This document shows positions 1 through 32,275 of a DNA stretch of 32,275 nucleotides, in pieces. The DNA is taken from positions 1 through 32,275 of the forward strand of contig CAMTOK010000014.1 in the NCBI GenBank assembly GCA_947074115.1, in the 5' to 3' direction. The notes below the pieces were generated by a model that did no database searches, was not told the origin of the DNA, and saw nothing but the letters and a program-made list of their open reading frames with translations. Every line of letters starts with the position of its first letter. Position 1 is the stretch's first letter. This DNA is from an uncultured Erysipelotrichaceae bacterium. GTDB taxonomy: Bacteria > Bacillota_I > Bacilli_A > Erysipelotrichales > Coprobacillaceae. Position numbers and translations under genes: made by a program.

Positions 1-32
1 CTATCATACATTCTTTATTTTGAGTTATTAAT

Positions 33-41
33 ATTATACCA
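33..41 (-). promoter_or_regulatory. extended -10 promoter reading off the left edge
   Basis: On the minus strand TGG-TATAAT forms an extended -10 element; no convincing -35 is visible. It would drive a gene lying beyond the left edge of the window. The rest of 1-210 has no supported ORF. It holds a direct repeat of ATACTG (about 73-87) and the possible structured RNA listed separately. Confidence 0.35.
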
Positions 42-119
42 TATTTAGTAATTTATAAAAGTTATAACTGTATATACTGAAATACTGTAACCATTGAGAA
101 TATCAATAATAAACTTTAA

Positions 120-199
120 CCACTCTATGGGAAATGAGTGGCGACAAGTCATATTCTTTCGATAGTTTTGGACTTTTATTATAATAATATCTTCCCATA
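120..199. other. possible structured RNA with H-type pseudoknot
   Basis: CCACTC (120-125) pairs with GAGTGG (136-141). The loop sequence TATGGGAA (126-133) is perfectly complementary to TTCCCATA at 192-199. Between them lies a 5-bp stem, AAGTC (146-150) with GACTT (171-175). Nested and pseudoknotted pairing at this density in a non-coding stretch suggests a folded RNA, but I recognise no known family, and either strand could be the transcript. Confidence 0.3.
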
Positions 200-211
200 A
201 TAAAAGGAATT

Positions 212-236
212 AAAAAAACACTGATTTATCAGTGTT
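212..236 (-). terminator. ssrA terminator
   Basis: Reading leftwards, an 8-bp perfect stem (ACACTGAT/ATCAGTGT, 218-235) is followed by seven U residues (212-218). It begins about 11 nt after the CCA end of tmRNA and closes the secG-rnr-smpB-ssrA unit. Confidence 0.85.
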
Positions 237-246
237 AGTTGTTTTA

Positions 247-599
247 TGGTGGAGGCGAGGGGAATCGAACCCCTGTCCAAAAGCCGTCCCATATAAGGCT
301 TCTACAGTTTATCTTGTTGAATGTTTTTAACTAAGCTACGATCAACAAGCAATCTTTCACTTAGCGATTCTGTAAATTTTCGAATTATATATCCAGACGC
401 TATATAACCTTAACCCATATGTTATGTTACCAGGTTCTACAACTATAGGTAAATTGTAGGCTGATATTCGCTAATGTCTCTCTTAGACTAGCAAGCGAAA
501 GATAATTGTCTGTTTCCAGATATTTTTTTTGTACACTTTACGTATGCCGACGACTGCAACCCTATTCAAACAAACCCCTGTCGAATCCAAGACGCCCCC
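247..599 (-). ncRNA. ssrA: transfer-messenger RNA (tmRNA)
   Basis: tmRNA rescues ribosomes stalled on mRNAs lacking stop codons, acting first as a tRNA and then as an mRNA, together with SmpB. The 5' end (GGGGGCG, from 599) pairs with the 3' end (CGCCTCC before ACCA, ending at 247) to form the acceptor stem. The 3' part carries a T-arm with TTCGATT, and the 5' part has the conserved GGATTCGACAGGGG. The length of about 353 nt is normal. The 5' end lies 1 nt after the smpB stop, so the RNA is probably cut from the smpB transcript, as expected for RNase P processing. The tag frame is uncertain. The frame ending at TAG (488-490) inside the predicted P5 hairpin gives a C-terminus of LSFAC rather than the usual ALAA. 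The mature 3' CCA is encoded. Confidence 0.95.
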
Positions 600-600
600 A

Positions 601-1047
601 TTAATAAGCATTTTTCAATGCTTTTGCAATATCTCTTTTTGCGTCTTTTGCCTTAAGATCTTGTCTTTTATCATACAATTTTTTACCTAGTGCTAAACCA
701 ATTTCAACTTTTAATTTTGAAGTCAAGAAATAACACTTTGTTGGAACAATTGTTAAACCACTTTCTTTCACTTCTTTTTGAAGTTTGGAAATCTCTTTTT
801 TATGAAGCAATAATTTTCTAGTTCTTAATGGTTCATGATTAAATTGATTTCCTTGTTCATAGGGAGCGATATGCATGTTTTCTATATAAGCTTCATTATT
901 CTTAAATCTTATATATGCATCCTTAAGATTGATATTTCCTTTACGTACTGATTTAATTTCAGTACCATGTAGTTCTATACCAGCTTCAAATGTTTCTTTT
1001 ATAAAGTAATCATGAAAAGCTTTCTTATTTTGAGCAACAACCTTCAT
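601..1047 (-). CDS. smpB: SsrA-binding protein SmpB
   Basis: 148 aa, normal for SmpB. It binds the tRNA-like domain of tmRNA and brings it to stalled ribosomes. Diagnostic stretches are the N-terminal [10 protein letters not shown], the beta-barrel core [13 protein letters not shown] (about residues 26-38) and the basic tail with [20 protein letters not shown] (about 121-140), which inserts into the empty mRNA channel. The ATG is preceded by GGGAGG at good spacing, and that SD lies in the 13-nt gap after rnr. The stop codon lies 1 nt before the mature tmRNA 5' end, so protein and RNA partner are made from one transcript. Neighbour rnr supplies the nuclease that degrades the non-stop mRNA. The assignment is secure. 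Confidence 0.97.
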
Positions 1048-1060
1048 ATCGACACCTCCC

Positions 1061-3265
1061 TTATCTTCTTCTTTGTGGTTTCTTTGACTTATTTATTTTA
1101 CCCTTTTTATTCCATTTTGTCTTTACTTTTTTGTCGTTTACCTTGATTGTTTTTGTCTTTCTTGGTTTTGATTTAACACCAACAACTTCAAAATCAATAG
1201 TTCCATCTTTTTTACTCGCAGCAATAACTCTGATTTTTACTTTATCAGATAATCTAAACTGTTTTCCTTTAGCTTCTCCAATAAGCATCATGTTTTTGTC
1301 ATCAAATACATAATAATCATCAGTTAAGTCTGTAATATGAACCAGTCCATCAATCGTATTTGGTAATTCAACAAAGAATCCAAAATGTGTTACAGATGAG
1401 ATCATACCTTCAAATTCTTCACCAATATGTTTAGACATATATTCTGCCATTTTCATATCGTCAACTTCACGTTCTATCTCAATAGCGACTCTTTCTCTAT
1501 TAGATGATTGTTCAGCAATACTTGGTAAGACTCTCTCAAAATGATTTGCTTTTTCTAGATTGTTTTCAAATAAATACGTTCTAATCAATCTATGCACAAT
1601 TAAATCTGGATAACGTCTAATTGGTGATGTAAAGTGAGTATAATATTCACTAGCAAGTCCGTAGTGACCTAAACATTGGTCTTCGTATCTAGCTTTTTGC
1701 ATACATCTTAATAACATAGTTGATATAATCGTATGTTCATCCATACCTTTTGTTTCATCTATAATAGCACTTAATTCATTTGGATATACCTTTTCAAGTG
1801 ATCCTTTAATAGTAATACCTAATGGTTTTACCATTGTTGCGAATTGTTGAAGTTTTTTAAGTTTTGGATGTTCATGGATTCTATAAATAAATGGAATATC
1901 CATCCACTTAAAATGTTCAGCGACTGTTTCATTCGCTTTTAACATAAACTCTTCAATAATTTTATCTGATGTCCCTCTTTCTCTAAGAATAACATCATAT
2001 GGTTTTCCATTTTCATCTACAAGAACTTTACCTTCATTAACATCAAAATCTATTGATCCTCTTGAATCTCTTTCTTTTCTAAGAACCTTTGCAAGTTCTT
2101 CCATTAAAAAGAATAAATCAACAACATCACTATATTGATCTTGTAAATGTTTGTCACCATCTAAAATCTTATTAACATTATTATAAGTCATTCGGTAATT
2201 TGAATGAATTATTGTTGGTAAGATTTCATGTTGAACAACTTTACCATCATTATCAATTTCCATAAAGCAACTAATTGTAAATCTGTCAACATCAGGATTT
2301 AATGAACAAATTCCATTTGATAATTTATGTGGTAACATTGGAATAACACGGTCAACTAAATAAATAGAAGTTCCTCTTTTTAAAGCTTCTACATCTAATG
2401 GTGTTCCTTCTCTAACGTAATAAGATACGTCAGCGATATGGACACCTAGTCTATAATGACCATTATCTAATTTCTTTAATGAAATCGCATCATCTAAATC
2501 TTTAGCGTCATCACCATCAATTGTAACAATGACTTCATCTCTTAGATCAACTCTGTTTTTGATGTCATCTTCATCAATTGTATCACTAATTTCTGAGACT
2601 TGTTTATAGACGTCTTTAGGAAATTCAATATCAACATCATGTGCATATACTATTGATAGAATATCAACACCTGGATCATTTTGATGCCCAATGATTCTGA
2701 CGATATTTCCTTTTAATTGAGGTTTGTATGCCTTAATTTCAACAACGACTTTATTCCCTAATACAGCACCATGTAAATGTGCAGCATCAACAAAGATCTG
2801 TTTAGTAAATTTAGAATCATCTACATCAACATAACAATCTCTTTTACCACGTTTGACAACGCCAACAAACTTTGTCTGTCCACGTTCTACTACTCTAACA
2901 ACTTTCGCTTCTTCTCTTTCACCCTTTTGGTGTTTGAGTTTTTCAATTATGACAGTATCTTTATCATGTGCATCTCTCATATGTAGAGCACTGACATAGA
3001 ATTCTCTGTCTTCATCAACTTTAACAAATCCGAATCCTTTTTTACTAACTTCTAACACACCTTTTAATACATTCATCTGACCAGGTATGTAATATTCTTG
3101 AAAATCATTTCTAATAATACTTCCTTCATCTTCTAAGTGATTCATTAATTTAATAAATTCTACGTAATCTTCTGTATCAGTCATTTGAAAATGTGCAGCC
3201 AGTTCGTTAATTCGTCTTTGTTTAAATTCATTATCTTTTAATACTTCTAATATCATTTCTTTCAT
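1061..3265 (-). CDS. rnr: Ribonuclease R (3'-5' exoribonuclease)
   Basis: 734 aa from the ATG at 3263-3265. A GTG nine bases upstream is in frame but lies inside the SD (GGAGGTG), whereas the ATG sits 8 nt after GGAGG. Domains in order: N-terminal winged helix (about 1-62), cold-shock OB folds (about 63-215), RNB catalytic domain (about 235-575) with the metal-binding [11 protein letters not shown] cluster near 250-260 and the [12 protein letters not shown] motif near 545, S1 domain (about 618-698), and a very basic Lys/Arg tail. The enzyme degrades structured RNA processively, including non-stop mRNA released by trans-translation and damaged rRNA. It lies between secG and smpB as in Bacillus, but a strong hairpin separates it from secG, so expression may depend on read-through. 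Confidence 0.97.
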
Positions 3266-3280
3266 GGTTTTCACCTCCTT

Positions 3281-3310
3281 AAAATAAAAAATAGGGCAAA
3301 GCCCTATTTT
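3281..3310 (-). terminator. terminator/attenuator between secG and rnr
   Basis: A 10-bp perfect stem AAAATAGGGC/GCCCTATTTT (3288-3310) with a 3-nt loop is followed by a U-rich tract. It fills the space between the secG stop and the rnr SD and leaves no room for a separate rnr promoter, so it probably works as a partial terminator that lowers rnr-smpB-ssrA relative to secG. Confidence 0.85.
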
Positions 3311-3312
3311 GA

Positions 3313-3534
3313 TTAACCCATTCTAATTAAGATTGCGATAACGAAGAACGCTATAGCTAATCCAGTAGTAATTCTAGTCAGTATCAACTCTGCACCACGT
3401 TCTTTTTGTTGAGCAAAAAGATTTGAACTTTGTCCAGTTAATGCATTAACGATACCTTCAGATTTTCCACCTTGTAATAGGCAAACAATTATAAGAGCTA
3501 TTGAAACAATCATTAATAAAACATTTAATAACAT
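3313..3534 (-). CDS. secG: Preprotein translocase subunit SecG
   Basis: 73 aa, typical of Firmicute SecG. Two hydrophobic helices (about residues 2-22 and 52-71) flank a cytoplasmic loop containing GGKSEGIVNALTGQSSNLFA, the family signature. SecG associates with SecYE and assists SecA-driven export at the membrane. The ATG has AAAGGAGG eight bases upstream. It is the first gene of the secG-rnr-smpB-ssrA unit, with a recognisable promoter just upstream and a strong hairpin just downstream. The Bacillus operon has an extra esterase gene (yvaK) between secG and rnr that is absent here. Confidence 0.95.
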   Translation of the reverse strand: MLLNVLLMIVSIALIIVCLLQGGKSEGIVNALTGQSSNLFAQQKERGAELILTRITTGLAIAFFVIAILIRMG

Positions 3535-3575
3535 GATGATACCTCCTTTTCTTAGTTTTATACATTCGCTTTACA

Positions 3576-3604
3576 AGTGTACCATATTATTTTTTAAATT
3601 ACAA
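3576..3604 (-). promoter_or_regulatory. sigma-A type promoter for secG
   Basis: Minus strand TTGTAA (3599-3604), 17-nt spacer, TACACT (3576-3581). It lies between the end of the glycosyltransferase gene and the secG SD. Confidence 0.6.
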
Positions 3605-3611
3605 TATTTAT

Positions 3612-5312
3612 TTATTCATCAACCGCAATAACACTGTATTTTTGGTCCTTTTCTATAATAGTGACTGTTGTTGTTAATGTTGTTGAATCTAATTTTTCAT
3701 TAAATTCATTAAACGTTATATTCATAACCACATCGTAGTAAGTGTAGTCTTCTAATCCACTAATTGCTTTTGTTGATACATCATTACTTAGTACACGAAT
3801 ACGTGTAACCTCTTGTGTATTTTTACCTTCTGCAATCACAGATTCAATTTGAGAATAGTAACCCTCCAACGCATAATTAACAAAGTCTTCTCTTTTGTCT
3901 TCTAAAAGATAAGGAACGCCCCCAATTGTCACATCTGTTTTATTACTTAAGGTATAATAGTCTGTTGCAAAGTACATAGCAACTAAAGAACGAAGTGATT
4001 CTTTATTATTTCTTGTATTTGCTACCTTTAGTTGATTATATATATTATTCATATAAGTAGTCGGGTTTGATAATTCTTCATAAACTATAACGATTGATGG
4101 TGTTGGAGGTTTGATTTCTTCTTTTTGTGACATAATCATCATTGTTGATAGTAAGAATATTACTGTGACAAATACCAATACATATTTTAATTTCATTTTA
4201 CTTCTTATCTTTTGATAAGTCTTTGAATCTTTAATATGTGGTAGATAATCGCTTTGTATAAATATATTCGCAATTGTCAGTAAAGGTTTATACTTTCTTC
4301 CAATCATATTTGTCGCTTCAATAAAGATTTCAAAGAAGATCATAAGGACACAAAAAAGCAATGTCGCTAGTAATTTATCATAAACATAAATATAAGAACA
4401 AACTGAAAATAAAATTGTAACAATATATAAAATTAATACACTTTTTCTTTGTCCTAATTCTAATGAGAACATTAATTTGTGATGTAAGTGATTTCTATCA
4501 GCCTCACTCATTTTCTTATGATTAACTTTACGTCTAACTATTGCGATAAACGTATCCATAATTGGGACCATGAGAACAACGATCGGAGCTCCTAATGTAA
4601 AGAAAGATGAGCTCTTATATCCAAAACCTAATAATGAAATAACTGCAATCATATATCCAATAAATAATGCTCCGCAATCACCTAAAAATATTTTTGCTGG
4701 ATGGAAATTGTAGATCAAAAAACCTGCAATTGCTCCTGCTAACATTAATGATAATGATGTAATGTCTGTTCTTCCATATGTAAGTGATGTTATGGAAATA
4801 GTTACCAATACAATGATAGATATTCCACCACATAAACCATCTAATCCATCAATAAGATTAACTGCATTACATATACCTACAATCCATACAATTGTTACAA
4901 TAATCGCAATAACATAGGAAATTGTTTCTGGTAAGAAAGGTAGAGTAAATCCTTTTAATGAGATCCCACCATAAAATATCACAACTAGTGCCGCAACCAA
5001 TTGTCCTGCAAGTTTAAACTTGGGAGATATATCATGTATATCATCATATAACCCTGTCATAAAGACAATAAATCCACCAATGAGGATTGAGTTAATTTGT
5101 GTATCCGTTTTTAAGAAAATCATAGCGCCTATGAGAAAAGCAGCATATATAGCATAACCACCAGTTCTAGCAATAACACCTTTATGTACAGTTCTCTGAT
5201 TGACATGAGCAATAATACCTAATTTCTTAGAAACTTTACTCACAATCGGAACAAATAAAACGCTTATTATAAATGTAATAACAAATGAAGAAAATATTTC
5301 GATACGCATCAT
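3612..5312 (-). CDS. TagO/WecA-type undecaprenyl-phosphate glycosyl-1-phosphate transferase with extra C-terminal domain
   Basis: 566 aa, much longer than the usual 330-380. Residues 1 to about 345 are a multi-pass polyprenyl-phosphate sugar-1-phosphate transferase. Visible motifs are GLYDDIHD (88-94, Mg-binding Asp pair), NAVNLIDGLDGL (149-160), HPAKIFLGDCGALFIGY (204-220) and the HLHH motif (275-278). This family starts wall teichoic acid or other cell-wall glycan synthesis by loading a sugar-1-phosphate onto undecaprenyl phosphate. One further membrane helix (about 375-394) then leads to a roughly 170-residue domain (395-566), presumably extracytoplasmic, that I do not recognise. The frame is continuous, so this looks like a true fusion. 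Two adjacent ATGs are possible starts; the second has the better spacing from AGGAGG. It is divergent from mupG, and the exact sugar substrate is unknown. Confidence 0.85.
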   Translation of the reverse strand: MMRIEIFSSFVITFIISVLFVPIVSKVSKKLGIIAHVNQRTVHKGVIARTGGYAIYAAFLIGAMIFLKTDTQINSILIGGFIVFMTGLYDDIHDISPKFKLAGQLVAALVVIFYGGISLKGFTLPFLPETISYVIAIIVTIVWIVGICNAVNLIDGLDGLCGGISIIVLVTISITSLTYGRTDITSLSLMLAGAIAGFLIYNFHPAKIFLGDCGALFIGYMIAVISLLGFGYKSSSFFTLGAPIVVLMVPIMDTFIAIVRRKVNHKKMSEADRNHLHHKLMFSLELGQRKSVLILYIVTILFSVCSYIYVYDKLLATLLFCVLMIFFEIFIEATNMIGRKYKPLLTIANIFIQSDYLPHIKDSKTYQKIRSKMKLKYVLVFVTVIFLLSTMMIMSQKEEIKPPTPSIVIVYEELSNPTTYMNNIYNQLKVANTRNNKESLRSLVAMYFATDYYTLSNKTDVTIGGVPYLLEDKREDFVNYALEGYYSQIESVIAEGKNTQEVTRIRVLSNDVSTKAISGLEDYTYYDVVMNITFNEFNEKLDSTTLTTTVTIIEKDQKYSVIAVDE

Positions 5313-5385
5313 ATTCCTCCTTTCCTTTGTATTATATTACAAATTTATATAAATTTATAGAAAATATTATATATGTATTAATTAT

Positions 5386-5391
5386 TGTCAA
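5386..5391 (-). promoter_or_regulatory. candidate -35 for the glycosyltransferase gene
   Basis: A perfect TTGACA reads leftwards, with AT-rich -10 candidates (TATAAT about 14 nt or TAATAT about 16 nt downstream). It overlaps the spacer of the oppositely directed mupG promoter, so the two would compete for polymerase. Confidence 0.35.
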
Positions 5392-5397
5392 AATAAA

Positions 5398-5406
5398 TGG
5401 TATAAT
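5398..5406 (+). promoter_or_regulatory. extended -10 promoter for mupG
   Basis: TGG-TATAAT at 5398-5406. The expected start point (about 5413) puts the SD GGAGG (5414-5418) at the very 5' end of the mRNA, giving a leader of only about 15 nt. Confidence 0.6.
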
Positions 5407-5427
5407 TCAAGAAGGAGGAAATATATA

Positions 5428-6519
5428 ATGCACACATTCGGAATTTCAGTTTACCCTGAAAAAGCCCCTATCGAAGAAGTCTATAAATATATGGAAACTG
5501 CTTCACAATACGGCTTTAAAAGAATTTTTACTTGTCTTTTATCAGTAAAAGACACAAAAGAAAACATTATTAATGATTTTACTGAGTTTTTAACAAAAGC
5601 TCATGAATTAGGATTTGAAGTTGCTGTTGATACAAATCCTGAAGTCTTTGAACACTTAGGAGCAACCCCTAGCGATCTTAGTGTATTTCATCAAATGGGA
5701 GTTGATATTATTAGACTTGATGGTTCATTTGGAACTGTCAAAGATATTGAAATTACTCGTAACCCTTATAAAATTCTTGTTGAATTTAATGGAAGTATGA
5801 ATCAAGGACTTGAAATATTATTAAATAGTGGAGCTAACAAAAATCAATGTATAACTTGTCATAACTTTTTCCCTGAAAGATATACAGGTTTAGATTGGGA
5901 CTACTTTAGAGAAATGAACGCTTATTGGAAGTCATTAAATATGCGTACTGCTGCCTTTGTAAGTAGCAATGAAAGCAATACACATGGTCCATGGAATGTT
6001 TTCTGTGGATTACCTACTGTTGAAATTTTTAGAAATTTACCTATTGATTTACAAGCACGTTATATGTTAGCGACAGGTGATGTCGATGATGTTATTATTG
6101 GTAATGCTTTTGCGTCTGATGAAGAATTAAAAGCACTATCTGAAATTGATTTACAAAAAGTCTCTTTTAGAATTGATGAAAGAGAAGGGATTTCTGAAGT
6201 TGAAAAGAAAATCATTTATGATTATGAACCACACTGGAATAGATACGATTACTCAACATTTATGTTAAGATCATCTATGTCTAGAACTGTTTATGGAAAA
6301 GAATCAATTCCTCATTTACCATGTGATAAGAAAGTATTTACACGTGGAGATGTACTCATTGTTAATGACAATTTGGCTCATTATAGAGGAGAACTAGAAA
6401 TCGTTTTAACTGAAATTGAAAACGATGGAGAAAGAAATCTTGTAGGTCGTGTTAAAGAAGAAGAAATGATGATGCTTGATTTAATTAAACCAGGTTTCCA
6501 TTTCAAAATACTAAAATAA
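5428..6519 (+). CDS. mupG: 6-phospho-N-acetylmuramidase MupG (DUF871)
   Basis: 363 aa, full length for the DUF871/MupG family. Known members hydrolyse MurNAc-6-phosphate-GlcNAc disaccharides in the cytoplasm during cell-wall recycling. An N-terminal TIM-barrel-like domain (about 1-240) opens with FGISVYPEKAP and contains RLDGSFG (about 95-101) and the stretch CHNFFPERYTGLDWDYF (about 142-158). A smaller C-terminal beta domain (about 245-363) follows. The SD AGGAGG is well placed. The gene stands alone: no murQ, murP-type PTS or amidase lies beside it, so the rest of the recycling pathway must be elsewhere. It converges on the HAD pair through a shared hairpin. Confidence 0.9.
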   Translation: MHTFGISVYPEKAPIEEVYKYMETASQYGFKRIFTCLLSVKDTKENIINDFTEFLTKAHELGFEVAVDTNPEVFEHLGATPSDLSVFHQMGVDIIRLDGSFGTVKDIEITRNPYKILVEFNGSMNQGLEILLNSGANKNQCITCHNFFPERYTGLDWDYFREMNAYWKSLNMRTAAFVSSNESNTHGPWNVFCGLPTVEIFRNLPIDLQARYMLATGDVDDVIIGNAFASDEELKALSEIDLQKVSFRIDEREGISEVEKKIIYDYEPHWNRYDYSTFMLRSSMSRTVYGKESIPHLPCDKKVFTRGDVLIVNDNLAHYRGELEIVLTEIENDGERNLVGRVKEEEMMMLDLIKPGFHFKILK

Positions 6520-6550
6520 CCACTTCATATTATTGAAGTGGTTTTTCTTT
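6520..6550 (+). terminator. mupG terminator overlapping the HAD gene end
   Basis: 8-bp stem CCACTTCA/TGAAGTGG (6520-6541) followed by TTTTTCTTT on the plus strand. The right arm is also the last four codons of the converging HAD gene. The reverse strand has a weaker U tract. Confidence 0.8.
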
Positions 6551-7330
6551 ATCTAAAATATCATTTAATTGTACAGCTACACCATCTTCTAAGACGGATG
6601 GACAAATGATTTCTGCTCTCTCTTTTATAATATTTAATGCATTACCCATTGCTATTGGATGAGCAACAGTTTCAAACATTTCTACATCATTAGGCCCATC
6701 ACCAAAACAATAAGTGTTTTCTAACGGTATACCAAGCATGCTTACTACATTGAGTATACCCGTTGCTTTCGTTGTAATAGAAGAATACACTTCCATACTA
6801 TGGTTATCAGGATGAAGCTCGTGCTTAAAATGATCAAATAAGTTACATACAGTTTTATATTCTTCTTCTGTATTCACCCACATTTCAATTTTGACTATTT
6901 GATCATGTAGATGTTTTACATCTGTTTCATAAGAAAAGTTATTAAAATCAATATTACATAGTTTATAGAAGTTTAACAACTTCTCATATGATTGATCTAT
7001 ATAACAATAATCAGTTGTTTGAATGACATATTCAATACCAAGTTCTTCTAGTGATTGGCACAATTGCGATACATGTTCTTGATTTAAATAATCAGTATAA
7101 TCTTTCTCATCATATTTAATATGCGCTCCGTTAGCGAGTACATATCCATCAAAACCAATTTCACGAATATTTTCTGCAATATATCCGTACGGTCTTCCAC
7201 TAGCAACAAAGCAATAATGGCCAGCGTCTCGTGCTCTTTTTATTGCATCTTTTACTGCTTGTGTTACGTGACCTATTTCCTGGGAAAACAATGTCCCATC
7301 TATATCAAAAAAGAATATTTTTTTATTCAT
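6530..7330 (-). CDS. Cof-type HAD phosphatase (second of tandem pair)
   Basis: 266 aa, normal for the Cof/IIB subgroup of HAD phosphatases, which dephosphorylate small molecules such as sugar phosphates. Motif I is FFDIDGT (residues 7-13), motif II is the Ser in VASGRP (about 42-47), and motif IV is FGDGPNDVEM (about 209-218). The cap domain between motifs II and III is the type IIB module. The start codon lies 1 nt after the stop of the upstream HAD gene, so translation is probably coupled. The two proteins share the MNKK(I/Y)FFFDIDGTL start but differ elsewhere, which points to an old duplication. The substrate cannot be read from sequence. Confidence 0.88.
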   Translation of the reverse strand: MNKKIFFFDIDGTLFSQEIGHVTQAVKDAIKRARDAGHYCFVASGRPYGYIAENIREIGFDGYVLANGAHIKYDEKDYTDYLNQEHVSQLCQSLEELGIEYVIQTTDYCYIDQSYEKLLNFYKLCNIDFNNFSYETDVKHLHDQIVKIEMWVNTEEEYKTVCNLFDHFKHELHPDNHSMEVYSSITTKATGILNVVSMLGIPLENTYCFGDGPNDVEMFETVAHPIAMGNALNIIKERAEIICPSVLEDGVAVQLNDILDKEKPLQ

Positions 7331-7331
7331 A

Positions 7332-8108
7332 TTAGTCTATCCATCCATAATATTTACATGCATATTCAATACCGTCTTGATCTGCATCTTTTGTAACGAA
7401 AGTTGCTTTATCTTTTAGTGGTTGAATAGCATTTCCCATCGCTATCGATGTCCATTCATTAATAAACATACTTAAATCATTTTTTTCATCACCAAAAACA
7501 ACGACATCTTCATATTGTCCTCCTAAATGATCTACTATAGATTTGATCCCTATTGATTTATCACCCGGTTCAACAAATAAGTATTCTTTATGAAAACGAC
7601 ACCATGGCAACTTCTTTAATGTTTCTAATTGCTCTTCTTCTGGTGCAAAGCATGCGATATAAACCTTATATATTTCATTATAATCTCTAGGATTTAATCC
7701 TTCTATGACCTTTGTTTCCATATAAATATCATGCGTAAAATCATAGAATCTTTCGTCAGGTGCTAGTCGTGTTGTACTATTGTCAGGAGACATAGCCCAG
7801 ATATATCCTTTTGCTTGGCATTCTTCAATCAATTGTACACATAAGTCATAATTTAATGGTTTGACTTCTATAAGTTGGTTATTCATAGTAATACCATTTC
7901 CACCATCACTTACCATATTCTCAAAACCTAATTCCTCCATATGATCAACAGCCATTGCATAACTACGTCCTGTTGCAATTGCTAGAAAATGACCCTTTTC
8001 TTTTAATTGTCTTAAAGTCCTTTTTGTTGATTCTGGAATATATTGGTCACCTGGTGTTCCGACAGCAAGTGTTCCATCTATATCAAAAAAGAAATATTTT
8101 TTATTCAT
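7332..8108 (-). CDS. Cof-type HAD phosphatase (first of tandem pair)
   Basis: 258 aa. Motif I is FFDIDGTLA (7-15), motif II is the Thr in IATGRS (about 44-49), motif III includes the Lys of GDKSIGIK (about 184-191) and motif IV is FGDEKNDLSM (about 206-215), as in Cof-like IIB HAD phosphatases. The ATG is preceded by GAGGTG at good spacing. Together with the next gene it forms a two-gene unit between the mbl terminator and the mupG terminator. Roles in sugar-phosphate or cofactor turnover are typical; proximity to mupG allows, but does not prove, a link to amino-sugar phosphate recycling. Confidence 0.88.
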   Translation of the reverse strand: MNKKYFFFDIDGTLAVGTPGDQYIPESTKRTLRQLKEKGHFLAIATGRSYAMAVDHMEELGFENMVSDGGNGITMNNQLIEVKPLNYDLCVQLIEECQAKGYIWAMSPDNSTTRLAPDERFYDFTHDIYMETKVIEGLNPRDYNEIYKVYIACFAPEEEQLETLKKLPWCRFHKEYLFVEPGDKSIGIKSIVDHLGGQYEDVVVFGDEKNDLSMFINEWTSIAMGNAIQPLKDKATFVTKDADQDGIEYACKYYGWID

Positions 8109-8172
8109 ATTTTCACCTCATTGATTACTTTAGCAAATTTCATTACATTTTATTCAATATTTACTGAACATG

Positions 8173-8200
8173 AAAAAAAATAATGCTTTCGCATTATTTT
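8173..8200 (-). terminator. mbl terminator
   Basis: Ten-base arms AAAATAATGC/GCATTATTTT (8177-8200) with a 4-nt loop and a U run. The mbl stop codon (TAA) lies inside the upstream arm, so there is essentially no 3' untranslated region. Confidence 0.88.
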
Positions 8201-9183
8201 AATGAACTAATATTTTCTAACATAATTCCGCATCCTTCAGCAACACAGTTTAATGCGTTTTCAGCAACGAATACTGGAACTCCTAATCCTTCTTCTAAGT
8301 ATTTATCTAAATTATGAAGTAATGCTCCACCACCAGTTAAGAAAATTCCTTTGTTGATGATATCAGCAGATAATTCAGGTGGTGTTTGTTCTAAAACTTG
8401 TCTTGCAGCAATTAAGATTGTACGACAACATTCTTGTAACGCTTCAGCTGTTTCAGTAGCACTAATTGTGATTGAATGTGGTAATCCTGTCACTAAATCT
8501 CTACCTCTAATGCTCATCGTTTTCTTAGGATCTGGTTTATATGCAGTTCCAATTTCCATCTTAATATCTTCTGCAGTACGATCACCGATTAATAATTTAT
8601 ATTTATCTTTAATAAATTTAATTAATTCAGTGTCCATTTTGTCACCTGCATTTTTTAGAGAAGTACTTGTAACGATATCACCTAATGATAATACGGCAAC
8701 ATCTGCAGTTCCACCACCGATGTCGATTACCATGCTTCCTGAAGGTTTAGCAATATCTAATCCAGCACCAATAGCAGCAACTTTTGGTTCTTCCTCTATA
8801 AATACTCTTTTCGCACCACATCTAAGAGCAACGTCTTGGATCGCGCTTTTTTCAATTGAAGTGATATTTGATGGACAACAAATTAAGATTGTTGGTCTTG
8901 CAAATACACCTTTTAAGTTTAATTTATTAATGAAATGAGTTAATAAAACTTCTGTCGTCTGGAAATCAGCGATAACACCATCTTTTAATGGTCTAATTGC
9001 CTGATATTTACCAGGAGTTTTACCAAGCATATCTCTTGCTTCTTGCCCTACAGCAATAGCTTTATTTGTTTCTGTATTAATTGTTACAACTGAAGGTTCA
9101 TTAACAACAATCCCTTCACCTTTAACATAAATAAGAATATTAGCAGTACCTAAATCGATACCAATTTCTTTTGAAAATTTCAT
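8194..9183 (-). CDS. mbl: Rod-shape actin homologue, Mbl-like (MreB family)
   Basis: 329 aa, full length. It forms membrane-associated filaments that guide lateral wall synthesis. Actin-fold nucleotide motifs are visible: phosphate-1 IGIDLGTANILIY (7-19), phosphate-2 VIDIGGGTADVAV (about 152-164) and the adenosine motif GIFLTGGGALLHNL (about 283-296). mreC and mreD are absent, and the gene follows spoIID-spoIIQ, which is the location of mbl in Bacillus. That synteny is why Mbl is preferred over MreB. It has an AGGAGG seven bases before ATG and its own promoter. Bacillus has spoIIID between spoIIQ and mbl; here only 79 nt separate them. Confidence 0.93.
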   Translation of the reverse strand: MKFSKEIGIDLGTANILIYVKGEGIVVNEPSVVTINTETNKAIAVGQEARDMLGKTPGKYQAIRPLKDGVIADFQTTEVLLTHFINKLNLKGVFARPTILICCPSNITSIEKSAIQDVALRCGAKRVFIEEEPKVAAIGAGLDIAKPSGSMVIDIGGGTADVAVLSLGDIVTSTSLKNAGDKMDTELIKFIKDKYKLLIGDRTAEDIKMEIGTAYKPDPKKTMSIRGRDLVTGLPHSITISATETAEALQECCRTILIAARQVLEQTPPELSADIINKGIFLTGGGALLHNLDKYLEEGLGVPVFVAENALNCVAEGCGIMLENISSLK

Positions 9184-9207
9184 ATGTACTCCTCCTATAG
9201 CACTTTA

Positions 9208-9235
9208 ATTGTATCATTTTTTGTTGCAAATACAA
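9208..9235 (-). promoter_or_regulatory. promoter for mbl
   Basis: Minus strand TTGTAT (9230-9235), 16-nt spacer, TACAAT (9208-9213), with TGA ahead of the hexamer as an extended -10. It lies downstream of the spoIIQ terminator, so mbl is expressed independently of the sporulation genes. Confidence 0.6.
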
Positions 9236-9237
9236 GA

Positions 9238-9266
9238 AAAAAATAATAGCGATTATAAATCGCTAT
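9238..9266 (-). terminator. spoIIQ terminator
   Basis: 9-bp stem ATAGCGATT/AATCGCTAT (9246-9266) with a 3-nt loop followed by ATTATTTTTTT. The spoIIQ stop (9263-9265) lies inside the stem. Confidence 0.87.
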
Positions 9267-9913
9267 CTGATAGAAGTGAGTAGCTCACCAATATATTTTT
9301 CTGGGTTTAATAACTTATCCCCAACTTGTAAAATGAATGATAAATGGTTACCTAAATCAGCTTCATAAACGTTTTCACCGCTCTTACCAATTGTATCACC
9401 TTGTTTTACAGTTTGATTAAGTTCAACATTAACGACAGATAATGATTCATAAGTTGTTGATATATTGTTTGAATTTGTAATTGTAACAACCCAACCTAAT
9501 ACAGGATCATTAGTTTTCTTTGTTACTGTTCCACTAATGGCTGCAACAACATCGAAAATCTCATTTTTGTTTGAGTAATCTACACCTTGATTTGGTCTAT
9601 ACACATTTTCAAATAAGATTAATGATGCAGCTTGTTTTTCAGCTGTGTCATCTTTGTCGTAAAAATATCTTACAATACCAATTCCATCAGCAACTGGAGA
9701 TAATACCTTTGTATCTTCTACAACAGTTGGGGTTTCATCTTCAACCTTTGCTGGATCCTTTGTTTGAACATTCGTAACCGGATTGTCATCAAACTCTGAA
9801 TTTTGGTTATCTAAAATACTTTGAATAATTCCTACCCCTCCTAAGAAGAGCGCTAATGCTAAACAAATGCCCACTATTTTCTTATAATGAATTGTTCTCT
9901 TTTTCATATTCAT
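9263..9913 (-). CDS. spoIIQ: Stage II sporulation protein SpoIIQ-like, degenerate LytM/M23 domain
   Basis: 216 aa. One N-terminal membrane helix (about 12-32), a low-complexity acidic linker, then a LytM/M23 fold (about 80-210). In Bacillus SpoIIQ is made in the forespore and pairs with mother-cell SpoIIIAH across the septum during engulfment. Position directly after spoIID and before mbl supports the name. The zinc site is broken: the first His of HxGxD is Asn (NQGVD, N108) and the HxH pair reads HLS (H190, S192), so a structural role is likelier than peptidase activity. The ATG has GAGGTG at 7 nt. A forespore-type promoter motif lies just upstream, partly in the end of spoIID. A plain M23 lipoprotein-like protein is the alternative, but synteny makes that less likely. 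Confidence 0.87.
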   Translation of the reverse strand: MNMKKRTIHYKKIVGICLALALFLGGVGIIQSILDNQNSEFDDNPVTNVQTKDPAKVEDETPTVVEDTKVLSPVADGIGIVRYFYDKDDTAEKQAASLILFENVYRPNQGVDYSNKNEIFDVVAAISGTVTKKTNDPVLGWVVTITNSNNISTTYESLSVVNVELNQTVKQGDTIGKSGENVYEADLGNHLSFILQVGDKLLNPEKYIGELLTSIR

Positions 9914-9929
9914 ACTTTCACCTCGAGTG

Positions 9930-9958
9930 TAGTATGAACAGTTTTTTCTAATATATAC
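9930..9958 (-). promoter_or_regulatory. candidate forespore (sigma-F/G type) promoter for spoIIQ
   Basis: Minus strand GTATA (9954-9958), 17-nt spacer, CATACTA (9930-9936). It fits the forespore class (GnATR ... CATnHTA) and recurs with identical spacing upstream of hdeD and ldh. The -35 lies in the last codons of spoIID. Bacillus spoIIQ is a classic sigma-F gene. Confidence 0.55.
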
Positions 9959-10838
9959 CTATAATATCAATATTTTTATAATAATAATTAAGAATATCTA
10001 AATAATCATAATCTTCTAACGCCATTCCTTGTGCGCCATACTGGCTCATTCCTACCCCATGCCCGTATCCATACGTTGTTATTTTGTAACCAGTCGATGT
10101 TTTTACCAAATCAAAAGATGAAGATGCTAGTCCTAACTTCTCTCTTAATTCTCTTCCTGTTATTGTTTTATTATTTAATGAAACTTCTTTTACATAGCCA
10201 CTATCCGTATATGATTTGACAACCATATTAATAGATCCAGATACATTAAGTAATGATCTTAATTCTTTAAATGTAAACTCACTTGTTCTTTTAAATTTAG
10301 GATCCGTTTCTTTTTCCCATGAACTTTCTACAGCAACCAAATATGGTTGAGTGCCAGTGAAGTATTCCCCACTTCCTGCTGTTTTACCACAACTACTTGC
10401 AAAAAAGAGAGCAGATATATACTTATTATTATACTTCATTGCGATACCTCTTGTTTCTTGAACTGCTTCAGTGACTTTTGCTTTATAGAATTCGTATTGA
10501 CCTCCCCATTTTGTTTTCATCTGTTCATCTGTCAAATAGACTTGCGTTGATGTCGTTGCATCAACTTTAAGATTTCTAGATAAAACATACGTTCTACTAG
10601 CAACTGCTTGTGCTTTTAACGCTTCAATTTCAAAATTTGCTGGCATTTCTCCTGATAAAACACCCACCAAGTAATCTTCTATATCAAGTTTTAGTGTTCC
10701 ACTGTCTGTTTTGACACTCACTATATATTCTTTTTCCTTATGTAAATATAGTTCCTCAATCAAAATCTTTAGTGGTAATGATGTAATTATAGCAATGAGT
10801 ATAACTATCAGTGTTATCTTTATATATATTTTTTTCAT
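9948..10838 (-). CDS. spoIID: Stage II sporulation protein D (lytic transglycosylase)
   Basis: 296 aa. An N-terminal membrane helix (about 5-27) anchors a SpoIID domain (about 45-290). It is the mother-cell peptidoglycan lytic transglycosylase that, with SpoIIP and SpoIIM, drives engulfment. The catalytic Glu is in LSGEMPANFEIEALKAQAV (E64), followed by the family motifs ALFFASSCGKT and YGYGHGVGMSQYGAQGMA near the C-terminus. It is the first gene of the spoIID-spoIIQ pair. No SD precedes the ATG; instead CATATATT, resembling a sigma-E -10, lies 6 nt before it, so the mRNA may be leaderless. The next Met is at residue 65, so no later start is plausible. Confidence 0.95.
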   Translation of the reverse strand: MKKIYIKITLIVILIAIITSLPLKILIEELYLHKEKEYIVSVKTDSGTLKLDIEDYLVGVLSGEMPANFEIEALKAQAVASRTYVLSRNLKVDATTSTQVYLTDEQMKTKWGGQYEFYKAKVTEAVQETRGIAMKYNNKYISALFFASSCGKTAGSGEYFTGTQPYLVAVESSWEKETDPKFKRTSEFTFKELRSLLNVSGSINMVVKSYTDSGYVKEVSLNNKTITGRELREKLGLASSSFDLVKTSTGYKITTYGYGHGVGMSQYGAQGMALEDYDYLDILNYYYKNIDIIGIY

Positions 10839-10844
10839 ATAATA

Positions 10845-10872
10845 AATATATGAACCAATATTATATTTATGT
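10845..10872 (-). promoter_or_regulatory. candidate sigma-E-like promoter of spoIID
   Basis: CATATATT (10845-10852) fits CATAnnnT, and ACATAAA (10866-10872) is a partial -35 at 13 nt spacing. The start point would fall about 1 nt before the ATG. AT-rich sequence makes chance matches common, so support is weak. Confidence 0.3.
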
Positions 10873-10982
10873 CATAACATTATTATTCGTAAATGAGTCT
10901 CTTATTTAAACAAATAGAAACAAAATATATGAATATCTCTAACTCTATCAATAGATATATTCTTTTCTCAAGTCTTCTATTT

Positions 10983-10991
10983 TGTTATAAT
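10983..10991 (+). promoter_or_regulatory. extended -10 promoter for the GNAT gene
   Basis: TGT-TATAAT at 10983-10991 without a good -35. An 8-bp inverted repeat (ACAAAATA near 10919, TATTTTGT 10978-10985) overlaps it and could be an operator. Confidence 0.5.
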
Positions 10992-11011
10992 GTCCTTAAT
11001 AGGAGGTATAT

Positions 11012-11518
11012 ATGAACGTTCAATACGCATCAATTCAAGATATTAATCATATTATAGATATAATTGATCAATCAAAAGCCTATTTTAAGGAAAGTCACAT
11101 TAATCAATGGCAAGATGGTTATCCTAATAGAGATACATTTAATGAGGATATACTTAATAATAAATGCTTTGTATTAAAAGATAATGATCTTATACTCGGA
11201 ACTATGTACTTCGCAATTGAAGAAGATCCAACTTATAAAGACATTGAAGGCTCATGGTTAACGAATGCTAAATATGCTGTGATCCATCGTATTGCTGTTT
11301 TGCAAAAAGAAAAAGGTCGTGGATATGCTCAATACTTATTAGACTATGCAATCAAAACTTGTATAGATAATAATATAGAAAGTATACGCATAGATACCCA
11401 TATAGATAATAAATCTATGCAGAGTTTTCTTAAACGACATGGATTTACGCTATGTGGTACAGTGACTCTCCCAAGCGGTGATAGCAGGATAGCTTTTGAA
11501 TTATTAGTGCATAAATAG
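11012..11518 (+). CDS. GNAT-family N-acetyltransferase
   Basis: 168 aa, single GNAT domain. The acetyl-CoA-binding motif A region reads VIHRIAVLQKEKGRGYAQYL (about 88-107), with the pyrophosphate-binding GRGYA loop, and motif B follows near FLKRHGFTLCG (about 144-154). It would transfer an acetyl group from acetyl-CoA to an amine, but the acceptor cannot be inferred. The SD AGGAGG is well placed. It is followed after 40 nt by the ferritin-like gene, and the hairpin between them contains the SD of the second gene, so the two are probably one transcript with partial termination. Confidence 0.85.
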   Translation: MNVQYASIQDINHIIDIIDQSKAYFKESHINQWQDGYPNRDTFNEDILNNKCFVLKDNDLILGTMYFAIEEDPTYKDIEGSWLTNAKYAVIHRIAVLQKEKGRGYAQYLLDYAIKTCIDNNIESIRIDTHIDNKSMQSFLKRHGFTLCGTVTLPSGDSRIAFELLVHK

Positions 11519-11520
11519 CA

Positions 11521-11557
11521 AACACCTCACATATAGTTTTATGTGGAGGTGTTTTTT
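11521..11557 (+). terminator. terminator hairpin that sequesters the next SD
   Basis: AACACCTCACAT (11521-11532) pairs with ATGTGGAGGTGTT (11541-11553, one bulged G) and is followed by TTTTTT. The 3' arm contains the SD GGAGG (11545-11549) of the ferritin-like gene, so the structure can stop transcription and, if read through, also mask translation initiation. Confidence 0.8.
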
Positions 11558-11558
11558 T

Positions 11559-12086
11559 ATGAATCAATATATGTTAGATATACCTTATCCTTCTATTAAA
11601 GGATTAGATTTAAATGTAACTTACGGACAAATGTTGCTCTCCAACTTAGGAGGAACTGTTTCTGAAATGAGCGCGATTAGCTTATATATTTATAATGCTG
11701 TTTTGTTGGAAACACAATGGCCTGAACTCTCAACAGCTTTCTTATCAATTAGTCAAACTGAAATGAAACATTTACAATTATTTTCAAGAATGTGTTCTAT
11801 GCTTGGTGTTGACCCAAGATTATGGGATTGTCAAAATGATTTTCTAGAATATTGGTCACCTGGTTATAATGTTTATCCAAGACAAATTAAAACAATGTTA
11901 GAGAACGCAATTATCTCAGAAAATCATGCAATTCAAAATTATGAATATCAATTAAGATGCATACAAGAACCAATCATACAAAGTGTACTTAATCGTATTA
12001 TACTTGATGAAAAACATCATGTGCATATATTAGAAAATTTCTTAAATGAATATATGTCTACTAAAAATATAAATTCATATGAATAA
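11559..12086 (+). CDS. Ferritin-like diiron (rubrerythrin-type) protein
   Basis: 175 aa from the ATG at 11559, 9 nt after GGAGG; a longer reading from 11541 would start inside the terminator stem and is rejected. The predicted four-helix bundle carries the expected metal ligands: Glu in TVSEMSAISLY (E36), ExxH in QTEMKHLQ (E68, H71), Glu in ISENHAIQNYE (E121), and ExxH in LDEKHHVHI (E151, H154). This is the ferritin-like pattern of rubrerythrin and related spore-coat manganese catalases. No rubredoxin-like Cys4 domain is present. It may act in peroxide or iron handling; the exact activity is not determinable. It converges on the DUF4236 gene through a shared terminator. Confidence 0.8.
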   Translation: MNQYMLDIPYPSIKGLDLNVTYGQMLLSNLGGTVSEMSAISLYIYNAVLLETQWPELSTAFLSISQTEMKHLQLFSRMCSMLGVDPRLWDCQNDFLEYWSPGYNVYPRQIKTMLENAIISENHAIQNYEYQLRCIQEPIIQSVLNRIILDEKHHVHILENFLNEYMSTKNINSYE

Positions 12087-12107
12087 AAGACCGAAAGGTC
12101 TTTTATT
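12082..12107. terminator. bidirectional terminator (ferritin-like / DUF4236)
   Basis: 11-bp perfect stem AATAAAAGACC/GGTCTTTTATT with a GAAA tetraloop. U-rich sequence follows on both strands, and the stop codons of both converging genes lie within it. Confidence 0.88.
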
Positions 12108-12576
12108 GTTCTATATTAGCAATACTTTCTTGTAAATCTATTTTCTGGTTTTCTAATTCTTCTAATTCTAACCTTTTTTCTTCTAGTAATGCTGTGTGTT
12201 CTTCAATAATTTGACTCACCGCGGTCATATCACTTTGTTTAATATCACTTGATCCACTAATAGCATTACCTACTATAATACCAATAATAATTATTATTAT
12301 TTCTTTATAATGTTTTTTAAAGAAACCTGTTTTTTTCTCTTCAGTTTCTTTAATTTTAAGATCTTGATTGAAGTTCTCTTTAGGTTCTGTATGTACAGTA
12401 CTTATTTTTTTTTGAAATCTTACCGGACCAGTTCCACCATATACTCTTGTCCCTTTCTTATTTGTACTTATCCTTGCACCTTTAACGCCAGTGGAAATTC
12501 CAACGCCACCTTTGGATGATAAATTTAATCTTGTATTCTTACCGATTTTAAATGATTTTCTAAATGTTAATCCCAT
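12103..12576 (-). CDS. DUF4236 protein with membrane helix and coiled-coil tail
   Basis: 157 aa. The N-terminus (1-53) is a DUF4236 domain, recognisable from GLTFRKSFKIGKNTRLNLS, GVGISTGVKGARIS and the closing GGTGPV. A charged linker, one very Ile-rich membrane helix (about 91-107) and a C-terminal Glu/Leu-rich coiled coil (about 120-157) follow. The function of DUF4236 is unknown. It lies 12 nt after the secreted Cys-rich gene and is probably co-transcribed. Both proteins carry a similar EExxxELEE-type coiled coil outside or across the membrane and could pair. The SD AAGGGGG precedes the ATG. No enzymatic motif is seen. Confidence 0.75.
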   Translation of the reverse strand: MGLTFRKSFKIGKNTRLNLSSKGGVGISTGVKGARISTNKKGTRVYGGTGPVRFQKKISTVHTEPKENFNQDLKIKETEEKKTGFFKKHYKEIIIIIIGIIVGNAISGSSDIKQSDMTAVSQIIEEHTALLEEKRLELEELENQKIDLQESIANIEQ

Positions 12577-12588
12577 TTTATAACCCCC

Positions 12589-13155
12589 TTAATAACATTT
12601 TTGACAGGCACGCATACCGCTTGTATTTGCTTTTTCAAGGGTAATTTGTGTCGGTGTTTTCATTCGGCTACATGTTGAACTCGAGTGATAAATAGTAGCA
12701 TCAGATCCTTTTATCCATACCATTTGACTCGTTTCATTAACTACAGCTTCACTTTGTTGTGTGGCCTCAGATTGTGTTGTTGAAGACTGACTTGATGACG
12801 ACTGCGTTGAAGTTGATTGATTCGAAGAAGATTGTGTAGTAGAAGACCCTGCAGTTTGGGTTGAAGCTGTTTCTTGTTTTTTTGCTTCTTCTTGAGCTTT
12901 TGCTGCTGCCTCACTTGCTAATTTCTCTTCTTCAACCTTTTTTGCTGCTGCAACGAGCGCTAATTCTTTTTCTTGTTCCAATTCTAAGATTTCTTCATTT
13001 TTTTCTTGAATTAAAGATTCAATTGATGACAATTCATTTTCTAATTCTTTTTGCTCACTTATTAAATTTTCATAGTCTGTGCTAGATATTGCTCCTATAT
13101 TTCCAAATACACCAAAAATAAACACAACTAATATAAATAATACTATTTTTTTCAT
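12589..13155 (-). CDS. Secreted coiled-coil protein with Cys-rich C-terminal module
   Basis: 188 aa from the ATG at 13153-13155, which lies 8 nt after GGAGG; an upstream in-frame ATG overlaps the SD and is rejected. A signal peptide (about 1-23) is followed by a Glu-rich coiled coil (about 25-95), a long Ser/Thr/Gln linker (about 96-142) and a C-terminal module of about 43 residues. That module, with VWIKGSDATIYH, STCSRMK and the final GMRACQKCY, resembles the small (Y/V)xTxxGxKYHxxxCxxL...CxxC modules found at the ends of many Firmicute surface and nuclease-type proteins, which probably bind a metal through three Cys and a His. The specific function is unknown. It is the first gene of a pair with the DUF4236 gene. 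Confidence 0.75.
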   Translation of the reverse strand: MKKIVLFILVVFIFGVFGNIGAISSTDYENLISEQKELENELSSIESLIQEKNEEILELEQEKELALVAAAKKVEEEKLASEAAAKAQEEAKKQETASTQTAGSSTTQSSSNQSTSTQSSSSQSSTTQSEATQQSEAVVNETSQMVWIKGSDATIYHSSSTCSRMKTPTQITLEKANTSGMRACQKCY

Positions 13156-13235
13156 TAACTTTACCTCCATATTTTTCCATATTTATAATATTAACAAAAA
13201 AATAATATAATTTCATTTATTTTTACATATTTAAT

Positions 13236-13267
13236 ATAAAAACCATATTTGATAATCAAATATGGTT
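13236..13267 (-). terminator. terminator of the hdeD/Ca-repeat operon
   Basis: Perfect stem AACCATATTTGA/TCAAATATGGTT (13241-13267) with a TAA loop followed by TTTTATATT. It separates this operon from the secreted-protein/DUF4236 pair. Confidence 0.87.
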
Positions 13268-13272
13268 AAACA

Positions 13273-13707
13273 TTATTTTAATTTTTTTCTAAACTCGCGA
13301 ATCTCTTGATCCAGTTTATCTAATGCATTATCTAATACATCTGCGAGATAATCTCCAAATTCAAGCATATCATATAAATCTTTTAATGCTTCTATAACGC
13401 CTTCTTCAATTTCTTCACCTGAAGCAATTTCTACTAAGTCTCCATCACCATCTTTATCATATAAGATTTGATCAGGAATATCGTTGTCATTTGTATCTTT
13501 AAAATAAAGATTAAATTCACCATCTCCTGTTGTATCAATAGCTAATGTATCAATATTACCATTTCCTGTTGTATCAAGTAATGCTAAATCTGGTTCTTTG
13601 TCTCCATCAATATCAATAAGGATTTGGTCTCTTGTACCTCTAATTAATGTTTTTCTTAAATCCTTATCAAATTTCATTTTTCTTTTTAATTTCTTTAATG
13701 TTCCCAT
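13273..13707 (-). CDS. Small protein with five 13-residue Asp-rich (Ca-binding-like) repeats
   Basis: 144 aa with no signal peptide or membrane helix. After a basic N-terminus (about 1-27), five tandem repeats begin with Asp at residues 32, 45, 58, 71 and 84, exactly 13 apart, on the pattern DxxGDGxxDxxxx (for example DTTGNGNIDTLAI, DTTGDGEFNLYFK). This resembles EF-hand loops or type-3 thrombospondin-like calcium sites, but the 13-residue spacing leaves no room for EF-hand helices. An acidic, probably helical C-terminal half (about 95-140) follows and ends in a basic tail. It lies 10 nt after hdeD with its own AAGGAG SD, so the two form an operon with a forespore-type promoter motif. Calcium binding is inferred and the role is unknown. 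Confidence 0.75.
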   Translation of the reverse strand: MGTLKKLKRKMKFDKDLRKTLIRGTRDQILIDIDGDKEPDLALLDTTGNGNIDTLAIDTTGDGEFNLYFKDTNDNDIPDQILYDKDGDGDLVEIASGEEIEEGVIEALKDLYDMLEFGDYLADVLDNALDKLDQEIREFRKKLK

Positions 13708-13717
13708 AATGTCTCCT

Positions 13718-14248
13718 TTAATTATTAAATTTTGATAACGTAAATATTGTTGCTAAGAATCCGATACCTTTCATAATGAAACTTAATCCAACTAAAACTG
13801 TTATTGCTATAATACCTACAATAGGATCAAACATTGAACATAATCCTAATCCAATAGCAATAATTCCTAGTATAAGAATAAGCCACCATGAGCCATACCC
13901 CAGTTTTTTACAATCAAATGCACCAATTATCCTTACGATTCCAGAGAAGATAATCCATACCCCAAATATGTACGGTAACATTGTCGCTACAAAGAAACCA
14001 TTAAATAATAATATAACACCCATTATTATATCAACAATTCCCTCGAATAATAGCCATCCTGAACCTGTATACTGTTTTGCTCCCGAGAAATAATAAACTA
14101 GTGTTAATACCCCAGAAACCAATGCTAGAATAGCGATCATCCATGCAACTGAAACTAATGTAGCTGCTGGATTGAAAAGCGACATAATACCTACTGCAAT
14201 CATAGCGATTGCAGCAATGATTGAAATGACTTTTTGCCATCCATTCAT
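13718..14248 (-). CDS. HdeD-family (DUF308) membrane protein
   Basis: 176 aa from the ATG at 14246-14248, 8 nt after the AAGGAG SD; two upstream in-frame starts lie too close to the SD. About six hydrophobic helices in three hairpin-like pairs, rich in Gly, Ile and aromatic residues, with no charged pore motif. The pattern (NPAATLVSVAWMIAILALVSG, then repeated GWLLFEGIVDIIMGVILL) is that of the DUF308/HdeD family, whose E. coli member is linked to acid resistance; the biochemical role is not established. It is the first gene of an operon with the Asp-repeat protein. Its upstream region carries GTATG-N17-CATAATA, matching the spoIIQ element, so forespore expression is proposed. Confidence 0.82.
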   Translation of the reverse strand: MNGWQKVISIIAAIAMIAVGIMSLFNPAATLVSVAWMIAILALVSGVLTLVYYFSGAKQYTGSGWLLFEGIVDIIMGVILLFNGFFVATMLPYIFGVWIIFSGIVRIIGAFDCKKLGYGSWWLILILGIIAIGLGLCSMFDPIVGIIAITVLVGLSFIMKGIGFLATIFTLSKFNN

Positions 14249-14270
14249 TGTCATCACTCCTTTTCTTTGA

Positions 14271-14299
14271 TATTATGCCCTAACTCGATTTCTTCATAC
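14271..14299 (-). promoter_or_regulatory. candidate forespore (sigma-F/G type) promoter for hdeD operon
   Basis: Minus strand GTATG (14295-14299), 17-nt spacer, CATAATA (14271-14277) preceded by GGG. GGGCATAATA fits the sigma-F -10 pattern GGnnAnAnTR fully. The predicted start near 14265 lies just before the hdeD SD. Confidence 0.5.
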
Positions 14300-14302
14300 G
14301 AA

Positions 14303-14335
14303 TAAAAAAACAACACAAACCATTCTGTGTTGTTT
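14303..14335 (-). terminator. GH25 lysozyme terminator
   Basis: 10-bp stem AAACAACACA/TGTGTTGTTT (14308-14335) followed by a U run. It insulates the lysozyme gene from the hdeD promoter. Confidence 0.87.
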
Positions 14336-14361
14336 CTTTAATAAAAACGTATACTTTTTTA

Positions 14362-15387
14362 TTAATCTTTTAAACGTCCTTCTTTTAAAAGTTTTAAAAG
14401 CTCATAATTTTGAGATGCACTACCTTCGTAATCATAAATGCCATTTTTTTCAGCAAGTTTTTTACGATTTGCAAATGATGTGTTTACACCAATTTGTGCA
14501 AGAGCATCAACTAAAGAAGTTCCTCTATAAGTTGGATTTGATAAAAATCTCATTGTTCCAGTAATACTTTTATCATTAACCCATCCCAATCCGTTACCGA
14601 TTAAATAAGGATTTCTAGCATCAGGTTCAATACGAGTAATAGTTCCATGATTCATATAAGGAATTAATGGAATACTACTGTCTGAAGAAATATAAACATG
14701 ATCAAAAGTGACATGATCTCCAACGTTGTAAGCTTTTCCTGTTACTGGAGTGTTGCTTCCTTCGTTTTGACCAAAACCGTTCATACCTAAACCTTTAATT
14801 TCAGCAGGGAAATCTACATAACAATAGTTCATATCTACTGGTTCATTTACTCCAGCGACAAAACCTTTGTCTGTATACTGCCACATACCGTAATTACCTG
14901 TATAATTTAAAGTATCATTATATTGGGCAATCCATTTTGTGTATCTTTCGAAGAAAATACCTGTTAATTTTGTTTTCCACCAATACAATGAAGCATAGAA
15001 GCCAACGTAATAATTATTTTTAACCATTTCGTCTGCGAATGCTTTACTTACTTTTTCAATTTGTTCATTTGATAAACGTCCAACTTTTGGATCTTCTAAA
15101 TCATAATATACAGGGTACGCTAGTTTATAATCTTTGATCAATCTTATAGTGTGTCTAGCTTCACCTATAGCTTCTTGTTCTGTAGTTGCATATGAATAAA
15201 TATATACACCAAAAGGAATTCCTAAACGTGTACATTCGTCAGCATTTCTTTTATATAATTTATCATCTTGCGATGTCATGTCTTGTCCATACCCAACTCT
15301 AAGAATAGCAAAGTCTATATGTTTTTTCGCTTCTTCCCAATCAATGTCTCCTTGATAATAAGAAACGTCAATACCATCTGTTACCAT
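14362..15387 (-). CDS. GH25 lysozyme (muramidase) without signal peptide
   Basis: 341 aa from the ATG at 15385-15387, 7 nt after GGGAGG; a longer reading includes the SD and is rejected. Residues about 2-195 are a glycosyl hydrolase family 25 domain that cleaves the MurNAc-GlcNAc bond: GIDVSYYQGDIDW at the start and the catalytic YYDLED (about 94-99). An SH3-like segment (about 216-275) and a C-terminal binding motif (SLVDALAQIGV ... NRKKLAEKNGI, then YEGSASQNYELLKLLKEGRL) follow, as in phage-type endolysins and some autolysins. No signal peptide or membrane helix and no holin gene nearby, so it would stay in the cytoplasm until lysis. A CATATAGTA element upstream resembles a sigma-K -10, which would suit a mother-cell lysis enzyme. 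A domesticated phage lysin is the alternative. Confidence 0.88.
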   Translation of the reverse strand: MVTDGIDVSYYQGDIDWEEAKKHIDFAILRVGYGQDMTSQDDKLYKRNADECTRLGIPFGVYIYSYATTEQEAIGEARHTIRLIKDYKLAYPVYYDLEDPKVGRLSNEQIEKVSKAFADEMVKNNYYVGFYASLYWWKTKLTGIFFERYTKWIAQYNDTLNYTGNYGMWQYTDKGFVAGVNEPVDMNYCYVDFPAEIKGLGMNGFGQNEGSNTPVTGKAYNVGDHVTFDHVYISSDSSIPLIPYMNHGTITRIEPDARNPYLIGNGLGWVNDKSITGTMRFLSNPTYRGTSLVDALAQIGVNTSFANRKKLAEKNGIYDYEGSASQNYELLKLLKEGRLKD

Positions 15388-15404
15388 GAATTCACCTCCC
15401 AAAC

Positions 15405-15413
15405 TACTATATG
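15405..15413 (-). promoter_or_regulatory. sigma-K-like -10 upstream of the GH25 gene
   Basis: CATATAGTA fits CATAnnnTA exactly. The expected -35 (AC) is only partly met, by GC about 16 nt upstream. The predicted start would fall at the edge of the SD, so the call is weak. Confidence 0.25.
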
Positions 15414-15724
15414 TTAAAATATCAAAATTGCCTTTACATTTGTCATAGTTTTTTTATTTTTAAACATGTTTAAGTATATGCGCCCTAGGGGTAACTATTC
15501 TTCTTTCACTTTTTTGATCCTTATAACCGGTAAAATCAAATTTAACTTATTACAAATTTAACCATAATTAATTGTTAATTGATTTTTACTTTTCATTCCT
15601 TTATATATTTACTCACATACTGTGTGAAAGACTACCGATTTATGACGAGAAATCTAAATTATATTGATTTAATCAACGAAATATGTACTTTTACATTAAT
15701 TGGTGCGCATAATTTGTCGAGATG
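15414..15724. other. long intergenic region with several palindromes
   Basis: No ORF or known RNA recognised. It contains the perfect 14-bp palindrome TTAAACATGTTTAA (15460-15473), CCCTAGGG (15483-15490), an imperfect hairpin TTTGAT...ATCAAA (about 15514-15541) and TTGATTTAATCAA (15664-15676). These could be operators of the downstream endopeptidase gene. No DnaA-box cluster is present. Confidence 0.4.
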
Positions 15725-15733
15725 TGTTATAAT
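15725..15733 (+). promoter_or_regulatory. extended -10 promoter for the CwlO/PcsB-like gene
   Basis: TGT-TATAAT at 15725-15733. No good -35 is visible, which fits a promoter that depends on an activator or on the extended element. Confidence 0.6.
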
Positions 15734-15753
15734 GAAAAGGAAGGAGTGATTAA

Positions 15754-16977
15754 ATGAAAAAACTGTGTATTGGGATTTTAGTTGCGAGCTCAATTTTTTC
15801 AATGAGTGTAGCAAGAAATCCAGTTGCAGCTATAGATTTTGCCGCTGAGGAAGATAAGTACATAAAACTATGCTCTTCGTCATCTCTGACAAGTGCTAAT
15901 AAACAAGTCTGTGAAGACTTTAATGATTACTTAAGTAAGAAGAACTCTGATTTACAAAAAGAGTTAAATTCTAACAAGTCAGATTTAAAAGAAACAACAA
16001 GTACAATAAGTACTGTATCTGCTCAAATCAATACAATTGCAAATGACTTAGCTCAATTACAAAAAGAAATTAATTATTTATTAACATCTATAAAAAACGT
16101 TGAAACTAATATAAAAAATAAAGAAGAAGAAATGCGTGATCGTTTATACATCATGCAATCAGATTACAATACGAATCATTTTATTGAATATTTATTCGGA
16201 TCAGAAAACTTTACTGATTTCTTCTCAAGAATAAGTACATTAAATGATATAACTGCTTATGAAAAAGAATTAATCGAAGAGTTAACAAGACAAAAGAAAT
16301 CTCTTGAAACTCAAAGAGCTGCTGTTCAAGAAGCAGAAAAATCTTTACAAGCAAAGAAAAATACTCAAGTCGCATTACAAGATAAATTAATTGCTTTAAA
16401 AGTTGAACAACAACAAGCTATTAAAGATAACCAAACTGAATCAAATAAGGTAACTGCTGCTCAAGCTAAAATCGATGCTGCATTATCTGCATTAATGGAC
16501 AATGCCCCTTCTACTGGTGGTGGTTCATATGTTCCTGGTTCATCAGCTGTTGGTAATGCTATTGCACAGAAAGCCTTAACTCGTTTAGGTATGAGATATT
16601 GGTGGGGAGCCCCTGGTGGTGGTTACGGTGATGGTCAAGGTCTTGATAATCCAAATGCCAAATATTTCGACTGTTCAGGTTTAGTTGCTTGGGCACATAG
16701 ACAATCTGGTGTTATGATTGGAAGAAAAACTTCTGCATCATATGCTAATAGTGGAACAAGAGTTACACGTTCTCAATTACAAGCTGGAGATGTTATTACA
16801 TTTAACTACGGAAGTGGTGTTCAACATATTGGTATTTACATAGGTGGAGGAAGCTTTGTTCATGCTGCCGGTAACGGTTCTGGAACAAGAGGTCAATACC
16901 CTAATCAATGTGTTAAAGTTGCATCATTATCTGGATATTGGGAAAAATACGTTTATAATTATAGAAGGTTATATTAA
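15754..16977 (+). CDS. Secreted coiled-coil NlpC/P60 peptidoglycan endopeptidase (CwlO/PcsB-like)
   Basis: 407 aa. Signal peptide (about 1-26), long coiled-coil region (about 55-245) interrupted by an RDRLYIMQSDYNTNHFIEYLFGSENFTDF-type segment (about 129-157) typical of CwlO/PcsB/RipA coiled-coil domains, a Gly/Ser linker, and a C-terminal NlpC/P60 domain (about 265-407). The catalytic triad is visible as C307 in YFDCSGLVAW, H358 in VQHIGIYIG and H370 in SFVHAAG. It would cut the peptide stems of peptidoglycan, with activity probably gated by the coiled coil through an FtsEX-type partner; no ftsEX is in this window. Two Cys (40 and 53) near the mature N-terminus could form a disulfide. The SD GGAG is close to optimal. 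The 366-nt upstream region is rich in palindromes. Confidence 0.92.
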   Translation: MKKLCIGILVASSIFSMSVARNPVAAIDFAAEEDKYIKLCSSSSLTSANKQVCEDFNDYLSKKNSDLQKELNSNKSDLKETTSTISTVSAQINTIANDLAQLQKEINYLLTSIKNVETNIKNKEEEMRDRLYIMQSDYNTNHFIEYLFGSENFTDFFSRISTLNDITAYEKELIEELTRQKKSLETQRAAVQEAEKSLQAKKNTQVALQDKLIALKVEQQQAIKDNQTESNKVTAAQAKIDAALSALMDNAPSTGGGSYVPGSSAVGNAIAQKALTRLGMRYWWGAPGGGYGDGQGLDNPNAKYFDCSGLVAWAHRQSGVMIGRKTSASYANSGTRVTRSQLQAGDVITFNYGSGVQHIGIYIGGGSFVHAAGNGSGTRGQYPNQCVKVASLSGYWEKYVYNYRRLY

Positions 16978-16980
16978 TAC

Positions 16981-17010
16981 AAAAAGCATTCGAATGATCG
17001 AATGCTTTTT
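16981..17010. terminator. bidirectional terminator (endopeptidase / ldh)
   Basis: 13-bp perfect stem AAAAAGCATTCGA/TCGAATGCTTTTT with an ATGA loop; U runs on both strands serve the two converging genes. Confidence 0.9.
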
Positions 17011-17015
17011 TCATA

Positions 17016-17975
17016 TCAATTTATTTCTTCATTAATTAATTCTTTAATTTCTAATTTTGATTCTTTTAATATCTTATAAGATTTAGAAAATTTTAATTTA
17101 TCACTCTCATTAAGATTTAATTCTACAACTTCACGAACACCATTTCTATTAATAATACATGGAACTCCCATGAATATATCACTTACTCCATAGACATTAT
17201 CCAAATATACAGAACAACAAAGAATCTTATTCTCATCATTAAATATTGTTTGAATTAACATATTTAATGATGCACCAATTCCATAGTATGTTGCCTTCTT
17301 TCTCTCAATAATTTCATAAGCTGCATTTTTAACTTCATCATATATTTCATTGAGATCATTCATATCAAGTTTCTTTTCATCAATATATTCTAAAATTGTT
17401 TTACAACCAATAAAGGTATTTTGCCAAGAAATAAACGATGAATCACCATGCTCACCCATAATGTATGCTTCAACATTGTCAGAGGAGATTTTTAGGTATT
17501 CACTTAATATATATTTCATTCTTGCTGTATCTAACAATGTACCTGTACCAATAACTCTATTATAATTGATTCCAAGAGTCTTATATACAATATACGATAA
17601 TGTATCTACTGGATTACTTGCAATGATGACAATACCATCAAATGAAGTCTTTTTTATTTCTAAACAAATAGACTTAATTATTTTAGAGTTTGTCATTGTT
17701 AAATCAAGACGTGATTCTCCTGGTTTTTGATTTGCACCAGCACCTATGACAATAATATCTGCATCGTCACAATCTTTATATGTTCCTGCCTTTATTTTCA
17801 TTTTGTGTTGACCGTATGGTAAGCCATGGTTCATATCCATTGCTTCGCCTCTTGCCTTTTCAAAATCTAAGTCTACTAAAACAAGTTCATCAATTCCACC
17901 TGTATTCATTAGAGAGTATGCCATACTCATTCCAACAAAACCAGTACCTATTAATACTACTTTTCTGTTATCCAT
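17016..17975 (-). CDS. ldh: L-lactate dehydrogenase
   Basis: 319 aa from the ATG at 17973-17975. The first in-frame ATG (17985-17987) has no SD and falls at the predicted transcription start, whereas GGTGAT is correctly placed for the second. Rossmann motif GTGFVGMS (about 10-17) and Asp after the second strand (LVDLD) indicate NAD. The active-site loop reads NQKPGESRLDL; Gln before KPGE is typical of lactate rather than malate dehydrogenase. Substrate Arg is in GTLLDTAR and catalytic His in GEHGDS. It reduces pyruvate to L-lactate, regenerating NAD. It is a single-gene unit behind the rsmI terminator and carries GTGTA-N17-CATACTA upstream, like spoIIQ, which suggests a forespore-expressed isozyme. 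Confidence 0.9.
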   Translation of the reverse strand: MDNRKVVLIGTGFVGMSMAYSLMNTGGIDELVLVDLDFEKARGEAMDMNHGLPYGQHKMKIKAGTYKDCDDADIIVIGAGANQKPGESRLDLTMTNSKIIKSICLEIKKTSFDGIVIIASNPVDTLSYIVYKTLGINYNRVIGTGTLLDTARMKYILSEYLKISSDNVEAYIMGEHGDSSFISWQNTFIGCKTILEYIDEKKLDMNDLNEIYDEVKNAAYEIIERKKATYYGIGASLNMLIQTIFNDENKILCCSVYLDNVYGVSDIFMGVPCIINRNGVREVVELNLNESDKLKFSKSYKILKESKLEIKELINEEIN

Positions 17976-17989
17976 TTTATCACCCATAA

Positions 17990-18018
17990 TAGTATGCCTG
18001 ATTTATAATCTTTTACAC
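17990..18018 (-). promoter_or_regulatory. candidate forespore (sigma-F/G type) promoter for ldh
   Basis: Minus strand GTGTA (18014-18018), 17-nt spacer, CATACTA (17990-17996). It has the same spacing and nearly the same sequence as the spoIIQ and hdeD elements. It also supports the shorter ldh start. Confidence 0.45.
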
Positions 18019-18020
18019 TA

Positions 18021-18050
18021 AAAAAAATATGTTTCACGTGAAACATATTT
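18021..18050 (-). terminator. rsmI terminator built on a parS palindrome
   Basis: AAATATGTTTCACGTG and its mirror CACGTGAAACATATTT form a near-perfect hairpin followed by eight U residues on the minus strand. The core is the parS site, so one sequence appears to serve both as ParB site and as terminator. Confidence 0.75.
18030..18045. other. parS site 1 (ParB/Spo0J binding)
   Basis: TGTTTCACGTGAAACA, a perfect 16-bp palindrome matching the bacterial parS consensus (TGTTNCACGTGAAACA). parS sites cluster near the replication origin and load ParB and SMC. A second identical copy lies at 20609-20624. Confidence 0.93.
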
Positions 18051-18896
18051 TTATTTTGATTTATTGTATTCATCATAGACTTTATTCTTAGGTAGATTAT
18101 ATAACTTTGCGACTTCTTTTATTGCATCTTTTGGCGTCATGCCTTTACTTATATACTCTTTTACCTTTTCGGTAGAATCAATTTCAATAATTTCTTCAAC
18201 CTTATCCGCACCTTCTATGACAAGTACGATTTCTCCTTTAAGATCATTAACCTCTTCTTTAAGTACTTCTAATTCACCTCGAATAATTTCTTCATGCTTT
18301 TTGGTGATTTCACGACAAATAGCAATTTGTCGATTACCAAAAACATTATATATAGAATTCAACGTTTTATTTATTCTATGAGGTGATTCATAAAACACGA
18401 GAGTGAATTGATGATCTTTTAAAGATTCTAATTGTTTCTTCTTATTTTTCTCAGAATGATTTAAGAAACCGAAGAATGTAAAAGGTTGTGGTGCAATACC
18501 TGATACCACTAGGGCGTTTAAACATGCGTTTGCACCTGATATAGGTACAACATTATAACCATCATTAATTGCAGCTTGAACCAATTCATATCCTGGGTCG
18601 CTGATCGCTGGATAACCAGCATCGCTAACTAATGCAATATTCTTTCCCTCAGCTAGTAAACTTAATATATGATGGCTTGAACTTTCAATATTATGTTCGT
18701 GGTGAGATATTAATTTCGTATGTATATCAAAATGATTCATTAATTTAATTGTATTTCTTGTATCTTCAGCAGCAATACAATCTACCTCTTTTAGTGTATC
18801 GATTGCTCTAAATGTCATTTCTGATAAATTCCCAATAGGTGTTGCAACTAAGTACAGAGTTGCTTGTTCATTATTAAAACTCTTTTGTCTTATCAT
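18051..18896 (-). CDS. rsmI: 16S rRNA (cytidine1402-2'-O)-methyltransferase RsmI
   Basis: 281 aa, full length. A tetrapyrrole-methylase-fold enzyme that methylates the ribose of C1402 in the 16S decoding centre. Family motifs: LYLVATPIGNLSEMT (14-28), AAEDTRNT (about 43-50), VSDAGYPAISDPG (about 94-106), PISGANACLNAL (about 122-133) and VFYESPHR (about 167-174). Its ATG overlaps the upstream trmN6 stop as ATGA, which indicates translational coupling. It is the last gene of the tmk-holB-ricT-trmN6-rsmI operon, the same order as in Bacillus except that yabA and the GIY-YIG gene yazA are absent. Confidence 0.95.
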   Translation of the reverse strand: MIRQKSFNNEQATLYLVATPIGNLSEMTFRAIDTLKEVDCIAAEDTRNTIKLMNHFDIHTKLISHHEHNIESSSHHILSLLAEGKNIALVSDAGYPAISDPGYELVQAAINDGYNVVPISGANACLNALVVSGIAPQPFTFFGFLNHSEKNKKKQLESLKDHQFTLVFYESPHRINKTLNSIYNVFGNRQIAICREITKKHEEIIRGELEVLKEEVNDLKGEIVLVIEGADKVEEIIEIDSTEKVKEYISKGMTPKDAIKEVAKLYNLPKNKVYDEYNKSK

Positions 18897-19621
18897 ACGT
18901 TTTCTCCAAACATTCTTCTAACTTCTAAACTATAATCACCATTTTCGTCATGAGCGTATAGTGGTTTTTCAACTTTCAATCCATCGTTACCCTTGTATAT
19001 TCCCTCGATTAATACAGTATTTGCATCTCTATCGAATTTCGGATAAACAAATTTTAACCGTTTCGGTACAATTCCATACTTCTGCATATAATTAATAATA
19101 TCTATTGTCCTCTCAGGACGGTGTACAATTGCGAACTTAGCGTGATAATGCATAGACTTAGACGCAGCTAAAATTATTTCTTCAAGATTAACTTCGATTT
19201 CATGCCTCGCTATTTGCAAGTATTCGGACTCATTTAATATACTTTTCTCACCAACTTTAAAGAATGGCGGATTACAAACAATAAGATCTGCCCTTTCATC
19301 ATTAACAATATAATCTTTGAGATTACAATGGACTATAGAAATTTGATCTTCTAAATTATTCATTTCTACATTCTTGTTAGCGACATCAACAGCGTCTTTT
19401 TGTATCTCAATTCCTGTAATATGAGCATTCGTTCTTCTTGATAATAATAAAGGTATAGCTGCATTGTTTGTACCAAAATCGATTATAGATTTAGTATTCT
19501 TTGTTATAGAACAAAAATGAGATAAAAGGACTGTATCTAACGAAAAGTTAAACATGTCCTTTCTTTGTATTATCTTCATATTGTTATGCGCTAATAAATC
19601 ATTTAAAACTTCATTTTCCAT
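18893..19621 (-). CDS. trmN6: tRNA1(Val) (adenine37-N6)-methyltransferase-like protein
   Basis: 242 aa from the ATG at 19619-19621, which has AAGGA 8 nt upstream inside the end of ricT; a longer in-frame start lacks an SD. A SAM-dependent methyltransferase fold: IDFGTNNAAIPLLLSRR (motif I) and the amino-methyltransferase signature LIVCNPPFF (NPPF). It is the YabB/YfiC/TrmN6 type that modifies tRNA adenine 37, though Firmicute members are less well characterised. The first motif has GTNNAAI where GxGxG is usual. It overlaps ricT by 11 nt and rsmI by 4 nt in the operon. Confidence 0.88.
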   Translation of the reverse strand: MENEVLNDLLAHNNMKIIQRKDMFNFSLDTVLLSHFCSITKNTKSIIDFGTNNAAIPLLLSRRTNAHITGIEIQKDAVDVANKNVEMNNLEDQISIVHCNLKDYIVNDERADLIVCNPPFFKVGEKSILNESEYLQIARHEIEVNLEEIILAASKSMHYHAKFAIVHRPERTIDIINYMQKYGIVPKRLKFVYPKFDRDANTVLIEGIYKGNDGLKVEKPLYAHDENGDYSLEVRRMFGENV

Positions 19622-20432
19622 TTTTCTTATCCTTGTATTTATCAAATCTTAATTCTTTCAATGGAACGAATTGGATCATACCATCGTTTTCTATTTTAAC
19701 TAGATCACTTATAACATTATAACCAATGACCTTAACACTAACATTTTCATGTTTAACACGTGTACCAATCTTAGGGAACTTTTGTTTTTCTACACTATAC
19801 AGATCATCTTCGAACTTAAGGCAACATAATAGACGACCACACGCACCTGAAATTTTATCAATATTAATAGCGAGCAATTGGTTCTTAGCCATATTAATAG
19901 AGACACCATCGAATTCACCTAAGAAAGAAGCACAACATAGTGGTAACCCACATATACCAATTCCACCAACAATCTTAGATTTATCTCTAGGTCCTATTTG
20001 TCTTAACTCAATTCTACATTTGAAGACACTCGCCAATTCTTTTAATAATTCCCTAAAATCGACTCTTGTTTCAGATGTATACATAAATATCACTTTTGAT
20101 GCATCTAGAGTATATTCACAATGAACTAGTTTCATATCTAATTTATATTCATTAACAATATCTCTACAAATTTCTAATGATTTAACAGCTTTAGTCTTGT
20201 TAAATTGATGAAGATCAATATCTCCACGATTTGCAATTCTTTTAATACGTTTTAATTCTGTATCCAAATCAAACTCATCTAGGTTCTTTAAATCAGATAC
20301 AAGTTCCCCTAATTCTAATCCCCTTGCAGTTTCAACAACAACTTTATCACCTTTTGTAATTGCTAAGTCAGTCGCAAAGAAATAAGATTTTCCAACATTA
20401 TTAAATCTAATACACGCTAATTTATCTTCCAT
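19611..20432 (-). CDS. ricT: PSP1-domain protein RicT (YaaT)
   Basis: 273 aa. The PSP1 domain spans about residues 60-145. The Cys-rich core, GIGICGLPLCCASF (about 157-170) and SGACGRLLCCLKFE (about 194-207), supplies ligands for iron-sulfur clusters in the Bacillus RicA-RicF-RicT (YmcA-YlbF-YaaT) complex, which promotes mRNA maturation by RNase Y and affects sporulation, competence and biofilm formation. The ATG has GGGAG at 6 nt and overlaps holB by 11 nt. The YlbF and YmcA partners are not in the window. The assignment is secure from sequence and synteny. Confidence 0.95.
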   Translation of the reverse strand: MEDKLACIRFNNVGKSYFFATDLAITKGDKVVVETARGLELGELVSDLKNLDEFDLDTELKRIKRIANRGDIDLHQFNKTKAVKSLEICRDIVNEYKLDMKLVHCEYTLDASKVIFMYTSETRVDFRELLKELASVFKCRIELRQIGPRDKSKIVGGIGICGLPLCCASFLGEFDGVSINMAKNQLLAINIDKISGACGRLLCCLKFEDDLYSVEKQKFPKIGTRVKHENVSVKVIGYNVISDLVKIENDGMIQFVPLKELRFDKYKDKKNGK

Positions 20433-21393
20433 AGATGACTCCCTTCAATCCTATGATCAAACGATCAAACATTAATTGTGTATTAACGTTTGTATTCAAA
20501 TCCTCCATTGCTTCTAGAAGTATACCTTGGCATTGGTTAATTTGATTTGATTCTATTTTTATACGTTCATACAATGAACCGTATGACTTTAAAATAACTG
20601 GTAAAGAATGTTTCACGTGAAACAAATCTTTAAATGCAATATACATAATTCTTAAAACTATTGATAATTCTTCATTAGTTTTAAATTGTTTATTAATATG
20701 TATGTGCATATTAATAATAACATTATCAGGGTTAAAAAACAAATCATCTATAATATTATAGATTTCATTTTTTATTAATTGAATTTGTTCGGAATCAATA
20801 TTCTCTACTGCAGTAGCTATATCATTAAATAAGCTAGGTAAGAGTAGAGACTCTTCTTCTGTCGCTTTATTATCAATTAATTCTTTTCTGATTGATTCTT
20901 TAGTTGGTTTTTCTAATGAGAGTAATAAACATCTAGAGACTATAGTAGGTAAAACTGAACTAGCTTGAGTTGCAGTAAATATTGCATAAACATTATCTAT
21001 TGGTTCTTCTAAGAATTTCAAAAGAGAATTCATTGCCTCTTTAGTTGAGTTCTCAATGTTATGTATTATATAAACTTTCTTTGTTCCTTCTAAAGCAGAT
21101 TTATTAAAATTATATTGAAGGGATTCGATTTCACCTTTTTTTACTGTGTGTTCAGACCCATCAATGAATGTATAATCAATTTTTATACCTTCTTCAATTT
21201 TAATACAATCCTCACATTGGCCACAGGCTAGTATATTCGATTCGCAATAAATAGACTTAGCAATAAACTTAGCAATCTCAAGTCTGTTATATCCTACAAT
21301 AAGATATGCATGTGATATTGCATTCTTTGTAAATACATTGTTTAGTATCTGATAAGTTATTGGATGCTTTGTTTTGATTTCAGAAGTTATCAT
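20422..21393 (-). CDS. holB: DNA polymerase III subunit delta'
   Basis: 323 aa. AAA+ clamp-loader subunit that, with DnaX and delta, loads the beta clamp. The P-loop is degenerate (VGYNRLEIAK, no GKT), as expected for delta', and the zinc-binding CGQCEDC (about 57-63) and SRC motif IVSRCLLL (about 151-158) are present. The start overlaps tmk as ATGA without its own SD, so translation is coupled. A perfect parS site is embedded in codons for FHVKH near residue 260. Its partner dnaX lies 2.5 kb to the right. Confidence 0.94.
   Translation of the reverse strand: MITSEIKTKHPITYQILNNVFTKNAISHAYLIVGYNRLEIAKFIAKSIYCESNILACGQCEDCIKIEEGIKIDYTFIDGSEHTVKKGEIESLQYNFNKSALEGTKKVYIIHNIENSTKEAMNSLLKFLEEPIDNVYAIFTATQASSVLPTIVSRCLLLSLEKPTKESIRKELIDNKATEEESLLLPSLFNDIATAVENIDSEQIQLIKNEIYNIIDDLFFNPDNVIINMHIHINKQFKTNEELSIVLRIMYIAFKDLFHVKHSLPVILKSYGSLYERIKIESNQINQCQGILLEAMEDLNTNVNTQLMFDRLIIGLKGVIYGR
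20609..20624. other. parS site 2, inside holB
   Basis: TGTTTCACGTGAAACA, identical to site 1 but inside the delta' coding sequence, where it encodes FHVKH in frame. Two identical 16-bp sites 2.6 kb apart argue for function rather than chance. Confidence 0.93.
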
Positions 21394-22010
21394 AATTTAC
21401 TTTTTATTAATTGAAGTGCCTCATTGAAGACTTCCTCTTTCGTTGCTCTTGCATTCACTTTAACTATACGATTTGGGAACTTATCACAAATATCCAAATA
21501 GCCATTATAAACCATGTTATGAAATTCTATAGATTCTAAATCGAGACGATCGAGTTTCCTTTCACCATTGGAAACACGCTTTAATGCAGCTTCCGGTTCA
21601 ATGTCAAAGAAGATAGTTAAATCTGGTTCTTTTCCACCAACAGCTAATTTATTTAGTTCATATATTTTATCAATACCTAATTGTCGCCCTACACCTTGGT
21701 AGACTAAGGAACTGTCTACAAAACGATCACAAATTACGATACCACCTTCATTTAAGATAGGTTCAATTTTTTCTACAAAATGTTGTCTTCTACTGGCTGC
21801 ATACAGCATTGCTTCTGTCATTGAATCCATTTCTTTGTTATTGACGTCAATGATAACATCACGTATTTGTTCAGCTATCTTAACTCCCCCTGGTTCTCTT
21901 GACATGTGTACTTTGTATCCTAATTTATCTAATTCTTCTTTTATCATAAGAGATGCAGTTGTTTTACCACTACAGTCTCCTCCTTCTAATGTTATAAAAA
22001 TACCTTTCAT
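21390..22010 (-). CDS. tmk: Thymidylate kinase
   Basis: 206 aa, normal length. It phosphorylates dTMP to dTDP for DNA synthesis. P-loop LEGGDCSGKTT (8-18), with Cys where Gly is usual (GGDGSGKT); the DR(Y/F) motif in ICDRFVDSS (about 93-101), REPGG (38-42) and the LID-region Arg cluster near 143-154 are present. The ATG has GAGGTG at good spacing. It is the first gene of the five-gene replication/RNA-modification operon, with a recognisable promoter. Confidence 0.96.
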   Translation of the reverse strand: MKGIFITLEGGDCSGKTTASLMIKEELDKLGYKVHMSREPGGVKIAEQIRDVIIDVNNKEMDSMTEAMLYAASRRQHFVEKIEPILNEGGIVICDRFVDSSLVYQGVGRQLGIDKIYELNKLAVGGKEPDLTIFFDIEPEAALKRVSNGERKLDRLDLESIEFHNMVYNGYLDICDKFPNRIVKVNARATKEEVFNEALQLIKSKL

Positions 22011-22031
22011 CTTTACACCTCGCTTATTCTT

Positions 22032-22060
22032 ATTATATAATTAATAGTTACCTATATAAA
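22032..22060 (-). promoter_or_regulatory. promoter for the tmk operon
   Basis: Minus strand TTTATA (22055-22060), 17-nt spacer, TATAAT (22032-22037), just upstream of the tmk SD. Confidence 0.55.
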
Positions 22061-22078
22061 GGCTTAAATAAAAAAATG

Positions 22079-22107
22079 TTGATTAATTGTCGTGTTTTGT
22101 TTATTAT
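22079..22107 (+). promoter_or_regulatory. promoter for the NlpC/P60 lipoprotein
   Basis: TTGATT (22079-22084), 17-nt spacer, TATTAT (22102-22107). Divergent from the tmk promoter. Confidence 0.55.
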
Positions 22108-22128
22108 TAAATGAAGGGGGAGAAATAA

Positions 22129-22914
22129 ATGAAAAAGAAAATTCTTTTATTTACAATTCTTTCAACTCTTATTATGGGTTGCCAAGTACAAGATATTCAA
22201 CAAACACCACCAGATGTTAATACAATAACTTCCGAAAATAAATTTATTTATTTAGGAGTTGGTGAGGAATATAAAGGACTGAGTATCGAAACAGATGCTA
22301 CTGTAGATGTCGATCTTACTTATCAAAGTAAAAATGAAGATATTTTAACAATTGATAATGAAGGTATCATTACAGGAGTCTCACAAGGAAGAACAACAAT
22401 ATTGGTATATGTAACACATAAGCCAGAAATTGAATTAGAAGTTGAGGTATTTGTCTATAATCTTTCTGAATTAAAATCTTATGATGGTGATGAAGAATGG
22501 CAATGGACTTCAAGTTATAAAATCAATGAATACATAGCAGATCTAACTGGCGACAATCCAGATGAAATACGTTATAATATCATTGCTAATAGTTTTGATT
22601 ATTTAGGGACACCTTATTCTCAACAAGTACGTTATGGTCCTTCATATGATTGTTCAAGTTTTATTGATGACCTATATTTAAAAAATTATGATACAACAGT
22701 TGGTTCAGCTACGTATTATATGCTAACAGTACTTAAAAATTATAAAGCTTCATTTGAAGATCGCGAGATTGGTGATATGTTATTTGGTACTGATGGTACA
22801 TATAACCACGTCGGTATCTATTTAGGGAATGATATTATGATTCATTCAGCATATTCATTTGGAGAAAATACTGTTTCAAGTATTTATTATGGTCCATTCT
22901 CTGCATTGAAGTAA
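22129..22914 (+). CDS. NlpC/P60 lipoprotein with Ig-like domain
   Basis: 261 aa. Lipoprotein signal peptide with lipobox IMGC (Cys18), so the protein is anchored on the outer face of the membrane. Residues about 38-110 form a bacterial Ig-like (BIG2) domain (TIDNEGIITGVSQGRTTI is the typical core). The C-terminal NlpC/P60 domain (about 145-261) has C175 in SYDCSSFIDDLY, H227 in YNHVGIYLG and H239 in IMIHSAYS as the putative catalytic triad. It would hydrolyse peptidoglycan stem peptides at the membrane-wall interface. The SD AGGGGGAG is strong. It is an insertion between tmk and recR relative to Bacillus. The substrate bond is not determinable. Confidence 0.88.
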   Translation: MKKKILLFTILSTLIMGCQVQDIQQTPPDVNTITSENKFIYLGVGEEYKGLSIETDATVDVDLTYQSKNEDILTIDNEGIITGVSQGRTTILVYVTHKPEIELEVEVFVYNLSELKSYDGDEEWQWTSSYKINEYIADLTGDNPDEIRYNIIANSFDYLGTPYSQQVRYGPSYDCSSFIDDLYLKNYDTTVGSATYYMLTVLKNYKASFEDREIGDMLFGTDGTYNHVGIYLGNDIMIHSAYSFGENTVSSIYYGPFSALK

Positions 22915-22915
22915 C

Positions 22916-22946
22916 AAAAGACACGATTATAAATCGTGTCTTTTTT
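22916..22946. terminator. bidirectional terminator (NlpC lipoprotein / recR)
   Basis: 13-bp perfect stem AAAAGACACGATT/AATCGTGTCTTTT with an ATA loop and U runs on both sides. Confidence 0.9.
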
Positions 22947-23541
22947 AATACATATCTTTTCTTCCTTCTAATGACTTAAGTATTGTCATTTCATCAGCAT
23001 AATCTAATTGGCTACCAATTGGTAAGCCATTTGCTATTCTAGAAACTTTCACATTATACTTTGATAAGAATTTAGCCAAAAATAAAGCAGTTGTTTCCCC
23101 TTCTCTTGTAGGGTTAGTCGCTATTATGATTTCATCAACTGGATCGTTTAATCTTTTCATTAAACTTGCTATGTTTAAATCATCAATTGTTTTTCCATCC
23201 ATCATTGATATTGTTCCGTGTAAGACATGGTAAGTTCCTTTGTATTCTTTTATCTTTTCCATAGCGAATACATCTTTTGGTGATTCAACTATACAGATTG
23301 TTTTTTGATCTCTATCATTATCTTGACATATCGGACAAATATCTTGATCACTGAGTTGGCCACAGACTTGACAGTATTTTATACTGTCTTTTAAATCAAT
23401 TAATGCTTTTCCAAATGCAACTAAAGATTCTTGATCAAGTTCTAACAATTTATAAACCATTCTCTCTGCCCCTTTGTTTCCAATTCCTGGCAATAAAGTG
23501 AAGTGGTTAATAACTTCTTTGAATACTTTAGGGTATTCCAT
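22945..23541 (-). CDS. recR: Recombination mediator RecR
   Basis: 198 aa, full length. With RecF and RecO it loads RecA at single-strand gaps. Helix-hairpin-helix LLPGIGNKGAERMVYKLL (16-33), Cys4 zinc finger CQVCGQLSDQDICPIC (57-72) and Toprim domain (about 80-175) with IVESPKDVFAMEK and ATNPTREGETTA are in the normal order. The ATG shares one base with the ybaB stop (TAATG), so translation is coupled. It is the last gene of dnaX-ybaB-recR, a conserved bacterial order. Confidence 0.97.
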   Translation of the reverse strand: MEYPKVFKEVINHFTLLPGIGNKGAERMVYKLLELDQESLVAFGKALIDLKDSIKYCQVCGQLSDQDICPICQDNDRDQKTICIVESPKDVFAMEKIKEYKGTYHVLHGTISMMDGKTIDDLNIASLMKRLNDPVDEIIIATNPTREGETTALFLAKFLSKYNVKVSRIANGLPIGSQLDYADEMTILKSLEGRKDMY

Positions 23542-23846
23542 TATAAGAATGCTGAAACATCAATACCATTTGTTACTGATTTTAACGTTTCTTCTTTCAT
23601 CTTATTTATTTCTTTAATCGTTTGATTAACACTGATCGTAATCATTGCTTCAATATTTTCTTTATCTTCTTTTAACAAATCATCAGATAGTGTTAATGTT
23701 TGTATTTGTAGATTCCCAGTCATTGTACCACTAATATAATTGTTTTGAGATGTTATCTCAAATTCTTGTTTATCAAATTCTGCTTGTTGTTTTGCAGCTT
23801 TTTTTTGCATTGTTTGTGCTTGTTGTAATAATTGATTGAAATTCAT
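23541..23846 (-). CDS. ybaB: YbaB/EbfC nucleoid-associated protein
   Basis: 101 aa. A small dimeric DNA-binding protein of the YbaB/EbfC family: N-terminal helix MNFNQLLQQAQTMQKKAAKQ (1-20) rich in Gln/Lys, a three-stranded sheet (about 27-55) with ISGTMTGNLQIQTL, and a C-terminal helix. The family binds DNA broadly and is almost always between dnaX and recR. The SD AAGGAGG is 7 nt before the ATG, 2 nt after the dnaX stop. It has slightly fewer conserved Gly residues than typical members. Confidence 0.93.
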   Translation of the reverse strand: MNFNQLLQQAQTMQKKAAKQQAEFDKQEFEITSQNNYISGTMTGNLQIQTLTLSDDLLKEDKENIEAMITISVNQTIKEINKMKEETLKSVTNGIDVSAFL

Positions 23847-23848
23847 GT

Positions 23849-25675
23849 TTAATCCTCCTTAAATTCTACTATATCTCCAAATAGTTTAATTGCATATTCA
23901 TGAGCTTCATCTAGATTCTCATATTTACTTGTTTCGTCTTTAATATGTTTTAATTGAATAGGTCCAGCTTGAGGGAGTGCATTTTCTTTCTTTAATTTAA
24001 TAAATTCACTTCTCATATCTGTCCATTCGTCTCTTTGAATAGCTATAAAGTCAAAATCCTCATTAAATGCTTCAGATAAAAATGATTTTAACTCTTTATA
24101 TGTGTTTGAATCATTTACTGTATTAACAGATGGCATATGTTCAAAAGCAATGATCATTCCATTAGGACATGCTGCTACAGGTGCTCCATCACATAATAAT
24201 GATGCACATTTCGCATAATTAATATTAGATAAATATCTCTTTATGATTGGCCATCTATCTTGTAATGAAATTAAAATTTGTTTGTTTGCCTGTACCAATA
24301 TATTTAGGACATCCGATGAATCTACCGGATTGTTGCTTTCAACACGAACCTCTCTTTTGGGTTGTTGCGCTTCTTTTTGTTCAACAACTCTATTTTCTTG
24401 TTCTATTACTGGTTGATATTGTTCTATATCTTCTGGAATATGCTCTATTATTGGTTCGTAATCTTCATATAATGGCTCTATACTTACCTTTTCAACATGT
24501 TCTGGTTCGCTTATCTTACCTTGTGGCACTTGTTCCGTTGGTTTAGACTCATCAATTCTTGCTTCCTGAACTGGAATAGGTCTATTTTCAATTTGTTCTT
24601 GTATTTGATCTGTACAACATAGTTTCATAATTGCGACTTCAAAATACATAAGTGCTTGTTTCGTGATATTGAACTTTTCATATGTTTCCATAAGAATATC
24701 TATGATATAAAAACATTCTTGTGTTGTCATATACGGTGATATATCTTGAATTGATTGTTTATTGAGGACATTCATAAAACTCTCGTCTTCGGTTTTCTTG
24801 TATATAATAACGTCTTTTAATATATCAATAATCTCAGAGGTTAATCTTGAAATATCTACCCCACTGCTATCAAATGTTTCAATATAATTTAAGGCATCTT
24901 TGAGTTTATGCCCTACTAGTGTTTTTATTAGATTTAGTTTATTATCAATTGAAACAAGCCCAAAAACTTCTTGTACAGTTTCATAAGTTAAATGATCGTT
25001 ATATGCTATACATTGCTCAAGAATAGATAATGCATCTCTCATACCCCCATCTGCCATTTTAGCGATGATTTGCAGAGATTGATCATCATATTGAATTTTC
25101 TCTTGATCTAATACGTCTTTTAAACGGGATATAATATCTTGTATTGATAGTTTATTAAAATCGAATCTTTGACATCTTGAAATAATTGTAGGTAATATTT
25201 TATGTGGTTCAGTTGTGGCTAATATGAAAATAACATGACTTGGTGGTTCTTCTAATGTTTTTAGTAATGCATTAAAAGCACCAGTAGACATCATATGAAC
25301 CTCATCAATGATATAGACCTTATATTGACCATTAGTAGGTGCAAATTTAACTTTGTCTATTAAATTTCTAACTTCGTCAACACCATTATTACTTGCTGCA
25401 TCTATTTCGATAACATCAGGATATGTTCCGTTTGTAATATCAGTACAGTTTTTACAATGATCACATGGTTTTACTTCTCCAGTGCAGTTTACTGCTTTTG
25501 CTAATAATTTTGCTATTGTTGTTTTTCCAGTTCCTCTTGGTCCACAAAACAAATAAGCATGCGCAATCTTATTTTGTTCTACAGCATGGTTAATTGTTTT
25601 AACAATGTGTTCTTGTCCTGCAACTTCATCAAATTTTTGTGGTCTATAGACCCTATATAATGTCTTGTATGCCAT
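23849..25675 (-). CDS. dnaX: DNA polymerase III subunits gamma/tau
   Basis: 608 aa from the ATG at 25673-25675; a TTG three codons upstream overlaps the SD AAGGAGTTG and is rejected. AAA+ clamp-loader ATPase: Walker A GPRGTGKTT (about 45-53), zinc-binding CTGEVKPCDHCKNC (about 63-76), Walker B DEVH, sensor ATTEPHKI and SRC motif SRCQRFDF. Domain III ends near 350, then an acidic Glu/Pro/Gln-rich linker (about 370-450) and the C-terminal tau-type domain (about 455-608), which contacts the polymerase. Both gamma and tau could arise by frameshifting, but I did not find a clear slippery heptamer. It is the first gene of dnaX-ybaB-recR. Confidence 0.96.
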   Translation of the reverse strand: MAYKTLYRVYRPQKFDEVAGQEHIVKTINHAVEQNKIAHAYLFCGPRGTGKTTIAKLLAKAVNCTGEVKPCDHCKNCTDITNGTYPDVIEIDAASNNGVDEVRNLIDKVKFAPTNGQYKVYIIDEVHMMSTGAFNALLKTLEEPPSHVIFILATTEPHKILPTIISRCQRFDFNKLSIQDIISRLKDVLDQEKIQYDDQSLQIIAKMADGGMRDALSILEQCIAYNDHLTYETVQEVFGLVSIDNKLNLIKTLVGHKLKDALNYIETFDSSGVDISRLTSEIIDILKDVIIYKKTEDESFMNVLNKQSIQDISPYMTTQECFYIIDILMETYEKFNITKQALMYFEVAIMKLCCTDQIQEQIENRPIPVQEARIDESKPTEQVPQGKISEPEHVEKVSIEPLYEDYEPIIEHIPEDIEQYQPVIEQENRVVEQKEAQQPKREVRVESNNPVDSSDVLNILVQANKQILISLQDRWPIIKRYLSNINYAKCASLLCDGAPVAACPNGMIIAFEHMPSVNTVNDSNTYKELKSFLSEAFNEDFDFIAIQRDEWTDMRSEFIKLKKENALPQAGPIQLKHIKDETSKYENLDEAHEYAIKLFGDIVEFKED

Positions 25676-25695
25676 ATGTATCAACTCCTTTCATT

Positions 25696-25701
25696 ATTAT
25701 A
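25696..25701 (-). promoter_or_regulatory. -10 of a promoter for dnaX
   Basis: TATAAT on the minus strand just after the tadA terminator, with no good -35. The start point would lie at or just before the dnaX SD, giving a very short leader. Confidence 0.4.
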
Positions 25702-25704
25702 CAT

Positions 25705-25736
25705 GAAAAAAGAAGAAAATACTAATTTTCTTCTTT
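25705..25736 (-). terminator. tadA terminator
   Basis: 11-bp stem AAAGAAGAAAA/TTTTCTTCTTT (25709-25736) followed by a short U run; the tadA stop codon overlaps the upstream arm. Confidence 0.8.
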
Positions 25737-26178
25737 ATTTACGTCTTTTGTCACTAAAATAATTAGTTATTAATTGAGAACATTCAGTACCTAGTATATC
25801 GCCTGAAATGTCCGGATAATGGTTAAAATCATGTTGAGATATGTATTGAGTCAGTCCATTCCATCTTTGCCCTCTTGCGCCAAATACGACCCTTTTCATA
25901 CGACTTTGGATAATAGCGCCGGTACACATGATGCATGGTTCTAATGTTGTATAAAGCGTACAATCTTCTAAATGCCAGGTTTGTAAAGTTTGACAAGCTT
26001 CACGTATTGCCAACATTTCAGCGTGAGCAGTTACATCATTTTGAAGTTCTTTCTTATTAAATGCACTCGCAATGATTTGATCATCTTTAACAATAATAGC
26101 ACCAATAGGTACTTCATCATTATCTCGTGCCAATAAAGCTTGATCGTATGCAATTTTCATATAGTCTTGATCTTTCAT
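25735..26178 (-). CDS. tadA: tRNA(adenosine34) deaminase TadA
   Basis: 147 aa, normal. It converts A34 to inosine in tRNA-Arg(ACG). Zinc/deaminase motifs: HAE (H52, E54) in VTAHAEMLAI and PCxxC (C82, C85) in TTLEPCIMCTGAI. The N-terminal IGAIIV strand and the RQxW-equivalent GARGQRWNG are present. AAGGAG lies 6 nt before the ATG, only a few bases after the SRP RNA terminator, so tadA is probably expressed by read-through from the ffs promoter. The tadA-ffs-dnaX proximity is as in Bacillus. Confidence 0.96.
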   Translation of the reverse strand: MKDQDYMKIAYDQALLARDNDEVPIGAIIVKDDQIIASAFNKKELQNDVTAHAEMLAIREACQTLQTWHLEDCTLYTTLEPCIMCTGAIIQSRMKRVVFGARGQRWNGLTQYISQHDFNHYPDISGDILGTECSQLITNYFSDKRRK

Positions 26179-26191
26179 ACTGTCTCCTTAC

Positions 26192-26276
26192 AAAAAAGCC
26201 ACTACACATAAACGGGATTTCTTAATGCTGCTACCTTCCGGTCCTGACATGGTTCGAAGCCGCCTATTGTAATGGC
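26192..26276 (-). ncRNA. ffs: small bacterial SRP RNA (4.5S type) with terminal U run
   Basis: Contains the conserved domain IV apical region (ATGTCAGG, CCGGAAGG, AGCAGCAT; about 26226-26251), where Ffh binds and the signal recognition particle forms. The ends GCCATTACA (from 26276) and TGTAGTGGC (to 26198) pair over 9 bp to close the rod, and six U residues follow (26192-26197), giving a roughly 79-nt mature RNA. The size is the small-type SRP RNA without an Alu domain, as in Erysipelotrichia/Mollicutes-like lineages, rather than the long Bacillus scRNA. Confidence 0.93.
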
Positions 26277-26282
26277 ATAGTT

Positions 26283-26310
26283 ATTATATCATAAATAGAA
26301 AACAAATCAA
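26283..26310 (-). promoter_or_regulatory. promoter for SRP RNA
   Basis: Minus strand TTGATT (26305-26310), 16-nt spacer, TATAAT (26283-26288). The predicted start (about 26276) coincides with the 5' base of the SRP RNA. It lies directly after the SGNH-protein stop, with no terminator between. Confidence 0.75.
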
Positions 26311-26313
26311 CTG

Positions 26314-27279
26314 TTACTTATTTTTTATAAATTTTTGATAATCAATTTCCCATTGATTATATAATTCATTTTGTCTTTTGTCTTCAATTTGGTAGTGTTG
26401 TGAAATAAATTGACCTATATAACTTGTTGCCTTTTTGGCACCATTATAATTTAAATGGTTACCACCATCACGGCTATCAGTCGCCCAATCCATTCCAGCT
26501 TCATCAAATTCTACATTTAAGTCTAAGAACTCAATGTCATTTGATTTTGCATAATCAGCTACTGTTTTATGTTTATCGTTTGTCCAAGTTTTTGCTGAAG
26601 GTATAGCAACAAACATCACTTCAGATCCATTTTCTTTAGCTAATTTAACAAATTTATCTAAGAATATTTGTGTTGACGTCGTCATATATTTTCGCTTTTT
26701 ATTGTTCATATAATCTTGACCTTGATACGCTTCAACTGTTTTATGATAAATGTACCCTTTATTAGTGACAATATGATCATAATGAACGTTTTCTGTAAAT
26801 TCACTTAATGAAATATTTTTCCAACGATCATGGTATTTAAATATAGGTAAATAGTTATAAAGAACATTCGTTATAGCATCATCAGCATCATTTGCTTCTG
26901 AGCTATGGAATAAGCAATCCACCTCTAATATAATGAGATCAGGTGATTGATATTTATAAACATCCATTAATGTATAGTAAGCATTTGATATTGATTCTAA
27001 CGGTCTTGCAGCAGCATAGTTTGTGTAACCCTGCTCAAAGAATAATTGGAGAGGCACTAGCCCACTATAAAGATCACTATTTCCAAATGATACAATATCT
27101 AATGAATCCTTTTCCTCTGCTCTATAACCATATGTTGATTCGTAATCTATTCCTGCATCAAGAGTATTATTTTTAGGAAGGAATGCTGCTGATAATAAAT
27201 TTAATATAATAAATAAGATCAATAGGAATGAACATGCTTTAATTAAGTTTTTTACTGCATTTGATTTCATTTTGTTCAT
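26314..27279 (-). CDS. SGNH-fold membrane protein of dlt-like operon (DltD-like)
   Basis: 321 aa, shorter than classical DltD (about 400). An N-terminal membrane helix (about 13-33) is followed by an extracytoplasmic SGNH hydrolase/transferase domain. Block I is FGNSDLYSGL (catalytic Ser68), and the C-terminal block is DGGNHLNYNGA (D271, H275). In dlt systems DltD works outside the membrane with the MBOAT to pass the acyl group to teichoic acid. It is the last gene of the operon, with AGGAGG next to the dltB stop. No terminator separates it from the SRP RNA promoter. Whether the acceptor is teichoic acid or another glycan is not shown. Confidence 0.8.
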   Translation of the reverse strand: MNKMKSNAVKNLIKACSFLLILFIILNLLSAAFLPKNNTLDAGIDYESTYGYRAEEKDSLDIVSFGNSDLYSGLVPLQLFFEQGYTNYAAARPLESISNAYYTLMDVYKYQSPDLIILEVDCLFHSSEANDADDAITNVLYNYLPIFKYHDRWKNISLSEFTENVHYDHIVTNKGYIYHKTVEAYQGQDYMNNKKRKYMTTSTQIFLDKFVKLAKENGSEVMFVAIPSAKTWTNDKHKTVADYAKSNDIEFLDLNVEFDEAGMDWATDSRDGGNHLNYNGAKKATSYIGQFISQHYQIEDKRQNELYNQWEIDYQKFIKNK

Positions 27280-27287
27280 AATTCCTC

Positions 27288-28868
27288 CTAAAACGTAGCA
27301 TAGATGAAACTTACTGCATCATAGCCTTTTCCGTAAGCTCCAAATATAACAACAACTAATATAGCGGCAATATAGATTGTCCATCGTAATGGTAATTTCA
27401 TTGAAGAGATTGATTCTCTTATAGAAATTCCTTTTTCTTTTATAAGTCCAATTCCATAGACTACAGCTGCACCAATTATAATGATAACAAAGTCATGAAT
27501 ATCAATTCCAAGTGTTGGAATCATATTTAATGGCAATTGACTTGGTACAAAACATGATTTTAGCATTTGGAATGCACTTTGTAATGAATCAGCTCTAAAG
27601 ATTAACATACCAATATTAACAAGTACAATTGTTCTTATGACTTGGAAAGTTTTAAACCATTTCGATTCAATATTAATTCGTAAAACTGAGATAATTTTCT
27701 TAAATATAGGTTCGAAGTACATACCACAAAGCATTATAACGTAATAATACATACCATATCCTACATATTTAATACTTGCTCCATGCCATAAACCATTGCA
27801 GATCCAAACAAAGAATAACGCTGTTGTTGCTGGTAATAATTTAGATAGATAATCGTTACCAAATTTTTTAACAAAAGTATTAAATTTCTTAAATGGTTTT
27901 GATAATGAAACACTAAAGAATACATATTCTTTTAACCATAATCCTAATGTTATATGCCAACGTTGCCAGAATTCATTAATATCTTTAGATAAGAATGGTT
28001 GATTGAAGTTCTTTGGTAATTCAATACCAAACATTTGAGAAGAACCTCTACATATATCAACTGCACCTGAGAATTCAGTATAAAGTTGTATAGTATAAAA
28101 TAAGATACCCGTCATAACAACAATTCCTGAATATTGGGCATAATCTTGAAATATATGATTAACAAACATATTTGCTCTATCAGCAATTACGATCTTTTTA
28201 AATAATCCCCACAAGATCAATTGACTACCATGAGTAAAGTTAAGATAGTTAAATGCATGACCTTCATAGAGTTGTTTTCCTATTTGATCATAACGAGTTA
28301 TTGGTCCTTGTACAATTGTAGGGAAATAAATTAGGAAAAGTGCTATTTTACCTAAATGTTTTTCAGCTTTATATTTTCCTCTATAGACATCTATAAAATA
28401 TCCAATGGCTTGTAATGTATAAAAAGAAATCCCCATTGGTAAAACGAATTTTAATACTGGTAAACTCATGCTTAAATGATTAAATAATGCTGAATTTAAT
28501 CCTCCAGCAAAGAAATTATAATACTTTAAGACAACGAGTAATCCAAGATTAATTATTAATAATATAACAACAACAATTTTCTTTTGAAAAATTAATTTTT
28601 CTTTTAATTCTTTTTTCTCTTGTCTTGAAAGTGTTCCTTTAAGTTTCTTAAAGATATCATTTATTTTTTCAATCCATAAAGCACCTAAATAAATAGATAG
28701 AGTTGTTACTAAAATAAAAATAACAACCCAATTTTTAGAGGCTGCAATATAAAATAAATAGCTTCCTAATAAGAGAATAACCCATCTAAATCTCTTAGGA
28801 GTTATGAAGTAACATAACAACATACCTCCTAAGAAACCAAATAGGTATAAAAACGATGTATAGGACAT
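27288..28868 (-). CDS. dltB: MBOAT acyltransferase (DltB-like)
   Basis: 526 aa, longer than typical DltB (about 400) and closer to AlgI-type members. About 11-13 membrane helices. Membrane-bound O-acyltransferase signatures: FWQRWHITLGLWLKEYVF (about 300-317, H305) and NGLWHGASIKY (catalytic H362). It would pass an activated acyl group from the carrier protein across the membrane to an envelope acceptor. The ATG is 1 nt after the dltC stop and has only a weak SD, indicating coupling. Gene order ligase-carrier-MBOAT-SGNH follows dlt operons apart from the missing dltX. The name reflects context; substrate and acceptor are unproven. Confidence 0.82.
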   Translation of the reverse strand: MSYTSFLYLFGFLGGMLLCYFITPKRFRWVILLLGSYLFYIAASKNWVVIFILVTTLSIYLGALWIEKINDIFKKLKGTLSRQEKKELKEKLIFQKKIVVVILLIINLGLLVVLKYYNFFAGGLNSALFNHLSMSLPVLKFVLPMGISFYTLQAIGYFIDVYRGKYKAEKHLGKIALFLIYFPTIVQGPITRYDQIGKQLYEGHAFNYLNFTHGSQLILWGLFKKIVIADRANMFVNHIFQDYAQYSGIVVMTGILFYTIQLYTEFSGAVDICRGSSQMFGIELPKNFNQPFLSKDINEFWQRWHITLGLWLKEYVFFSVSLSKPFKKFNTFVKKFGNDYLSKLLPATTALFFVWICNGLWHGASIKYVGYGMYYYVIMLCGMYFEPIFKKIISVLRINIESKWFKTFQVIRTIVLVNIGMLIFRADSLQSAFQMLKSCFVPSQLPLNMIPTLGIDIHDFVIIIIGAAVVYGIGLIKEKGISIRESISSMKLPLRWTIYIAAILVVVIFGAYGKGYDAVSFIYATF

Positions 28869-28869
28869 C

Positions 28870-29100
28870 TTAATCTTCTTCTTGTAGTTTTTTGATCATG
28901 TTATAAATTGTTGTTGGTGTTGCAAAATTCTCAGGTAAGATATCTAAAGGTGTAATTTCAATATCAAATTCATCATTTAATTCTACTGATAAATTCATAA
29001 CATCTAAAGAATCTAATATACCACCTTCAATTAATTGTGAATTTTCATCAATTAATGTTCCTGGTTTCATATCTCTTAATACTTCTAATAATTGATCCAT
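28870..29100 (-). CDS. dltC: Acyl (D-alanyl-type) carrier protein
   Basis: 76 aa from the ATG at 29098-29100, 8 nt after GGAGG; an upstream ATG overlaps the SD and the end of the ligase gene. A phosphopantetheine carrier protein: the attachment Ser is in GGILDSLDVMNL (S31), where the usual motif is DSL. It is acidic, with a predicted four-helix fold (DEFDIEITPLDILPENFAT). It would accept the adenylated substrate from the neighbouring ligase and present it to the MBOAT. The start is 1 nt after the dltA stop, so the two are coupled. Confidence 0.88.
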   Translation of the reverse strand: MDQLLEVLRDMKPGTLIDENSQLIEGGILDSLDVMNLSVELNDEFDIEITPLDILPENFATPTTIYNMIKKLQEED

Positions 29101-29101
29101 G

Positions 29102-30616
29102 TTATTTTCCTCCATTCATATCACTGTAATTATTTTTTAAATATTTTCTATCAATTTTTCCATTTTGATTATAAGGCATATTTCTTATTTTGACAATAAC
29201 ATTAGGAAGCATGTAATTTGGTAATTTATCTTGTAAAGAAGACATAATTTCGTGATCTTTTACTTTACCTACATATATCATAACGATTTTATCTTTCTCT
29301 TCATCAAAAATAACAGCACAACTTTGGATATTCGCAATAGCGTTAGCTGCAGCTTCTATTTCTCCAAGTTCTATTCTGAATCCCATATGCTTAATTTGGA
29401 AATCTTTTCTCGTAATATAGATTAATTCATTATTTTCATTATATTTAACTAAGTCACCCGTTCTATAGATGATTTCAGGATAATGAGGATTTAAAGGATT
29501 TTGTGTAAATGCCTCTTTTGTTTTTTCATCATTACCGTAATATCCCATTGCAAGGAATGAACCACGTGCACAGAGTTCACCTTCTCGGTCGTCCGTTATT
29601 TCATTATTATTTTCGTCTAATAAGAATACATCACAGTTATTACATGCTTTCCCTATTGGTAAAACCTCGTCATTATTGAATTGACGATCTACTATATAGT
29701 ACGTACAAATATCAGTTGTCTCTGTAGGTCCAAATAGGTTTGCATACATAGCTTCTGGCATTTTATTGATCCAATAATTTAACTGTTTTGTTGGCATAAC
29801 TTCACCAGCAAACAACACTTTATTTAAATGATTTAATTGAACATAGTCTAATACTTTTAAATTAGCGACAATACATAATGCAGAAGGGACCCAATAGATC
29901 GTATTGACTTCTTTTTCATTCATATATTCTATTAACTTTACAGGGAAAGAGAATAGAGATTTAGGAATGATATGAAGTGTCGCTCCCGCTATAATTGTGC
30001 TAAATACATCAGATACAGACATACTGAAATAAAATGGTGTCTGACTTCCAAATTGAGTTGTCTCATTAATATCAAATGTTTCTTTATACCAAGATGCATA
30101 ATTAATAACATTTCTATGTGACAATATAGCACCCTTTGGTACTCCTGTTGAACCTGATGTAAATAATGCATATAAAGGATCTGTATCAATCATTTGACTT
30201 CTTACATGTTCTAATGCAACTTGATTTATATCCGTTGTGACTACATCTTCATAATAATATGTTTTTGCTTCAAAATGTTCAGCCATATGAGCATGAGCTT
30301 TATCGGTGATAATAGCGATAGGTTGTAAAGTACTAAATATAGCTTGTATCCTATCTATAGGCATTTTTTCATCTATAACGACGTAAAAATTCCCACTATA
30401 CACAACACCAAAGAAACATGTTAAGCTTTGAACATTTTTTGGCATAATAACTGCTATTGGTTTATTCTTTCCCTCTAAACCTGTTAAAAATGTTCCAATT
30501 CTTTTTGAATCATTTTGACATTCATCAAATGTCATTTCAGCATCTGGATCACTAAATGCAACTTTACTTGGATATTTTAATGCCGATAATTCTAAATATT
30601 CTAAAATATTTTTCAC
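29102..30616 (-). CDS. dltA: DltA-like adenylating carrier-protein ligase, non-canonical substrate pocket
   Basis: 504 aa, typical DltA length. ANL-superfamily adenylation enzyme: ATP loop FTSGSTGVPKG (about 152-162), NLFGPTETT (about 295-303), YRTGDL (about 388-393) and catalytic Lys in NGKIDRK near the C-terminus. It activates a carboxylic acid with ATP and loads it on the adjacent carrier protein. The substrate region differs from canonical DltA: where Bacillus enzymes have FDLSV(M)D, with Asp holding the amino group, this has FSMSVSD, and where they have FCGEVLP, with Cys near the D-Ala methyl, this has FAGEVMP. The substrate may therefore not be D-alanine. GTG start with an AAGGTG-type SD. 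The gene lies 19 nt after serS with no terminator, so it falls under the serine T-box. Confidence 0.82.
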   Translation of the reverse strand: MKNILEYLELSALKYPSKVAFSDPDAEMTFDECQNDSKRIGTFLTGLEGKNKPIAVIMPKNVQSLTCFFGVVYSGNFYVVIDEKMPIDRIQAIFSTLQPIAIITDKAHAHMAEHFEAKTYYYEDVVTTDINQVALEHVRSQMIDTDPLYALFTSGSTGVPKGAILSHRNVINYASWYKETFDINETTQFGSQTPFYFSMSVSDVFSTIIAGATLHIIPKSLFSFPVKLIEYMNEKEVNTIYWVPSALCIVANLKVLDYVQLNHLNKVLFAGEVMPTKQLNYWINKMPEAMYANLFGPTETTDICTYYIVDRQFNNDEVLPIGKACNNCDVFLLDENNNEITDDREGELCARGSFLAMGYYGNDEKTKEAFTQNPLNPHYPEIIYRTGDLVKYNENNELIYITRKDFQIKHMGFRIELGEIEAAANAIANIQSCAVIFDEEKDKIVMIYVGKVKDHEIMSSLQDKLPNYMLPNVIVKIRNMPYNQNGKIDRKYLKNNYSDMNGGK

Positions 30617-30635
30617 AGAGATACACCTTCCCCTT

Positions 30636-31913
30636 TTATTTAATTAAGTCTTTGTTTCCCATATATGGTCTTAATACTTCTGGTATATTAATTGACCCAT
30701 CTTCATTATAATTGTTTTCAATAAATGCGATTAAGGCTCTTGTACTAGATAAAACTGTATTATTTAATGTCGCAACATAGTAAGTTCCTTGATCACCTTT
30801 TGTTCTAATTCCTAAACGTCTTGCTTGAGCATCACCTAATGTTGAACAAGAACCAACTTCAAAATATTTTTGTTGTCTTGGAGACCAAGCTTCAACATCA
30901 CATGATTTCACTTTTAAATCAGCTAAATCACCACTACAACATTCTAACGTTCTTACTGGAATGTCTAAGTTTCTAAACAATTCAACAGTATAAGACCACA
31001 TTTTGTTGTACCATTCCATTGCTTCTTCAGGTTTACATAAAACAACCATTTCTTGTTTTTCAAATTGATGAACTCTATAAATTCCTCTTTCTTCAATACC
31101 GTGTGCTCCTACTTCTTTTCTAAAGCATGGAGAATATGAAGTCATTGTAATTGGAAGATCTTCTTCTTTTACGATTTGGTCTTTAAATTTACCAATCATA
31201 CTGTGTTCACTTGTTCCGATAAGGTATAAATCTTCTCCTTCGATTTTATACATCATTGCATCCATTTCTGCAAAACTCATTACGCCAGTCACAACATCAC
31301 TTCTAATCATGAAAGGTGGAATGCAATAAGTGAATCCTTTATCAATCATAAAGTCTCTTGCATATGAAATCATTGCAGAAGTTAAACGTGCAATATCTCC
31401 CATTAAATAATAGAAACCATTACCGCTTGTTCTCCCACTTGCATCTTTATCTAATCCTGAAAGCTTAGCAAGGATATCAGCATGGTAAGGAATCTCATAA
31501 GCTGGTACAAATGGATCACCATATTTTTCAATTTCAACGTTTTGTGAATCATCTTTTCCTAAAGGGACTGTTTCGTCAATAAAGTTAGGTATTTTCATCA
31601 TTAATTCATTTAATTGAGGTTCAAGTTTTGCTTCTAACTCTTCATGCTCTTTTAATTCAGTAGCCATTTCATTAACTTTTGCTTTATTAGCTTCAGCTTC
31701 TTCTTTTTTACCTTCTCTCATAAATTGTCCTATTTCTTTAGACAATTTATTTCTTAAAGCTCTTAATTCACTCGCTCTTGTTAAAGAATTTCTATATGCT
31801 TTATCAAGTTCTACAGCTTGATCAACGATATCTAATTTATCGTCTTGGAACTTTTTCTTCATATTTTCTTTAACCAATTCAGGGTTTTCTCTTAAAATTG
31901 CTATATCAATCAT
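30636..31913 (-). CDS. serS: Seryl-tRNA synthetase
   Basis: 425 aa from the ATG at 31911-31913, 6 nt after AGGAG; a longer reading would translate the T-box sequence and is rejected. N-terminal long coiled-coil arm (about 25-105) that grips the tRNA-Ser variable arm, then a class II catalytic core: LIGTSEHSMIGKF, motif 2 SPCFRKEVGAHGIEERGIYRVHQF in part (about 263-286) and motif 3 LSSTRALIAFIEN (about 393-405). It attaches serine to tRNA-Ser. A T-box leader with a UCU specifier controls it. The dlt-like operon follows 19 nt later. Confidence 0.97.
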   Translation of the reverse strand: MIDIAILRENPELVKENMKKKFQDDKLDIVDQAVELDKAYRNSLTRASELRALRNKLSKEIGQFMREGKKEEAEANKAKVNEMATELKEHEELEAKLEPQLNELMMKIPNFIDETVPLGKDDSQNVEIEKYGDPFVPAYEIPYHADILAKLSGLDKDASGRTSGNGFYYLMGDIARLTSAMISYARDFMIDKGFTYCIPPFMIRSDVVTGVMSFAEMDAMMYKIEGEDLYLIGTSEHSMIGKFKDQIVKEEDLPITMTSYSPCFRKEVGAHGIEERGIYRVHQFEKQEMVVLCKPEEAMEWYNKMWSYTVELFRNLDIPVRTLECCSGDLADLKVKSCDVEAWSPRQQKYFEVGSCSTLGDAQARRLGIRTKGDQGTYYVATLNNTVLSSTRALIAFIENNYNEDGSINIPEVLRPYMGNKDLIK

Positions 31914-31929
31914 ACTGTTCTCCTTTAAA

Positions 31930-32141
31930 ATATAATAAAAACACCTCTTTAGGGACGAATAGATCGTGGTGCCACCCTTTTTCATATCAAAAGATATCTT
32001 TTATATGAGATAACGGATCATCCGGAAGTAATTAACTTCTCTTAGAGGTAGATTTCAAATATATATTTTCTTGATTTACACCAACCATCAAGTCTCTATA
32101 AAAAAATACATAATTTACTTATCCTCGTCATCGATTTATCT
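31930..32141 (-). promoter_or_regulatory. serine T-box riboswitch
   Basis: The leader of serS contains the conserved 14-nt T-box AGGGTGGCACCACG (about 31965-31978), which with CGTCCCT forms the antiterminator that reads the tRNA NCCA end. Stem I features are visible: GATGACGAGG at the base, AGAGA and GGTTGGTG distally. The specifier loop GAAATCTACC has codon UCU (32050-32052), a serine codon, matching the downstream gene. Uncharged tRNA-Ser should promote read-through. The final terminator (U run 31937-31941) has only a weak local stem. Confidence 0.93.
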
Positions 32142-32147
32142 TAAAGA

Positions 32148-32156
32148 ATTATACCA
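32148..32156 (-). promoter_or_regulatory. extended -10 promoter of the serS T-box leader
   Basis: TGG-TATAAT on the minus strand with a poor -35. The start near 32141 lies at the base of T-box stem I. Confidence 0.6.
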
Positions 32157-32200
32157 CATCAGTGTATAATATAAAACTAAAAATTATCTTAAGATATACA

Positions 32201-32228
32201 AAAAAAAGGAGAAATTTTCTCCTTTTTT
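32201..32228 (-). terminator. terminator of the right-edge gene
   Basis: AAAAAAGGAGAAA/TTTCTCCTTTTTT inverted repeat with a U run, starting immediately after the stop codon of the partial gene. Confidence 0.85.
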
Positions 32229-32275
32229 CTATTCTTCGATAATTTCAGATTCTTCTGCTTTTTCTACAACTTCAA
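32229..32275 (-). CDS. C-terminal end of an unidentified gene (partial)
   Basis: Only the last 15 codons lie in the window: an acidic tail EVVEKAEESEIIEE then TAG (32229-32231). A terminator follows at once, which supports it being a real gene end. Acidic tails of this kind occur in several proteins (for example trigger factor), but nothing here decides the identity. Confidence 0.6.
   Translation of the reverse strand, partial: EVVEKAEESEIIEE

Follow-up and report, generated by a model that had tools for sequence, protein, structure and literature searches.

The window, meaning the whole stretch of DNA analysed here, comprises 32,275 nucleotides (positions 1 to 32,275 of contig CAMTOK010000014.1, assembly GCA_947074115.1) from an uncultured Erysipelotrichaceae bacterium. 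On its minus strand lies a two-gene operon whose second gene (Table 1) starts with ATG behind the ribosome site AAAGGAG and encodes a protein carrying five Asp-rich units of 13 residues each. A DUF308/HdeD-like gene precedes it at a distance of 10 bp, an intrinsic terminator follows it, and a promoter of the forespore type lies ahead of the pair, the apparent terminator of the preceding gene being recognisable by eye on the 5' side of this promoter. No family for the 144-aa protein was found in Pfam, NCBIfam or PHROGs. By inspection it has no signal peptide, the N-terminus forming a basic helix, which agrees with a sequence-only reading of the locus that had called the protein cytosolic.

Table 1. 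Coordinates of the repeat-protein gene, its segments and its operon elements in the window
Feature	Position	Strand	Remarks
Repeat-protein CDS (MGTLKKLKRKM...FRKKLK, 144 aa)	13273..13707	-	Homologues share the MGTL start and the length
N-terminal basic segment (residues 1-26, net charge +9; modelled helix 3-18)	13630..13707	-	
Array of five 13-residue Asp-rich units (residues 32-96; Asp loops between predicted strands)	13420..13614	-	
C-terminal amphipathic helix (residues 98-143)	13279..13416	-	Model and alignment
First gene of the operon, DUF308/HdeD-like membrane protein (ATG start probably at 14248)	13718..14257	-	
Intrinsic terminator, 5 nt past the repeat-gene stop codon	13241..13267	-	
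Promoter GTATG-N17-CATAATA, perfect sigma-G consensus match	14271..14299	-	G before the -10 also fits sigma-F

The units of the array begin at D32, D45, D58, D71 and D84 and read, in order, DIDGDKEPDLALL, DTTGNGNIDTLAI, DTTGDGEFNLYFK, DTNDNDIPDQILY and DKDGDGDLVEIAS. They had been described as exact repeats, which holds for the 13-residue spacing but not for the sequences: Gly at unit position 4 is found in units 1, 2, 3 and 5 only, unit 1 carries Lys in place of the Gly at position 6, and position 9 is Asn in unit 3 and Val in unit 5. Asp or Asn usually occupies position 3 in units 1, 4 and 5 alone, while Thr is found there in units 2 and 3. When residues 27-97 are compared with themselves, identity amounts to 24% at a lag of 13, 33% at a lag of 26 and 25% at a lag of 39, against 2-12% at most other lags and 19% at lag 24. 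The five-unit motif scores 23 of 25 in the protein, the best score among 20,000 shuffles each of the whole protein and of the repeat segment being 18. Given the high Asp content, about 1% of shuffles contain five Asp residues in a 13-residue register; the bare register is thus not rare, and the case stands on the full unit pattern and its conservation. Translation, shuffling and conservation all bear out the five consecutive units, and at the level of sequence the alignment with 14 homologues takes away the remaining doubt about the array.

This alignment comprises 15 sequences, the query and 14 full-length homologues that are 51-60% identical to it. Position 1 is Asp in 15 of 15 sequences in all five units, and in units 1-4 an oxygen-bearing residue (Asp, Asn, Glu, Ser or Thr) occupies positions 3, 5 and 9 in every sequence. 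Unit 5 is looser, with an oxygen-bearing residue in 87% of sequences at position 5 and in 67% at position 9. Positions 1, 3, 4, 5 and 9 of unit 1 (DIDGD...D) never vary, and this unit presents a complete ligand set of the DxDxDG type, save for the Lys that stands in for the last Gly. The repeats are also the best conserved part of the protein, the mean fraction of the top residue being 0.91 there, 0.87 at the N-terminus and 0.79 in the C-terminal part. With their ligand residues at positions 1, 3, 5 and 9, the loops belong to the Dx[DN]xDG class, which is a class of motif and not a homologous family, and on this pattern the five-loop protein is likely to bind calcium. The bacterial cytosol has low free Ca2+, so that the loops would need either high affinity or a Ca2+-rich compartment.

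AlphaFold2, supplied with the natural alignment (mean pLDDT 82.5, pTM 0.66), predicts strands at residues 28-31, 41-44, 54-57, 67-70, 80-84 and 91-96, one repeat apart, together with a basic helix at the N-terminus and a long one at the C-terminus. In this model the Asp loops fall between the strands, giving a strand-loop-strand arrangement. The same elements are predicted, with a lower confidence of 69.8, for the roe-deer homologue (51% identical) when it is put first in the alignment. Foldseek searches with two models against the PDB and with one against BFVD gave no significant match; the best non-significant matches are open sheets (TarM/SdgB, MORN repeats), which provide a hint only.

The loops resemble those of Dx[DN]xDG proteins in having Asp at position 1, Asp, Asn or Thr at position 3, Asp or Asn at position 5, Gly around these and an acidic residue at position 9 (PMC3123361), but here a small protein that lacks a signal peptide has five of them, strictly in tandem every 13 residues. 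According to Rigden et al. 2011, the common intracellular contexts of the motif are the EF-hand and the calcium blade only (PMC3123361), and judged by its model the 144-aa protein is neither. It has in common with the EF-hand an Asp-rich cation loop of similar length, whereas the elements predicted to flank its loops are strands and not helices. Pfam EF-hand models stayed below the cut-off in every member tested, and an EF-hand was rejected on both grounds, in keeping with the earlier suggestion of calcium-type loops that are not EF-hands. RTX nonapeptide repeats are likewise tandem and Asp/Gly-rich, with short strands and calcium-type loops, but their period is 9 rather than 13 residues and their unit GGxGxDxUx rather than DxxGDGxxD; with a period of 13, no GGxGxD unit, no signal for secretion and no sign of a type I export context, this assignment was also set aside. 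The same 13-residue period, with the unit DTxGDGxxDTxxx and no obvious signal peptide, is shared by an eight-unit protein at locus L032 and by the Gordonia plasmid protein P0002, both of which, unlike the 144-aa family, are without the MGTL helix and the C-terminal helix.

The L032 protein (4977-5345), from a Clostridia genome that also hosts the family, consists almost entirely of its eight 13-residue Asp units (DTTGDGKKDTLLV...) and has no Pfam match over the cut-off. On Gordonia plasmid pG135 (L038, 1078-1782), a hypothetical protein with six consecutive 13-residue Asp units comes near the DUF6802 cut-off but remains below it, and Rhodococcus plasmids encode proteins with similar arrays that are annotated as hypothetical; one plasmid stretch among the search hits is from Prescottella (Rhodococcus) equi. 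Nothing direct emerged from literature searches on calcium repeats of 13 residues, on DUF6802 or on calcium-binding proteins of the forespore.

Sigma-G promoters follow the consensus GHATR-N17/18-CATWHTA. The motif in front of the repeat operon matches this pattern without a mismatch and lies 16-22 nt ahead of the operon start, the right distance for a forespore-regulon promoter. Its G before the -10, which combines sigma-F and sigma-G features, has a counterpart reported for C. difficile spoVT (PMC3789822). The raw count of the motif in the host genome is 62, against 61 for the reversed pattern, and is thus not enriched, so that the motif was judged by its position relative to starts only. 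Six of the 62 sites stand 15-20 nt ahead of a start that has a ribosome site; the genome-wide rate predicts about 0.2 at this position, or about 0.7 with a fourfold higher intergenic density (2000 starts being the assumed number). These six precede DUF1540, spoIIQ, the repeat operon, thioredoxin, desulfoferrodoxin and a YetF-type DUF421 gene, the site at desulfoferrodoxin also overlapping an open frame. spoIIQ (9263-9913) provides an internal positive control, having GTATA-N17-CATACTA at 9930-9958 on the minus strand, and both there and at the YetF-type gene the motif stands at the same distance as in the repeat operon. In B. subtilis, yetF and its homologues are sigma-F/G (forespore) genes (PMC10126465), and a sigma-G promoter is listed for CD1789 (DUF421) of C. 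difficile (PMC3789822). The host genome contains SASP genes and one or more sigma-G-like factors, and its strongest SASP gene has a copy of the motif with one mismatch. The forespore promoter proposed from the letters alone thus stands, and expression of the operon in the forespore of this host is likely from the sequence and placing of the motif. The spoIIQ gene itself lies beside spoIID and a gene resembling mreB.

Full-length relatives (51-60% identical) were located at 14 loci by scanning about 85,000 species genomes with short patterns, which may miss more distant relatives, and a profile search added one more (L031, 51%). The hosts are nearly all rabbit-gut Clostridia/Oscillospiraceae MAGs, the others being one roe-deer Ruminococcus MAG and one Spirochaetaceae MAG. 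The gene was found in none of the 36 other genomes of the host's family, nor in any of the 391 other genomes of the phylum sample, and among 398 sampled genomes of a Clostridia phylum only the query genome had it; phage, plasmid and viral-contig searches with the 144-aa protein gave no match. The spirochaete copy is 74-81% identical to the rabbit-gut Clostridia copies, which, together with the patchy distribution, indicates horizontal spread of the family. The spirochaete contig looks genuine: its neighbouring ATP-grasp gene has relatives 40-63% identical in the same family, the comparison being made within that family.

SASP genes are present in 12 of the 16 genomes carrying the family, and a strong sigma-G match in all of the carriers except the spirochaete and the query host, where the match is weaker. 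The spirochaete host has no SASP and no sigma-G, only one sigma-70-type gene matching the sigma-G model, and that weakly. No forespore motif was found within 400 nt upstream of the homologues, which is a weak control because the SASP genes of those genomes match poorly too, the motif being only partly recovered upstream of them; vegetative-looking -35/-10 pairs can be made out by eye upstream of the homologues at L010, L012 and L031. The DUF308 partner is not conserved beside the homologues, and the relatives' DUF308 genes (23-34% identical, probably not orthologues) do not have the same promoter in front of them. Neighbouring genes vary, with DUF1269 proteins at L004 and L012 and Mn-catalase, radical SAM, ABC-type and other genes elsewhere. 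Carried by a spirochaete, lacking common neighbours and absent from the rest of the host's family, the gene does not behave as a conserved sporulation gene. The general forespore or spore-core function that the sequence-only reading had considered is therefore not borne out, the homologues being without conserved neighbours and without such a promoter, and the Spirochaetaceae host of one homologue, having neither SASP nor sigma-G, speaks against a spore-linked family and is of the kind that the same reading had named as evidence against it. Given homologues in which the forespore motif was not found, their varied neighbours and the SASP-free spirochaete host, the family as a whole probably consists of general cytosolic proteins, the member in this host having been recruited behind a forespore promoter.

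The family is real, conserved and uncatalogued, and its small cytosolic members carry DxDxDG-type loops outside an EF-hand setting. The best explanation as a whole for the member described here, which we would give about an even chance of being right, is a Ca2+-loop accessory or stress protein of the forespore behind a sigma-G promoter. The five DxxGDGxxD loops, placed at the turns of a small beta-sheet, would each hold a divalent cation, most probably Ca2+. Cation binding would probably fold and stiffen the sheet, and the basic N-terminal and long C-terminal helices would offer interaction surfaces. A sigma-G (perhaps sigma-F/sigma-G) promoter, from which the gene would be co-transcribed with that of the DUF308/HdeD-like membrane protein, should place synthesis of the repeat protein in the forespore, later the site of Ca2+ and dipicolinate uptake. 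Its probable role there would be that of an accessory or stress protein, stabilised by Ca2+ and close to the inner membrane. A dedicated part in the handling of spore calcium is possible; that the five-site strand-loop sheet folds only as the forespore fills with calcium and, with the DUF308 partner, serves as a sensor or sink in Ca-dipicolinate loading seems improbable.

It is possible, if doubtful, that the protein is instead a general cytosolic cation-binding or stress accessory protein, spread horizontally among gut bacteria, whose forespore promoter here is a local accident. The query genome as sole carrier among 37 genomes of its family and 392 of the phylum sample, the other loci in gut Clostridia/Oscillospiraceae and one spirochaete, the variable neighbours and the vegetative-looking promoters are all consistent with this, but the promoter here is strong in sequence as well as position, and most homologue hosts have sporulation genes. 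Repetitive Asp/Gly tracts easily arise (PMC3123361) and canonical sites have Asp or Asn where units 2 and 3 have Thr, so an array that is only structural, as a solubility element or beta-sheet scaffold whose loops bind no particular metal, deserves mention; against this rather unlikely reading, the oxygen ligands at positions 1, 3, 5 and 9 are kept position-specifically in 15 sequences down to 50% identity. Descent as a fragment or degenerate member of the FG-GAP/integrin-type calcium-blade propellers is very improbable: the best weak PDB sequence matches do hold FG-GAP-like stretches, and Pfam FG-GAP_3 appears in homologues below its cut-off, but units of 13 residues are too short for a blade, and the model, a single run of short strands, has no significant Foldseek match.

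The interest of the protein lies in the rarity of intracellular calcium-binding repeats in bacteria; the literature searched contains no repeat-type calcium-binding protein of the developing spore core. With its 144 residues, up to five like sites and a spore-type promoter, this compact protein allows the idea of a forespore calcium protein to be tested directly, and the array points to an uncatalogued repeat, 13 residues long and made of a strand and an Asp loop, that recurs in other phyla.

Elsewhere in the window, the plus strand encodes at 11541-12086 a ferritin-like protein of the rubrerythrin family with sub-threshold likeness to encapsulin cargo ferritins (EncB family). On the minus strand, the gene of a secreted coiled-coil protein (12589-13170), which has a Ser/Thr/Gln-rich linker, a small Cys-containing domain at the C-terminus and no family match above the cut-off, is followed just downstream by that of a DUF4236 protein (12103-12576) combining a membrane segment with a C-terminal coiled coil. 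Two tandem HAD-type phosphatase genes (Cof-like by eye), 1 bp apart on the minus strand at 6530-8108, are probably a local duplication.
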